A program made the translations under genes and the position numbers. From Branchinecta lynchi (taxonomy: Eukaryota; Arthropoda; Branchiopoda; Anostraca; Branchinectidae), in assembly GCA_023053575.1 (NCBI GenBank), contig JAKZAP010000008.1:1203001-1267000 (forward strand): a stretch of 64,000 bases of DNA, in the 5' to 3' direction. Below are positions 1-64,000 of the stretch, piece by piece (positions within the stretch are counted from its first letter, which is position 1; the number at the start of each line of letters is the position of its first letter). The notes beneath the pieces were generated by a model that saw only the letters and a program-made list of their open reading frames with translations, was not told the DNA's origin and searched no databases.

Positions 1-1181
1 TCAGTTTGTCAGAATCAGTCGTATGGAACTTGCCAGAATGACATAAACCGCGAATTTTACCTGAAAATTACCCATTTCTTATCGTGTTTTACGAAAGAGA
101 TTTTTTAGTCGTCTACTAGAGACAGTCGTAAGTTTTGAGCTTGCCACCTGAGGCAGTCATTACGTTACGGATTATCTTGTGTTTTGAGCTAGTTAGAATG
201 ACAGTCGTACATTTCCAGCTTGTCAGAGTGACATAAATGCCACCAGTTGTGATTTTCACTCTGTGGCGCTGGAAACAGGCTGATTTTCGAAAATTTGGCC
301 TGCGGCGCGATGTTTCAACGTTATCCTACCTGGTTTGTGCAAAAATCTCCTTATCTTAGAAACAAAACAATCACAACCGCCTGATGATTGCGCTATTTCT
401 TTAAAAGTCTCAATTCAAAGTGGAAGTACTACCACGTACCAACTTCCGGGAAAATATCCCATTCCGTTTGCGAGTTTTTGGGGCACTGACAGCAGGCCCC
501 TATACAGGAATTTATTTCGGGGCGGGGGGTGGGGGGGGGGGGGTGCCTGCGGGGTGGGACAAAAAAGTGCAAAACCGACATAAATCAGAGGGAAAAACCT
601 ATACAAATGATTACTTTTGTATGTTTCGGGGGGAGGGGGGTCAACCCCCTAACCCCCCCCCCCCCCTGGATACGGCCTTGACTGACAGATATGTGGTATA
701 GTAGGCAGCCTTTAAAATGTTTCGCAAACCTTTACCTGAGCCGTCTTTCATAGTCGCCTACTCGCTATCAGGTTGAATGGTCTGTAATTTAGGTGAGGTG
801 TTAGGCCTATGATTTCAGCCACCTTAAAAGCTAGAAATGATAGAAAAAGGTCGGATTAAAAAACAATCGCCTGCGGCGCTGACTTTACATTTGTCTTAGG
901 TACATATGGTAAAAGCTGCTGCTTGGCATCTGAGCCACGTTAAAAGCAAGATTTTGTGTGGAAGTAGTCGAATATTGTCGAATAAAGGTCGATTTAACAA
1001 ATTTTACCTGCGGCTCTTTCCTCGATAGTCCTTCAGCCCAAGCTGACTGCGAATCATATCTGACGGTTCAAAACGGATTTTGCACCGTCAAATATAGCTC
1101 TTTCGTAGTCCTACCCTATTCCTATTTAGTTGAAGTGTGCGTCATGTATGTGCGGTTTTAAGCTTGAGATTTGGAGTCTAA
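1..1181. other. Intronic/intergenic sequence with old repeats
   Basis: No gene is recognised. There is a G tract near 523-541 and a C tract near 653-666. A fragment of the hammerhead-bearing repeat family, containing its conserved end (GTCCTTCAGCCCAAGCTGAC), lies at about 1019-1110. The phrase CTGCGGCGCT recurs near 870 and 1555, which suggests old dispersed repeats. Open frames here are short and low in complexity. Confidence 0.5.
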
Positions 1182-1486
1182 GAGCGTGTTCCACCCTTCT
1201 ACAAATAGTAACTATTAGTTACTATTTCCGTTCCAACCTCACCAAAAGTTACTACGCTGACCGTTCCAACCTTATCGGAATAGTAACTAATAGTTACTAT
1301 TTGCTTACCATGCTCGGGAGCGTAGTAAGCGTAGTAACTACGCATCTCTGTAACGTGATTGGTCGGATTTGCCCCTGGCGTGAGATCCTGTTGGAAAATA
1401 GAAAAATCGTTCCAGCCTTGACGGCAAAAAGCAAGAATTCGTGACGTCATGCGTAGTAACTACGGTAAGTAGGATGGAACACGCTC
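1182..1486. mobile_element. Harbinger-like MITE, copy 1
   Basis: The ends are inverted repeats beginning GAGCGTGTTCCACCCT. The element is flanked on both sides by TAA (1179-1181 and 1487-1489), a 3-bp duplication typical of PIF/Harbinger elements. The interior is rich in palindromic AGTAACTATTAGTTACT-type sequence. A second copy with the same ends is at 1832-2128. No coding sequence is present, so it would depend on a transposase made elsewhere. Confidence 0.8.
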
Positions 1487-1831
1487 TAAGCCACATTAAA
1501 ATGTGGGAGTTGTAAAGGAGTAGTTGAATTTTGCTCGGACTGAAAATTTTCGCATGCGGCGCTCACTTTAGTTTGTCTTGAGTAGATATGTCAAAAGCTG
1601 GTACCGAGGCTTGTCTTCTCTCCAGCGAAATCTGATATGAACGGCATCGTCTAATTCCTGTTCCTCATTTGTTTATTACTTATTACTACAATGGCATTTT
1701 CCGACTTGTAACGTTAATATTTCGTGAGCCTGCTGGTGCTGTATTTTTAGCCAGTCGTACATTTTGAAGTTCTCCACCCCCCCCCCTGCCCAAGCCCTTT
1801 GAACAGCCCCTGGTCGCCAACAGCTCTCTTT

Positions 1832-2128
1832 GAGCGTGTTCTACCCTTCTAACAATAGTTACTTTTAGATACTATTTCCGTTCTACCCTCACGAAAAGTT
1901 ACTACGCTGACCATTCCAACCTTCTCGGAATAGTAACTAGTAGTTACTATTTGCTTACCATGCTCGGGAGCGTAGTAACTACGCACCTCTGTAACGTGAT
2001 TGGTCGGGTTCGCCCGTGGCATGGTATCCTGCTGGAAAATAGAAAAATCGTTCCAGCCTTGACGGCAAAAAGCCACAATTCGTGACGATCATGCGTAGTA
2101 ACAAAGGTAAGTAGGGTGGAACACGCTC
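1832..2128. mobile_element. Harbinger-like MITE, copy 2
   Basis: Same family and orientation as 1182-1486, with ends GAGCGTGTTCTACCCT and its complement, and flanked by TTT on both sides (1829-1831, 2129-2131). The two copies are alike along their whole length, including the internal palindromes, so the pair defines the family boundaries. Confidence 0.8.
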
Positions 2129-2996
2129 TTTGTCATCTGTTCTTTGCTCAGTACACACTCACTATTCCTTATGTGATCACATCACACCTGCGGTGATAAG
2201 CTTACTTATCACCAGTTTCCCAGAAGTCACGGAGATGAAACCGCGACAGAAAGGAGATTATTCTTGACATGTTGAATACTCCAAATTAGTTGCGTTTTAG
2301 ATAGCTTCAAATTCGAATGTCTCTTCTTAAAGCGGGCCACAAAAAATGGTCTTTCTAACAAATACACAATGCTAACCATCCCTACTTCACAAAAAAACAC
2401 CGTCAGACAATGAGCAAATACCCCCACCCCCCAAACACCACATTACCTAGGTTTGAAATAATTCTGTCTAGACTAAATCTCAGCCGATTATCCCGGACAT
2501 ATGTTCTGGCACGTAGGCAGCCAAGGATCAAAATAATAATTTCCATCTAATGCTCCCGCTGCTTATTACGAATACAAATAAATTAAGAAACCAAGGCCAG
2601 TGGGGTACCTCTGAAGACATACAGAAATTATCAGTTAGGTCTTTTATTTCATTGCTAATCAATCCAGGAAAATTTCGTCATCTAGAAAAGAGGACGTTCT
2701 GCGTGGGTTTTTTCTCGAGCCAAAACAGCAACTCGGCAATCGATTTCAAATCTAAAGAAACTGGTGGCATGCGATCACTAAGAGAAGGTAAACAGAATGT
2801 TTGGGTTAGGTCTTTAACTACCGTTTTTGGTCGGCGTTCCCTTGTCGCCGCCGTAGCAGGTCAACGTCTTCTTCTTTTAGCACCAAGAACAAATACGCAC
2901 CTGAACCTCCGTCATCCTATATCTGTACTATGACCATGCGGAGTCAAATAGATTCCGATACCCTGCCTGATGCAAACGAGCAGAGGGTAGGAGCTA
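2129..2996. other. Intron sequence, nothing recognised
   Basis: No domain, splice-bounded exon or repeat border was seen. The 127-codon plus-strand open frame at 2550-2933 has no recognisable motif and I do not call it a gene. Confidence 0.4.
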
Positions 2997-3157
2997 CACT
3001 GTAAAAAAAAAAACTTGCAGTATCTGCTACTGTGATTAACATTGTCTCTACTGAGATAAGATCTTCTTTATTCGGATAATCTTATCCCAGTAGAGATAAG
3101 ATTAATCCCAGTAGCAAATACCGCAGTTAACTTTTCTCGGAGAAACTTTTTACAGTG
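2997..3157. mobile_element. TA-flanked MITE with CACTGTAAAAA ends
   Basis: Inverted ends CACTGTAAAAA and TTTTTACAGTG are bordered by TA on both sides (2995-2996, 3158-3159), as expected for a Tc1/mariner-type insertion. The centre is itself palindromic, with ATCTCTACTGAGATAAGAT-like blocks. A related copy is at 40115-40290. The superfamily is inferred from the 2-bp duplication only. Confidence 0.65.
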
Positions 3158-4182
3158 TACGCAGAACATCGCAATTCGCTAACTCTACAAACAGCTATTT
3201 CGCAGTAATGCCACGGTGAAGATATTTCTAGAGTAAGATCCGATTGGTTGTCTACCATTGTCACGTCACATGTGACGCGCTGCAGAACCGGTAAGCAGGC
3301 CTGCTCCACTTTTCACTCTGATATGCGCACCATCGAAGAGGGAAGTAGACCGGGCAGCAACTCAAAAGCTCAACAAGTACCTCTAGTTCAGCTCAGTTTT
3401 GTCAGGATATCCACAGTCGCTGCAAGGGCCCAAAAGACAGAGGTACTATTGCCTTATTTGTTCTTGTTAGCAGAGCACCAACCTTTTTGGTCTAATGGAT
3501 GAATTCTAAAATCTTTATCTTAATCCGCCGCCATTATTGTTGATTTTTCTTCTTTTCCTTCAAACTTTGAACGTCGCACTCGGTCAGCTAGCAAGTTCGA
3601 AGTTCGCCTGCAAGGTTGACCAAACGACAACCGGACAAGGATTGTCGGAGTCGAAAAAGCGCTAATTAAGCAAACAGTGAGCTTTGACGACGTTTCAAAA
3701 CAGAAATTAAGCAACCAGCCAAGCCAACAAAATTTCGATAAAAAACGCCACTATTCTCTTGCAGTAGGTGAAATGGTACAAGGTGAAAAGCAAGGCCATA
3801 GATTGGTAGATTTTCCCAGCCGTTTTGATTTAAAAGACCGGTTCTGGCATATCAATGACAATAATGCAAGGACAAGCCACTTCAGTTAGCTAAGGAACAG
3901 AGCCACAAAGCGCCAACAAAAAAATCACTAATTCATGGCGTAAGTAAAAAAAAACATTTCTGAACCATTTTATCGTGAAAAATTCAAAGTTGCGCTTTAA
4001 TAACAATGTCAGACCTGCGGTTGAACAGAAACTCTTAATTCCCGGACGTCTTCGCCACTGGTCAAGAGTAAACCCCAAATCTCAATTTTTTAGCTACCAA
4101 ACAGAACTCGCTCTAACAAGCTAATTTCACCACGATTTCGCCATCGCACACTATCTACAAATCAACGAAAACGACGACTTAC
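3158..4182. other. Intron sequence of the PTPN3/4-like gene
   Basis: Lies downstream (minus strand) of the exon at 4183-4409. I looked for the next phosphatase exons (WPD loop and the catalytic cysteine loop) on the minus strand from here to position 1 and found none, so they should lie beyond the left edge. Confidence 0.5.
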
Positions 4183-4409
4183 CTGTCTATTAATTATCTT
4201 AAGCTCACGAAACGCAAAACTTTCATTCTCAACTTCGCTGATGCAAAAAACTTCCAAATCTCCATATTCCACCGAACTGTCGAGGTCGGGCCAGTACTTG
4301 TGACATTTCACTCTCCCTCGTTCCAGCAGCGTTGTCAGCATCACAATGAGGGTAGACTGGGCCTCCCAGACCATGCTCCAGAAGTCAATTAAGGTATTCG
4401 GTAGAGGTC
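4183..4409 (-). CDS. PTPN3/4-like: PTPN3/PTPN4-like phosphatase, exon with central PTP domain
   Basis: This minus-strand exon has an acceptor (TTCCTTCAG) just above 4409 and a GTAAGT donor just below 4183. It is 227 bp: two bases completing a glycine codon, then 75 whole codons. It encodes the central part of a classical protein tyrosine phosphatase domain, including GPLP..DFW, VMLTT..ERGRVKCH.YWP and a following beta-strand region. This pattern is characteristic of non-receptor PTPs of the PTPN3/PTPN4 group, cytoplasmic enzymes that remove phosphate from tyrosine. Its start phase fits the end of the exon at 8094-8210. The WPD and HC(X)5R exons must follow further left, outside the window. 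Confidence 0.93.
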
Positions 4410-4793
4410 CTGAAGGAAACACTGTCTTGAGCAAACCGCCAACACTTTAAACTTGTTTAACTGAAAAACCCACACATTTTTGTGTTATTAACTGAATACA
4501 CTTCGTTATTTTGATTCTGCAAAGGTATTTTTTCACACTGTCTGCTTAGTTATGACGTTCAGATTTGCGTTTTCGGCAATTAGTGTGTTGAATTCGAATC
4601 CTAACACGTTGCGCTGTCACCCGTTTCAGCGCCCGTGTCTTATATAAGAAGACCCCACACAGGATTTGATACTCGACCGAATCCGTTTGTGTTTGGATTC
4701 GGTGTTGAACTCGAAGGAAGCACGGGAGGTGAAAACTCTTGAAGCCACAGAACACGGAACCCCGTGTTAGGATGCGCACTGGATGCACTCCGT

Positions 4794-5651
4794 AACAAGA
4801 CCAAAGGTGTCGATGGGATCCCAAAAAACGAACATTTGATTCAGACGTTTCAGTCTTCGCCAGATCCAGTCTTCGCCAGGCTAATCATCAGAGAAAACCA
4901 AGTTCAGATATACCTCTATAAGCCATATCTATTTTGACGATACTGACCAAGACTTCCTGCTTCACTTCTGCCAAGTTTCCGGTTTCGCCCGATTCCGAGC
5001 GAACTACTAGTCCAGCAAAAAAAGAAAATTCAGAAACAAATCCAGCGTATCTCCTTATCCCTATAAAGAACATCTAATCAACTTTAAATAAAACGCTGAC
5101 TTAAACGATAGTCATATACAGACTCGACCTCTCTTTTTACCCCTTAATCTGTCCTCTAATAAAAACTTTTCCTTTCAACAAATTTTCTGGCTTTGGCCGG
5201 ATTCTGGGCGAACTAGTTGTTCGGCGAGAAAATGGTTTTCACCATCGTGTTCAGCATGTTTTTTTTACCCCTAAATCAAACATTTAATCAACTTCAAATG
5301 AAACTTTTAGTTTAAACTAAATTTCCGGTTTTCGCCGGATTCTGGACGAACTACTTGTCCGGCGAGAAAATGGTTTTAATTATCGTACTCAGGGTGCTTT
5401 CTTACCCCATACTCGACTATCACATTAACTGTTTAAAAATATTTTGTTTGTCCCTTAATCAGAACCCCCTTCCCCACCCCTAAATGTAGGGCTACAGAGC
5501 CCATCTACGAACGTGACCTTAACCTTGACCCAATGAATCCTCACACCAAGTTTCATTAAAATATCTCATTCCCTTCGAGAGTTATCGTGCTTACAGATAG
5601 ACGGACATTTTTGCGATGTCACAGGTCCACTTACGTTTTGGGATCCCAAAA
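4794..5651 (+). mobile_element. Helentron/DINE-like element with tandem core, copy 1
   Basis: Starts AACAAGACCAAAGG and ends GGGATCCCAAAA, preceded by CTTACGTTT. The interior has two to three diverged repeats containing TTTCCGG..GGCCGGATTC..GCGAACTA and GGCGAGAAAATGG. The subterminal ACAAGACC has a partly inverted GGGTCTTGT about 45 bp inside other copies. Short subterminal inverted repeats, a tandem-repeat core and no clear target duplication are known for Helentron-derived DINE elements; the class is an inference. Confidence 0.6.
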
Positions 5652-6075
5652 TACAAGCGCATAGAGGTACAACAAATCATACGGCAATTCCACTATTTCA
5701 AAATCGATTATTCGTGAAGAGCAAGAATAACGAAGTAACGCATTTCAGCGAGTTTCCAAGCCAATTTAAGTGAATACGTGATGGGTAACTAGATTTCCTA
5801 TCCCAGTTTTCTATGTTGCCTTTTTGGAGAACCAAAAGGATTAGTTACTCAAAACGTCAAGTTAGGTCACTAACCACACTCTGAAGTCTCTATTATTTTA
5901 GTAGACGTAAGGTAAGGTTCTACTGACAATCGTGAAAAACCCAAATGGCATAAAAGCGACACACATGGCGGTGGATCCAAATGTGACACCTTGTTAACTC
6001 TAACTGATTTGTGAAGAAACAAAAAAGATAAATTAACTGATCATTAATTAGCCAGTTAACAGTTAGTGGTTTTTC

Positions 6076-6296
6076 GGCCCTTCTTGGCAAGGGTCCTCGT
6101 CAGGCTGTCAATCTTTAGGGTCAATGTCAGGGAATTTGTTTCCTTCCCCGACGATGACCCTGAACATTGACAGCCTGGCGAGGACCCTTGCCAAGAAGGG
6201 CCGAAACATCGCTGCTAAAGCATCGTAGCTGACGGTAACCGTCATATGCATTATTTGAATATATATTTCAAAGTCAGTTTGGGCTCAAGGAATATT
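6076..6296 (+). mobile_element. Hammerhead-bearing repeat, degenerate copy
   Basis: Inverted arms of about 60 bp (CGGCCCTTCTTGGCAAGGGTCC and complement) surround a centre with TTTCCTTCCCCGA. The right end has the family's conserved terminus GGGCTCAAGGAATATT. The plus-strand ribozyme-like core reads CTGGCGA instead of CTGACGA, so it should be inactive. The left arm stops at the GAAA block, which looks like truncation. Confidence 0.7.
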
Positions 6297-7441
6297 TAGT
6301 AAATGGTGTTTTATTGTCCTTAATTTGTTTCATTCCAACTGTTTTTCTTTTCAACCTTGATGGATAAAAAGTTTACATTTCTTTCCAATTTTATTGCCAT
6401 CGCATTATTATCTCCAAAACTAAACAAAATAAAATTTACTTACTAACACGAACAGAGTTAGCCTTACAACCGACAAGCACACTTTTTCTTTTATAAGGGA
6501 CTCACCTGCGAAATGTTATGCAACCATGCGGTAAAATTGGTAAATTATTGGCAATAGTCAACACGCCATTTCTTCTGTTGTTATAATAATTCGGATCCTG
6601 ATTCTATTTGAGTTCTAGATAATACTTCTAAGAAATTCTCATCCAACAAGCCACAATTTAGCCGTTCCAGCTGCAATCTACAATTCAATCGTTCTACCCC
6701 GTACACAGTAGATAGCACTTTTTGGACAATCCGAGCAATGTCGGACAAAAACAAAATGTTGTCTATAGTCTAACGTTTTGGAAAATATGTATCACGCCAC
6801 TCCCCTTGGAACAGAAAAAAGTTCATCAAGTAGGTGAACTCCTAACAGCAGTGAAAAAACAAAGCGAACTATTTTGACTTAATTCAGTATATTTACTATT
6901 TATTTCTACATTTTGTTTCTTTCTTTAATGTATATCTACTCCTTCTTTGTCTCGTGTACTGAGGCTGACGGGTAAAACAAAAATCATCATTAGAATCCAA
7001 ATGCTCTCATCACATTTCCACACAGCTATCCAAGTTATGTGGTGCTATTTAGGAAACCCAGGAAAACGAAAAGAGAAAAATAAATCAAGGTCCAAGCAGA
7101 TTCGTTCGCCGACTTCTATTTGGCAGTCGTGCGTCTCGTTGATGATGAATAAAAAAAGAAAAAAAAAAAATGAAAATCTGAATCTGTCAAAAATAATCGA
7201 TCCTGGATTAACTCCTAATCTGGTTTCGCCCATCTCTGAACATTCTGTTAGGCTGGAATTGTCTGTCTGACCATTTTTGTTTTAAAAGGCTATCTTGAAA
7301 AGAGAAGAGAATTTTGGCATGTTGACGCCTTTGGGCTGCTTCTGAAAATAAAACAATTTGAACTAAAAGAGAGGAAGTAAGCTTAAAGTTTAACTGAAAG
7401 CCAACTTATTTTCGTATCATTTAACTGAATACACTGTATTA

Positions 7442-7660
7442 TTTAGGTTAGGTTATTCTTTATTTTATACAAAATCACAGTAAACAACTTGTAACAAAAA
7501 ACATAAAAACTAAACGATACATCTTCAAATAAACCAGTCACCCGAGAACCCGGGCGTCCAGGTTGTCCTGGGGGTGACCACTAAATCCACAATACCGATC
7601 ACATAACTTTGTCAGCAGCGGAATCAACCTTCAACCACAAACAAATCAAAACAACTCAAC
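7442..7660 (-). mobile_element. LINE 3' end, minus strand
   Basis: Read on the minus strand, the sequence ends TATAAAATAAAGAATAACCT followed by AACCT repeats. This has the layout of a non-LTR retrotransposon 3' UTR ending in a short simple repeat. No coding part is visible beside it. The family is not identified. Confidence 0.45.
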
Positions 7661-8093
7661 AAAAATAACTTTCTCTCCTTCAACTGGGCAAAAAAAAAGA
7701 ATTATTTGAAACCCGGGATTATTTTATTTTCCACTATCGGCTTTAGTAGTGATGTTCAAATTTCTACCGTCCTCACAACAAAAATTCAACTATGACGCGA
7801 CAAATTTGAATCTCAATACAAACGCGGCTTTCCAGTGGCCAGTGATCAGCTAACGGTAGGTGGTTCACTGCATGAACTCTTTTTTTTCGTCAAGCATACA
7901 ATACAGGTAAAAGGGGATAGAGGTACTGCAAATCCGACAGGGAAATACCACTGAAAACTCATCAATCGTGAATAGTGGAGCAACGAAGTAACACATTTTC
8001 ATCGGGTCTTCAAGCCTCTTTAAGCAAACAAATGATTGGTAATTAGACTGTCCTAGTTCGGTCCTTTTCGATTAAACTTTAAAGGTTACCAAC

Positions 8094-8210
8094 CTTGAGT
8101 TGCTATGTAGCGATTCACAATCCCTGAGCCTGGAATTTCCATTTGTACATGATCAGCGTTTATATAGTCCCCACTCGGACAAGTCTGAAGGATGACACGC
8201 GTCGAATCGT
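8094..8210 (-). CDS. PTPN3/4-like: PTPN3/PTPN4-like phosphatase, exon with YINA motif
   Basis: Minus-strand exon of 117 bp, bordered by TTCTTTGCAG at its start and GTTGGT at its end. Two bases (AC) complete a tyrosine codon split from the exon at 14902-15180, then 38 codons follow, and the last base is the first of a glycine codon finished in 4183-4409. The peptide has DSTRVIL, DYINAD and NRYIATQ, matching the conserved PTP segment after the pTyr-recognition loop (YDxTRV..YINA..YIACQG in the family). The phase agreement on both sides is strong evidence for the splice sites. The donor lacks the usual A at +3. Confidence 0.93.
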
Positions 8211-8436
8211 CTGCAAAGAAGCCCCGACATTTCAGTATTGCAAGTAAACAAAACAAGGCGTAGTCACGGTAAACGATGTCATACGTTCTACTTCAAGAGC
8301 TTACGAAGCAAACTCTTGAGAGCGCAATAATACGAGACCGGCCTGCAAAGTGCCACTGTAATGCTCTGGACGACCATTTGCGGCTGTATATTTACACAAA
8401 TTTGACGAGAACACCTTGTCTATTTGCTAACTTGCT

Positions 8437-8519
8437 TAAAGGACCCCTCGCAGTATTTACTCTTCAACTTACAGTATTTTAGAATATTTGAATACTTTAA
8501 TAATAGGCTGCACTTTTCG
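8437..8519 (+). mobile_element. AAAGGACCC-type MITE, left fragment
   Basis: Begins TTAAAGGACCCCTCGCAGTATTT-like sequence shared with 10140, 30855 and 48308. It is cut off where a Helentron-like fragment begins at 8520, so one element is interrupted or truncated by the other. Confidence 0.55.
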
Positions 8520-8600
8520 TTTTTGGGATCCCAAAACGTAAGCGGAGGAATACCTATGACATAGCAAAAGTTGTACGTCTGTCTGGCGTCTAAGTGTATT
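8520..8600 (-). mobile_element. Helentron-like element, terminal fragment
   Basis: Carries the terminal palindrome TTTTGGGATCCCAAAA followed by CGTAAG and ACCTATGACAT, the reversed 3' end of the 0.9-1.4 kb family. The rest of the element is missing. Confidence 0.6.
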
Positions 8601-9062
8601 TTACTCCTACTCCGCTGTTATACAAAAAGCGGGTCACAAACAAATAATAATAATACTAACAATAATTATCTGGTCTTCACTCCATTGAACTCAATCGTCC
8701 ATCAGCTAGTATAAACTAATACATGTGTATGGAGTGACAGTATTTCCCTAGGTAGTTTCCAGGATGCCAACACCTGTTGCAGAACTTACAGATTATTGAA
8801 CTTGCCCACTGAAAAAAAAGCTACCACACATTTGCTCATTCGTCTGTAAAAACTATGCAAGACGAATGACTCCAGATTTTTTGCTTTGCGGCACAATAGC
8901 TGATTGCTTAGCATTTGTGATTTACCTGTTACCTGCTGTTTAACGAACCGTTGATTTTCCAAAACAAGGAAGCTGGATACGGTCAGAAACCGATGAGATG
9001 AGATTCGGAGCGACACGCAACCATTCCTGACTGTTTTTGGGTGTCCAATCTTTCATCCAGTA

Positions 9063-9549
9063 GTACAGGAGGGGGGGAGGGGGAGGGGGTATCCAACCTC
9101 AGACAGGATTTCAAATTTCCAGAGGTGCAGAATAATCTATCCGGCTTAAAAGGAACCAACAAATCTGACATACATACTAGATTGAAGCTAACTGAACGGT
9201 TTACATATTGGATAAAGAAATATTGCTTCCATATTTCTAGTTAGCAGAAACATGTTTTTCTTTTCAAACAAGATTACTTCATTGTAACCTTACCTCGATT
9301 GACTTACAAAATGATGAAAAAGGTAGAGTTCGCAAAGTCAATAGCCAGAAAATCCCTTTTCAAAGCAACATCAAAATAAAGAAAAGGCATAGAATTTGAA
9401 TATTTTTGGACACATGACTGTTCAAAAATTAAAAATTACTAAAAATTAGTTTGCCTCTTGACTGTCAGGACAGCATGTACATTTCATTTTAACATTTTTG
9501 CGGCAAAAATCGAGGTAGTGTAAAAACGAGGTCAGGTACTCCTTCTGTA
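9063..9549. repeat. Dispersed inverted-end repeat, copy 1
   Basis: Matches 51023-51457 along its length (for example TCCAACCTCAGACA, CTTGACTGTCAGGACAGCAT, TTTTTGCGGCAAAAATCGAGG). The better-kept copy has inverted ends GTACAGGAGGG and complement. No target duplication is obvious, so I leave the class open; a non-autonomous DNA transposon is likely. Confidence 0.65.
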
Positions 9550-9722
9550 GTTCTTCTTCGAGTTTCCTTTACATGCACGTATGTTTAAGACAGTACAGAG
9601 ATCGTGGATGAACTTCGCATTACGTCACGTCTATGTTCATCGAACATTTGTACAGACGCAAAGGAGGCTTTACTGCTTCTGAGTGAAGATGTGCTCCGTC
9701 TCAATTCCTTTGTAAATGCTAA

Positions 9723-10109
9723 CCCTCGGTTCACGCAGACGTTCACACTGAGGCGATATCAGCCATCGCCGAGATTTTCGTCGCCAAAATCGGCGATTTC
9801 TGTTGCTTCGTCAGGCGATTTTCAATGTTGGGAAAATTCAACTTTAATCGGGCGACAGTACGATTTTATGCACGCAACAGCAACATGGACAACCCTTTTG
9901 ATGATTCTCTTTTAGAAAAATTAATTATTGCTATTCAGTTCTACCCCATTTTGTATGAAAAGCGAGAAAAGGGATTTTTTTGTCAAATTTTTTCGTGTTA
10001 AATTCTGCCGACGAAAATTCAGTGTCAACATCCTGGCGAAAGAAATCTTCTATCGCTGCGATTGAAAAATCTCGTTCATCGCCGCGATTTGCTCTGTGTG
10101 AACCTAGGG
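9723..10109. mobile_element. TAA-flanked MITE (Harbinger-like)
   Basis: Inverted ends CCCTCGGTTCACGCAGA and the complement of CCCTAGGTTCACACAGA, flanked by TAA on both sides (9720-9722 and 10110-10112). The interior has inverted GGCGAT/ATCGCC blocks. A 3-bp TAA duplication fits PIF/Harbinger. Open frames inside it (for example 9604-9915) are incidental. Confidence 0.72.
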
Positions 10110-10139
10110 TAACAGAACACAATAAGTGGCCCTTGTGCT

Positions 10140-11370
10140 TTAAAGGACCCCTCGCAATGTTTACTCTTTATTTTCCAGTATTCCAAAATAGTTGAATATT
10201 TTAAAACTAGGCTCTGTTTTAACCAAATTACCCACGGCCTTAGCTGTTTTACGACTCCAGGCCCCTTGACTTCCTCACAAAAACAGAGAAAAATTTACAT
10301 AACCGGTTTTCCTTCAGTTTTTGGATCCCCAAAACGTAAGTGGCGGGATACCTATGACATCGCAAAAATTGTCCGTCTGTGCGCGCTTTAACCATCGAAG
10401 GAATGAGATATTTTGATGAAACTTGGTGTGAGGATTCTTTGGGTCAAGAGCAAGGTCAAGTTCGAAGATGGGCTCTGTAGCCCAACATTTCGGGGTGGGG
10501 AAGGGGGGTTAAATTTGGGGCAAATGAAATACTTTTAAACAGATAATGCGATAGTCGATTAGGGGTAAGAAGATATGCTGAACACGATGGTGAAAACCAT
10601 TTAGTCATCGGACAAGTCGTTAGATCGGAATCCGGCCAAAACCGGAAAGTTAAAAGTAAATGTTTTATCTGAAGCTGATTAGATGTCCAATTAAGGGGTA
10701 AGAAGACATGCTGAACACGATGGTTAAAACCATTTTCTCGCCAGACAAGTGGGAATCCGGCAAAAACCGGAAAGTTGGTTAGAAGTAAAGGTTTCACTTG
10801 AAGTTGATGTTTGATGTGAGGGTAAGAAGACATACTGAACACGACGGCGAAAACCATTTTCTAGCCGGACAACTAGTTCGCCCGGAATCCGGCCAAACCG
10901 GCAAATTTGTTAAAAGCAAATGTTTTATCTGAAGTTGTTTAGATGACAGATTTAGGGGTAAGAAGAGACGCTGAGTCTGTATACGACAGTCATTTTTTTT
11001 TATTTCACGGACATATCATTAGTGCGGAATCAGGTTGTAACCGGAATTTTTTTGTAAGTCAAAGTTTTATTAAAAGTTGATTAGATGTTCCTGGCGAAGA
11101 CTGGAACTGGCGAAAACAAGACCCAATTGTCTGGATCAAGTATTAGATTTGTGGGATCCCATCGACACCTTTTGTCTTGTTCTAATTGACAAACCTCTCG
11201 CAAACAACCACCGACAGTATGATAAGCACCGAAGGTAACGAAACAAGGCAGGTGAGGAAATCAGTGAAGTGTCATTAGGGGGTTCAAATGTACGGTACGA
11301 AATCTGAGAATGGATAGAGCATTTATAGAAGTAGGTTTCAGTAGTACTATAGATAAGACAGGTCCTTTAA
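10140..11370. mobile_element. AAAGGACCC-type MITE interrupted by a Helentron-like element
   Basis: Outer ends are TTAAAGGACC (10140) and GGTCCTTTAA (to 11370). Comparing with 48308-48700 shows both halves of one element: the left half to about 10317 and the right half from about 11182 (CTCGCA.ACAACC..). The gap is exactly the reversed Helentron-like copy 10318-11181. The TTAA on each side could be a piggyBac-type target duplication, but the TTTAAA ends are palindromic, so this is uncertain. Confidence 0.6.
10318..11181 (-). mobile_element. Helentron/DINE-like element, copy 3
   Basis: Reverse orientation: begins TTTTTGGATCCCC, then ACGTAAGTGG and ACCTATGACATCGC, and ends ACACCTTTTGTCTTGTT. 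It has four core repeat units with CCGGAAA..GTTAGAAG and GTAAGAAGACATGCTGAACAC. It sits inside another MITE (10140-11370), so it is the younger of the two. Confidence 0.68.
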
Positions 11371-12949
11371 GGTAGGTGCACAGTCCGACGAGACGTTTAC
11401 TGTTAGGATTAAAAGACATACTATATCGCAATTACCCTTGCTCTAACTCTCTCTTCACTGCCAAGTTCAGCCAAAAAATTCCCGCTGTTCTTCCGTCATT
11501 CCCAGAACACGAACACTGACCTGTGACTGATGGACGAGGCCGACGAAAATGTCGAAAAAACATTCGGAAATAGAAAAAAAAAAAAACACTTTTCCCTCCC
11601 ATGAGAAGTTCTCAGAAACTTTTAATTAGCGTTTAATTCGACCGCAACTTGACATTGAGCCTTGGCAATCAAAACGACGGGGCACTTGACGAATGTCAAC
11701 AATTCAGAGAGAAACTTCGCAGGAGATTGGCATATTAATGTTGGATTGCGGTTCGGGCTGCCACATATAACAGCAGTAGATTTTCTTTCAGACATATGGC
11801 TACAACTTTTAAAATTGCATTTATTCTATTTTGTCCTAATATCTCTATGTGACGATAATATTGTATTTACGCCACTGCTAGTGCTATTTCTCCGCCGTGC
11901 ATACTGGGAAGTGTTGAATGAATAAATTAACCTCGGAAGTCGCGAGGTTAATCTAGGATAGTTACCTTTTTCTGCTTGATCAATAAAGTCTTGTCTTACT
12001 CGAGTAGTTATCGTCACACTCTATGTACAGAAAAATTACTTTTTACTTCTTTTGGATATCTACACGAACTATAGTTTTTCGCCTGTGTCGTAGTTTCCCC
12101 TCTAAGACAAGCAAATTATAAATATCTTTCATTCAAGATTTTTCTTTCTCTCAAGACTGAAATGCAGGTCGCATTTTGTTTAAGGAGGGAATAATGTAAC
12201 ATTAGTAATTAATGCTTCGATCCCACTAGTATCCGATCACCTATTCACTTTAAGGTTAAGCCCAAAGCTCATGGGACATCATTAACTGATGTATTTAAAT
12301 CAAGTGTGATATGTTTTATTCGTCATGTCTGTTATTAACTGTACATAGCAACCGAGCCTGCTCCTGTCAATATCCATATTATATGACAATATTAACTGTA
12401 TTTTTAGCTTTACGTCCTGTTCTTTCTGTTAAAATGTGTGTAGGAACCACCTGTACACATTGTTCCAACGAGACCACGTAATTTTTAGGTGGCGAAAATG
12501 ATGAGATATTTTCGAAAACGAGACTTATTGTTATCAGAGGTTCCCAGTGGATCATGGATAGTTTACGCACATGTGACGGACTTGGAAACTACTCCCTTAT
12601 GTCCATACCCACGCGTCATCCGCCTTTCTGTACTGGTGTACTGTGTACTTCATTCAGGTTAGTTAAATATTGTTTTTTGTTGGCTTGGTTCGGTTATCCC
12701 GATGAAAAATCTGTGGCCTGCGTAGTTGTATGACATTTGTACGAAAAAGTTGCATATACAGGTTGAGAAAAAACGACTGTGTTGACGAAAAATCGGCTGA
12801 TTTTAAGAAAAACTACTATTTTTAACAAAAATCGACTATTTTTCTTTTAAATCGACTGTTTTTTTTTTTTTTGGACTGTTTCCAAGAAAAAGAATGACTG
12901 TTTTTACGAATATTGATGCTTAATAGTAAAGGATACTATCATTTAATGT

Positions 12950-13100
12950 GCCTCAGAATGGGACAGTCTTAAGTAGTAGTCCAGTAGCATCCAGTCTTGC
13001 TAATAGTAGCATGCACAGAGCATGCACTACAATGCAGTAACACGGTAGCCTTGGAATAGAAGCATGTAGTATCAGTTCGTACAGTTCATACAACTATTTT
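12950..13100 (+). repeat. Dispersed repeat shared with 61,720-61,905
   Basis: Both copies share CAGTCTTGCTA.T.GTAGCAT, TAGCCTTG.AATAGAA and CAGTTCGTAC..ACTATTTTG in the same order. The ends are not defined. Just before it (12760-12900) is a run of AAAAACGACTG-like phrases also seen inside the hAT-like MITE at 31497-31743. Confidence 0.5.
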
Positions 13101-13673
13101 GAAGAAAAAAAATTCATCGGGATAGTTTCAAGGACTGTATAAATGTCTTAGTTCAGGCGTCAGGCTCTTTTTTCCGCGTAGCTTTTTTTTCTTTTCCATT
13201 CTTTTTTGCTCCTAAAAGTAAGTGGCTTCGTCTCCAACTTAGTGGTATCAATTCAAAAATTAACTAATGGTTCATTATAATTATTAGAACTTTCATTCTA
13301 AGTCTACTTTCTTTTTATATTTTTTCTTCAAAATTTTCAATCTTTCATAAAATATTCTCATATAACTTTTCTCGAAGAGGTATGCAATGCATATCTTCCT
13401 ATGTCCCACAGGAAGTCATTTTATGACAATTACTTTTTTGGAGGATGTTACGACCTCGTATCACCCTATAGGCTGATACGAAGCCGTAACAGCCTCCGCA
13501 GAAGTTCAGCGAGCACTTTGCTCAAATACTGAGTTTATCGAGCACTTTTTCTCAAATACTAAAAAATAGAAGCTTAATTTTCACAAAAAGTTAATTAGAA
13601 GAAAATACTTTCAGCAAGATAAAAAAGTACTTAAAAATTATACAAAAAATAAAATAAGAAATACAATGAATGA

Positions 13674-13975
13674 CAGAACATTTTACTCTCTTAGACAACC
13701 AGTCTGTGCCCTAGGTCATACATAGCCTGTCACCGTCAGATTATCACTCAAAATACAGCTTGTCAACTGAGACAACATCCTATTATCCCTTGCTTTCCAA
13801 AAGCTAGTTATTTAGAACTGAAAAAATGCAGAACATCTTACTCTCATAGACAAACAGCCTTTGCCCTGGGTCGTACCTTGACAATCAGATTTCCACTGAA
13901 AATAGAGCTTGGCCACTGAAACAAGATCCGACTATCGCTTGCTTTCCAAAGGCTAGTTATTCAGCATTAATCACT
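13674..13975. repeat. 155-bp tandem duplication
   Basis: Two adjacent copies share CAGAACAT.TTACTCTC.TAGACAA, TTTCCAAA.GCTAGTTAT and intervening sequence with a period of 155 bp. No coding content. Confidence 0.75.
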
Positions 13976-14607
13976 GTCTTTGTTCTGGAATTATCTTGTT
14001 TCTCAGAAGCCTTCTTGGGTTTGTTATTGTTTACTTTTTACTTCGACAGTTCGACGACCCCTAGAGCAGTCATTTTAGTAGATCTGTAGTAGGTTCTGAC
14101 CGCAAGATGGCATCTGGATCGCCAAAAAAGTAAAAGACTATTGGTAGAAACTGAAGTGCTTGAGTCCCAACAGTAGTCATTTTATTAGGTCTACGGTGGG
14201 CTTGGGTTGCTACTTTACCAAAGAAAGTTCCCTTCCTCCATTAGCAAAAAAGTACAACAAAAGAAGAATAAGACCTATCTATAAAAATATTCTGTTCGAA
14301 AAAGTTATATTAGTTAACGTAACTCCATCTCGGTTCATATCGGTATAACAACCTCGATGTCAAAAAAGTATTAAAAAAAAAATTATTTCCCTTTCCCAAG
14401 TGGGTATTTCTATAGTGCTTTTATTCACCTTCTGTAAAGTTTTCGTCTTACTTAAATTTAAAGGACCCCTCTTACTTATTCTGCCTTTTCTATTGTCCTT
14501 AGCTCCCTTATGGAGTTATAAGCTACTGAAGCCCCACCTTTCGCAATTTTTTTTTTTTTGTGTACCTGCGACTTCTTAGGGTTTTTTTTCGGCCGAGCCG
14601 AGTTTTG

Positions 14608-14844
14608 CTACTCACGCAACGTAAGCTTCGCCCATAGCTTCAAGGTCCGCCGATAGCTCTGTATTTGGAAGACATAGTAGGCCATCAGGTCTATCTTCTG
14701 TTTTCGGCTCCTTTGTTTCACTTGGTTTTCACACTTTAAAACCACGGGGCGTTCAGTTCTCAAAATTTTGCGTCCAGCTGTCGCGTACAAGAGCGGGAAG
14801 GCTGGGTAGAGTCGACACGCAACGTTATTTCTGAGCCATTCCAT
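14608..14844 (-). other. Unrecognised minus-strand open frame
   Basis: A 78-codon frame with an ATG and a basic composition, rich in Leu, Arg and Lys. It lies 58 bp below the phosphatase exon 14902-15180 but cannot be part of it, because a good GTAAGT donor closes that exon. No motif is recognised. It could be a fragment of a repeat or chance. Confidence 0.2.
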
Positions 14845-14901
14845 CGTGAACAGATCATTTCCAGTAAGAGTTGTGCTTTAAGGAATCCAACTGGTACTTA
14901 C

Positions 14902-15180
14902 ATGGGTTGATGTCTCCGTATCGGTTTTTCCTCAGATTTTCCAGTTTCTTACACTCAGTCATAGCCAGACCAGGTTTCCTCCTATATTGTCCCTCGAACT
15001 GGGCAAGAATAGCCCCACTGCTGAGACTATCCTCCAAGATCGCCATTGCTTGCTCAAGGAAAGACTGGGGGATCAGTGAAGGGGGTCCGTTGTAGGAGTG
15101 AGGGGGGGACATGGACAAGGCAAGGGATGGATCAGGTACATATTCGAACGACGGCTCGTCGATTTCTCCCCCAGTGTATG
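14902..15180 (-). CDS. PTPN3/4-like: PTPN3/PTPN4-like phosphatase, exon joining PDZ to PTP domain
   Basis: Minus-strand exon of 279 bp with acceptor TTTCTCTTTTCAG above 15180 and donor GTAAGTA below 14902. Two bases complete a codon begun at the end of the PDZ exon, then 92 codons, then the first T of a tyrosine codon. The first half is an acidic, Pro/Ser-rich linker (FEYVPDP.., SPPHSYNGPP). The second half is the N-terminal helix and pTyr-loop region of the phosphatase domain: LEDSLSSGAILAQFE..YRRKPGL then NLRKNRYGDINP. Residues KNRY form the conserved phosphotyrosine-recognition loop. The QFxxxYRRKPG phrase is specific for PTPN3/PTPN4 rather than PTPN13 or PTPN1. Confidence 0.95.
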
Positions 15181-16570
15181 CTGAAAAGAGAAATAAAAGT
15201 GACTTTTGATTTTATGCCGCGCTGTTGCAAAAGTGGTGATGATCACAATTTATAAAACGATCTTTCACAGCATATCTGACAAAACTAAACGAGTAACTGT
15301 ATCAACAAGATTAATTTAATTTTCTGTCTGCCCAGAGTAAAGCAAACATCCCTATTTGTAATTTAAAAAAAAATAATTCTAATTATTTGTCGATACGTGT
15401 ATTTTTTTTAGTATTTATATGTTACTGAATTAATCAGTTGGTTAAGTTTAGTTCTGTTTTATGCATTTATTTTTACTCCTCAGTTATGAGGGAAATAAAA
15501 TGAAATAATCAAATCTGTTTGTTGCCGCAGCTGCGCGTCACCTACCGGAAACCAAAGAACCTTATAACTGGTATGTAAGATGATCGTGAAGAAATCACGT
15601 TAGTGGAAGGCATCCTTCAAGCTAAGCTGACAGCGGATTATTTTTAATGGCGGCAAAAGGATAAGTCCGTAGGCTACTGATTTGATAAACCGATATTTCG
15701 TCTTTTCTTGGCAAAGTTCTTCTACAGGCATTAAACGATGAGACATACCTGCGAGCAGTCGAAATCGCCTGAATTCATTGGGCCTAAAGAGGCGGTAACT
15801 AGACTCTAGAAATGAACATGCAACCAATTTCAGGTAGTCCTTCAGCCCAAGCTGACTGCGAATCACAGCCTCTTTTTTGTTGCAATAGCGCTGCCGCATC
15901 GCTGCTGCAGCACTTCTTTGCTTTTGCACAATATGCGTTTTTGGATTCACTTTCTTCTTGGTTGAAGCGGCAGCGCTGCAAACCTTGCAGGGAAGCACGG
16001 ACTTGGTGGGTGAGCAATTCCGCGATTCTCGAGAAGCGCTGCCGTCTTCCTCGGAAGCACTGCAGTGCAAAAACGGATGTAGAAAGAATCAGTCCGGAAT
16101 CGACGAGAAGTGGACCTGCAGCATCCAACAAAAAGGAGGCTCATATTTGACGGTGCAAAACGGATAAGTCAGCTACGTCTTATTAAAGCTTTCGGCCCTT
16201 CTTGGCAAGGGTCCTCTTCAGGCTCAAGCTGGAAAATTAACTTGTGGAAAAAAAGCTAAAGATTCTTCCTTAAATATCTGATTTTATGAACTTCTTCTCT
16301 GAAAATTGATTGGAGTTAAAGCTGTTTATCCGTTTTGCACCGTCAAATATGATTCGCAGTCAGCTTGTGCTGAAGGACTATCTGTAACCACAGTACGGAA
16401 CTTCAAATCGCCCATACATGCCACCGACAAGTATCCATTTTAGCTGGAAAGAAGAAGTAACAGCCAACTCGAAAACCAAAATGCAAAAGAATTTCTACCC
16501 TTTCGACGGCTCAATCGAACAGCAAAAACAGCAGCCGTGTCCATAGTGAAATCACAGCACCAGCTTTAAC

Positions 16571-16747
16571 TAAATATTCTTTGAGCCCAAGCTGACTTTG
16601 AAACATTTATTCAAACAATGTTTACAACGGATACGTCAGCTATGATTCTTTCAGCTATGATTACAGGTTTGTTTCCTTCCCCGAAGTTGAACCAGAGAAT
16701 TGACAGCCTGACGAGGACCCTTGCCAAGAAGGGCCGAAATATCGCTG
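16571..16747 (-). mobile_element. Hammerhead-bearing repeat inserted inside another copy
   Basis: Flanked by a 12-13 bp direct repeat, ACCAGCTTTAACT (16559-16571 and 16748-16760), which also matches the interrupted arm of the surrounding element. Its conserved end (AATATTCTTTGAGCCC) is at the left. The other end stops directly after the ribozyme-like motif, so this copy lacks about 50 bp present at 17700-17977 and 26334-26629. One fixed end, a variable other end and a target duplication of more than 10 bp fit retrotransposition with 5' truncation. Confidence 0.78.
16704..16747 (+). ncRNA. Hammerhead ribozyme-like motif
   Basis: Core residues CTGACGA (16708-16714) and GAAA (16736-16739) flank a stem II with closing G-C, a bulged A and a hexaloop. 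Stem I is CAGC (16704-16707) with GCTG (16744-16747). Stem III is only the self-complementary ATAT after GAA, followed by C (16743), the expected cleavage nucleotide. Hammerheads with such a minimal stem III are known in Penelope-like elements and animal retrozymes and often act as dimers. Confidence 0.72.
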
Positions 16748-17039
16748 ACCAGCTTTAACTCCAACCAATTTTCAGAGAAGAAGTTCATAAAATCAGATAT
16801 TTAAGGAAGAATCTTTAACTGTTTCTCCACTAGTTCATTTTCCAGCTTGAGCGTGAAGACTGAAGCGGACCCTTGCCAAGAAGGGCCGAAATATAGCTCT
16901 AATAAGATGTAGCTGACTTATCCGTTTTTGCACCGTCAAATACAATTTCAGGTATTTGAAGCTGACGGGATAAGTCAGCTACAAAAATGTAGCAGACTTA
17001 TCCGTTTGCACCGTCAAATATGATTCGCAGTCAGCTTGG

Positions 17040-17160
17040 GCTGAAGGTACATCTAATTTCAGGTTCATTTGTTCTAGTAACAACTCAAAGCCTGAAGAGG
17101 ACCCTTGCCAAGAAGGGTCGAAGTATCGCTGGATCAAATCACTGCTAACGAATCCGTTTT
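17040..17160 (+). mobile_element. Hammerhead-bearing repeat, degenerate fragment
   Basis: Has CTGAAGA, a stem II-like block and GAAG-TATC-GCTG, but the conserved A after GAA is G and the stem I partner is weakened, so activity is unlikely. Adjacent subfamily-B end sequence (TTGGGCTGAAGG) is at about 17030-17050. Confidence 0.55.
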
Positions 17161-17780
17161 GCGTAATTAAACAAAATATGTACATATACGTCATGGGCCA
17201 GCCCTTGGTTTTGACATTTTTTTTAATTTCATAAAAAAAACATAAATTAAACAAACAATTTACCATTAACGGCCACTTTTAAGACAAAAGAATCCTGATT
17301 GTGGCCGCAATTCTAACCACCATGAATCCACTATATCATTCTATCATTACCCCATTATTCCTTCATTATTTATTGTTAATAAAATAACATTAAATAAATA
17401 CCCTTTCCGCTTTTCACACTTCTTTCCTTTTCAAAGAATGAAAGAATGAATACACAAAGCGCATATACTTCTTTAATACGTGGGATGCGGCGACTTTCGC
17501 AAGCCTAATATATTCTCTATTTGATACATAGACTATAGCTACTTCTTCCTTGTAATTGACGCTAAATTAGACGACGAGAACAAATCGAACCTGGTAAAAA
17601 AAATAAAAAAAATAGTAGAGATCTCGTCGCACGACTCAGCTGTTCATATGGACGCCGTTCTAAGTTCTCTCCTGTCTGGAATTTTACAGACTTATGGTAA
17701 ATATTCTTTGAGCCTAAGCTGACTTTGAAACATTTATTCAAACAATGTTTACAACGGATACGTCAGCTAGGATTCTTCAT

Positions 17781-17824
17781 CAGCGATATTTCGGCCCTTC
17801 TTGGCAAGGGTCCTCGTCAGGCTG
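17781..17824 (-). ncRNA. Hammerhead ribozyme-like motif, minus strand
   Basis: Read on the minus strand: CAGC-CTGACGA-stem II-GAAA-TATC-GCTG, the same 44-nt arrangement as at 16704-16747. All conserved core residues are present. This strand is also the sense strand of the PTPN3/4-like pre-mRNA, so the motif would be transcribed within its intron. Confidence 0.72.
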
Positions 17825-17885
17825 TCAATCCTTTGGTTCAACTTCAGGTTTGTTTCCTTCCCCGAAGCTGAACCAGAGAGTCAGA

Positions 17886-17929
17886 CAGCCTGACGAGGAC
17901 CCTTGCCAAGAAGGGCCGAAATATCGCTG
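17886..17929 (+). ncRNA. Hammerhead ribozyme-like motif, plus strand
   Basis: Stem I CAGC at 17886-17889, CTGACGA at 17890-17896, GAAA at 17918-17921, predicted cleavage after C17925, stem I partner GCTG at 17926-17929. It mirrors the motif at 17781-17824 in the opposite arm. Confidence 0.72.
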
Positions 17930-19034
17930 ATGAAGAATCATAGCTGACGTATCCGTTGTAAGCATTGTTTGAATAAAAGACTTATGGTATAATAAGAGCA
18001 AGCCGTAATGTCGGAAAATTATACCAAATTTGCCAAAGATGACTACGGTTTTCATTTTGATTTATTTCTATCCATTAAAGCCAAAGTACAAATAGAAAAG
18101 TATCGCACAAATCTCGTTTTAAAATATCGACATTTTACTTATTCATGCCGTAATTACAAGTTCTAATACACTGCTCATAACCTAGGCTTATCCACTTATC
18201 AAACTAGTCATAATAGTGCCAAGGCTCCAGCGACTTCGACTTCAGACAATATTTTTCAACCAGTGTTTCATTTTCAAGCGAAGAACAAAAAGAGCAAAAT
18301 AAAAAATTAGTTATCAAACTACGCAGGAAAGCGTGACTCTCTTGTCCCAGATAGTACACTTAGTAATTCAAAGATTTTGTTGTATGCCAAGTCGATCCAG
18401 AAAGGGCACGGAGCATAAAAAATGGCACGCACGACCAGGCATTGTTTACACCTGGTTACCGCAATACTTACATTAAATGACACCTGCTTCAATGATTCTA
18501 TCTGAGAGATCAATTCATTGTAGGGCTAAGCTATAAAACTACAAATACGTGGAAAATGAAAGTTTTAACGAAATGTATGGTGACAATGGTGATGGGAGCA
18601 ATGCAAAGGCTCTGGCACATGGAAATACATCAAGTAGCCTCCAACTTCTTGACGACGGGCTTGAACTTCGCATCAAAACCTGGACGCACTAATCCTAGTC
18701 CAATCTTCAGTTTCTACTTGACTACATAAAAAATATTCTGAAACTGAGACAAAGAAGCGTGAGGCTGCTTCCACGAGACAACTAAGACCATTCATACGCT
18801 CGACCAATCGTTACCTGAAATCTTTACTCATCGTTTTAATCACGGGGAATTCAAATGATATTCATATGTGTAAGCATAGTAAAGATAAAATGAGTATTTT
18901 TGTATTATGTTATTTATATAACTGTCAACCGCAAATAATAATAATAACAATAATAATAACGTTTGTTTTAAAGCCAAAAGGCCATACAAGATTTACTACA
19001 TGTACCGCCACACAAATAAACTGTGAATTTTATT

Positions 19035-19208
19035 AGAGCTACATTTCGGCCCTTCTTGGCAAGGGTTCTGTTCAGGCTCAAAGTTGGAAAATCGAACTTG
19101 TAGAAAAAAACAAGAATGGCCGACATATAGCTCTAATTGATTCAGCTTACATATCCGTTTTTCACTGTCAAACATGATTCGCAGTCAGCTTGGGCTGAAG
19201 GAATAGTT
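19035..19208 (+). mobile_element. Hammerhead-bearing repeat, subfamily B, degenerate
   Basis: Shares CGGCCCTTCTTGGCAAGGG, GATTCGCAGTCAGCTTGGGC and the end GAAGGAATA with other copies. The minus-strand core has CTGAACA (G8 to C) and the plus-strand GAAA block is altered to GACAT, so both motifs should be dead. Confidence 0.65.
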
Positions 19209-19389
19209 ACTAGAACTTTTACATAAATTAGACTAAACTTTATTATTCTGAGTCTAAATGCTTTAGTTACACATTTGCATACTTCTACGATGAAGTTGGG
19301 GTTCGTAGATTTCGTTATACCGGAAAGGGATACCAACCCACCCCGAACAACCGCAACCGACGATCGAACGTAGCATGTAGCCTCCAGAC

Positions 19390-20018
19390 CAGAGATGGGC
19401 GAATCCGATCATGAAAGGATTCGAATCCGAATCCAGGCCTAGGTACGAATCGGATTCCGAATCCGAATCCACCATTTCAAGCTGAGGATTCGAATCCGGA
19501 ATCGAATCCGGATTCGAATCCGACCTTAACAGAAATCACATCATTTACATAGTATTTAGTTTCAAATCAGAGGTGACAAAAAGCACTGATATCTAAGCTA
19601 ATTAGATAACGTGATAAATTAATGAGGATGGTTGGTGGTGGAGGACAAAAAGTTGGATTGCCTAAACCGACTGTGTAAAAATTTGGAAACGGAAATAGAA
19701 GCTTTACAAACCGAATAGTAGAATGTTGGAATAATCTCCCAGAAAGTGTTGTAAATGCCGAAAATATCAACCAATTCAAAGCAGGTGTCGACTACCACCT
19801 GGCTGAAATTCAATTTAGTGTGTAAAGTGTCCCGAGATTTATAGAGGCGAAAGCCTTATTATTACAATTATATTATAGAAGGATGTACACCAGAAATTTG
19901 TTTGGATTCGTACGATTGAGAGTTTGGAATCCCAGTCCGAATCCGAATCCAGCCTGACAAGCAAAAGATTCGAATCCGGACAAAAGGACGAATTCGGATT
20001 CGGATTTGCCCATCTCTG
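19390..20018. mobile_element. hAT-like MITE with GAATCCG-rich interior and inserted LINE piece
   Basis: Ends are CAGAGATGGGCGAATCCG and its near complement CGGATTTGCCCATCTCTG. A perfect 8-bp duplication, CTCCAGAC, lies on both sides (19382-19389 and 20019-20026), as for hAT transposons. The interior is made of GATTCGAATCCG-type repeats. Between about 19540 and 19880 it is interrupted by a CR1-like reverse transcriptase 3' fragment. Confidence 0.85.
19679..19825 (+). pseudogene. CR1-like reverse transcriptase C-terminal fragment
   Basis: Forty-eight codons to a TAA stop encode the C-terminal signature of CR1/Jockey-group LINE ORF2: a basic and aromatic start, then CWNNLPESVVNAENINQFK, as in the family pattern WN.LP..V..A.S...FK. 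It is preceded by an in-frame stop at 19676-19678. The 3' UTR-like tail with GCCTTATTATTAC follows to about 19880. It is a 5'-truncated insertion within a hAT-like MITE. Confidence 0.75.
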
Positions 20019-20729
20019 CTCCAGACTATTATGGAAATAATGTATATTATTATTGATGCCAGTACCGTCTCTTGTGGGTCAAGAGCGGTTAGAATCAAGT
20101 GAGACGCTCCCAGATCTGAAGGCAAAAAACTTGATCAGCTCAGTTCCACAGTTTGCGGTCTAAGAAGAACAAGCGTTGAAAAATAAGTAACTGTCCAGGA
20201 ACAAATCGACAATGCTTTTATGAATGGCTTCGCGCCTAACACGGAAGACAAACAGTTATAAAACTCATCTTTCCCGCTGAATCCGTGCGATTTTACTCTC
20301 TGACCTTTCTAACATGGTCTAACACCCACACCTCTATTACTGGCGTACTTAAGCCCCGTTCACACGCATGCACAGCAAAGCTCAGATGGTTAGGCACGTG
20401 CCTAACACCATCGTTCATACCCATGCCTAGGAACAGATTTTGGTCCAGGCATTGAGTTACAGGCTCTGGAACTCGGTGCCTGGCTAAGCCTAGGCACGAG
20501 CCTACACAGTCAAAAGTTTCATAACAAATAACACACTTGGATAACCAGTTTCAACCGATAATACTTGATTTTGCTAATGTTATACATTAAACATTATGCA
20601 CAACAAGCATTGCCAGGAAGAGCCGAAAAAGCATCTGCTGACTTTTCCAACATCATGATGACAAACAAAAAAGCCAGCAGGTATTTTTCGTGTATTTTTC
20701 GTTCATAGTGGCTGTTTTCAGTAGCCACT

Positions 20730-21296
20730 ATGAAGCTGCGATCAAGAAGGCAAATTGCTGGTATCATCAGAAGAAACTTCTCGCGCGAGGACGACAAAAC
20801 GCTTGCTACGCTCTATAAGTCATTTGTCCACCCGATTCTTGAGTATGGACATTGTTCTACCATACTATACTATAACAAGGACATAGATGCTCTCGAAAAT
20901 GTTCGGCGGAGGATAACGAAATTCTCTCCCAGATTACGTTTCCTTCACTACGAAGTGCGGCTTTGCAAAGCTTGGAATCCCAACCCTCGCCTACAGATTC
21001 CATCGTGGTGATCTTATTGAAATGTACAAGCTCTGCAATGGAGCCTACGACAACGTACCAGCCCAGAGAGTCGTGCAGTTTAATAGTAATCATCTTCGAG
21101 GACACCAGCACAAAGTGAGGACGGAACGCTTTTATAAGGACATTGGCCGCTGGACTTTCGCAACCGAGTTGTCCAGCACTGGAACAACTTTTCAGAGAGA
21201 GTAATCGGCTCCACAAACCTACTGAGATTCAAGAAGGAAGTTGATGAATATTATTCAAGTGACATTTTCTCCTTGTGCAAATTTAGAAGAAATGCA
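20730..21296 (+). pseudogene. LINE reverse transcriptase C-terminal fragment, frameshifted
   Basis: Frame pieces encode LATLYKSFVHPILEYG..., then GDLIEMYKLCNGAYDN, then a last part with LLRFKKEVDEYY. These follow the order of the CR1/Rex-type ORF2 C-terminus (thumb region onward) but need at least two frameshifts to read through. A 3' tail ending in ATTATTATTATTAT at 21346-21365 fits a LINE end. Inactive remnant. Confidence 0.72.
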
Positions 21297-21403
21297 AATT
21301 AAGAATTTTGTAGAGGCTTAACGGCCTGCCATTCAATTTGCAAACATATTATTATTATTATTATATAATGTTTCAATCTGTAGGAAGCGCGCATCCACAG
21401 CTT

Positions 21404-21501
21404 AAGGGTTACGTGAATGAAAAGGCACCATGCAGCTGACAACAAAATTGCAGCATTTTCAAAGTTTAACTTACCATTTTGCTTCACCTTCAAAAACTGC
21501 T
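21404..21501 (-). repeat. Partial duplication of the PDZ exon end and its donor site
   Basis: Closely matches 21845-21940: the same GCAGCTGACAACA, CAGCAT.TTCAAAGTTT and, on the minus strand, the last 25-30 bases of the PDZ exon followed by a GTAAGTT donor. Only the exon's end is copied, so it is not a full alternative exon. The two copies bracket a MITE (21650-21838). Confidence 0.75.
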
Positions 21502-21649
21502 AATTGCTTTAATGCGTTTGGAAAACAAAACAGCTCCCATCCTAAGTGTTATCTGCTGAAAGCGCGCATCCTTCTGACATCTATTATGAAACTTCAGACA
21601 ATGTAGGCATCTGGGCTTGGCTAGGCATACTTGTGAACACAGCTATGGT

Positions 21650-21838
21650 GGATTTACACACTGCGTAAAATCCGAGCGTATTTTACGCACGTTTTGAGCT
21701 TGAAAAGATTTCTAGCAATACGGACGTATTAGAGAAATCGGTCCGTTTTGTATTTAAATACGTCCGTATTAGAAATCTTTTCAAGCTCAAAACGTGCGTA
21801 AAATACGCTCGGATTTTACGCAGTGTGTAAATGGACCA
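21650..21838. mobile_element. Palindromic MITE with ~80-bp inverted arms
   Basis: Arms GGATTTACACACTGCGTAAA..TTTTGAGCTTGAAAAG and complement are nearly perfect and separated by a short A/T-rich centre with CGGACGTATT. No coding sequence. The exact ends and target duplication are unclear. Confidence 0.7.
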
Positions 21839-21910
21839 TTAAGGTTAGGTGAGTGAAAAGGCGCAATGCAGCTGACAACAGGGTTGCAGCATGTTCAAAG
21901 TTTGACTTAC

Positions 21911-22208
21911 CATTTTGCTTCACCTTCAAAAACAGCTCAGGTGCATTACTCTCTCGAACGTTTCGTATCAAGACCACCACCTGGTCATGCGTTAGTGGAC
22001 CGACTTCCCTTCCATTTATCTGCACCAGCTGATCTCCTTCATTTAATCGGGGGAAGCACCGATCAGCAGGGGCATTAGGAACTACTCGAGAAACAAGAAC
22101 GGGCTGTCGTTGATCTACGCCTCCTTTAACGTTGAAACCGAACCGTCCGTTTTCATCCGGTCTGAGTCGGATGAGAACGGTGCCTTCATCACTGCAGACG
22201 CTACCAGT
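21911..22208 (-). CDS. PTPN3/4-like: PTPN3/PTPN4-like phosphatase, PDZ domain exon
   Basis: Minus-strand exon of 298 bp between an acceptor (CAATTCATTTCAG) and a GTAAGT donor. Ninety-nine whole codons plus one base encode a complete PDZ domain: VLIRLRPDENGRFGFNVKGG holds the carboxylate-binding loop in the form GFNV, followed by PVLVSRVVP, the ADRC..LNEGDQLVQING turn, the THDQVVVLIR helix and ELFLKV strand. In this family the PDZ binds C-terminal peptides of membrane proteins and lies between an N-terminal FERM domain and the C-terminal phosphatase. The exon joins 26841-27015 and 14902-15180 in phase. Confidence 0.95.
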
Positions 22209-23034
22209 CTGAAATGAATTGAGGATTGTTTTAAGAATTTACCACAGATGTCTTCACTTACTAAAGGAAGTGTTTGTTGTTGTTGAAGTTTTGTTTCGAG
22301 GGTTATTAGTCCCTCACAGGTGAGCCTCTGGGCATTGAAGATTCCAATTTGTTTCTAATAAACCCTTCATTCATTCAAAAAAAAAAGAATAACAATAATA
22401 ATTTATTTATGACCTAGCATACTCACAAGACGGGGTATAAATATAAAAAAGAGGAAAAAGTAATATGTAGAAAGACACACACCATAATAATGAACCAAAA
22501 AATAAAAAAGAACAACAACAACAGAACAAGAACTAGGACAAACAAGTGCGCAAGCGCTCAGACGTGGAGTGTAAAAGTAAAATGTTTATCACATTTATAT
22601 ACGAACAGCTTTAGAACCAAGACATTTCTCTTCCCCAATAACCAAACAAGTATTGAAATATCCCTGTAATCACCCCCCTTTAAAAGCTTTAAATGTAACA
22701 AACCACCAGTATAAATCCAAAGAAATGTTGAAGATGTTACGAATAGCATTTGTTCGAACACTGAATGGTCTGCCTGCCAGTCCCACCCTTTTAACCTTGT
22801 CCATTAGCAAGGTAATAACAAGTGCAATAAACCAATTCGTAGCAAACTAATTCCCCCTTTGTCACAATTCATTAAGAACGGCATATCATCGATCATATGA
22901 CAAAACAGTCCAGTTTCCGACTGTTCATTAAAGATTAACGTCGTCTTATTTGTTGATGCTACACCAAATCCTCATCCATCGATATATCTCCCCAAATATA
23001 CAAGAGTTGGACTTTAGACCTGTCACGAACTAAA

Positions 23035-23700
23035 CTCATGGGAAATCTGGGCCCAGCTGCCCATGAACGGGAGGGGGGGGGGGGGGTAGGGACCCATCAA
23101 AATGCGTATTTACACCTTTTTCCCTCAAGTATACCAGCTCAGAGTTTGATTCCAGTCACGAGTCAAACACTTTTTTCATGGGCAATTTTGGGCCCACTTG
23201 CCCATGAACGGGGAGGGTGGGGGTGGTTCAACTCTCCTCAGTCCCCATGATCCAAAAGCACAAAGGAATGTCATCGCCCTATCTCCAGTTATTGTCAAAT
23301 CAAAAATAATAAAAAATGGGCAATCTGGGCCCAATTGCCCCTGAACCAAGTGGGGGTGGGGTTTGGGACCCGCAAAAAAGAGACCTCAATGCTCACAATC
23401 CTACCAAGTTTCAACTTGATACCTGTTGATTCCTGGCAAGGGTAACGAACTTTACTCCTGGGCAATCTGGGCCCAATTGCCCATGAACAGGCAGGGTGGG
23501 GGAGGTGCAACTTAAAGGCAATTTCCCAGCCCTAGGATCTACACGTACAAGGAATTTCATCGTCCTATGACCAGTTCTGGTCAAGTTATGAACTTTATTA
23601 ACGGGCAATCTGCGCCCATTTGCCCCTGAACCGGGTGGGGGTTGGGACCCCAAAAAGGCACAACTAGACCCCAATACCTACTAGTATACCAAGTTTGAAC
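23035..23700. repeat. Tandem repeat of ~140-bp units with GGGCCC palindrome
   Basis: Five units centred on GGGCAATCTGGGCCCAATTGCCC-like palindromes at about 23049, 23190, 23327, 23469 and 23612, spaced 137-143 bp. Each is followed by TGAAC..GG and a GGGTGGG tract. Alternate units are more alike, hinting at a dimer. Short open frames on both strands are products of the repeat. Confidence 0.8.
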
Positions 23701-24809
23701 TTGATACTTGCACTGGTTCACGAGTTATGAGCTCCACAAAATACGGTGAAAAACCGGAAACCGGAAACCGAAAGCTGCGACAGCGCTCGCAATAGTGGAT
23801 TGTTCTAAGGAACACTCCACTAAAAACCCTTCAAAGAGTGATTCGAACGATTTTCTGACATCTAAGAAAATACTTTATCCGCAGCATCAAGAGGATCCGG
23901 CAAATTGTATCTCTGCCGCAGTCTTCCGTTCCTTGTCCAAGGCGGTACCCGAATGAGGAACTTTGCATATTTGAAATAAGCCCTTCTAATTTTTATTTTA
24001 TCTGATTGAGTTAATATGTCCCAGAAAGGAACCAAGTATAGAACATGAGGTAGATAAATATAGCATAGAAATATATGCATAGTGACTGCAGAATATACTC
24101 TGAAATAAAAGTTGAGACCTCGGGGACATATCTACTTTTGTAACAAAGACGTGCTAGAAACCACTTCTTTTTCACACTACTTGTGAACTGTCTGTGGGGG
24201 GGGGGGGGTATCATCCATCCCTTACACAGGAAAAAAGGTAATGTGGTATGTTGAAGGGAAACCTTTCATCTGATTAATTTTATCATGTAAAGTGTCAAAT
24301 AGCCTAGGCAAATAGCCTAGGGTCACTGGTGACAGAGCCGGGCGTGAGAAATCGTTGGAAACATTCTTGCAACGTCATCCACTTGCTAGCTTATTCGATT
24401 ACATCAAAGCACCATAATAAGTTGTTTTGAGATACTGAGTTTACTGAAGAAGATAGCCGTAAATATTTCATACGGGCAACCCCATAAAGGTTGTTCACAA
24501 CTCTAGTTTAATTACGGTTAATCACGGCAGCCTCATCCTGCCTATTCTCTGATAAAGCGATAGGTTTCGACGTTTATGCACTGAAGGGAAGACTTTTCAG
24601 TCAAAAGGAATAAAGAAATTCAAGCATGTAATATTTTTTTTCTAATACCAAATCAATTTCTCATCTGTCCTTGGAATTACCCTGTCTGTTGAGTCAACCA
24701 ACCAATGTTGACAGATAACAAGACAGCAGAAGACCATACAACCAGATAAACAACCATAAGCGGAGCATAACAAACAGATCCATCACGGGGGGTATCCCCG
24801 GGTAACAAT

Positions 24810-24980
24810 CCCCCCCCCCCCCCCCCCCCCCCCCACACACCTGAATTCAAATATATATATTAAAAAATCTTATTAAAACTGCAGTTTTGAGCGCGAATAC
24901 TCAAGGATTTTCCCTAGACACGTCAGACACGTTTTATTAACACTGTGTCCGGGGGTTGCTACCCGGTTCTTTTTTGCCAG

Positions 24981-25011
<31 letters not shown>
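24810..25011. repeat. Homopolymer C and G tracts
   Basis: A C run at about 24810-24834 and a G run at about 24984-25011. Their lengths may be unreliable in the assembly. Any frame through them (poly-Gly) is not a gene. Confidence 0.85.
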
Positions 25012-25203
25012 TCGGAACCCCCATCATGGAGCTTATTCGCTTCGAAGTGCTAATCAGGGAAATTAAGGTAGCTCGCAGAGCACAATGTCTTTTGGGTCGT
25101 GGCCATCATCTAGTGGAAACCGCGGTAACTTTTAAAGGTTCGCTGAAGAGCGTATCGATCCATTATGCCACCACAAACATGCATTGTTGCTGCATTACAG
25201 TTC

Positions 25204-25462
25204 AACAGAGCAAAACGGATACGTCAGATGAATTTTATTAGAGCTATATTTCGGCCCTTCTTGGCAAGGGTCCTTTCCAGGCTCAGAGACACACAAGTTG
25301 GAAAAGGCTCAATGCCGCTCAAGTTGGAAAAAACATTTTTACAACTTGAGGGGCTTTGAGCCTGAAGAAGAACCTTGCCAAGAAAGATCGAAATATAGCT
25401 CTAAAAAACTCAGCTGACGTGTCAAATATGATTCGCAGTCACCTTGGGCTGAAGGAATATTT
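25204..25462 (+). mobile_element. Hammerhead-bearing repeat, subfamily B, with 10-bp target duplication
   Basis: Flanked by ATTACAGTTC at 25194-25203 and 25463-25472. The conserved end TTGGGCTGAAGGAATATTT is at the right. The plus-strand motif (25358-25401) keeps the core; the minus-strand one reads CTGGAAA and should be inactive. The outer left part is shorter than in other copies. Confidence 0.78.
25358..25401 (+). ncRNA. Hammerhead ribozyme-like motif, subfamily B
   Basis: Core CTGAAGA (25362-25368) and GAAA are intact. Stem I is GAGC with GCTC, in place of CAGC with GCTG in the other subfamily, so pairing is kept by compensating changes; the cleavage-site base is A instead of C, also allowed. 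Stem II has several mismatches, so activity is doubtful. Confidence 0.55.
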
Positions 25463-26380
25463 ATTACAGTTCGAATTTCCCAAAGAAAAAAAAAATCAGG
25501 TAGTATGAACTAACTCTCGCTAAGTCTTTCTACTGTTTAAAACAAGACCAAAGGTGTCGATGGGTTCCCAAAAATCTAATATTTTATCCAGACAATTGTG
25601 TCTTGTATTCGCCAGATCCAGTCTTCACCAGGCTAATCATCAGAGAAACCCAAGTTCAGATATACCTCTATAAGACCCCCAAATATAGGGCTACAGAGAC
25701 CATCTACGAACTCGACGTTACCCTTGATCCCTATAAAGAACATCTAATCAACTTTAAATAAAACTTCGACTTTAACATATTTTCCGGCTTTGGTCGGCTT
25801 ACAGGCGAACAGTTGTCCGGAGAGAAATCGGGTTCAGCATGCCTTCTTGCCCCTAAATCAAACATTTAATCAACTTCAAATGAAACTGTTACTTCGAACC
25901 AACTTTCCGGTGTTGGCCGGATTCCGGACAAACTGTTTGGCCGGCGAGAAAATGATTTTCACCATCATGCTCAGCATGTCTTCTTACCCCTAAATCGAAC
26001 ATTTAATCAACTTCAAATGATACTTTTACTTTTAACAAACTTTCCGATCTTTGTCGGATTCCGGACGAACTACTTGTCCGGCGAGAAAATGGTTTTAACC
26101 ATCGTGCTCAGCATGTCTTTTTACCCCTGAATCAAATATTCAATCAACTTCAAATGAAACTTTTACTTTTAACCAAATTTTCGCTTTTTGCCCGATTCCG
26201 GACGAACTACTTGTCAGGCGAGAAAATGGTTTTAACCATCGTGCTCAGCATGTCTTTTTACCTCATAATCGACTATCACATTAGCTGTTTAAAAATATTT
26301 TAATTTGTCCCTTAATCTGAACCCCCTCCCCAATTTATTCAAACAATGTTTACACGGATACGTCAGCTCTGATTTTTCAT

Positions 26381-26424
26381 CAGCGATATTTCGGCCCTTC
26401 TTGGCAAGGGTCCTCGTCAGGCTG
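26381..26424 (-). ncRNA. Hammerhead ribozyme-like motif, minus strand
   Basis: Exact mirror of 26508-26551 in the left arm of the palindrome, read on the minus strand as CAGC-CTGACGA-stem II-GAAA-TATC-GCTG. Predicted cleavage is next to position 26385. It is sense with respect to the PTPN3/4-like pre-mRNA. Confidence 0.75.
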
Positions 26425-26507
26425 TCAATCTTCTTGTTCAACTTCGGGGAAGGAAACAAACCTGTTACAGGTTTGTTTCCTTCCCCGAAGTTGAACAAGA
26501 AGATTGA

Positions 26508-26551
26508 CAGCCTGACGAGGACCCTTGCCAAGAAGGGCCGAAATATCGCTG
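26508..26551 (+). ncRNA. Hammerhead ribozyme-like motif, plus strand
   Basis: CAGC (26508-26511), CTGACGA (26512-26518), stem II with hexaloop, GAAA (26540-26543), TAT, C26547 as cleavage base, and GCTG (26548-26551). Stem III could form only between two molecules through ATAT, or be a single A-U pair in one molecule. Confidence 0.75.
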
Positions 26552-26840
26552 ATGAAAAATCAGAGCTGACGTATCCGTGTAAACATTGTTTGAATAAATG
26601 TTTCAAAGTCAGCTTGGGCTCAAAGAATACCCCTCCCCAAATGTAGGGCTACAGAGCCCACCTACGAACAAGACCTTACCCTTGACCCAAACAATCCTCA
26701 CACCAAGTTTCATCAAAATATCTTATTCCTTTCGAGAATCGTGCTTACAGACGGACGGACGGACAACTTTTGCGATATCATAGGTATCCCTCCACTTACG
26801 TTTTGGGATCCCAAACATAGGCCTATACTAAAAGCGGTAC

Positions 26841-27015
26841 CTGCGACGGCTCAGTGGCATAGGCTGGAAGATCATCCTGATCCCCTTCTTCGTCTGCATA
26901 CGCTATCCCTCTAACATTCAAAGGTGGGGTGAACGGACGGCCTTGTGGTATACAGAGGGCGGGAATATCCGCTCTGTTTGTTACTGGCTCTCGTGATGTC
27001 AGGAAACCACCGTCA
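26841..27015 (-). CDS. PTPN3/4-like: PTPN3/PTPN4-like phosphatase, linker exon before PDZ
   Basis: Minus-strand exon of 175 bp with acceptor TTATTTTTCAG above 27015 and GT donor (GTACCG) below 26841. One base completes a codon, then 58 codons end exactly at a codon border, matching the phase-0 start of the PDZ exon. The peptide is an acidic, Pro-rich linker (DGGFLTSREPV, ADEEGDQDDLPAYATEPSQ), unstructured in appearance, as is the FERM-PDZ linker of this family. Identity rests on splice signals and phase rather than a conserved domain. Its first T would complete GAT after the exon at 42778-42980. Confidence 0.82.
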
Positions 27016-27454
27016 CTGAAAAATAACAGCCGTTAAACATTGATTGCGAGAAATACAGACATTCTTTATAAACTCTAGACAAACCACGCGCCAGTGATGA
27101 GGTCGCTATACCTTAAAACTTAAAACTCCCACCTTAAAACGTTATTGATATAACCTTTGACAAAAATGGAGGGTTGAGAGCTCGGTTTATGTCGGGCGCA
27201 CCAGGTTCCTGTGTGTTACACGAGCAATTACCGGGTCTGTGCCCCGTCTCTGTTATATCCAAATTTCGCAACCCGTATGATGAAAGGCTCACATCTCCAT
27301 TCACCATACCATGACCGGTACCACTTTCGGGTATATCAGTGGCTCCACTTGTCGACTATACTTCGTCGCTATAAAAAAAATCATTGACAACAGAGCCAAA
27401 CCAGCGCACGACCTTCTACACTGTTTCCTGGCCGACGATTGAAATCAAGTGCCT

Positions 27455-28442
27455 TTTTGGGATCCCAAAACGTAAGTTGAGGGATACCTATGACATCGTA
27501 AAGTTGTCCGTCTGTCCGTCCGTCCGTCCGTCTGTTAGCACGATAACTCTCCAAGGGGTTGAGATATTTTGATCAAACGTGGCATGAGGACTCTTTAGGT
27601 CAAAGTACAGGTCAAGTTCGAAGATGGGCTATATAGCTCTATCTATAGGGGTGGGGGAGGGGTTTAAAATTAAGGGGGAAAAAATAGTTTTAAAAAGCTA
27701 ATGAAATAGTCGAATTAGGGGTAAGGAGACATGCTGACGAATATGAAATTTATTTTCTCGCCGGACAAACAGTTCACCCGGAATCCGGCGAAAACCGTAA
27801 TATTTTTGAAAAGTAATATAAAGATGATTGGAGGTTCGATTTAGGGGCAAGGAAGCGTGCCGAGTCCGAATATGAAAATTATTTTCTCGCCGGAAAATTA
27901 GTTCGGCCGGAATCCGGCCAAAACCGGAGAATCTGTTTAAAGTAAAAGTTTTACTTAAATTTGATAAGATGTTCGATTTGCGGGTAAGTAGACATGCTGA
28001 ATTCGCATATGACAACCAGTTTCTCACCGGACGTATAGATCGCTCAGAATCGAGCTGAAACCGGAAAATTTTTTATAAGTAAAAGTTTAATTGGAAGTTG
28101 ATTAGAGGTTGGATGTAGGGGTAAGGAGACATGCTGAATTCGTTTTTGAGCTTTATTTTTTCGCCGGACAAGTAGTTCCAAAATTCCGCCGAAACCGGAA
28201 AATCGGCAGAAGTAAGGCAGGAAGTTTCTATCTGCTTCGTCAAAATAGATTTGACTTAAAGGGGTAAACACACATGCTGAATCCATATCTGAACTTGGTT
28301 TTATCATATGATTAGCTATTTTGCCTTAATCTTTTTCTAAATTTGAATAGTAAAAGTGTTCAAGGAGTCTGGCGAAGACAAGACCCAATTGTCTGGATCA
28401 AATTTGAACTTTTGGGATCCCATCGAAACCTTTGGTCTTGTT
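27455..28442 (-). mobile_element. Helentron/DINE-like element, copy 5
   Basis: Begins TTTTGGGATCCCAAAACG, then ACCTATGACATCGTAAAG and a GTCCGTCCGTC run, and ends AAACCTTTGGTCTTGTT. Core units with GGAGACATGCTGA and CTCGCCGGACAA recur four to five times. Confidence 0.7.
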
Positions 28443-28454
28443 GTGTATGTTTAT

Positions 28455-28528
28455 GTGTTTTATTTATTTTCTACGTTTACTCCGCTTTCTGAAAATGGCG
28501 GGTTAAAAATAAATTACTTACTTACTTA
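28455..28528 (+). mobile_element. LINE 3' tail with (CTTA)n
   Basis: ACTCCGCTTTCTGAAAATGG, GGTTAAAAATAAATTA and CTTACTTACTT resemble the reversed sequence at 49981-50040 and a fragment at 8590-8650, so this is a recurring LINE 3' end with a simple-repeat tail. Confidence 0.5.
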
Positions 28529-28582
28529 GTTTACAGGGAAGGCCCTACTTAGACCGAGCTTGGCGCTTCGTCGTCTGAAGAC

Positions 28583-28951
28583 AGGTGCCCACATAACGCG
28601 AATTCGCGTTCGCCTAAGCGAACTTGACGTCACTAGCGGACAAAATTCGCTTGGCTAGGCACAAATTTCGCGCCGCGCCGTTCTAGCTCCAAGTCAAAAT
28701 ATTTTCGCGTCGCCTCAGTTCGAGCTGAGGAGATTCTGGAAATCAACAATCAACCTCGACAAAGTAAGTTTATAACCAGATAAAGAACCATCAAGTTGAC
28801 TTTTCCCCCTATTTTCGTTCTAGTCCTACGTATCGTATCTCCATATAAGTATCTAGTCCTGGCGAATTCGTTCGCGTATTCACTGCCAGTGGAGCCTACA
28901 AAACGAATTCGCTGAGCGGCGCGAAAGAAAAATCGCGTTCTGTTTGCACCT
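28583..28951. mobile_element. GCGAATTCGC-rich MITE
   Basis: Inverted ends AGGTGCCCACATAACGCG and near complement, with inner GCGAATTCGC motifs on both sides. A shorter relative is at 43841-43979. The class is not determined because no clear target duplication is visible. Confidence 0.5.
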
Positions 28952-30277
28952 ATCATGATAGCTTGAATCAGGATACAAAAATGAAAGATCTGGTCTATTC
29001 ATCAGTGGCTAACCACGAAAATCAGACAAGAGCAGTATCTTTCCAGATAATAGGCTACTTGATGATTTGCATTTTCACCATTTTAAAATTTTGAGGGATT
29101 AACAACTCCGGTGTTAAAACGGTGGCAAAGAAACTAAACCAAAGTGTTGCAACTTTGATTGGAGAAGCCGACCAAACGTTGTAGCATTCCTTCACGTTAC
29201 CCAGGCAACGTACATTTGAGTTGCAATACAATCAACGCCGAAAAAATAACAAAGAGGTAACTTTATCAAGACCGTCATCTTACTTCCGCCAAACCGAATT
29301 CCTAAAATATAGGATATGATTATAAAAAGATCTGTGATATGACTAAACCTGATTACTATGACTCTTAAGATATGTCTAGACCGAAGTCTACCGATATGAC
29401 TCGGAGCAGAGCGAGTGGGTTCTCAGAATTTGCGGGTGAATAAAAACCGAGACAAGATCGTCAATGGCCGCCATTTCTCAGCCCAGCCGAGAGATTCGTC
29501 TCCATTCGTGATTTTCATCTTGAAATCGGACATGATCGTGTAGGTACGGTGATTTGGAGGCCGTTTGACTTCGAACTGTGTAGTGTAGCTCTGGCTAAGT
29601 GGTGAAGTACAAACTCAATACGTCCATTCTGGTTTTCAAAGTATCCCTGAAGCAACTACCCTAACACCAACAGTGGCTCTGGCCAAAGTTAACGAACCGA
29701 AAAGCATGTCTCTACTCTAGTTTCTTGCAGATATCCGGAGCCCGACCACGATATCCTTCATCTGCATTTTGTTACAAGAATCCTATCAATCCCCACTGTG
29801 CAATATCCTCCCCGAAAGACTCTCATCCATACGTCTTCGACCTGAACGTAGGAATCCAAAGTTAACTCTAATTGCTCCAACACATGAAAGCTATAGTTCC
29901 GTCTTTTGTCGGGATCTGGGACAAACGAAGAATCATTCTCTTAGTCACGTTTTTTAGTCATGTATTATGAATTTTATTTATGACTTATTCAGGCTTGACG
30001 GCAAAGGTAATTTCGGCGTTTTTCCTGTGAAAGTTACTTTCCGATAAAATTTTATTCCTTTTCCTATCGTCATTCATGAGATAAAAAGAAACATCAAATA
30101 TAGATCATAGCTAATCAATTCATCGGTTTCTTAAAACTTTTTGGACACGTCATATCTCGTATTTCTGGCACGGTAAAAGTCCGACGATTTCGTTTAGTTT
30201 CAATTCTTAGTTTCAAAAGACCAAAATCTTGACGGACCTGATTCAGGAGGAGAAGGGAAAGGACGATAAAACTATCA

Positions 30278-30666
30278 CCAGGGACCCATACATTTCCTGT
30301 AGTGACTCGCCATTCAGGGCGCTTGTCATTTCCCATGCTTCTATGTTGCTATGTTGCCCGAGACTCACCTAGTTTCCAAAAATTCCGCTTGGGTCGAATA
30401 AGCGTTCTCGCAGAGATATACAAAATTGCCAGCATGCCACCAGGTACCTAAGCGAGGATAAAAGATCCAGGATACTCTTCCAATACAGAGAAATATTCTT
30501 AGTTCAGCACAAGAGCTGCGAAAAATTGTGTCTATCTGGATAGTCGGGTATTTTATCCCCGTGGGTATTTCTCGAACTATCTGACGCTCGGTTAAGAGCG
30601 CATCAGAAATCTCTTATTGAGAAGCCCCCTGAATGGCGAGTCATTACAGGAAATTTATGGGTCCCT
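30278..30666. repeat. Inverted repeat of ~40 bp with a 310-bp spacer
   Basis: AGGGACCCATACATTTCCTG..ACTCGCCATTCAGGG at 30278-30317 is repeated in reverse at 30627-30666 with three differences. The frame 30115-30336 (minus) spans one arm and has no recognisable motif. It may be the end of a foldback element whose ends I cannot fix. Confidence 0.55.
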
Positions 30667-30854
30667 GCTATCACTTGTTGCAAAATATCTTGACCACCAT
30701 TTAAGCTAATTCTAAGCTTCTTATGTTCTTGCCTTTTAGTTTCGTTTTGACTTTTGAATAGTGTATCCGTAGTATATTATTATACTTTCTTAGAACACAG
30801 TTACTTTAATCGACGGGAATTGAACAGATAGCATAGCTTATTTTGTCTTTACTT

Positions 30855-31412
30855 GTCAAAGCACACCTCGCACTATTTACTGTTTGTATTCTAAATACTG
30901 AAAACTATCTGACTACTGTAAAATCAAGCTCCGATTTCAACAAATTATCCACGGCTTTGTCTGGTTCAAGCCTTTTTTGGCTTTGTCTGTTTCAAGGCTT
31001 TTTTAAGACCCATTGACTAGTTTATTTTGTCTTTACTTGTCAAAGCACATCTCGCACTATTTACTGTTTATGTTCTAAATACTGAAAACTATCTGACTAC
31101 TGTAAAATAAAGCTCCGCTTTCAACACACTATCCACGGCTCTATCTGGTTCAAGCCTTTTTCTAAGACCCATTGACTTCTAGCAAAAATTGGCAAAATTC
31201 AGAGAACATTTTTTATGCATCAATTGACACGCAAAGACTCGTCAGAAGCATATTGCACATGGAAAATACTGAATCGTGGCAAGTTCAAAGATTGGTGAGG
31301 TATCGTTAACGTGTTTATAACGTAACATGAAATTCGGGTCTGCGGATTTATGAATTAGCGAATGCAGTTACGGAAGTATGCTGTACTTACAGGTACGATG
31401 GGTCCTTTAAGT
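30855..31412. mobile_element. AAAGGACCC-type MITE with internal duplication
   Basis: The left end (CAAAGCACACCTCGCACTAT) is present twice, the two copies 184 bp apart (about 30840 and 31024), each followed by TTACTGTTT and CTAAATACTGAAAACT. The right end GGTCCTTTAAG at 31403-31412 matches the element at 10140-11370. Confidence 0.6.
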
Positions 31413-31496
31413 GTCCCTCTTGACTGTTATGGGTCTCCAAGATGGAATTTCTAAGAGGTCAATGGTACATTTGTTGGAATAGGTTGCTACTGTCAT

Positions 31497-31743
31497 CAGA
31501 GGCGTTACTAGCCAAAATGTGTGTGTGTGTTTTTGTTGTTTTTTTTGGGGGGGGGGAGGGGGGCGAGGCATTTACGGACTGGTTGGTAATTTTTTTCCAA
31601 CTGTTTTTGCAGAAAAATGACTGTTTTGAACAGCAAAAAACGACAGTTTTAAAAAAAATTAACTGATTTTCAGAAAAACCGACTGCTTTCATGAAAAAAA
31701 TCAACTGGTTAGACGAAAACGGAAAATAGTCGTGACGCCCCTG
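31497..31743. mobile_element. hAT-like MITE, copy with CAGAGGCGT ends
   Basis: Ends CAGAGGCGTTACTAGCCAAAAT and complement-like GTGACGCCCCTG. The interior carries a G tract and repeated GACTG..TTTT blocks. It is related in reverse to 55923-56067, which has a clear 8-bp duplication; here the duplication has decayed. Confidence 0.65.
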
Positions 31744-31942
31744 AATTGTCATTGTCATTGAGCCAGAATAAGAGATTTTATAGTGTTAAATTTTTTTTTT
31801 ACCACGAAGGCTCTAAATCTGGGCGGGGCCGGGGATCCCTTCTTACCATCATGCTCCCACGAATGACAATACGACCATATGTTCCTCTACGACCTGACGA
31901 AATTAAAAAAAACTTTCAGATCCAGGAAAACTACGAAACTAA

Positions 31943-32685
31943 AGATTTCTACAAAATCCCTTTTGGAATGGAAGGTTCTGTAATATTAGTAATAATGCTG
32001 CACCCAGTTTTTTCTTTGAGTAACTGCAATCAGCATTTGCTCATCTATTCACTGTAAAGTAGATGTAATTACCCCATAGCTCATCGGACTTCATTGATTA
32101 GAATCAGATTGTATAGAAAGCTAAGTGCAATGTGTTTCATTTCAGGATCAGTATCAGTTCAGCAGTAGATCAGTAGAGTTCTGCTAGAAAGATTTCTACA
32201 AAATTCCTTTTGAAATGGAAGGTTCTGTAATATTTGTAATAATGCTGCGACCCAGTTTGTTCCTTGAGTAACTGCAATCAGCATTTGATCGTTTATTCAC
32301 TGTGAAGTAGATGCAATTGGCCCAAAGCTCATGGGACTCCACTGATTAGAATCAGATTGTATAGAAAGCTAAGTGCAATGTGTTTCATTGCAGTATCAGT
32401 ATCAGTTCAGCAGTAGATCAGTAGAGTTCTGCTAGAAAGATTTCTACAAAATTCCTTCTGAAATGGAAGTTCCTGTAATATAAGTAGTAATGCTGCGACC
32501 CAGTTTGTTCTTGGAGGCAATCACCGTTTGCTCATATTCACTGTAAAGTAGATGCAATTGGCCCAAAGCTCATGGGACTTCACTGATTAGAATCAGATTG
32601 TATAGAAAGCTAAGTGCAATCTGTTTCATTTCAGTATCAGTTCAGCAGTATATCAGCAGAGTTCTGCTAGATCAGCAGTTCAGTT
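31943..32685. repeat. Three tandem units of ~247 bp
   Basis: Units start with AGATTTCTACAAAAT at 31943, 32190 and 32438. Each has CTCATGGGACT..ACTGATTAGAATC and ends in TCAGTATCAG..AGAGTTCTGC. A diverged single piece is near 12190-12310. Confidence 0.85.
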
Positions 32686-32864
32686 GTATCAGTTCAACAG
32701 TGCAGTACAACATTGTACGTAGAAACGAATCTGGTCATATCTTCTATGATAGGTCCCTTTAAGTGTTAGCCACAGTACTCCCCACATGTTAACATTACGG
32801 GTCCGACGAAAGAATATTCACCAATTATCCAAATACACAACATATAAAGTTTAAGCAAACACAC

Positions 32865-32959
32865 CTCATGGATCCCGAACACCGCAGCTAATTCTAATAC
32901 GAATGTGAAATAATTGGTATCTTCGAAAACAATGGGACACGGCACAGTTTCAAAAGAGC
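32865..32959 (-). CDS. Candidate exon, unrecognised
   Basis: A 95-bp open stretch on the minus strand between a pyrimidine-rich acceptor (CCTTGTTTGGCAG) and a GTGTGT donor encodes 31 residues, SFETVPCPIVF..FGIHE. It resembles no domain I know. It would not connect in phase directly to 26841-27015. Short open segments between splice-like signals occur by chance, so support is weak. Confidence 0.22.
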
Positions 32960-33395
32960 CTGCCAAACAAGGAAGTGGAACCGTCAAGGACTCGATCAGA
33001 TTATTTCCTTTTTCAATGGAAAGATTTTATCGCCCAGCCCACCGCGACTCAAACAATGGACAGAAGCAAATGGATATCTTCCGACATATTCAACATGTCA
33101 CGGCCACTGATATTAAATACGAATCTCATCAGATGTGAACATGGTGTTAATGACTGTAATAGGCAACACCAACTTCTGTGGCATTCTGATTACTTACTAA
33201 CAAGAAATAGTGATCATATAAGAGAACCTATAGCTGCGTTTGTTGCACTCCGGGCTATCTTTGGTGTTTTGTCATACCGGTGTCCCGTTCTTCTCTTGTA
33301 ACGTCTTTTTGGTTCACCGGTGAGTGCAAAAACGGCCTAAATTCTGGGTTTTCCGCGAAACCAGGAAACTGCTAAGTTCTCGGTAAAGCCGAAAA

Positions 33396-33785
33396 AACGG
33401 CCTTAAACAAAAAGCCAGACAGAAAGCTTTTAAGACGTTTTTAATAAATGAACAAATTGATGTTGCTTTCGCGCAAGAAACGGACACAGACCATCTAGAG
33501 AATCTACGGCCAGATTTTCTGTTTCAAACCAATACGGAAATTGGAGGAGGAAGCGTTGCAGTAATATACAGAAAAGGTATTAATGTAAAGAACGTAAGGA
33601 CAGACGGGAAAGGCCGGATAATAGAGTGTCAAATCGATAATATTCAGTTCGTTAATGTTTACGCACCTTCTGGGTCCAGTAAGAGAAAAGAAAGAGAAGA
33701 TTTTTTCGAGGGAGAGCTGGCTCCTTTCTTAATCCATAAGGCACAGCTTATTCTGATGGGAGACTTTAACTGCGTCATAAATAAA
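33396..33785 (+). pseudogene. Tx1/L1-like LINE ORF2, endonuclease part before the insertion
   Basis: An uninterrupted 130-codon frame encodes the first part of an APE-type endonuclease: NGLK near the start, AFAQET with the catalytic Glu, GGGSVAVIYRKG, VNVYAPSG and ILMGDFNC with the catalytic Asp/Asn. It breaks off at an AAA codon where a Helentron-like element begins. The remainder resumes at about 35066, in a frame that fits. No start codon or ORF1 is visible upstream. Confidence 0.88.
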
Positions 33786-35065
33786 CAAGACCAAAGGTGT
33801 CGATGGGATCCCAAAAATCTAAGATTTGATCCAGACAACTGGGTCTTGTCTTAGCCAGATCCAGTCTTCGCCAGACTCTTTGAACATTTTTACAATTAAA
33901 ATTCAGAAACAGATTAAGGCCAAATAGCTAATCACCTGAGAAAACCAAGTTCAGATTTGGATTCAGCATGTGTGTTTACCCCTATAAGTCATATCTGTTA
34001 TGACGAAAACTTCCTGCCACTTCTGCCAATTTCCCGGTTCCGGCCGAACTCCAGAACTACTTGTCCGGCGAAAAAAGAAAGCTCAAAGACGAAATCAGGG
34101 TATCTTCTTTCCCCAGTAATGAACATCTAATCAACTTCAAATAGAAATTTAGCTTATAACAAATTTTCCGATTCCAGCCGGAATTCCGGTCGAACTATAT
34201 GTCCGGGTAAAATACGATTGTCACACAGGGACTCAGCATCTCTTCTTACCCCTAAATCGCCTATCTAATCAACTAGAAATAAAACTTTGACTTCCAACAG
34301 TTTTCCGGTTTTTTCCGGATTCCGGACGAACTACATGTCCGGGTAGAAACTTGTTTTCACATAAGTGTTCAGCATGTCTTCTTGCCCTAAATCGAACATC
34401 TAATCAGCTCCAAATTTGACAAACTTTCCGGTTTGGGCCGGATTCCGGTCGAAATACTTGTCCGTCGAGAAAATAGTTTTCACCATCTTCTTCAGCATGT
34501 CTTCCTACCCCTAAATCGAACATCTAATCAATTTCAAATAAAACTTTTACTTTCAACAAACTTTCCGGTTTGGACCGGATTCCGGGCGAAATACTTGTCC
34601 GTCGAGAAAATAATTTTGACCATCGTCTTCAGCATGTCTTCCTACCCCTAAATCGAACATCTAATCAACTTCAAATAAAACTTTTACTTTCAACAAACTT
34701 TCCGGTTTTGGCCGGATTCCGGGCGAACTACTTGTCCGTTGACAAAATGGTTTTCACTATCGTGTTCAGCATGTCTTCTTACCCCATAATCGACTATCAC
34801 ATTAGCTGTTTCAAAATATTTTGTTTGTCCCTTAATTTGAATCCCCTCCCCCACCCCTAAATGTAGAGCTACAAAGCCCATCTACGAACTTGACTGGTCC
34901 GACGACCCAACGAACCCTCACACCAAGTTTCATCAAAATATCTCATTCCCTTCGAGAGTTATCGTGCTTACAGACGGACGGACAGACGGACGGACGGACG
35001 GACGGACAGACGGACAACTTTTGCGATGTCATAGGTATCCCTCCACTTACGTTTTGGGATCCCAA
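33786..35065 (+). mobile_element. Helentron/DINE-like element inserted in a LINE, copy 6
   Basis: Starts CAAGACCAAAGGTGTCGATG, ends ACGTTTTGGGATCCCAAAA. Core units recur with periods of 137-138 bp (TTTCCGGTTTGG at about 34424, 34561 and 34699), followed by an A/T-rich block, CCCCTCCCCCACCCC and a (GGAC)n tract near 34975-35015. Because it disrupts a known coding frame, both ends are well defined: insertion is between A-rich bases with little or no target duplication. Confidence 0.8.
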
Positions 35066-37984
35066 AAAGACGCTGATTTAACGAGTGACATATCTTCCAA
35101 GGCATTACAAAGACTAGTAAAGGGTCTTGATCTACACGACGTATGGGAGGAAAGAAAGGGAACGAAAGATTACACAAGGGTAAACTGGAAAGGGAAGGGG
35201 GGAGGCTCCCGACTTGACAGAATGTATGCAGCAAAAGAACCGATGTCCATGGTGACCGAAATTCAACACCTATACACACCACTATCTGATCACTTCGCAG
35301 TGGTTCTTAGTTTTAAAGAAGGCGAACAAATAGAAAGAAGAATTACAAAAAAGACTATATGGAAAATGAATACAAATGTCCTAAAGAATGAAGAAATGCG
35401 TAAAGTTATATCAGGCCTTGTGGAAGAGATGAAATTATTACCAAATGAAGATATAGTATCGTTCTGGGAAATAACAGCGAAAAGGAAAATAACGGAAAAT
35501 GCAAAAACGATATCGAAAGATCTATATGGGATGGAGAAAAAACACTTGGAGCACCTTCACAAGGTGCTTTACGCCCTGAAACACGAAATAAACAACGGCA
35601 AGGAAGTAAATAAAGAGTTTTTTGAAGTACAGAATGAGATCAAGCAAATAAATGAAAAAATAGCAAGTGGAATCAAGGTAAGAACGAAACTTGACCAGTT
35701 AATTCAAAACGAACAGTTAACAACGACGATTATTTGTAAAGAAAAGAAGAAAATGAAAGCAGCCAGTATATCTAGGGTCAGAACAAAATCAGGAAGGTAC
35801 GTTACAGGGAAAGAAGAGATACTGCAGGAAGCCCGATCATTTTTTCAAGAGGTTTTACAGAAAGAACAGGAGGAAACGACGGAAGACGTAGAAAAGCTCG
35901 AAGATTTTCTATCGAATATTTGCATTAATAAAGTCACTAACGAGCAAAACAGAACGCTATGTAGAAACATCCAACCTGAAGAAGTATTGAATGCTATAAA
36001 TCAGACCCACAATGGGAAGTCGCCAGGACTCGACGGAATCCCTTACGAGCTATTAAAAGACCCACTTTTCAAGCCAGGTTTTGCAGTAGTCCTGAGTTCA
36101 CTATTTAACGCGGTGCTCTGCCAGAAAGGTGAGATGAACACGACAGGAGTTATAAAACTCATTCCCAAAAAAGGGGACCTAGAAAATTTAAATAACTGGA
36201 GGCCTGTAACGCTAACGCAATGCGACTACAGGCTTCTCTCTAAAGTGCTATCGAACCGACTAAAGGAAGTATTGCCAACAATCCTTAGCAAAAACCACAG
36301 AGGAGGAGTCGATAAAAGAAAAACATCGGACATCCTTAACTGCATACGTGATCTACTTCTATATCTACAAAAAAAGAAAGGGAAAAAGAACCTTCGAATG
36401 AGATTATCAGCATTTGACATACAAAAAGCGTTTGACAGAATCAGGAGAGTCCTGCTGTTCATCGTCATGGAATTCTACGGCTTTGACCACAAATTTACAG
36501 AGTGGATAAAGATATTATACACCAACCCAACTCTAGTCATAGCAATTTCGGGAGTAATCTCGGAAACATTCACAGCAGCTACAGGTCTACGGCAAGGGTG
36601 CCCTTTAAGCTTATTACTTTTCGAGCTATATTTTGACCCTCTCCTAAAATATCTAGAAAAAGAACTCAGAGGAATTAAAATGATAGACGAAACTTTGAAG
36701 GTCAAAGGTTTCGTTGATGACTTAAGCACTTTCACCGTTGACGATAGTGACCATCAAAATGCAATTCTAGGCGCTGCGAAATACTGCGAAACCTATAAGC
36801 TAAAACTGAACGGTGACAAATGTGAAGTTCTGCTTTTGACAGAGGAAGAACACAGCATCAAAGCACCGAGCTTACACGGGCTACGAATATCACAAGAAAT
36901 TAGGATACTTGGTGTCTGGTTTTCGAAAACATGGCAGAAGACGGAAGCGCAAAACTGGCAGAAAGTTACGACCAATCTAATTGCTTCAGTACAGTATGGG
37001 CAAAACCGGAAACTGACGATTTTCCAAAAATCTCAGTACATTAACCAATACTGTCTTCCGCTCGTATGGTATTTTTCCAATATATCCCAAATGACAAAAA
37101 CAACAAGGAAGAAAATAGAAAAGATCTTATATGGTTTTCTATGGCAAGGTAAGTACCCACCAAAACTTAAGATGAGCGACTCGTACCTATGCAAAGAAGA
37201 AGGCGGTTTGCAAGTCACCCACCTTCAATCCAAAGCTGAAGAGATGTTTGTAAGAGCGCTAGCCGAAGGAATCATGGGCAGAGAAAGGTCAGTGCTAATG
37301 TCATGGAAGCTGGATCCAAGAAAATGTCCTCAGCAACTCAAGAAAGGTTTTGCAAAGATAAAAGAAATTGAAGAAAAAGGTTTAATAAATTTCCAAACAA
37401 AAATAATAGCAAAGGAAGAACTGAAAATATATTATAAAGAAAGCATGGATGTACCCCAGATAAAAATCGTGACTGATGGCCAAACAACAATAGAAGAGCT
37501 TGCGATAACAGCACGGCTACTACACTCGTCTATGTTAAAGCCAAGAGTGAAAGAGCATATGCTCTATCAAATTCATAATATTCTTCCCACTGAAGAAAGG
37601 AAACACAGAATCTCGCCTACATCAACACAAGGGAGGTGCACATTTTGCGGTGAAATTGAAACAATAAGACATTTCGTGATAGAGTGCAAGGCGAAGGAGA
37701 AAACAGTGGGAGAATTAGAAACTCTTTTAAGAAAGATAAACAGATATAGCCAAGAATGGAAGATTGATAAACAGATTTTCTACAAGGATATTGTTAAAGG
37801 TAAGATAACACCTGAGAACAGGACGACAGCTTTTTTAATAGGAACATTTTGTTATTACAGTTGGAAAGGAAGAGGTAAAGAGGATAGTCTAGAAAAAATT
37901 ATGATGATGGTTAGGACAGAATGGGAGAGTTTAAAAAAAATTAAGAGTGAGAAAAGAAGAGTAGAAACATATTTTTTAGTATAA
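35066..37984 (+). pseudogene. Tx1/L1-like LINE ORF2, rest of endonuclease and reverse transcriptase
   Basis: A frame open for about 970 codons to TAA at 37982-37984. In order: the end of the endonuclease (DRMYAA, LSDHFAVV with the catalytic His), a Lys-rich coiled segment, reverse transcriptase with LIPKKGDLENLNNWRPV, AFDIQKAFDRI (first catalytic Asp near 36417), GLRQGCPLS and FVDD (near 36712-36722, in place of the usual YADD), and a C-terminal zinc-finger CTFCGE..RHFVIEC. The IPKKGD..NWRP and NRL signatures point to the L1/Tx1 group. The frame is intact apart from the insertion, so the insertion is recent relative to decay of the LINE. The first residues of the longest open frame come from the inserted element. 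Confidence 0.9.
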
Positions 37985-38520
37985 TGTAATATGAAAAAAT
38001 GGAAATGAAAACGGAAATGTGATGGTAAGAGATGAAGTTTGAAATTATTTAGTTTCTTTTTTGTTTTGTTTTGTATGGAAATATGTATAGTTTAGAGACA
38101 AACGACCTAGATTGGTGGTAAAGAAGTAAGCAATTATTTGTGTGTTTGTAGTTTTGAGAGGAATTACTGGAAAGTTTATGGTTTATAAAAAATTTAATTT
38201 TTACGAAATGCCCAACAACGCAAGGCCCAGTGATTGTGTTGAGTTGTTATGTTTTTGTTTTGATATATATATATTGTGTGTACCCAATTATATGTAAATT
38301 ACGTCATGAATTGTAAATTGTGTATTTAATGGTTGATTATTTTAAAGTGATAGTGTTATTTAGTTTTACGGACGGGAAGAGCCCCTTGCAGTCGTGGGTA
38401 TTTCGTGTTTTTTGTTTGTTTGTAATTTTCCAGTAAATTAGTTTTTATGTCTTTGAAAAATGAGTTTAAAAAAAGATTTATAAATAAATATGTCTGTGAT
38501 AAAGTAAACTAGTCAAGTTT
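37985..38520 (+). mobile_element. Probable 3' UTR of the Tx1/L1-like LINE
   Basis: A/T-rich sequence with a TATATATA tract, GACGGGAAGAGCCCCTTGCA and A-rich AATAAATATG near the end. The right border is not certain; no target duplication could be matched to the 5' side. Confidence 0.45.
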
Positions 38521-38815
38521 GTTTCCAAAAATGCATTTTGCGTTTTATAGTATAATTTAAATATTGTGTGGAGTTGGAAATGTTTTATAGTTGTTTATAG
38601 TTGGAATGATATATTTGTCCCTTTATGTCGTTTTTTCCCCTTATATGTGTGGTATGGTAAAATCTTTATGGTTTTATTTTTTTATTTTTAGTAATTTACA
38701 ATAGTTTGGTTGGGAGTAAAAAGCCGAGATCCCTAGCAGGTTCTGGTTGGTCCGCACAGGTGAGGTGTCACAATTTATTTCAAAAACGGGTTACAAGACT
38801 GGTGAGTAGTCAACG

Positions 38816-39322
38816 GTGGACGCAGAAACGCTTTATAAGAATAACCGGAGACCACCGGTGAGAACTCCCGTGACAAAGAACGCAGCTCATGTCTTTAGGC
38901 CGTGGGCCGTGCGTCAACCCGAGTATAAGCTTTCCGACGAAAGCATTTGGACCCGGGGAAACACCAGGAGGCCGTGGCTGCGACACAACTTCTTCGTCGT
39001 CCCACTTTGGAATTTGGATTACTATGATGTAAACGCGCAACACTCTATTCATAATTTCAACACAGGCGTTGACCGAGACTGGGTTGCAAAGTTGCGGAAG
39101 GAAATACGAATGGGAAGAAGATCGCTTCCCCTCATCAGATCTCCGGCATCAAAGCCGCATACTCTACATGTATATGTCCAAAACACGCCTGTGAAACTTG
39201 GGAAGAACAAGACACGTCACCCAATCAACAACGTTTGTTGTCGTGACGTTTCTAACTCTTCGTTGGGCACAAGCGATTCTTCATCTGCACAAAGAGTTAG
39301 TCATCAAGAGTATAAATGTTAA
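38816..39322 (+). other. Unrecognised 168-codon open frame
   Basis: The frame begins at GTG, not ATG, and its first in-frame ATG is far inside. Composition looks protein-like (Arg/Pro/Asn-rich, few repeats) but there is no known motif. It directly precedes a LINE C-terminal fragment and could be an older part of that element. A host exon is another possibility. Confidence 0.25.
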
Positions 39323-39691
39323 TAGTTCGATAACATTAAGTCATTATCAAGTGGTTAAAGTTTGTTTTGGAGAGGAAGTGTATTTTAAGTTTAATCTACC
39401 CAGGAAAGTTTTAAGTCGTTGGATCCAATTAAGGGCAAACTGCCTTCCAATTCAGAGCAGGCAGAAGGTTTTTGAGAGAGGTAGTATGGTAGGCTACCTG
39501 ATGGGAGGTATGCTTGCCCGCTTTGTGAGAAGGAAGAAGAAAATTTGGACCATTTCCACCGTAGATGCCTGAAGCTTTCTGATTTAAGAAAACTTGATCT
39601 AGATGGTGTAATTTTGTCACTTCCCAAAATTTTGATCAATACTAACCGTACGGCTATTACTCGAGTGGGGAGTATACAGACAAATGTTTAG
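39303..39691 (+). pseudogene. LINE ORF2 C-terminus with zinc-knuckle
   Basis: After one frameshift near 39500, the sequence reads NLPRKVLSRWIQLRANCLP, then YACPLCEKEEENLDHFHRRC and a tail to a TAG at 39689-39691. CPLC..HFHRRC is the cysteine/histidine motif found at the C-terminus of many LINE ORF2 proteins. A 3' UTR with TATATGGCCCTTGGGCTTTT and a TATC repeat (about 39771-39792) follows. The copy at 45280-45660 is from a related element. Confidence 0.75.
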
Positions 39692-40114
39692 AATTGAGAA
39701 GGAGTCTGATTGTTTAAGTTATATTCTTTTTCTTGTTTTTTGTATATGGCCCTTGGGCTTTTGAAATACACTGACCTATCTATCTATCTATACCTGCAAT
39801 CAGCTGTATAGCCCATCCACCCAAGTAATCACTGTCCCTAAACCAGCATACCGCAACAAGCTGTGTGGCGTAGCCAAACAACCAATAAGGCTACGTCTTC
39901 AAGCCCAGAGTGCGACTGTGCAGTTAGATTCTGCCCATACTTTAAAGAAAGGAGCCGACCAAAACTGGGTTGCATAAGCGTTGGACTAGAGCAGACGAAG
40001 GTTGTTTCATCAAAGAACAAAGGATCAATCCCTACATTCAGAAACCAGCTGCATGGCATACTAAACAACGTCCACCAGCACTGACACCGAAACTAGATGT
40101 GTGGGGCACCAATA

Positions 40115-40290
40115 GTGCACTGCAAAAACAAATCTTGGAGTATTGGCTACTCGGATTAATCTTGTCTCTACTGAGATAAGATTATCTCTAATTCGGATTA
40201 ATCTTATCCCAGTAGAGATAAGATTAATCCCAGAAGCAAATACTGCAGTTAACTTTAATCCTTACTTGGGAGAAACTTTTTACAGTGCAC
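40115..40290. mobile_element. MITE with GTGCACTGCAAAAA ends
   Basis: Related to 2997-3157 across its palindromic centre (TTGTCTCTACTGAGATAAGA and complement). Ends GTGCACTGCAAAAA and TTTTTACAGTGCAC are inverted repeats. Confidence 0.65.
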
Positions 40291-41901
40291 TACCAACCGA
40301 AAACGCGAAGTTTACAGGCCGCCTCAAGAAGAGCGAGAGAATGCCAACTGTTCCGGTAATTCTAGCATTACCACACAGAATCAAAGCCATGCTTCACCTT
40401 CTAAATTACCGGTATCTTGATCTTCCGCACACAGGGGTGGCCCCAAGCACTCAGGCGAGGGGGTGCGAGGCCCCTCATTTCAACGACTTCTGTGTCACAA
40501 ATATACGACTCGACCAGAGCAATAACTCAAGAGAGTAATGCGCGAACTTAGAAAAAGTGACACACAGTCAAATCGCAGCAACACTAGCTCCACTACCGGA
40601 TACGAACATCCCTACCGAAACTCAACCAATCGCAGAGCAGAATTATTTTGCTCTGACCAACTAACGAGCGCTGGCTAGAATCTACGTCCGCCACTGCACG
40701 CAGCGAACAAAGCGACGGAGGCCCATTTTTGATGCATGGGAAGGATAGGTCTACGCATTACTCTTTTTGCTCTGGACTCGATTGTACTCTTTTTGCTCTG
40801 GACTCGATTGTACCGACAAAAAGCGCTTTTGTCGATTCGCTGCAAAGCGCCCATCCCCCACCAACAAATAACCCGATGCAAAACTAACGGCAGTTCATCA
40901 GCTGAAATTACTCTTGTAACGCTAATTCGTACATATAAATCCACACATTCAGCTTTCGCTAAAGAGTGAAGGTTTCAACCCCTCTATCCAGGACAAACTA
41001 AAGTAAGCGTCACATGCGACATTTTTTAATTCGCTTTTTCCCGGCAGGATTAAACCGAATTAAACTACTTACCAGGCAAATTCTAGCTTTCAATGTGTTT
41101 CAAATCCCAAATATTCCAAGCCTAAACGCCAAATGAATGACACACGGTTCTTCTGAATAGAGAACACTACGAAATGCGCCACAGGCGAAATTTTGTGGAA
41201 ACGCTGAGGAGCAGACCTGGTTTTTGCGGTTCCCAAGAAAAGTATGAATACCTATGAAATCAAAACTCTGTCCGTCGAAAAAAGTAGTTGCCGTCCAGAA
41301 CAAAGTAGATTTATTCTGAGTTTACAGCAAAAAAAAAAAAATGTTTGTGTTAAAAGACATGCTTACTCACAATTTAAACAAATCAAGGACAACAGGTTTG
41401 CCGGTGAATCTGTTTCATGGTACATTCGTGATTCACGGACGTAACAAACTTTTTATCTTCGCCCGACAGGAGTTTATAGATTCTGACTAGAAGATCCAGA
41501 TTCGCCAACGATACTTAAGTTTTTCGGGTGTTTCACCATATTTTTACATATTTTGTTTTAGTTATGAAAGTACAGTATGTGTACCGTTATAATTGCTCAC
41601 TCGAACACAGTAGGACCATAACTGAAACAAAAGGATGATAAACTACAATGAAACTCTTTCGGCTTTCCCCGACAGAAACCCTACATCCTCTCCCCAATGC
41701 AGTATATTAAAGCACATCTCCTTGAGGTGAGTGGAGGGTTTGGAAGACGAGAGAGGACAAATTGACGTATTAGTTATTAATTATTAGTTCTTTTAGCGAA
41801 GGTTTGATTAGTTATATAATATGGTAGTAATTGTGTACTGGTTGCGCTTTTCAAGCACGTATGTGCTTTGTTTGTAACCAATCGTCAAGCCGGAATGAAG
41901 T

Positions 41902-42250
41902 TTTTGGGATCCCAAAACGTAAGTGGAGGGATACCTATGACATCGCAAAAGTTGTCCGTCCGATTAGATGTTCGATTTAGGTGTAGAAAGACACGCTGAA
42001 CATGACTATTAAAACCATTTTCTCGCCGGACAATTAGTTAGCCCGGAATCCGGCCAAATACGGAAAATTTGTTAAAAGCAAAAGTCTTATTTATAGTTGA
42101 TTAGATTCCGATTTAGAGGTAAGAAGAGATGCTGAATCCGTATATGACAATAATTTTTTTTTTACCCGGACGTATAGTTCGACCGGAATCCGGCTGAAAC
42201 CGAAAAATTTGTCATGAGCTAAAGCTTTATTTGAAGTTGTCTCTGAATCA
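41902..42250 (-). mobile_element. Helentron-like element, truncated copy
   Basis: Begins with the reversed end TTTTTGGGATCCCAAAACGTAA, then jumps from GTTGTCCGTCC directly into core repeats, so an internal deletion has removed the usual middle part. About two units remain and the other terminus is missing. Confidence 0.65.
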
Positions 42251-42458
42251 TGTCTCTGACTCGACCTAACGGGGTTATGAAACCTGGTTTAAACGACTCG
42301 GCTTGCCTTTGACTGGGACAGATTTATGACTGAAGATGGATAGTGTGAAAATTAACAACTTTTTAAAATGACTCGGATTGTCTTCGACTAGAATGAGCGG
42401 CACCCCACATCTTCGTGAGGTGAAAATAAACGACTGAGACGAGTTAGCAAAAGACAGG

Positions 42459-42474
42459 GGGGGGGGGGGGGGGT
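42459..42474. repeat. G tract
   Basis: A run of about 16 G. A C tract of about 12 lies at 42658-42671. Length may vary with assembly. Confidence 0.7.
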
Positions 42475-42777
42475 AAATCATCCGCTCTTACCCCACCCCT
42501 GTCCGCACAGTTAAGCCCCGGATACCATGATAGCTAACTTTGCCATTATTCTAATTTTTATAGCTACTTTATATATACCTACCATTACTCAACATTTCGC
42601 GGATGTTCTTTCCGCACATCTCTTGCCACCCAGCCACAGCTGTGCACCACTCTTCCTCCCCCCCCCCCCCCATCCATTTCCGGATCCACCTTGACAACAC
42701 GGATATCTGGAACCCGGAATAAAATCTGAAATGTGAACCTGGTTTTAACTGACTCTCGATGATTATAGAAAACATAC

Positions 42778-42980
42778 TCAGTAAGAGATTCCAAGCTTTT
42801 CCTTCTGGCACTAATACCTCCCCGAGGGGAAATTCTTCCTGCTCCTTTGAAGAAACTCTCCCAGTAGGTTTTTAGTCCGCCCAAGCGCACATTGTGGTCC
42901 TCTTCAACCCTATTTTGACGAAGAACTTTCGGTTTCCTAAACTGAGGGGTTTTTGATTTCACTGCGGTTCTTTCAGACAT
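42778..42980 (-). CDS. PTPN3/4-like: Candidate first coding exon of the PTPN3/4-like gene
   Basis: Minus strand: an ATG at 42980 opens 67 codons plus two bases, closed by a GTATGT donor. The two bases (GA) and the first base of exon 26841-27015 (T) make Asp, giving an in-phase join to DGGFLTS. The peptide is basic and Ser/Arg-rich (SKTPQFRKPKVLRQNRVEEDH, then SPRGGISARRKSLESLT), like a disordered linker. No FERM motif is present. If this ATG is used, the product would lack the FERM domain; alternatively the exon is internal and the frame continues upstream (open to at least 43031). Support is phase, donor and composition only. Confidence 0.48.
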
Positions 42981-43539
42981 TTTGCACTTAAACTTACAAC
43001 TCGTTCGCCAAAACACTAGACAGTAATTCACGCTATCTAGGGCACACTATAAATGCATGCAGCGTCTGCAGCAATCTCAACACGTCACTGTTTCTAGGCT
43101 TCTAAAAGCCGCGAAATTCGCCGATCTGATACGCAAACACACATTATTTTCTTCGTGAATTTTCGGTCTGATAGTAAAATCGACGAGCGCTGAGCGAGAG
43201 AATGTACTGCGAGTTACCGATAAAAATGGAAAAGATAAGATTAATCCAACCTTAGGCCAGCCAGATAGTACCTGAATAAACGACTTGGCAGGATTTCTGC
43301 TTTAAGCTAGATTACGAGAAAACACAATCAGACTCGCGTGGAGAAAGGTTTACTTTTCGGTGATACGGTATCGACCGCACGACAATTTACAGAGGAACCG
43401 AGCAAAAATGTTCATGGTAGTGCTGTTTTTGGCTGGACAAAATCAACCGTAGAAAGAAAAATAAAAAGCGGCAACCAGTTTTGTTCGTTCTGCTTCTTGC
43501 CGTGTGACAACCAGGCAAGGGGAATTTCGCTTTCGATTT

Positions 43540-43690
43540 CTCCCGGTCGAGCCGGAAGTCAAGCGACACGGACATTCGATCGAAGAAACGCGGTTTTCGT
43601 CGCCAGCCATCTTTTCGCTCCGATCGAGCAGGAAGTCAAGCGACGCGAACCTTCGATCGAAGAAACGCGATTTTCGTTACCAGGGAACGT
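43540..43690. repeat. ~75-bp tandem duplication
   Basis: GTCAAGCGAC.CG..CATTCGATCGAAGAAACGCG occurs twice, at about 43557 and 43633, each followed by TTTTCGT. It lies within open frames of 111-134 codons that I regard as incidental. Confidence 0.6.
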
Positions 43691-43840
43691 ACAAACTGGG
43701 TCGACGAGTCGAAATTTGCCTTCTATCACAACTAGGCTTTAAGGATTGGAGCCGAAAGGTGAACGGCACGGATGTCTTGATCGCCAACGGACGCAAAATC
43801 TCAGAAGGAATACCAAATCTTAATGCAGCCAGAATTTAGC

Positions 43841-43979
43841 TTGGTACCCATATATCGCGGATTCGCATTCGCCTAAGCAAAGTCGCCCGTCGCTAACCAC
43901 GCCACTTCAACTCCAAGTCAAATTTCGTTCGCGTCATTTCGCGGACAGATTCGCGTCCTTTGGACTGTATGCACCAAGC
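43841..43979. mobile_element. TTCGC-rich MITE, shorter relative of 28583-28951
   Basis: Inverted ends TTGGTACCCATAT and ATGCACCAA. The interior GATTCGCATTCGCCTAAGC and CTCCAAGTCAAAT match the 28.6 kb element. Confidence 0.5.
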
Positions 43980-43984
43980 TCTGA

Positions 43985-44352
43985 AGGACCCGTCGTGGAC
44001 ATCGCCAATGTACCTTACTTCCGTAAGGTACTTCTTAAGCCCGGGGGACCCAAATTCCATATGTAACATTCTAAGTCCGCTAACGATACCTGACTAATCT
44101 TTGCACTTCCGCGATTCACTATTTTCCATGCGCACTATGCTCCAGAAGAATGTTCGCGTATGTCGCTATTGTTGCGTAAAACCAGTTACCTGAATTTTGC
44201 CGAGTTTTTGCTGGAAGTCAATGACCTAGGAAAAGGCTAAAAACAGCCAACGCCGTAAACAATTAGTTAAAAATAGAGGCTGGTTTCACAGTATTCAAAT
44301 AGTTATGAATATTGGAACACAAACAGTAAATAATGAGAGGTGTGCTTTAAGC
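43985..44352. mobile_element. AAAGGACCC-type MITE, reversed, diverged
   Basis: Starts GAAGGACCCGTCGTG and ends with reversed TTTACTGTTTG..TATTCATAA..GTGTGCTTT sequence seen at 30.9 kb. The centre shares CCGCGATTCA.TATTTTCCAT and TAGGAAAAGGCT-type stretches with 10.2 and 31.2 kb. Confidence 0.5.
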
Positions 44353-44892
44353 TTTCTATTTTAGACTTTTCTAGAAACCATTAATGAAAAGCACACATTT
44401 TAAAGGAGTTGAATCGGAAACATTTTAGCATTTGCAGTGCCGAGATCACCCACATCCATCCGACTGTAGCATCATCTAGTTGAGCTATTCGGAAACCCAA
44501 GAATAGACAAGCTCAAACCAGATCTTAGCAAGAAAATCAGACAGAAAAAAAAAACATTTTGGTGGTACGTGACCAAAAAGTAAAACAAAATGCATCTAAA
44601 ATTAGGTAGTATGGCATTTCTGCTAAATCAGTTGTTTTTTTTTTACGAAGAAAAACGTGTCCGCTATTACACTGACCTACTCAATGACTAGTGAGCAGAC
44701 AAGATTGATCCGACTGACTTAGTGCTTTGAAGGGTGAATTCGATTTTTAAGTATCGGGAAGGCCTACAGGAAGAAAAGCTAGCCTACAATTGTGTTCAGA
44801 ATAAATATCTCTATCCACCGGCAATGGTTTCTCCCCCCGTCACAATATGAAGGAGCTCCTTTAATGCTTCTCTACTCGTAACCGCTTCTCAC

Positions 44893-45006
44893 CTCTATTT
44901 CGAGATCGACATCTTCCGCTAGAGTCTGCGCATGATCATAGTACGACAGAGACAAATTGATATGATTGAACTGATGAGGCAGTAAAATTGGCATAATTTC
45001 CCAGCG
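44893..45006 (-). CDS. Candidate exon, unrecognised
   Basis: A 114-bp minus-strand segment between TATTTCGCTTTAG and GTGAGA is open for 38 codons (RWEIMP..HQFNHINLSLSYYD..EDVDLEIE). No domain is recognised. It could be an upstream exon of the phosphatase gene, part of another gene, or chance. Confidence 0.22.
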
Positions 45007-45279
45007 CTAAAGCGAAATACAATTAGCCTGAACAATTTGCGAACTGTCAAATAACATTTCCACACGCAAGCTTTAGGTCGTAATCATGATGGAGGACCAG
45101 CACTCATGTAACATGCCACTGTTTTTCCATCGTCCATCCATCAAGTCTTCTCAATTCTGCGTCATACCAAGTGTGAAAATGGTAAGAAAATTGTACGGTG
45201 AATGTAAATGTTGAAAATGGTAAGCTCCGCTCACTGCCCGCTCGTTCTCGGAAATGTTTGTATGTTTGCTAGGATGAAT

Positions 45280-45660
45280 TGGCGAGTTATCGCGATTTCC
45301 TAACTCTTTTACAGTCAATCGCACATCTGTTTACGGAATACAGCCCCTGCTCACTCTGCGGTGAAGGCGATGATGACTTAGCCCATTTGGTTGCACTGTG
45401 TCGCGAACTATCGTTTTTAAGGGAATCTTGCTGGGGGGTAAGGGAGATACTGTTTCCTGATATATTGAAGAGCACATCTCCAGGAGCAATTAGTGCGTTA
45501 TGTAGATTTGTGTTGCAAAGTGTTAAAGTAAAAGTTGACCGGGCGAGTGCAGTTTAGTTTATGTAGTGATATATTAGAAGTAATTATGAAGTTTTTTGTT
45601 TTGTTGTATGTATATGGCCCTAAGGCTTTAAATACAATATTATTATTATTATTATCCCTA
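45280..45660 (+). pseudogene. LINE ORF2 C-terminus with zinc-knuckle, second family member
   Basis: The frame encodes FTEYSPCSLCGEGDDDLAHLV ALC and ends at TAG (45555-45557). CxxC..H..C corresponds to the motif at 39510-39570. The 3' UTR TATATGGCCCTAAGGCTTT is followed by AAATACAATATTATTATTATT, a LINE end with a simple-repeat tail. Everything upstream is missing, so it is 5'-truncated. Confidence 0.75.
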
Positions 45661-46379
45661 CCAAGGGGTAAATTCACTATGGAGTGACTGGGGGAGAAAC
45701 CATTACCAGTCAATATGAGTGACTACTGTTAACAAAACTGTACAATTTCTTTCTGCGGAACTTCAACGCCAGCCAACATTATTCAGAACTAAGTGGTGGC
45801 TCTGAACTGAGACTCGGAGGATCAATTTACAATATTCCGGTTTAGAGCTTCCAAGCGGACTAGTTTCTGTTAAACCCCGTACGCCTCACCATCATCACTT
45901 CTGAAAGACATAGAGAAAAAGATCCACAGGTGAGTAGAAAATTTAAAATCTGCTTCCCAGGTAATGGAGGCATATGAACTAGACAAGTAAATTCAGGATT
46001 CAGGATTCAACAACTTTACTAAAAAACAAGAGCTACGAGCTCATATGGCACTTGTACGAGTAGGCTGTACAAGAAAGTAGATGAGAACCTCACAAAATAC
46101 ACCCGCCATCCAAAAATGCGGTTCGGAAATAGAAATAGGATATTTAGTTTCACTCAATTCTGAGCAGTTCCGGCATCGTCTCGATTGTCTGCAGCAAATG
46201 CACATGACTGTTCAAACTTTCATCCCAATAAATCCATTTGTTTGATCCCTAGACGTGCTACACGATTTCCGGTACTCACTCTATCTCCACCTACCGTGGC
46301 CGAATAAGTTCCATCCCGATCGCTGCACTCTAAGCGTTTGTCAAGATTTCTGGTTCCCTCCACCAGCTCCCCCCCCCCC

Positions 46380-46870
46380 CCCAGTGACATCGGATCCGGT
46401 CCGGATTTAAAGTGGGACGTCTGAGACACGAGGTCATGCTAAATATCAACTTTCATCAAGATCCGACCAACCGTTCGCAAGTTAAAAATACCTCAATTTT
46501 GGCTTCCCCGTCCCTCCACCCCCACCCCCACCCCCAGATGGTCAGATAGGGGAAGTGACTATTTCCTATTTAATCTGGTCGGGTCCTTGGCATGCTTGCC
46601 AATTTTCATTGTCCTAGCACATCAGGAAGCATCGAACTCGCGGGATCACTAGAAATTAGGACTCCCCCCCCCAACTCCCCCAAAGTGAGCGGATCCGTTC
46701 CGGTTATGTCAGTCAGGTATCTAGGACTTGTGCTTGTTCTTTCTACCAAGTTTCATCCGGATCTCTCCACTCTGAGCGTTTTTCAAGATTTCCGGTTTCC
46801 CCTTCCAACTCCCCCCAATGTCACCGGCGTCTGAGACATGAGGTCCTTCCATATATCAAGTTTCGTTCGA
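46380..46870. repeat. Repeat block with GGATCCGGTCCGGA phrases
   Basis: Phrases such as GACATCGGATCCGGTCCGGA, GTCTGAGACA.GAGGTC, ATCAA.TTTC.TC.AGATCCG and TGACTATTTCC..CTGGTCGGGTCC recur within this block and again at 49370-49620, in the same order. Homopolymer C runs separate units. Both blocks lie next to the GGCACG array, so the arrays and these blocks form one composite repeat. Confidence 0.7.
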
Positions 46871-46911
46871 GGGGTTGCTCTCTCTCCGCCACCGGTGTAC
46901 ACCTCGACACG

Positions 46912-47048
46912 GCACCGACACGGCACCGGCACGGCACCGGCACGGCAAAGGAACGGCAATGGCGCAACACCGCGGCACCAGCTCGGCACCGGCTCGGCAC
47001 CGCACGGCACCGGCACGGCACCGCACGGCACCGGCACGGCACCGGCGC
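46912..47048. repeat. 12-bp minisatellite (GGCACCGGCACG)n, array 1
   Basis: About ten imperfect units of GGCACCGGCACG. All six frames are open through it and encode Arg/Ala/Gly/Val/Pro/Cys repeats, which explains the overlapping open frames here. A better-conserved array is at 49084-49236. Confidence 0.9.
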
Positions 47049-47256
47049 GCCTCTAGCACGATACGCCGGCCACGGACAAATTTTCTGCAGATTACTCTTC
47101 GCCATCTGGTATCTGGTATCTGGCGCCCAATAACGAAGGTACTTGAATGAAAGAATTATTGAAAACATGCAACCGAAGAAGAAGCTGAACTAGATATGAG
47201 GAGATGCTGTTGACCAAATGCGCAAAGTGGTCAACCATGGTTTGGTACTGGTGCTT

Positions 47257-47870
47257 GGCGATACTTGGATTTTTCGATATATCGATATTTTCACTTTCGA
47301 TATTAGATAATCGATATATCGATATTTCCGCTTTCGATATTCAACAATCGATATATCGATATTTTCACTTTCGATATTCGATAATCGATATATCGATATT
47401 GATATTTGCTTACCATGCTTCGTTTCGCCAAAATCTAAGAACCAAATTTTCATTAAATAGCATCTTGGATCATTTCAAACTCAGAATAAATGAGAAATGA
47501 ATTAGGGAAAACATATTGTCCAATTTCGGATATATAAGTGTAGGTTAGTTCGGATTATTTACAATAATTACGATGAACAAATATCGTTTTCGATAGCGAT
47601 ATTTACGTTTCGATATCGATATTTGGTGCGATATATCGATCGATCGATATCCGATATATCGCATACTGGATCATCTCGAACTCCGGATAAATAAGAAAGG
47701 AATTGCGGAATACACATTGCTCCAATTTCGTATATATAAGTGTGGGTTATGTTGGATTAATTGCAATCTTTACGAATGAACAAATATCGTTATCGATATC
47801 GATATTTACTTTCGATATCGATATTTTGTCCGATACATGGATATATCGTTATCGGTATCGAATATCGCCC
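47257..47870. repeat. TATCGATA-rich repeat, probably one inverted-end element
   Basis: Dense CGATATATCGATATTT motifs in two blocks (47270-47410 and 47580-47870) around a less repetitive centre. GGCGATACTTGG at the left and GAATATCGCCC at the right are inverted, suggesting element ends. The spacer contains two related segments (TGGATCAT.TC.AACTC and AT.TCCAATTTCG.ATATATAAGTG). Confidence 0.55.
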
Positions 47871-48307
47871 AAAACTTGAGTCAGCTTCAGTATATTTTGC
47901 TTCTGGTGAAGGTAATTCAGTGGCGACCAATCTTTTTTTCATATTTGTAGAGTGTGCTAAGAATGATACTTGGCAGGCATATTTAACTTGGAAAAAGTCA
48001 ATTTCCCCATCAGACACTCTGGGAGTGCAATAGAGGTATGCTTATTTGAACGTTCGTGCTTCGAACTTTGCCATTTTCATGCACTTGCTGTGGCTAAATA
48101 TATGTACCAGTTAGCCTAAGTAGGTAGTCAAGGAAGGAAAAGATTGGTTCATAAATTCTTTTATAGAGCCAACCACATTCCTTAAAGTACTCATCATAAC
48201 CACAAAGTACAGAAAATACTTTGGAGCAAAACATATATTTTCATGATCCCCATGAGCCCATGATTATTTGTGAAACAAGGGTTTTGCTTCAAAATGAATT
48301 TCCAGCT

Positions 48308-48700
48308 CCCTTAAAGGACCCCTCGCACTAATCACTCTTCAACTTACAGTATTTTAAAGTATTTGAATACTTTAACTATGCTGTGCTTTCAATAAATAAC
48401 TAACTGTTTTGGCTGTTTTAAGCCTTTTCCGAGACCCGTTGACTTCTAGCGAAACAGGGAAACAATTTGCATAACCGATTTTCCTGATGGAAAAAATTCT
48501 CGCAGACAACCGTCGCGCAACCGTCTCGAACCGTCGACAGCGTGATACACATCGAAGGTAGCAAAACACGGCAAGTGAGAAAATCAGCGAGGTTTTGTTA
48601 GAGGGGTTAGAATGTACCGCACGAAACGTGGGTCTCCGGGTTTAGAAATATATGTAATGATTACGGAAGTAGGTTGCATTAGTATTATAGGTTGCATTAG
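48308..48700 (+). mobile_element. AAAGGACCC-type MITE, uninterrupted copy
   Basis: Begins TTAAAGGACCCCTCGCACTA and runs through TTCAACTTACAGTATTTTAA, TTTGCATAACCGATTTTCC, CTCGCAGACAACCGTCG and GATTACGGAAGTAGG. It shows the uninterrupted order of the two halves seen at 10140-11370. The right terminus GGTCCTTTAA is lost. Confidence 0.6.
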
Positions 48701-49083
48701 TTTGAGCAAAATATACAACTACGTGATCCCCATGAGCCCATAGTCACTTTTGCCTAAAGGGTTTTGCTTTCACATGAATTTCTAGTGCCCTTAAAGTGCA
48801 AAAATAAAATACTTCTCACCAGATCATTCTCTTGATTTCCAAGGGCCCACAATCATTCTTATTTCAAGGGTATGGCTTATAATTAAACACAAGAAACCCA
48901 AGAATTTACAAATTCCTAAATTTCATCCTCTGACCCAGCCTTGCAAGTACCATATGAGCTGCTAGCTCTTGTATTCAACACACATTGCCGACTTCATTCT
49001 CGGCCAATATCTGATGAAATTTGTTTACATGTACATCAGAAATCGTGCTTTATCACAATACTGTAATTTGAAGTAAAAAAAAC

Positions 49084-49236
49084 CGCGGCACCGGCTTGGC
49101 ACCGGCACGGCACCGGCTCGGCACCGGCACGGCACCGGCACGGCACCGGCACGGCACCGGCACGGCACCGGCACGGCACCGGCACGGCACCGGCACGGCA
49201 CCGGCACGGCACCGGCTCGGCACCGCGGCACGCGCC
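49084..49236. repeat. 12-bp minisatellite (GGCACCGGCACG)n, array 2
   Basis: About twelve nearly perfect units with a few CTCG variants. As with array 1, open frames are artefacts of the repeat. Confidence 0.92.
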
Positions 49237-49239
49237 ACT

Positions 49240-49620
49240 TGGTGTACATCGTTTTTGGGAGTGAGCAACCCCTCAGTTTCGTTAAGATCCGACGACCCGT
49301 TCGTAAGCTGAAAATATTTAATTTTTCCAAATTTTTCCGGATTCCCCGTCCCTCCACTCCCCTCAAGACCCACCCCCAAGATTCATCGGATCCGGTCCGG
49401 ACTCGAAATGAAACATCTGAGACACGAGATCTTTCCAGATATCAAGTTTCATTAAGATCCGATCACCCGTTCGAAAGTGATGAATGTCCCTATTTTCCGG
49501 ATTCCGCCCCCTCCCCCACGATGGTCGGATCGGGCAAGTGACTATTTCCAACTTAGTCTGGTCGGGTCCCTGATATGCCTGCGAAGTTTCATCGTCCTAG
49601 CTTGCGTGGAAGTGCCCAAA
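49240..49620. repeat. Repeat block matching 46380-46870
   Basis: Contains TTTCGTTAAGATCCGACGACCCGTTCG.AAG, CATCGGATCCGGTCCGGACT and AAGTGACTATTTCCAACTTAG in the order of the first block. Two internal units can be seen (49250-49370 and 49440-49520). Confidence 0.65.
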
Positions 49621-49980
49621 CTATTATTTATGTTTCTTGACTATGTCCAGGTTAATCAGGTCGTCAATCTTTTAAAGCTTCAGCGACCTAATGAGCTATT
49701 TCTCGACTCCACCCCTCCCCCTAGTAGATCTGCTTTCATCCGAAACCTTTTATGATAAAAAATCCTTTATCTCGAAGTTAGCGGTCTTCGACCATTTTTC
49801 ACGGTGATCGTGAGATTGCCAGTGTTTCCAAGTTGTTACTCGAATTTCTACGTTGCCGCTACGTATGTTTCAAAGAACTTTGCCGTTGGTGCGTGGCAAT
49901 ATTCAAAATATCGAAGTGCTGTATCTAGTTTGGCTCTGTAGACGAGAGGCGACGTAAATCAACAACAACAGTTGGCTCTG

Positions 49981-50040
49981 TAAGTAAGTAAGTAATTTAT
50001 TTATGACCAGCCATTTTGAAAAGGTGGAGTGTTTTGAGTG
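49981..50040 (-). mobile_element. LINE 3' tail, minus strand
   Basis: TAAGTAAGTAAGTAATTTAT followed by TTATGACCAGCCATTTT is the reversed LINE end seen at 28455-28528. From 50190 to 50790 there is more old repeat sequence (AAAAGCTAGGATTTGCATGG, GAACTTCGCCTGCAGCG) similar to the first kilobase of the window. Confidence 0.5.
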
Positions 50041-51022
50041 TGCTTCCACTTCTACTTATTTTGGCAGTAGGATACTTATTTTCAGCCTTTTCTACTTACC
50101 AAATTTTGTATTTACTTACCTAGACTACATATTTTTTGGGTCTACTACTTATTATCTCAACATTTAATCTTTATTCAAAAGCTCTATTTTTGTCTCCAGT
50201 TCTCTCTATTATAGCTGAAAAGCAGGTTGATTTTCAAAAAAATTCTGCAGGGCATGGTTTGACGTAAATCGGCTTTGTCACTATTGGCATTCAGAGTAGA
50301 TGCACAAGTGAAGAAAAACACTATGATTTCACGGTTAGCCCTTGCTTTCATTTGGGATGCTTTGGAAAGGGGAAACTGGATGCTTGGGAAACTGCAACGG
50401 GTTTCATAATATTCTCTATTAGAAGGTGCCTTTTTATCTGGTTTTAGGCCTGGGATTTGAGAAACATTTGTTCAAGAACCTGTCGTGGAAATGGTTAAAT
50501 ATTGGCAGAAAAATGCTTGAAGCTGCTGTTAGGGTTTCACCCTCTCCGTTCTTGATAATTCTGAAAGTTCTTGGGTCTTAATGTTTGGTCCACATTAAAA
50601 GCTAGGATTTGCATGGGAAGCAGTTGAGTTCGGCAGAAAAAGAAAATGCAAATATCAGAACTTCGCCTGCAGCGGTCAGTTGAATTTGGTCTTGGGTTTA
50701 GTAGTTCGGCCGCAGCAATAGGCATGTACTGTCCAAGTGTTCTTCGCAAAAGTGACGCCTAGTAGCTGCATAATCAGCTGCCGAGCTGCTCTTTTTGATT
50801 AGTTGTACTTACAAAATCTTATTTTTGAATTTTAACATTTTAAAGTAACTTAAAACTGGTTTAAAAACTTAAAACAATCTAGCCTAATGGTCAAATTGTC
50901 ATTAAATTGCCGGTGAAAATTTTGACTCTGCATCCTCCCTATCGAAAATGCAATGCTCCAGCACTGCCCCCCCGCAGTGCTGGAGCACTGCAATTGTACC
51001 AGGCATTCCTCAACTTCTCGAG

Positions 51023-51457
51023 GTACAGGAGGGGTATCCAACCTCAGACACGTCTTTCCTTCAGAATAATTTATCTGGTTTAAAAAGGAACCAATAAATA
51101 TGACAAACACACTAGACTGAAGCTAACTGAATGGTTTACGTATTGGATAAATAAATATTGGCGCAATCTTATTGTTACAAATATTTTCTTTTCAAACATG
51201 ATCCCTTCATTCTAACCTTACCTCGATAGACTAGAAAATGATGAAAAAGGTAGCAAAGTCAATAGCTAGAAAATCCCTTTTCAAAACAGCTTGAAAACAA
51301 AGAAAAGGCAGAGAATTTGAATATTTGAGGACACATGACAGTTCAAAAAGTCATATTTTGTCTCTTGACTGTCAGGACAGCATGTACATTTCATTTTAAC
51401 ATTTTCGCGGCAAAAATCGAGGTAGTATAAAAACGAGGTCAGGTATCCCTCCTGTAC
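51023..51457. repeat. Dispersed inverted-end repeat, copy 2
   Basis: Ends GTACAGGAGGGGTA and TATCCCTCCTGTAC. Collinear with 9063-9549. Just left of it, 50960-51000 contains GCAGTGCTGGAGCACTGC, a short separate palindrome. Confidence 0.7.
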
Positions 51458-52957
51458 AAGAAGGGTTGAGCCAGCAGGTCAACCACTAAAACATGACGAA
51501 GATGCCTCAAACTGATATGTGCGTGATAGCTTACTGTAGTCTAGGTAACTAGGTAAAAAAAGAGACTCCAGTTCAGGCTGATTAGGTCTGACAGACAGAC
51601 AACAAAACCAATTATGGTAAGGTACGTTGCACAAAAAGCTTGAGTAACTTGAGAAATTATTGATTGTTCGAGTAAATAAAAATATTTGCATCAGGTCAGG
51701 GTCCCCAGACTTGTCAAAAACTATAACCTTCTTTTAGAATCACATTTGTACGACATTCTCTGACCAGAAAATTCTTGCTGACATAACCTGACAGACAGAC
51801 AACCGACTAGTTAACTCCAACTTGGGTAAAATTTTGAGAATAGTTTTGAGTATAGCATAAATGGGAATTGTGGGATAGCAATGAAGAAGCTTAAAAACTA
51901 CAATACAAAACAATATTGGAGGGTTGAGTAAAATCATTTACAACAAACTTTTTTTTCTAGCTGTTCAGGATCCCAATACAACTCTCAAACGTTGACTATG
52001 GTGATTTAGTCTGACAGACAGTAAGACCATTTATTTGAGAACCTATGATTGTCTCAGAATTAAACCAGGATTAATAATCGACAACACACGAAAACAAAAG
52101 AAACTACTTTCAGTTTATAAGTATTTCTTCAGCCTAAGGTTTAGCTATCTAGAAATCATGTTCGACTGTCCTTGAAATTCAGTCAGGCTGTTTCTTTATG
52201 TGCTCTAAAGCTAAGACTATAGTGTAGCGCATTGAAATACTTCTACGCTGCTTGAAATGCTCTAATTTTTTACAGGTGCAAATTCAGAAAACGTGACGTC
52301 TGGCCAATAGATGCACATAATTCCAATGGTATCTACCAAGTAAAGCCCAGGATTCTGACCTGTAGTACACCTGTGCATCAAAGCATCGTGTCTAGATGTG
52401 TAGACTCACAGCTACAGCCATGTTTGCTAAACCCCGCTGACTGGTTCCACAGAGAGCTTTAGTAAATAGGTGAGTGTTTATCCTGGAAATACATTTTTCA
52501 CCAACTAATTCTAGGTGATAGGTTTACTGAGACCACGAAAGTACCATTAACACTGAAAAACTGCAGATACTCTCCATTTCTTCGGATTTTTACTTGCAAC
52601 TGTCTAGCCCCTCTGCTCACCACCTAGATGCGGTTCGGTGACGCCGGGATACAGAGATAATGAACCATCACTGAATAATTATCAGTTTATATATCATACT
52701 GCGATGATTTCATCCTATTTTCAGTGTCTCATTTTATCTTTTTTCAAGTTCAAATTGGTTGCTATTTAGCACAAGGATGTTTCATGCCCCTAATCTTGGC
52801 TGGTATGGATGATTACCTACAATTGAAAGGGTAGAAACCAGATTTCAAGGAAGAGTTGAAGGATAGATTAGGACTAGGTTTATCCAGGTTTGACACAGAC
52901 TTTACAGTGATTTACATGCTGCTCTGCTGCTTTTGGCTGCAAGTATCGTGAATTTGA
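51458..52957. other. Unassigned sequence with one candidate exon
   Basis: CTGACAGACAGACAAC occurs three times (about 51590, 51790 and 52010), suggesting a diverged repeat of about 200 bp. A plus-strand splice-like segment is at 52276-52469. Nothing else is recognised. Confidence 0.4.
52276..52469 (+). CDS. Candidate terminal exon, unrecognised
   Basis: After a good acceptor (TCTAATTTTTTACAG), a frame of 61 codons runs to TAG at 52460-52462 and is followed at once by GTGAGT. The peptide (CKFRKRDVWPIDAHNS.. to NPADWFHREL) has a protein-like composition with Cys and Trp but no motif I know. No partner exon was found. Confidence 0.28.
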
Positions 52958-54017
52958 ACAAAACCAAAGGTTTCGACTGGATCCCAAAATTTCATATTTG
53001 ATCCAGACAACTGGATCTTCTAGATATCTGGTCTTCGCCAGACTCCTTGTAAATTTGTACTATTGAATGTTTACTTGTTGCTGAGATTCTTACACTGATA
53101 AATATACATCATGGTAACTGATGCCACTGTAACTGATATCATTGTAGCTGGTACCGTGATGACTGATACCTTGGTAACTGACACGATTGTAACTGATACA
53201 TTGGTAACTCATACCAGTGTAACTGATATCATGGTTGCCGAATTGCACTTTTACTCTGCGACAGACTGCCTATCTGCCTAGTGCCTACCGCCATGTAAAC
53301 CCAGAGCGCTAGGTGTAAGATATGACGTCATCGACGCAGAGCTTTCGCTTTTATGGATAAAGGGCAGGGTAGAGACTCGAAAATCGGTCAACAAATTTTT
53401 ATTAAACTGTTACCAGATCCTTGCCGGATGCATTCTGACTTTTCGAACCAGCAAATGCCGTTTGGCAGATTAGTAGACTGATCGCATGCACATTTTTGTT
53501 TATCATTAGTATGATCAAAAGTTGCAACAGTATATCTCCTCAATATGTATCGCTTAGTTTAAAACTTTATGCTAAATTCCCAGATTCAGCGCGAACTACA
53601 TATCCGGCGTGAAAATAATTTTCATATTCAGAAATCAGCATGTGCTCCTACCCCTGAATCAAACATCTAATCAACTTCAGATACAACTCTTACTTTTCCC
53701 AAAATATCCGCTTTTTGCCTGATTCCAAGTAAACTCCTTGTCCAGCGAAACTATTTTCATATTTGGATTCAGCATGTATCCTTGCCTCTGAATCAACTCG
53801 CTTGAAACATATTTTTTGTCCTCCCTTAATTTGAAACCCCTGCCCCACCCATAAATATAGCACTACAGAGCCCACCTTCGAACTATACTTTGACCCAAAG
53901 AGTCATCGTGTCAAATTTTAACAAAATATCTCAACCCTTTCCAGAGCTATCATGCTAACAGACGGACAATTTTTGCGATGCCATAGGCACCCCTCACTTA
54001 CGTTTCGGGATCCCAAA
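52958..54017 (+). mobile_element. Helentron/DINE-like element, copy 8, diverged
   Basis: Starts ACAAAACCAAAGGTTTCGAC and ends TACGTTTCGGGATCCCAAA. The left half holds unrelated sequence including ACTGATACC..GTAACTGATA repeats (53100-53240), so it is a patchwork or has a nested piece. The right half has two core units and the GACGGAC tract. Confidence 0.6.
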
Positions 54018-54423
54018 CTCAGTTCGTCTGTATAGTTGCAAACTTCAGCCACCCTGTAGAGCCCCTTTAACCAAATGGTGATGGTGTTGACAAGCATGAA
54101 ACAAACGCTCTGAGGTCAAGAAAACGAACAGGCATACACAACTTTCTGTCTGTGGAATTGTGACTTAGATAGACACGTCATATATTTTTTTTTCTTTCTA
54201 GGCAAAAGCTACATTGGCATCACAAGTTTTTCCAGCTTCAGCACTCCCAGGGAAAAGGAATAGTTTTGACATTTTGTATTGATTAAAAGGTCAAAAATTT
54301 TCGAATGATTGTGAATTACACAAGTTTATTTTTATATAGCCTACTCTGAAAAAACTTTGTCTGTGATAATCGAAGTTACTGTGTAGACCTCATCGTTTCA
54401 TCTACACCATAGAAGCAACATAC

Positions 54424-55785
54424 AACAAGACCAAAGGTTTCGATGGGATCCCAAAAATTCAATATTTGATCCAGACAATTGGGTCTTCTCTTCGCTAGAC
54501 TCCTTGAACATATTTACTATTAAAAGTCAGAAACAGGTTAAGGCCAAAAAGCTGATCATCTGAGAAAACCAAGTTTAGATATGGATTCAGCATGTTTGTG
54601 TTTACCCCTGTAAGTCATATCTGTTTTGACAAAAACTTCCTGCCTTACTTCTGCCAATTTCCCGGTTTCGGCCGAATTCCGGAACCGCCTGTCCAGCAAA
54701 AAAAAAAAGCTAAAAAACGAACTCAGCTTATCTTCTTTCCCCTATATCGAACATCTAATCAACTTCAAATTAAAATTTAACTTATAAAAAGTTTTCCGGT
54801 TCCAGCCGGATTCCGGGCGAACTATATGTCCAATAAAAAAACGATTGTCATACACGGATTCAGCATCTCTTCTTACCCCTAAATCGGATGTCTAATCAAC
54901 TACAGATATTTGTAACAATTTTTCCGGTTTTGGCCGGATTTCGCACCAAATACTTGCCCGGCGAGAAAATGGTTTTCACCATTGTGTTCAGCATGTCTTC
55001 CTACCCCTAAACCCAACATCTAATCAACTTCAAATTAAAATTTAACTTATAACAAATTTTCCGGTTCCAGCCGGATTCCGGGCGAACTGTATGTCCGGGT
55101 AAAAAATGATTGTCATACACGGATTAAGCATCTCTTCTAACCCCTAAATCGGATATCTAATCAACTACAAATACTTTTAACAATTTTCCGGTTTTGGCCG
55201 GATTCCGAGCGAACTAATTGCCCGGCGAGAAAATGGTTTTCACCATCGTGTTCAGCACCCCTAAACCGAACATCTAATCAACTTCAAATAAAACGTTTAC
55301 TTTTAACAGACTTTCCGGTTTGTGCCGGATTCCGGGCTAACTACTTGTCCGGCGAAACGTGTTCACCATCGTGTTCAGCATGTCTTCTTACCCCTAAATC
55401 GAGCATCCAATCAACTTCAAATAAAACTTTTACTTTTAACAAACTTTCCGGTTTGGCCGGATTCCGGGCGAAATACTCGTCCGGCGAGAAAAATGGTTTT
55501 CACCATCATGTTCAGCATGTCTTCTTACCTCATAATCGACTGTCTCATTAGCTGTTTAAAAATATTTTGCTTGACCTTTAATTTAAACCCCCTCCCCCAC
55601 CCCTAAATATAGGGCTACAAAGCCTATCAACAAACTCGACCTTACCCTTGACCCAACGAACCCCTACACCAAGTTTCATCAAAAAATCTCATTCCCTTCG
55701 CGAGGTATCGTGCTTACAGACGGACGGACGGACAACTTTGGCAATGTCCTAGGTATCCCTCCACTTACGTTCTGGGATCCCAAAA
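54424..55785 (+). mobile_element. Helentron/DINE-like element, copy 9, longest core
   Basis: Starts AACAAGACCAAAGGTTTCGA; ends ACGTTCTGGGATCCCAAAA. At least six core units, of two alternating types (one with GGGTAAAAAATGATTGTCATA, the other with GGCGAGAAAATGGTTTTCAC), show that copy number of the core varies between elements. Confidence 0.75.
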
Positions 55786-55922
55786 AAATCAGATTGAGAC
55801 TTTGAAAATATGGATGGTATGGACCCTCAACTTTAGAACAACCCCTGGAGCAATTAGCTGCCTTGGGCACTTCGAACAGTGTTACGCCCATTCATGCTGC
55901 GATACACTTCATCTAGTATTAC

Positions 55923-56067
55923 CAGGGGCGTCAGGACTGGGTCAAAACTGTAATTTTTTGTTGTTGAAAACGGTCGTTTTTCTGCAGAAACAGTCGGTAA
56001 AAACTACCAGCCAGTCGGTAAATGCCTCGTCCCCCCCCCCCAAACATTTTGGCTAGTAACGCCTCTG
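55923..56067. mobile_element. hAT-like MITE, 8-bp target duplication
   Basis: Ends CAGGGGCGTCAGGACTG and near-complement GTAACGCCTCTG; AGTATTAC is duplicated on both sides (55915-55922, 56068-56075). The interior has a C tract and TCGTTTTTCTGCAGAAACAG. It is the reversed relative of 31497-31743. Confidence 0.85.
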
Positions 56068-56075
56068 AGTATTAC

Positions 56076-57065
56076 AATGAAGTAAACAATCAAAAACGAA
56101 ATGTAGGAGCTAAGTCCATGCTGGCCAAGATTTGCTGTGGATTACAGTGATTTTGTCCCAACAGTGATATTTTTTATGATCGAACTAGCCCCCGGACATT
56201 TCAACAGATGTCCCGCATCTGGTTTCAACATATGGAAAGGGCCTGCACTACTGATAGAATAGAAAGATATAGCCTATATTTTAGTGATGCACTTAAAACT
56301 GCATACGGTATGGTAAAAGGTAAATTACAGTAAACCAAGCAATTTCTCTGCTGCACTCCAGCCCTCTTCTTCTACTTCTGTTACATCTGAAGAAATATTC
56401 AAGTTCTGGGAGCTGTTCAAGCACTTCTACTTCTGTTACATCTGCAGGAATATTCAAGTTCTGGGAGCTGTCCAAGCACAGACTAAGTATAGAAATTGCA
56501 TTTATTTTTATTTTTTTAGTTTTGAATCTGAGTTCGGGGTTCTTTTCTAAGATAGGATCCCAAAGCTCCAGAAACTGAATATGTGTGCTGCCACAAATCT
56601 ATGATTTTAGGATATGCTTTCTCTTAAATTAGGATACGCCCCAAGGTATGAGCACTGGTGCTCAAGGTTGGGGCACAATGACTTAGAAAAAGAGCATGCC
56701 AAATGAATGATATACCCAGTATATGATATGGGACATACAAAATCAAGTTTTTTTGCAGACTGGTAGGTTATTGTGCCCTTGCTCCGCCATAACAGTGCTC
56801 ATATCATGGCGCATCATCCCCAAAAACTGTAGATATGCTTCTTAAAACTCTAACTGTAGAATTTATTGACAATTTGACTGAAATCCACAGAACAATCATT
56901 CAAAATTAATTTTAGTCAATAGTGCTAGCCAGCACAGGTTAAAGGAGTAGGCAGAGGCTATTTGAAGCTGATGGTAAACCCCAATTTGCCTATGATCATG
57001 CATCTGTGGCAGATAGACCACCCCAGTCATTCTCGGGCATTCAACGAGAGAAGGTCACTAAAATC
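56076..57065. other. Unassigned sequence upstream of the two-ORF LINE
   Basis: Contains a 55-bp tandem duplication (56368-56480, CTACTTCTGTTACATCTG units). An inverted pair of GTGCTCA..TGGGGCACAA / TTGTGCCC..GAGCAC type lies around 56645-56810. The LINE's true 5' end may lie here. Confidence 0.45.
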
Positions 57066-57178
57066 GTGCTGTGTAAAACTTGTTTGACGGGTTCTCGTCA
57101 GGAAATTAGACATTATCGAGTTTGCAGTGCTGTGTAAAACCTGTTTGCGTCAGGAAATTAGACATTATCGAGCTTGCG
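57066..57178 (+). promoter_or_regulatory. Tandem 5' repeats in front of LINE ORF1
   Basis: GTGCTGTGTAAAAC.TGTTTG and GTCAGGAAATTAGACATTA occur twice, 61 bp apart, the second copy shorter by 9 bp and running straight into the ORF1 ATG. Repeated 5' UTR units act as promoters in some LINEs; here that role is inferred. Alternatively the duplication arose by template switching during insertion. Confidence 0.5.
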
Positions 57179-58198
57179 ATGTCCTACAGTATTAATGACG
57201 TTGCGTTTGGCAAATTCTACGGCTATCCTTTATGGCCAGTCCGAGTAGTTGGTATAACTGCATCGAAGAAGGGGAAATCTTATCAAGTATTTTGCTATGG
57301 ATCACACGAAAAAGCATCACTGAGTGAGGGATTCATTCTGCCTTTCCAAGAGAACTTCGCCGAAGCTTCAAAGAAAAAAACAAAAGGAGTTCAAGGTGCA
57401 TTCACTGAACTTGCCACATTCCCAGATGTGTATCAAGAAATAATGGGAATCGCTGGTGCTGCCTCGACAAGCAGTGTATCTTCACTCTCGTCTACCCTTG
57501 TAAACGCGCAGAGCGAAATTGCCAAATTGAAGGAAAATCTTCGTCAGGATATTCACAAACAGGTGATTGAGAAATGTGCAGGGGACAAAAGCGTGATCAA
57601 TGAACAAGCAATTAACACTATTGTCTCTCAGATATATGATGCGATCAGCCTCGACTACAGTGCAAAATTTGCAAGCGTGGAAAAAATGCTCAAGGGGTTT
57701 CACGCTCAAATTACGGCGCTGGAAAACCGCATCGAGAGTCTGGAATACCGCAACGACGATTTGGAACAGGAAAGAAGATCGAATGTTCTTCTAGTCCACG
57801 GACTGTCTCAGATAGGTGGAGAAACGCTGCCCAATAGCGTCCTAGAGCTCTTCAGTACTAAGATGGGGATCAGTATGCTTGCTGCTGATATCAAGTCAAC
57901 TGAGCGCTTACGCACTCGAGTTAGTCAAGCGGATACTCTTCTCCCGCCTGTTCTTGTCACTTTTCATTCATCCGATTGTGCAAAACTCGTGTTCACGAAC
58001 AAGAAGAAACTGGCCCGATCGAAAGTATTCATATCTGAATATTTAACGCCAAAGCGTAAACAACTGCTGAATATGGCACGTGACAAATTTGGAGTTAGGA
58101 ATGTGTGGACTGATGGTGGCCGCATTCTAGCCAAACCGGAAAACAGCTCAGCCATCTTGAAAATTAGGTCACTGAATGACTTGATCAGTGAACAGTAA
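57179..58198 (+). CDS. LINE ORF1 protein with N-terminal PWWP domain
   Basis: A 339-codon frame from the first ATG (57179) to TAA. Residues about 5-80 fit a PWWP domain: VAFGKFYGYPLWPVRV holds the signature as PLWP, followed by YQVFCYGSHEKASL and an aromatic helix end, as in HDGF/LEDGF-type chromatin readers that bind methylated histone H3 tails. A Ser-rich linker follows (about 92-108), then a coiled coil with heptads to about 200 (LENRIESLEYRNDDLEQE), an RRM-like segment (RSNVLLVHGL.. to FHSSDCAKLVF, about 200-275) and a basic C-terminal part (LTPKRKQLL). The last two parts are typical of LINE ORF1 RNA-binding proteins. The gap to ORF2 is 155 bp. The PWWP part is unusual for ORF1. Confidence 0.88.
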   Translation: MSYSINDVAFGKFYGYPLWPVRVVGITASKKGKSYQVFCYGSHEKASLSEGFILPFQENFAEASKKKTKGVQGAFTELATFPDVYQEIMGIAGAASTSSVSSLSSTLVNAQSEIAKLKENLRQDIHKQVIEKCAGDKSVINEQAINTIVSQIYDAISLDYSAKFASVEKMLKGFHAQITALENRIESLEYRNDDLEQERRSNVLLVHGLSQIGGETLPNSVLELFSTKMGISMLAADIKSTERLRTRVSQADTLLPPVLVTFHSSDCAKLVFTNKKKLARSKVFISEYLTPKRKQLLNMARDKFGVRNVWTDGGRILAKPENSSAILKIRSLNDLISEQ

Positions 58199-58353
58199 AC
58201 CATTTTAATGATACGTTGAGTTCATCTTCATTTTTTTTCGCTTATTTGGAATTGTCGGTTTTGTTTCCTTAATTTTTTGTCCTTAATTTTTCTGTTTGTT
58301 TCGTGCTTGAGATATCAAAGAGTTCTCATTCTTGAGTGTATTAGAGTGTTATC

Positions 58354-61300
58354 ATGAATAGTTCGACCAGCAGACTCTCAGATTTAGAAAGTAATCGGCT
58401 GTCTGTTGACCAGTTCTTATCTACCCCCATTGCAAACGATAATTTAAGTGAAGGAAATAATACACAAGCTATGAAAGCAAGTAATTATGTTGATAATCAG
58501 TCGCTGAAGAAATGGTCAGGCAAAGATGATATTGTTTTTGCATTTTGGAACTGCCAAGGCCTTAGAACAGCGTACCCTACCCTGTGTAACATATTAAGTG
58601 ATATGCAAGAAACACCGTTAGTAATAGGGCTATGTGAGACGTTTGTGTCGAATAGGGATAATTTTTCAGCGTGGGATTTCCAGTTTCCAGGATATGTCAG
58701 TGAAAGAAAAGAACGACAGGTTATGGAGCGAGGCGGTTTGGCTTTATTGGTAAAGGAAGGAGTTTCATATTGGGTAAGGGAGGATCTCTCGCTGTGGCTT
58801 GAAGGAAGGCTTGAGACTCTTTTTATTGAAATAGAAGATAAATCTGATAAAAATATAGTTGTTGGTTTAGTATATAAAACACCGTCATATAATGAGGAAA
58901 CTTTTATTGAGGAGATGGAGACTTTAATGGAGAAATTGAATAATGATCATAAATATAAAGTAGTTATGGGGGATTTCAATATTGACCTCCTTAAAAGTTC
59001 AAGCCGTCAAGATTTTCTTAATTCAATGATTTCTTCTTACCAATACCCCCTGGTAACTATTCCTACACGAGTGACTGATAAGTCTGCGACGCTGATCGAT
59101 AATATATTTGTGGATGGAAAGCTGCTTGAATGTTCATATGCTGATGTTTTACTTACGGATGGATCTGACCATTTTTTTCTTCTTAGTAAAATAAAAAAAT
59201 CTTACAGGATTATAAATAAGGATGATCAAATAAATAAAACATTCTTTCGTGATTTAAGAAAAGATAATTTGAAAAAATTTGAGAAAGAAATGGGTGACAC
59301 AGATTTTACTCCGGTATTTGAAGAAGACAACCCGTCGGTTGCGTATGATATTTTTGTCGCTATGTTTACAAAGGTGTTGAATGAGACGTGCCCTCTTAGG
59401 AGACTTAAAAGGGGTAGTACGAAATTCCCAAAGAAACCATGGATTACTCAGGGTATTCTAAATTCTATAAGTCGGAAAAATGAACTGTATAAAATATACT
59501 TAGGTGAACCATCTGTCATTAATTTTCAGCAATTTAAAAATTACCGGAATACTTTAAACAGATTGAAACGGAAAGCTGAAAAAATGTATTTGCAAGATGA
59601 ATTTATGAAGCATAAATGTGATATGAAAAAAACATGGAAAACGGTAAATTCACTCCTGGGACAAAAGGGTAAAATAGAAGTTATTAATAAATTAGAAACA
59701 GAGAGGGGGAATTTGACCACCCCAAAGGATGTCGCAAATTATTTATGTGAATATTTTTCTAGTGAGGGCGCGAAACTATGTGATGATGCTCGGAAAAGAA
59801 TTAACCGGGCTCCCAAAATAGTTCAGCCAGAAGTTCCAGTAGATTGTCAGTTGGTTTTTAATGCTTGCGATACAAATGAAGTTGGAAAAATTATCAGTGG
59901 AATGCAATCAAATTCAAGTGGTGTAGATGGGATTTATCTTAAGATTGCTAAATCAGTTAAACCAGTTATAACACCAATTTTATCTAAATTGATTAATAAA
60001 TCCATGGAAAAAGGGATTTTCCCAGAAGGTTTGAAGGTCGCTAAAATAATACCATTGCATAAAGGAGGTAAGAGAGATGACCCTTCAAACAAAAGACCCA
60101 TTTCTATCCTCCCTTTTTTTTCAAAAATATATGAAAAGGTGATAGGATCCAGGCTAACTGATTACGTTGAAAATAATAAAATTCTTATAAATACTCAGTT
60201 TGGTTTCAGGAAAAAAATGTCAACTGAGATGGCGACTATTAAACTTGTTGACTGGGTAAATACGGCGTTTGAAGCGGGTCTGATTCCAGCTGCTTTATTC
60301 CTGGATTTGAAGAAGGCGTTTGACACGATTGACCATAAACAGTTATTACTTGAGCTGGAAAAAATCGGTGTGACTGGAAAGAGTTTGTCATGGTTTGAAT
60401 CTTATTTGAGTGACCGGAAGCAAATTGTGATGAATGGGTGTTTTACTTCTGTTGCTAGTGAGATAACTTGCGGAGTTCCCCAGGGGTCTATACTAGGTCC
60501 CCTTTTATTTTTAATTTTTATAGATCGGATTAAGTATTATTTGTCAGAGGCTGGTATAATCCTTTTTGCAGACGATACTCTTTTACTTGTAGCTGCTCCA
60601 TCAGCTGATCTACTTTTTGATAAAATGAGAAAAGCATTGACCGAGTTCGTTGAGTGGGCAGATTTCAATCTTTTGACATTAAATTATACCAAAACTAATT
60701 ACATTTTATTTTCTCGGATATCTAGTATTGACACTAATTTAGAATTAATAGTAAACGGAAATCAAATAAAAAGAGTAAAGGTAACAAAGTACCTGGGTTT
60801 TATGATTGATGAAAATCTATCATGGAAAACACATTCAAATATTATAGCTTCAAAATTGTCTAGGACCCTGGGAGTGCTTCGCCGAGTTAAAAACCTAGTC
60901 TCACAGAAAATTCTTCGATTGCTTTATTTCGCTATTTTTTACCCGTACATTTGCTATGGTTGCTCTATATGGGCAAGTAATTTTGTGTCATGTTATAAAA
61001 AAATCCAAAAAATCCAAAATAAAGCCGTTAAAATTTTGTCACCTAAAACTTTAGTTACTCCTAATATTAATGAACTTTACATTAAGAATCAACTACTTGA
61101 TATTTCAAAAACTAGAGATTATCAAGTTAGTATTTTCACATATAAATTTCTCAATAATATACTTCCCTCCTCTTTTGAAAATTTTTTCTCCATTAATAGT
61201 GATCTCCATAGTCATGATACACGAGGGGCATCAAATGTGGTACACCCATTTAGAAACACGACTAGAGCTTCTTTCGTGATTAGAAATTTTGCCCCCTCTG

Positions 61301-61392
61301 TATGGGATATAATTCCAGTTGAAATTAGAAACTCGAGTCATCTGGCATCCTTCAAGGCTACAGCGAAGAGATTTTTCCTTGCAAAAGAATAG
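58354..61392 (+). CDS. LINE ORF2: APE endonuclease and reverse transcriptase
   Basis: An uninterrupted 1012-codon frame. The endonuclease spans about 60-300: FAFWNCQGLR (Asn66), LCETFV (Glu95), VVMGDFNID, TLIDNIF and SDHFFLL keep the metal-binding and catalytic residues. The reverse transcriptase spans about 545-830: KIIPLHKGG, RPISILP, ALFLDLKKAFDTIDH (Asp651), GVPQGSILGPLLF and LFADDT (Asp740-Asp741). The C-terminus has VWDIIPVEIRNSSHLASFK. These signatures place it in the CR1/Jockey group (possibly Daphne- or Crack-like). There is no RNase H or zinc finger that I can see. With ORF1 upstream in the same direction, no stops, and intact catalytic residues, this copy may be mobile. It makes the target nick and copies its RNA into DNA there. 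Confidence 0.95.
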   Translation: MNSSTSRLSDLESNRLSVDQFLSTPIANDNLSEGNNTQAMKASNYVDNQSLKKWSGKDDIVFAFWNCQGLRTAYPTLCNILSDMQETPLVIGLCETFVSNRDNFSAWDFQFPGYVSERKERQVMERGGLALLVKEGVSYWVREDLSLWLEGRLETLFIEIEDKSDKNIVVGLVYKTPSYNEETFIEEMETLMEKLNNDHKYKVVMGDFNIDLLKSSSRQDFLNSMISSYQYPLVTIPTRVTDKSATLIDNIFVDGKLLECSYADVLLTDGSDHFFLLSKIKKSYRIINKDDQINKTFFRDLRKDNLKKFEKEMGDTDFTPVFEEDNPSVAYDIFVAMFTKVLNETCPLRRLKRGSTKFPKKPWITQGILNSISRKNELYKIYLGEPSVINFQQFKNYRNTLNRLKRKAEKMYLQDEFMKHKCDMKKTWKTVNSLLGQKGKIEVINKLETERGNLTTPKDVANYLCEYFSSEGAKLCDDARKRINRAPKIVQPEVPVDCQLVFNACDTNEVGKIISGMQSNSSGVDGIYLKIAKSVKPVITPILSKLINKSMEKGIFPEGLKVAKIIPLHKGGKRDDPSNKRPISILPFFSKIYEKVIGSRLTDYVENNKILINTQFGFRKKMSTEMATIKLVDWVNTAFEAGLIPAALFLDLKKAFDTIDHKQLLLELEKIGVTGKSLSWFESYLSDRKQIVMNGCFTSVASEITCGVPQGSILGPLLFLIFIDRIKYYLSEAGIILFADDTLLLVAAPSADLLFDKMRKALTEFVEWADFNLLTLNYTKTNYILFSRISSIDTNLELIVNGNQIKRVKVTKYLGFMIDENLSWKTHSNIIASKLSRTLGVLRRVKNLVSQKILRLLYFAIFYPYICYGCSIWASNFVSCYKKIQKIQNKAVKILSPKTLVTPNINELYIKNQLLDISKTRDYQVSIFTYKFLNNILPSSFENFFSINSDLHSHDTRGASNVVHPFRNTTRASFVIRNFAPSVWDIIPVEIRNSSHLASFKATAKRFFLAKE

Positions 61393-61615
61393 TAATTGAT
61401 GCGTGAGTGTTTTTTGTAAGCAGAATGTTTGTTGTATATGTGTGAACCGTGTATGAATGGCATTTAGAATAATGTAAAAATAATGTTACCACATTATGTA
61501 GAATAGAGAAGACTGCCACCTGCGGCCAACAAACCCTCTGGGGCTTTCTTAGCAGGTGCTGTAAAATGTTTTGTATACATGTGTAAAATAAAATTTAATC
61601 TAATCTAATCTAATC
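61393..61615 (+). mobile_element. LINE 3' UTR with (TAATC)n tail
   Basis: A short 3' UTR with GCCACCTGCGG..CTCTGGGGCTTTCTTAGCAGG, a possible hairpin, ends in AAATAAAATT and four TAATC units (61596-61615). Tails of short simple repeats are typical of CR1-type LINEs instead of poly(A). No target duplication could be matched. Confidence 0.8.
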
Positions 61616-61719
61616 AGCGCTGACATATACCCAATGAAAACTTTACAGACTGCAAAGTTACATGATAGCTTTATGAAAAAGTTCAATGTATTTATATGTA
61701 ATAGTAAATAATGCTATGA

Positions 61720-61905
61720 TTTCAGACTGGGCCAATCTTAAGCAGTAGTATCTAGCATCCTTTCTTACTATAGTAGCATCCAGTCTTGCTAGTTGTAGCA
61801 TAGAGTAGAATGCAGTGACAACTGACAAGGTAGCCTTGACATAGAAATATGTAGTAGCATCAGTTCGTACTGCATGCTACTTTTCTGTACAACTTCGTAC
61901 TACTA
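61720..61905 (+). repeat. Dispersed repeat shared with 12,950-13,100
   Basis: TCTTAAGCAGTAGTA.C.AGCATC, CATCCAGTCTTGCTA, GCAGTGACA and CAGTTCGTACTGCATGC match the earlier copy in order. There are internal tandem TAGTAGCATC phrases. Confidence 0.55.
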
Positions 61906-62483
61906 TTTTGGATAAATTTTTCATCAGGAAGCTTGATATCTTCAAAGTTAGCTCATTAATAGCATACCTTGTTGAGGTTGTTGACTTGGGAGCTTTGGAT
62001 GGGAAATATGGTGCTACAGGTGAAAGATTACACAGGTTTGATGACACATTACCGCCAATTTTTACCGAGATTAAGCAAAAGGTTGTTCACAACAGCAATG
62101 TCACCAAGCAGGTCCTTCATTTCAGCTTTCTCATCAGTGACACCCAAGCAGCTTGATACTACTGCACTCAAGACAAATGTAACCAGAGTGCCTCGGGCAA
62201 CTAATTTTTTTTCAACTTGCATTTTTCGGCAAACTTCAACTTCCTCCCACCCAAATTTTAGATTTTAGTGTGGCTAAAATGCTGAACCTAAGGAACAACA
62301 TAAGTGATGCACCTTTCCACCAATTAAAACTACTAGTAAGGCCTCTCAGAGAAATTTTTTGCAGTTTGTGGTACCCTTGTAAGTGCCGTTTTTAGATCCC
62401 ACAAAATCATGCCACCTTATGAAATAACTTACAACTACCAACCCAACAGGGAGGTCTCACAATGAGGTTACTGTGGTATTGTG

Positions 62484-63256
62484 CAGTCATGCACAAATCC
62501 TCAATTTTTGGGCATGGTGCCCCAACGTCTGGGCATGCCCGAACGTATGGGCATGGTACCCATACGTTGGAGCACCATGCTCTGGAGCATGGGCATGGTA
62601 CCCCTGTGAAATTTGGATAAACTGAGACTGGTTACATACCTAAATAGGGCCTTCTCCCTGTCCTAGATCAAAAGATACCTGATTTTACTTTCTATTCAAC
62701 CTCATTTTCCAATTTACAAAATGTTAGAGCACTTCCAAGATACATAGAGTTTTTTGGAGGCCACTTCTCTTCCAGTGGGCTTATCCTATCCTTTTCCAGA
62801 AAATTGCTGCTAGGTAGCATGGATGAGGCAAGCTTTTCAATCTGTTCACTGGAGCAAATATTTCCTTTAGATTGTTTGCCTTTTCTTGTATTTATTTTGA
62901 GTTATTTTTTTTTTACCTGTTTTACTCTGACTTTTGACTTTTTGACAACATGGAAAAGGATTGAGTAACCTAGTGGCAACTACCTGTAAAAGGATAGGGT
63001 AAACCCACTGGGAAAGAAGTGGCCTCCACAAAACTCTCTGTATCTTGAAAATGCTCTAACATTTTGGAAATTGGAAAATGAGGTTGGATAGACAGTGAAA
63101 TCAGGTATCTTTTGTCAGTTTAGCCAAATTTCACAGGGGTACCATGCCCATACTCCAGGGCATGGTGCCGTAACGTATGGGCACCATGCCCATACGTCCA
63201 GGCATGCCCGAACGTTGGGGCACCATGCCCAAAAATTGAGGATTTGTGTATGACTG
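62484..63256. mobile_element. hAT-like foldback element with ~300-bp arms
   Basis: Ends CAGTCATGCACAAATCC and GGATTTGTGTATGACTG with a perfect 8-bp duplication GTATTGTG (62476-62483 and 63257-63264). The arms are inverted over about 300 bp, including GGCATGGTGCC, GAACGTATGGGCATGG and ATACCTGATTTTACTTTCTA, around a loop of about 140 bp. There is no transposase frame. Confidence 0.88.
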
Positions 63257-63396
63257 GTATTGTGAGATCAAGAACAGAATATTAAACTGAAAAAAAAAAC
63301 CCATCAGATCTCAAGTGAAATCATGAGAAGTAGAAACAATGAACCCAGTAAGATTCCATACCTTGCTAGAGTTATTTCCATGATGTTATATACACT

Positions 63397-63861
63397 TCAG
63401 GCTGCAGTGGCCAATAGCCTCTTTGAGACGAAAATTAACCCATCATAATGCAGTTGCAAAACACCAGAGGAATCAAAAACAACTCTGACATAATACAGCC
63501 ACTCAATAAAGGGTGTAATTGGTGTAAAACTGAAGAAAGATGTAACCTCTGCTGCAACAATCACAAATAATCGCACTTTCTTGAAGATTCGGAATTCATC
63601 TCTCAGAACACATGCACCAAAGCAATTTCGAATATTTTGTGGTTTGTCGCAGTCATGAAATGTCCATGGTACGTTGAGGTAGTGAGGTTCTGCAAGAACT
63701 CGGAAACGATCAAATCGGAAGCGATGGCGCGTACTATTTGGAAACTCTTTATTCTTGAAGTATTTACATGAATTAAATCGTAAATACTGTCCTCTGTGCT
63801 TTAACAATATATACTCCCGCATACGCTCCCTAATACATCCAATATTCCTGACAAGTTCCAT
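63397..63861 (-). CDS. Unrecognised 154-residue open frame
   Basis: ATG at 63861, stop near 63397. The composition is protein-like: basic N-terminal half (KHRGQYLRFNSCKYF, RFRFDRFRVL), four Cys, then a hydrophobic stretch (VRLFVIVAAEVTSFFSF). No motif is known to me. It lies outside any recognised repeat, which mildly favours a real exon; splice-like ends were not seen. Confidence 0.33.
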   Translation of the reverse strand: MELVRNIGCIRERMREYILLKHRGQYLRFNSCKYFKNKEFPNSTRHRFRFDRFRVLAEPHYLNVPWTFHDCDKPQNIRNCFGACVLRDEFRIFKKVRLFVIVAAEVTSFFSFTPITPFIEWLYYVRVVFDSSGVLQLHYDGLIFVSKRLLATAA

Positions 63862-63937
63862 TATCCTAACAATGTAATTTGTTTAGATTATCCACTTTGT
63901 TCGTAGTCCCGCATTCGCTATCTCGTACATGGACTCA

Positions 63938-63991
63938 TGGCTCAGTTGGTAGAGCGTTGGACTTGTAACTCAGAGGTTCCTGGTTCGCTCC
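63938..63991 (+). tRNA. tRNA-like sequence (anticodon TGT), possibly SINE head
   Basis: TGGCTCAGTTGG fits the pol III A box, GGTTCGCTCC fits the B box, and CTTGTAA gives a TGT (Thr) anticodon loop. The D arm pairs (GCTC..GAGC), but the anticodon stem and T stem have mismatches and no acceptor stem closes. It is therefore more likely a tRNA-derived SINE head or a pseudogene; the sequence runs off the window. Confidence 0.5.
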
Positions 63992-64000
63992 CGCACTCGG

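What the first reader, a model, noticed from the sequence alone, without database searches (positions are those of the whole stretch)
57179..58198. A LINE ORF1 protein with its own PWWP chromatin-reader domain
The ORF1 of this intact two-ORF retrotransposon starts with a PWWP-like domain (GKFYGYPLWPVRV, YQVFCYGSHEKASL) instead of the usual plain coiled coil; LINE ORF1 proteins with PHD fingers are known, but a PWWP module is unusual to my knowledge. PWWP domains of LEDGF/HDGF bind H3K36-methylated nucleosomes, and LEDGF directs lentiviral integration into active genes. An element carrying this reader could steer its own insertion to gene bodies.
Basis: partly seen in the sequence, partly recalled or inferred. 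Interest (0 to 1): 0.88.

Follow-up and report, generated by a model that had tools for sequence, protein, structure and literature searches.

The report
Jumping gene carrying a chromatin-reader domain
A recently copied jumping gene (a LINE retrotransposon) in what is likely an animal genome carries, fused to its predicted RNA-packaging protein, a PWWP domain of the kind that host proteins use to bind marked chromatin; the domain is conserved across 13 related subfamilies of the same genome and would likely guide new copies to particular chromatin, probably active genes, which is untested.

Summary

It is not a one-off. In the window's own genome 132 PWWP matches pass the family cut-off, 88 of them in open frames of 330-999 aa. 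Thirteen subfamily representatives keep it. It is under purifying selection (omega 0.24, against 0.35-0.36 for the rest of ORF1).

The aromatic cage is altered: aromatics at the LEDGF M15, Y18 and W21 positions in 29 of 29 sequences, but Cys at the F44 position in 27 of 29. Whether it still reads H3K36me is open.

Targeting of insertions to gene bodies was not tested. Eight literature searches listed no paper that I could recognise as describing a PWWP in a LINE ORF1. PHD fingers in ORF1 are the nearest precedent.

The parts
57024..61615 (+). Full-length LINE (non-LTR retrotransposon), about 4.59 kb
   Evidence: 99.94% identical over 4,593 bp (2 mismatches, 1 gap) to a copy on contig C1 of the same genome (L031); alignments of six other copies (L001, L003-L007; L001 and L031 are the same C1 copy) begin at window 57023-57025
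57024..57178 (+). 5' UTR, with two degenerate copies (about 57066-57126 and 57127-57178) of a GTGCTGTGTAAAAC...GACATTATCGAG unit
   Evidence: read from the sequence
57179..58198 (+). ORF1, 339 aa: PWWP, coiled coil, RRM-like, C-terminal domain
57197..57397 (+). PWWP domain (residues 7-73; structural match runs about 1-89)
57215..57217 (+). F13, at the LEDGF M15 cage position
   Evidence: F in 29 of 29 PWWP-ORF1 sequences; aligned to HDGF Met; cage positions from PMC3663649
57224..57226 (+). Y16, at the LEDGF Y18 cage position
   Evidence: Y in 26 and F in 3 of 29
57233..57235 (+). W19, at the LEDGF W21 cage position
   Evidence: W in 29 of 29
57293..57295 (+). C39, at the LEDGF F44 cage position (non-aromatic)
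   Evidence: C in 27 of 29, A in 1, W in 1
57473..57775 (+). predicted coiled coil (residues 99-199)
   Evidence: helices H99-133 and H142-199 in the model
57785..58186 (+). RRM-like fold plus C-terminal domain (residues 203-336)
58354..61392 (+). ORF2, 1012 aa, endonuclease and reverse transcriptase
58543..59172 (+). APE-type endonuclease domain (ORF2 residues 64-273)
   Evidence: PF03372 E 2.6e-10
60070..60807 (+). reverse transcriptase domain (ORF2 residues 573-818)
   Evidence: PF00078 E 7.7e-32
61596..61615 (+). 3' microsatellite tail (TAATC)4
   Evidence: read from the sequence; the C1 copy ends in a similar tail

Best explanation
This is an intact, recently copied LINE whose ORF1 protein carries an N-terminal HDGF/LEDGF-class PWWP domain that likely tethers the retrotransposon's RNA-protein particle to nucleosomes, probably H3K36-methylated ones in transcribed genes, so that ORF2 would nick and copy into nearby DNA. 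Shown: the domain, the predicted fold, the L1-ORF1p-like body, the open ORF2, a near-identical second copy at another locus, and purifying selection on the PWWP. Inferred: the L1-like body forms a trimer, so three PWWP heads are displayed per ORF1 complex, and multivalency would compensate for the weak affinity of a single PWWP (LEDGF PWWP binds an H3K36me3 peptide with KD 17 mM, PMC3663649). Also inferred: a cage made of F13, Y16 and W19, with Cys in place of LEDGF F44, holds the methyl-lysine, and basic residues bind nucleosomal DNA. Untested: histone binding, mark specificity, insertion preference.
Against: The classical third aromatic of the cage (F44 in LEDGF and HDGF2) is Cys in 27 of 29. 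F44A and W21A in LEDGF showed no binding at all, though misfolding was suspected. No insertion-site test was done. No gene was shown to surround the window's copy: a PDZ exon lies about 35 kb away on the other strand, and Pfam scans of the minus strand from 22.3 to 52.3 kb found nothing more. In 10 of the 20 representative loci ORF2 is broken or partial. No expression, binding or mobility data.
Confidence: 0.5

Rival explanations
1. The PWWP is a general nucleosome/DNA tether: its basic surface holds the particle on chromatin or helps nuclear retention without reading H3K36 methylation.
Against: F13, Y16 (or F) and W19 are kept in 29 of 29 and H43 in 27 of 29, which a pure DNA tether would not obviously need, except that W19 may also serve folding.
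Confidence: 0.3
2. The PWWP reads a different methyl-lysine mark or a non-histone methylated protein, because the Cys opens or reshapes the cage.
For: C39 is nearly invariant (27 of 29), which suggests its own selected pocket rather than decay. HDGF2 PWWP has been crystallised with H3K79me3 and H4K20me3 peptides (PMC3119473, passages).
Against: The closest class by sequence and fold is HDGF/LEDGF, and LEDGF and JASPer read H3K36me (PMC3663649 and PMC6877644, passages). No evidence for another ligand.
Confidence: 0.12
3. The PWWP is a passenger captured once from a host gene with no role in mobility.
For: None beyond the lack of functional data.
Against: Present in 13 of 13 subfamily representatives compared, with dS above 1.2 or saturated for the PWWP in the 8 between-subfamily pairs computed. 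Omega 0.24, lowest of the three ORF1 parts. PWWP mean pairwise identity 0.445 against 0.358 (CC) and 0.426 (RRM+CTD). The representatives were found by searching with a PWWP-bearing ORF1, so PWWP-less relatives could have been missed.
Confidence: 0.05
4. An artefact: a host PWWP gene misjoined to a LINE in the assembly, or a chance match.
For: None.
Against: Copies of the same structure on many contigs, 20 of 20 fetched loci with ORF2 sequence downstream, and the E-values above.
Confidence: 0.005

Closest known systems
LINE ORF1 proteins with an N-terminal PHD finger in front of a Type II (coiled coil, RRM, CTD) ORF1 (L2 subgroup 6, CR1 subgroup 5; Metcalfe and Casane 2014, PMC4120745, passages and section 12)
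   Same: A chromatin-reader-type module added at the N-terminus of an L1-ORF1p-like protein; the authors suggested that the PHD may help general targeting.
   Different: PWWP instead of PHD: a different fold and a different expected mark. The word PWWP does not occur in the main text of that survey.
HDGF / HRP-2 / HRP3 / LEDGF (PSIP1) PWWP proteins
   Same: Same PWWP class by sequence and fold; Y, W and H of the pocket region kept.
   Different: Fused to a LINE ORF1; Cys at the F44 cage position and Phe at the M15 position; the body that follows is of the LINE ORF1 type.
Human LINE-1 ORF1p
   Different: L1 ORF1p has no PWWP (recalled); sequence identity is only 11-12%.
LEDGF-directed lentiviral integration and chromodomain integrases of chromoviruses (recalled)
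   Same: A reader domain steers a retroelement's integration machinery.

Membership tests
PWWP domain (Pfam PF00855), HDGF/LEDGF class | Match above the curated score | tested here: met
   33.3 bits against 25.6 for residues 1-90; 30 bits for the whole ORF1
PWWP domain (Pfam PF00855), HDGF/LEDGF class | Five-stranded barrel plus C-terminal helices | tested here: met
PWWP domain (Pfam PF00855), HDGF/LEDGF class | Aromatic cage M15/Y18/W21/F44 of LEDGF | tested here: inconclusive
   Three positions aromatic in 29 of 29; the F44 position is Cys in 27 of 29.
PWWP domain (Pfam PF00855), HDGF/LEDGF class | Binds H3K36-methylated nucleosomes | not testable with these tools
   needs binding assays
Non-LTR retrotransposon (LINE), APE type | ORF2 with APE-like endonuclease and reverse transcriptase, dispersed copies with a common 5' end and a 3' tail | tested here: met
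   PF03372 and PF00078; (TAATC)n tail and shared 5' ends in dispersed copies
Type II ORF1 (coiled coil, RRM, CTD) | L1-ORF1p-like coiled coil, RRM and CTD | tested here: met
PHD-type ORF1 (Type IIC or III) | PHD zinc finger at the ORF1 N-terminus | tested here: not met
   No PHD match among the Pfam families listed up to E 10 for ORF1
Named LINE clade (CR1, L2, Jockey, Rex1 and others) | Placement of the RT in a reference LINE tree | not testable with these tools
   no reference LINE set was held; only own-genome ORF2s were compared

The most novel reading that the evidence does not exclude
A large group of LINEs, with at least 13 subfamilies in this genome and a relative in brine shrimp, captured an HDGF/LEDGF-type PWWP, reshaped its methyl-lysine cage (F-Y-W plus Cys), and uses three such heads per ORF1 trimer to read H3K36 methylation and steer its own insertion into transcribed gene bodies. 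It is a built-in LEDGF, carried by the retrotransposon itself.
Probability: 0.4. Interest if true: 0.9.

Novelty: new variant of a known kind. Interest (0 to 1): 0.75.

Why it matters
How LINEs choose where to insert is an old open question, with ORF2's endonuclease the usual suspect (recalled). A LINE whose ORF1 carries a conserved, selected PWWP makes a direct test possible: mutate one domain and map insertions. It adds a second type of chromatin-reader module, beside PHD, to LINE ORF1 proteins. It also warns that proteins annotated as LEDGF/PSIP1-like in invertebrates may be LINE ORF1 fragments, as is probable for the Artemia one found here.

Tried and rejected
Targeting test: I planned to compare 8.5-kb flanks of 60 PWWP-LINE insertions with 60 random stretches. 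I also considered setting insertions against exon anchors from several Pfam families with the genome search, and judged it too weak: about 1,000 anchors within 10 kb cover a few percent of a 576-Mb genome, so even strong targeting of about 130 insertions would give single-digit counts. This is my estimate, from no call. A non-PWWP LINE control (P0020) was asked for once and not answered.

Is the window copy inside a host gene? A PDZ exon lies at 21819-22238 on the minus strand (PF00595). Minus-strand Pfam scans of 22.3-52.3 kb at E up to 0.1 found no further domains; 52.3-64 kb and the plus strand were not scanned. The relation of the copy to that gene is unresolved.

3' stem-loop: the 3' UTR folds with z -1.17, 26 of 200 shuffles folding at least as well; not significant.

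Viral-contig scan with A2: 29 stretches matched a pattern, none encodes a relative; the request with A3 was not run because no stretch was conserved enough. Whole-window Rfam (gathering) and ARAGORN scans gave 0. Own-genome PF25298 search: 26 matches, all at or next to places of the two subfamilies nearest the window element; too insensitive to find PWWP-less sister ORF1s.

Rows dropped: three loci (L003, L006, L010) gave no frame in my script and were left out of the alignment. dS was saturated for many between-subfamily pairs, so omega was taken from 7 within-subfamily pairs only. P0017-P0019 were left out of the alignments. P0001 and P0002 lack the N-terminal part and are not in the cage table. 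The 29 rows of the cage table are 13 subfamily representatives, 14 database proteins (P0003-P0016), L052 and L053; a host protein (L051) was shown beside them and not counted. The database rows were located with a motif that asks for aromatics at 13, 16 and 19; no row was lost to it, but the representatives are copies that I chose.

Full report
Observation. The coordinates are right. ORF1 is 57179-58198 (339 aa) and ORF2 is 58354-61392 (1012 aa), both open. ORF2 has an APE-type endonuclease (PF03372, 2.6e-10) and a reverse transcriptase (PF00078, 7.7e-32). The element runs from about 57024 to a (TAATC)4 tail ending at 61615; alignments of six other copies (L001, L003-L007) begin at window 57023-57025. 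A second copy on contig C1 of the same genome matches it over 4,593 bp with 2 mismatches and 1 gap. Both its ORFs are identical in protein, and its flanks are different. So the element was copied very recently on an evolutionary scale.

How widespread. Exons and genes in it (a PDZ exon; a long host frame with a PWWP in L051, resembling ZMYND8 from recall) suggest an animal. An ORF1 search gave 134 match rows. Of these, 66 run from within residue 7 to residue 329 or beyond, and 60 of the 66 have no stop. A PF00855 search gave 132 matches, all over the curated cut-off, 88 of which lie in open frames of 330-999 aa. I did not check each of the 132 to be a LINE ORF1, and a few are host genes. Both counts are lower bounds, because only the best candidates are scored.

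I fetched 20 representative loci. In 20 of 20 an ORF2 relative lies downstream of the PWWP-ORF1 on the same strand; in 10 of 20 it is a single open frame of 1,000 aa or more, and in the other 10 it is broken or partial. Thirteen subfamily representatives span 30-68% pairwise identity in the PWWP. Two further PWWP-ORF1 frames (L052, L053) were read among the extra PWWP hits; L052 is clearly divergent.

Outside this genome, database searches gave 14 relatives that retain the PWWP region (P0003-P0016). Thirteen carry no name. One is named: an Artemia franciscana protein called 'PC4 and SFRS1-interacting protein-like'. It is 75% identical to P0016, another short relative. It is probably a decaying LINE fragment annotated as LEDGF.

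Selection. Between subfamilies PWWP dN is 0.25-0.64, while PWWP dS is above 1.2 or saturated in the 8 pairs computed. Over seven within-subfamily pairs, omega is 0.24 for the PWWP (19.5 synonymous, 15.5 nonsynonymous changes; binomial P 5.8e-5), 0.36 for linker and coiled coil, and 0.35 for RRM and CTD. Among the 13 representatives the PWWP is the best conserved part (mean pairwise identity 0.445, against 0.358 and 0.426). The domain is therefore most likely in use, not a passenger.

The cage. LEDGF's cage is M15, Y18, W21 and F44, with H48 and E49 flanking it (PMC3663649, passages); in HDGF2 it is Y18, W21 and F44 (PMC3119473, passages). The HMMER alignment to HDGF places F13, Y16, W19 and C39 of this ORF1 at the four positions. 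Over 29 PWWP-ORF1 sequences: F13 29, Y16 26 and F16 3, W19 29, C39 27 (A 1, W 1), H43 27, D or E at 44 in 25. In L051, the host frame shown for comparison, the F44 position is Phe. Three aromatics are thus always present, but one is shifted from the F44 wall to the M15 position. This could be a working variant cage or a pocket with another preference. F44A in LEDGF gave no binding, with misfolding suspected.

ORF1 exchange. In the ORF2 tree L046 sits with L034/L035 with starred support. Its ORF2 is 81% identical in protein to L034, and 83% in DNA over 3,023 bp. Its ORF1 is only 40% identical to L034's, and closer to that of L048 (48%; PWWP 64%), whose ORF2 is 39%. The ORF1 trees that would confirm this are weakly supported. 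It is best read as ORF1 replacement by recombination between PWWP-bearing lineages, in line with the reticulate ORF1 evolution described for Jockey-superfamily LINEs (PMC4120745, abstract and passages).

Mechanism. The most likely role is a chromatin tether on the LINE particle: an ORF1 trimer (inferred from the fold match) would carry three PWWP heads, and the endonuclease of ORF2 would then act near the bound nucleosomes. HDGF-class membership points to H3K36-methylated gene bodies; the Cys leaves room for a general tether or another mark. None of this binding or targeting was tested.

Literature. Eight searches paired PWWP with LINE, ORF1, non-LTR, retrotransposon, transposable element, transposon-encoded, Repbase, retroelement or jockey terms, or looked for PHD finger, ORF1p, non-LTR, insertion preference and H3K36me3 together (listings and abstract starts seen). 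None of the listed titles or abstract starts describes a PWWP in a LINE ORF1; one search listed only 20 of 1,270 papers. I looked at passages of five listed papers (PMC3978060, PMC6877644, PMC11933901, PMC5906684, PMC11244446), and none of those passages describes such a fusion. The ORF1 survey PMC4120745 has PHD 45 times and PWWP 0 times in its main text and discusses PHD as a possible aid to general targeting (section 12). Preprints and most subscription journals are not in the library, so prior description elsewhere, for example in Repbase notes, is not excluded.

Verdict. The finding is real, conserved and, as far as I could search, undescribed. It is a new variant of a known kind: a LINE ORF1 with an added chromatin-reader module. 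The steering hypothesis is plausible and testable, but unproven.

Noticed in passing
L046 (G000:C20:12167000-12174700): Mosaic LINE: ORF2 81% aa identical to the L034 subfamily, ORF1 closer to another PWWP-ORF1 lineage.
   Followed up: partly
P0014: Artemia franciscana protein named 'PC4 and SFRS1-interacting protein-like' is a 200-aa relative of this LINE ORF1, so the name is probably a misannotation.
   Followed up: partly
L052 (G000:C2:5483900-5485500): Divergent PWWP-ORF1 with KLWP and CCYG and Glu in place of the conserved His; eight open frames of 339-407 aa with similar PWWP scores are presumably the same subfamily.
   Followed up: partly
window 34841-37984, + strand: A second LINE-like reverse transcriptase reading frame (1047 aa stop to stop), with ACAGACGGACGG-type tandem repeats at its 5' side.
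   Followed up: no
window 21819-22238, - strand: Host PDZ exon (PF00595 E 4.1e-15), resembling PTPN3/PTPN4 (recalled).
   Followed up: partly
window 62484-63256: Foldback: inverted arms of 142 nt (92%) and 147 nt (88%) just downstream of the LINE; possibly a small non-autonomous transposon.
   Followed up: no
window 25827-26262, 34419-34793, 54723-55529: Tandem arrays of about 137-bp units at three places, with similar consensus units.
   Followed up: no
L007, L027, L028 and L030, 5' ends: Tandemly repeated 5' starts (ATTCTCGGTCACTCAACGAGAG units in L007, GATTCAGTTCTC units in the others; L029 has one) at LINE 5' ends, as if reverse transcription re-started or several start sites were used.
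   Followed up: no
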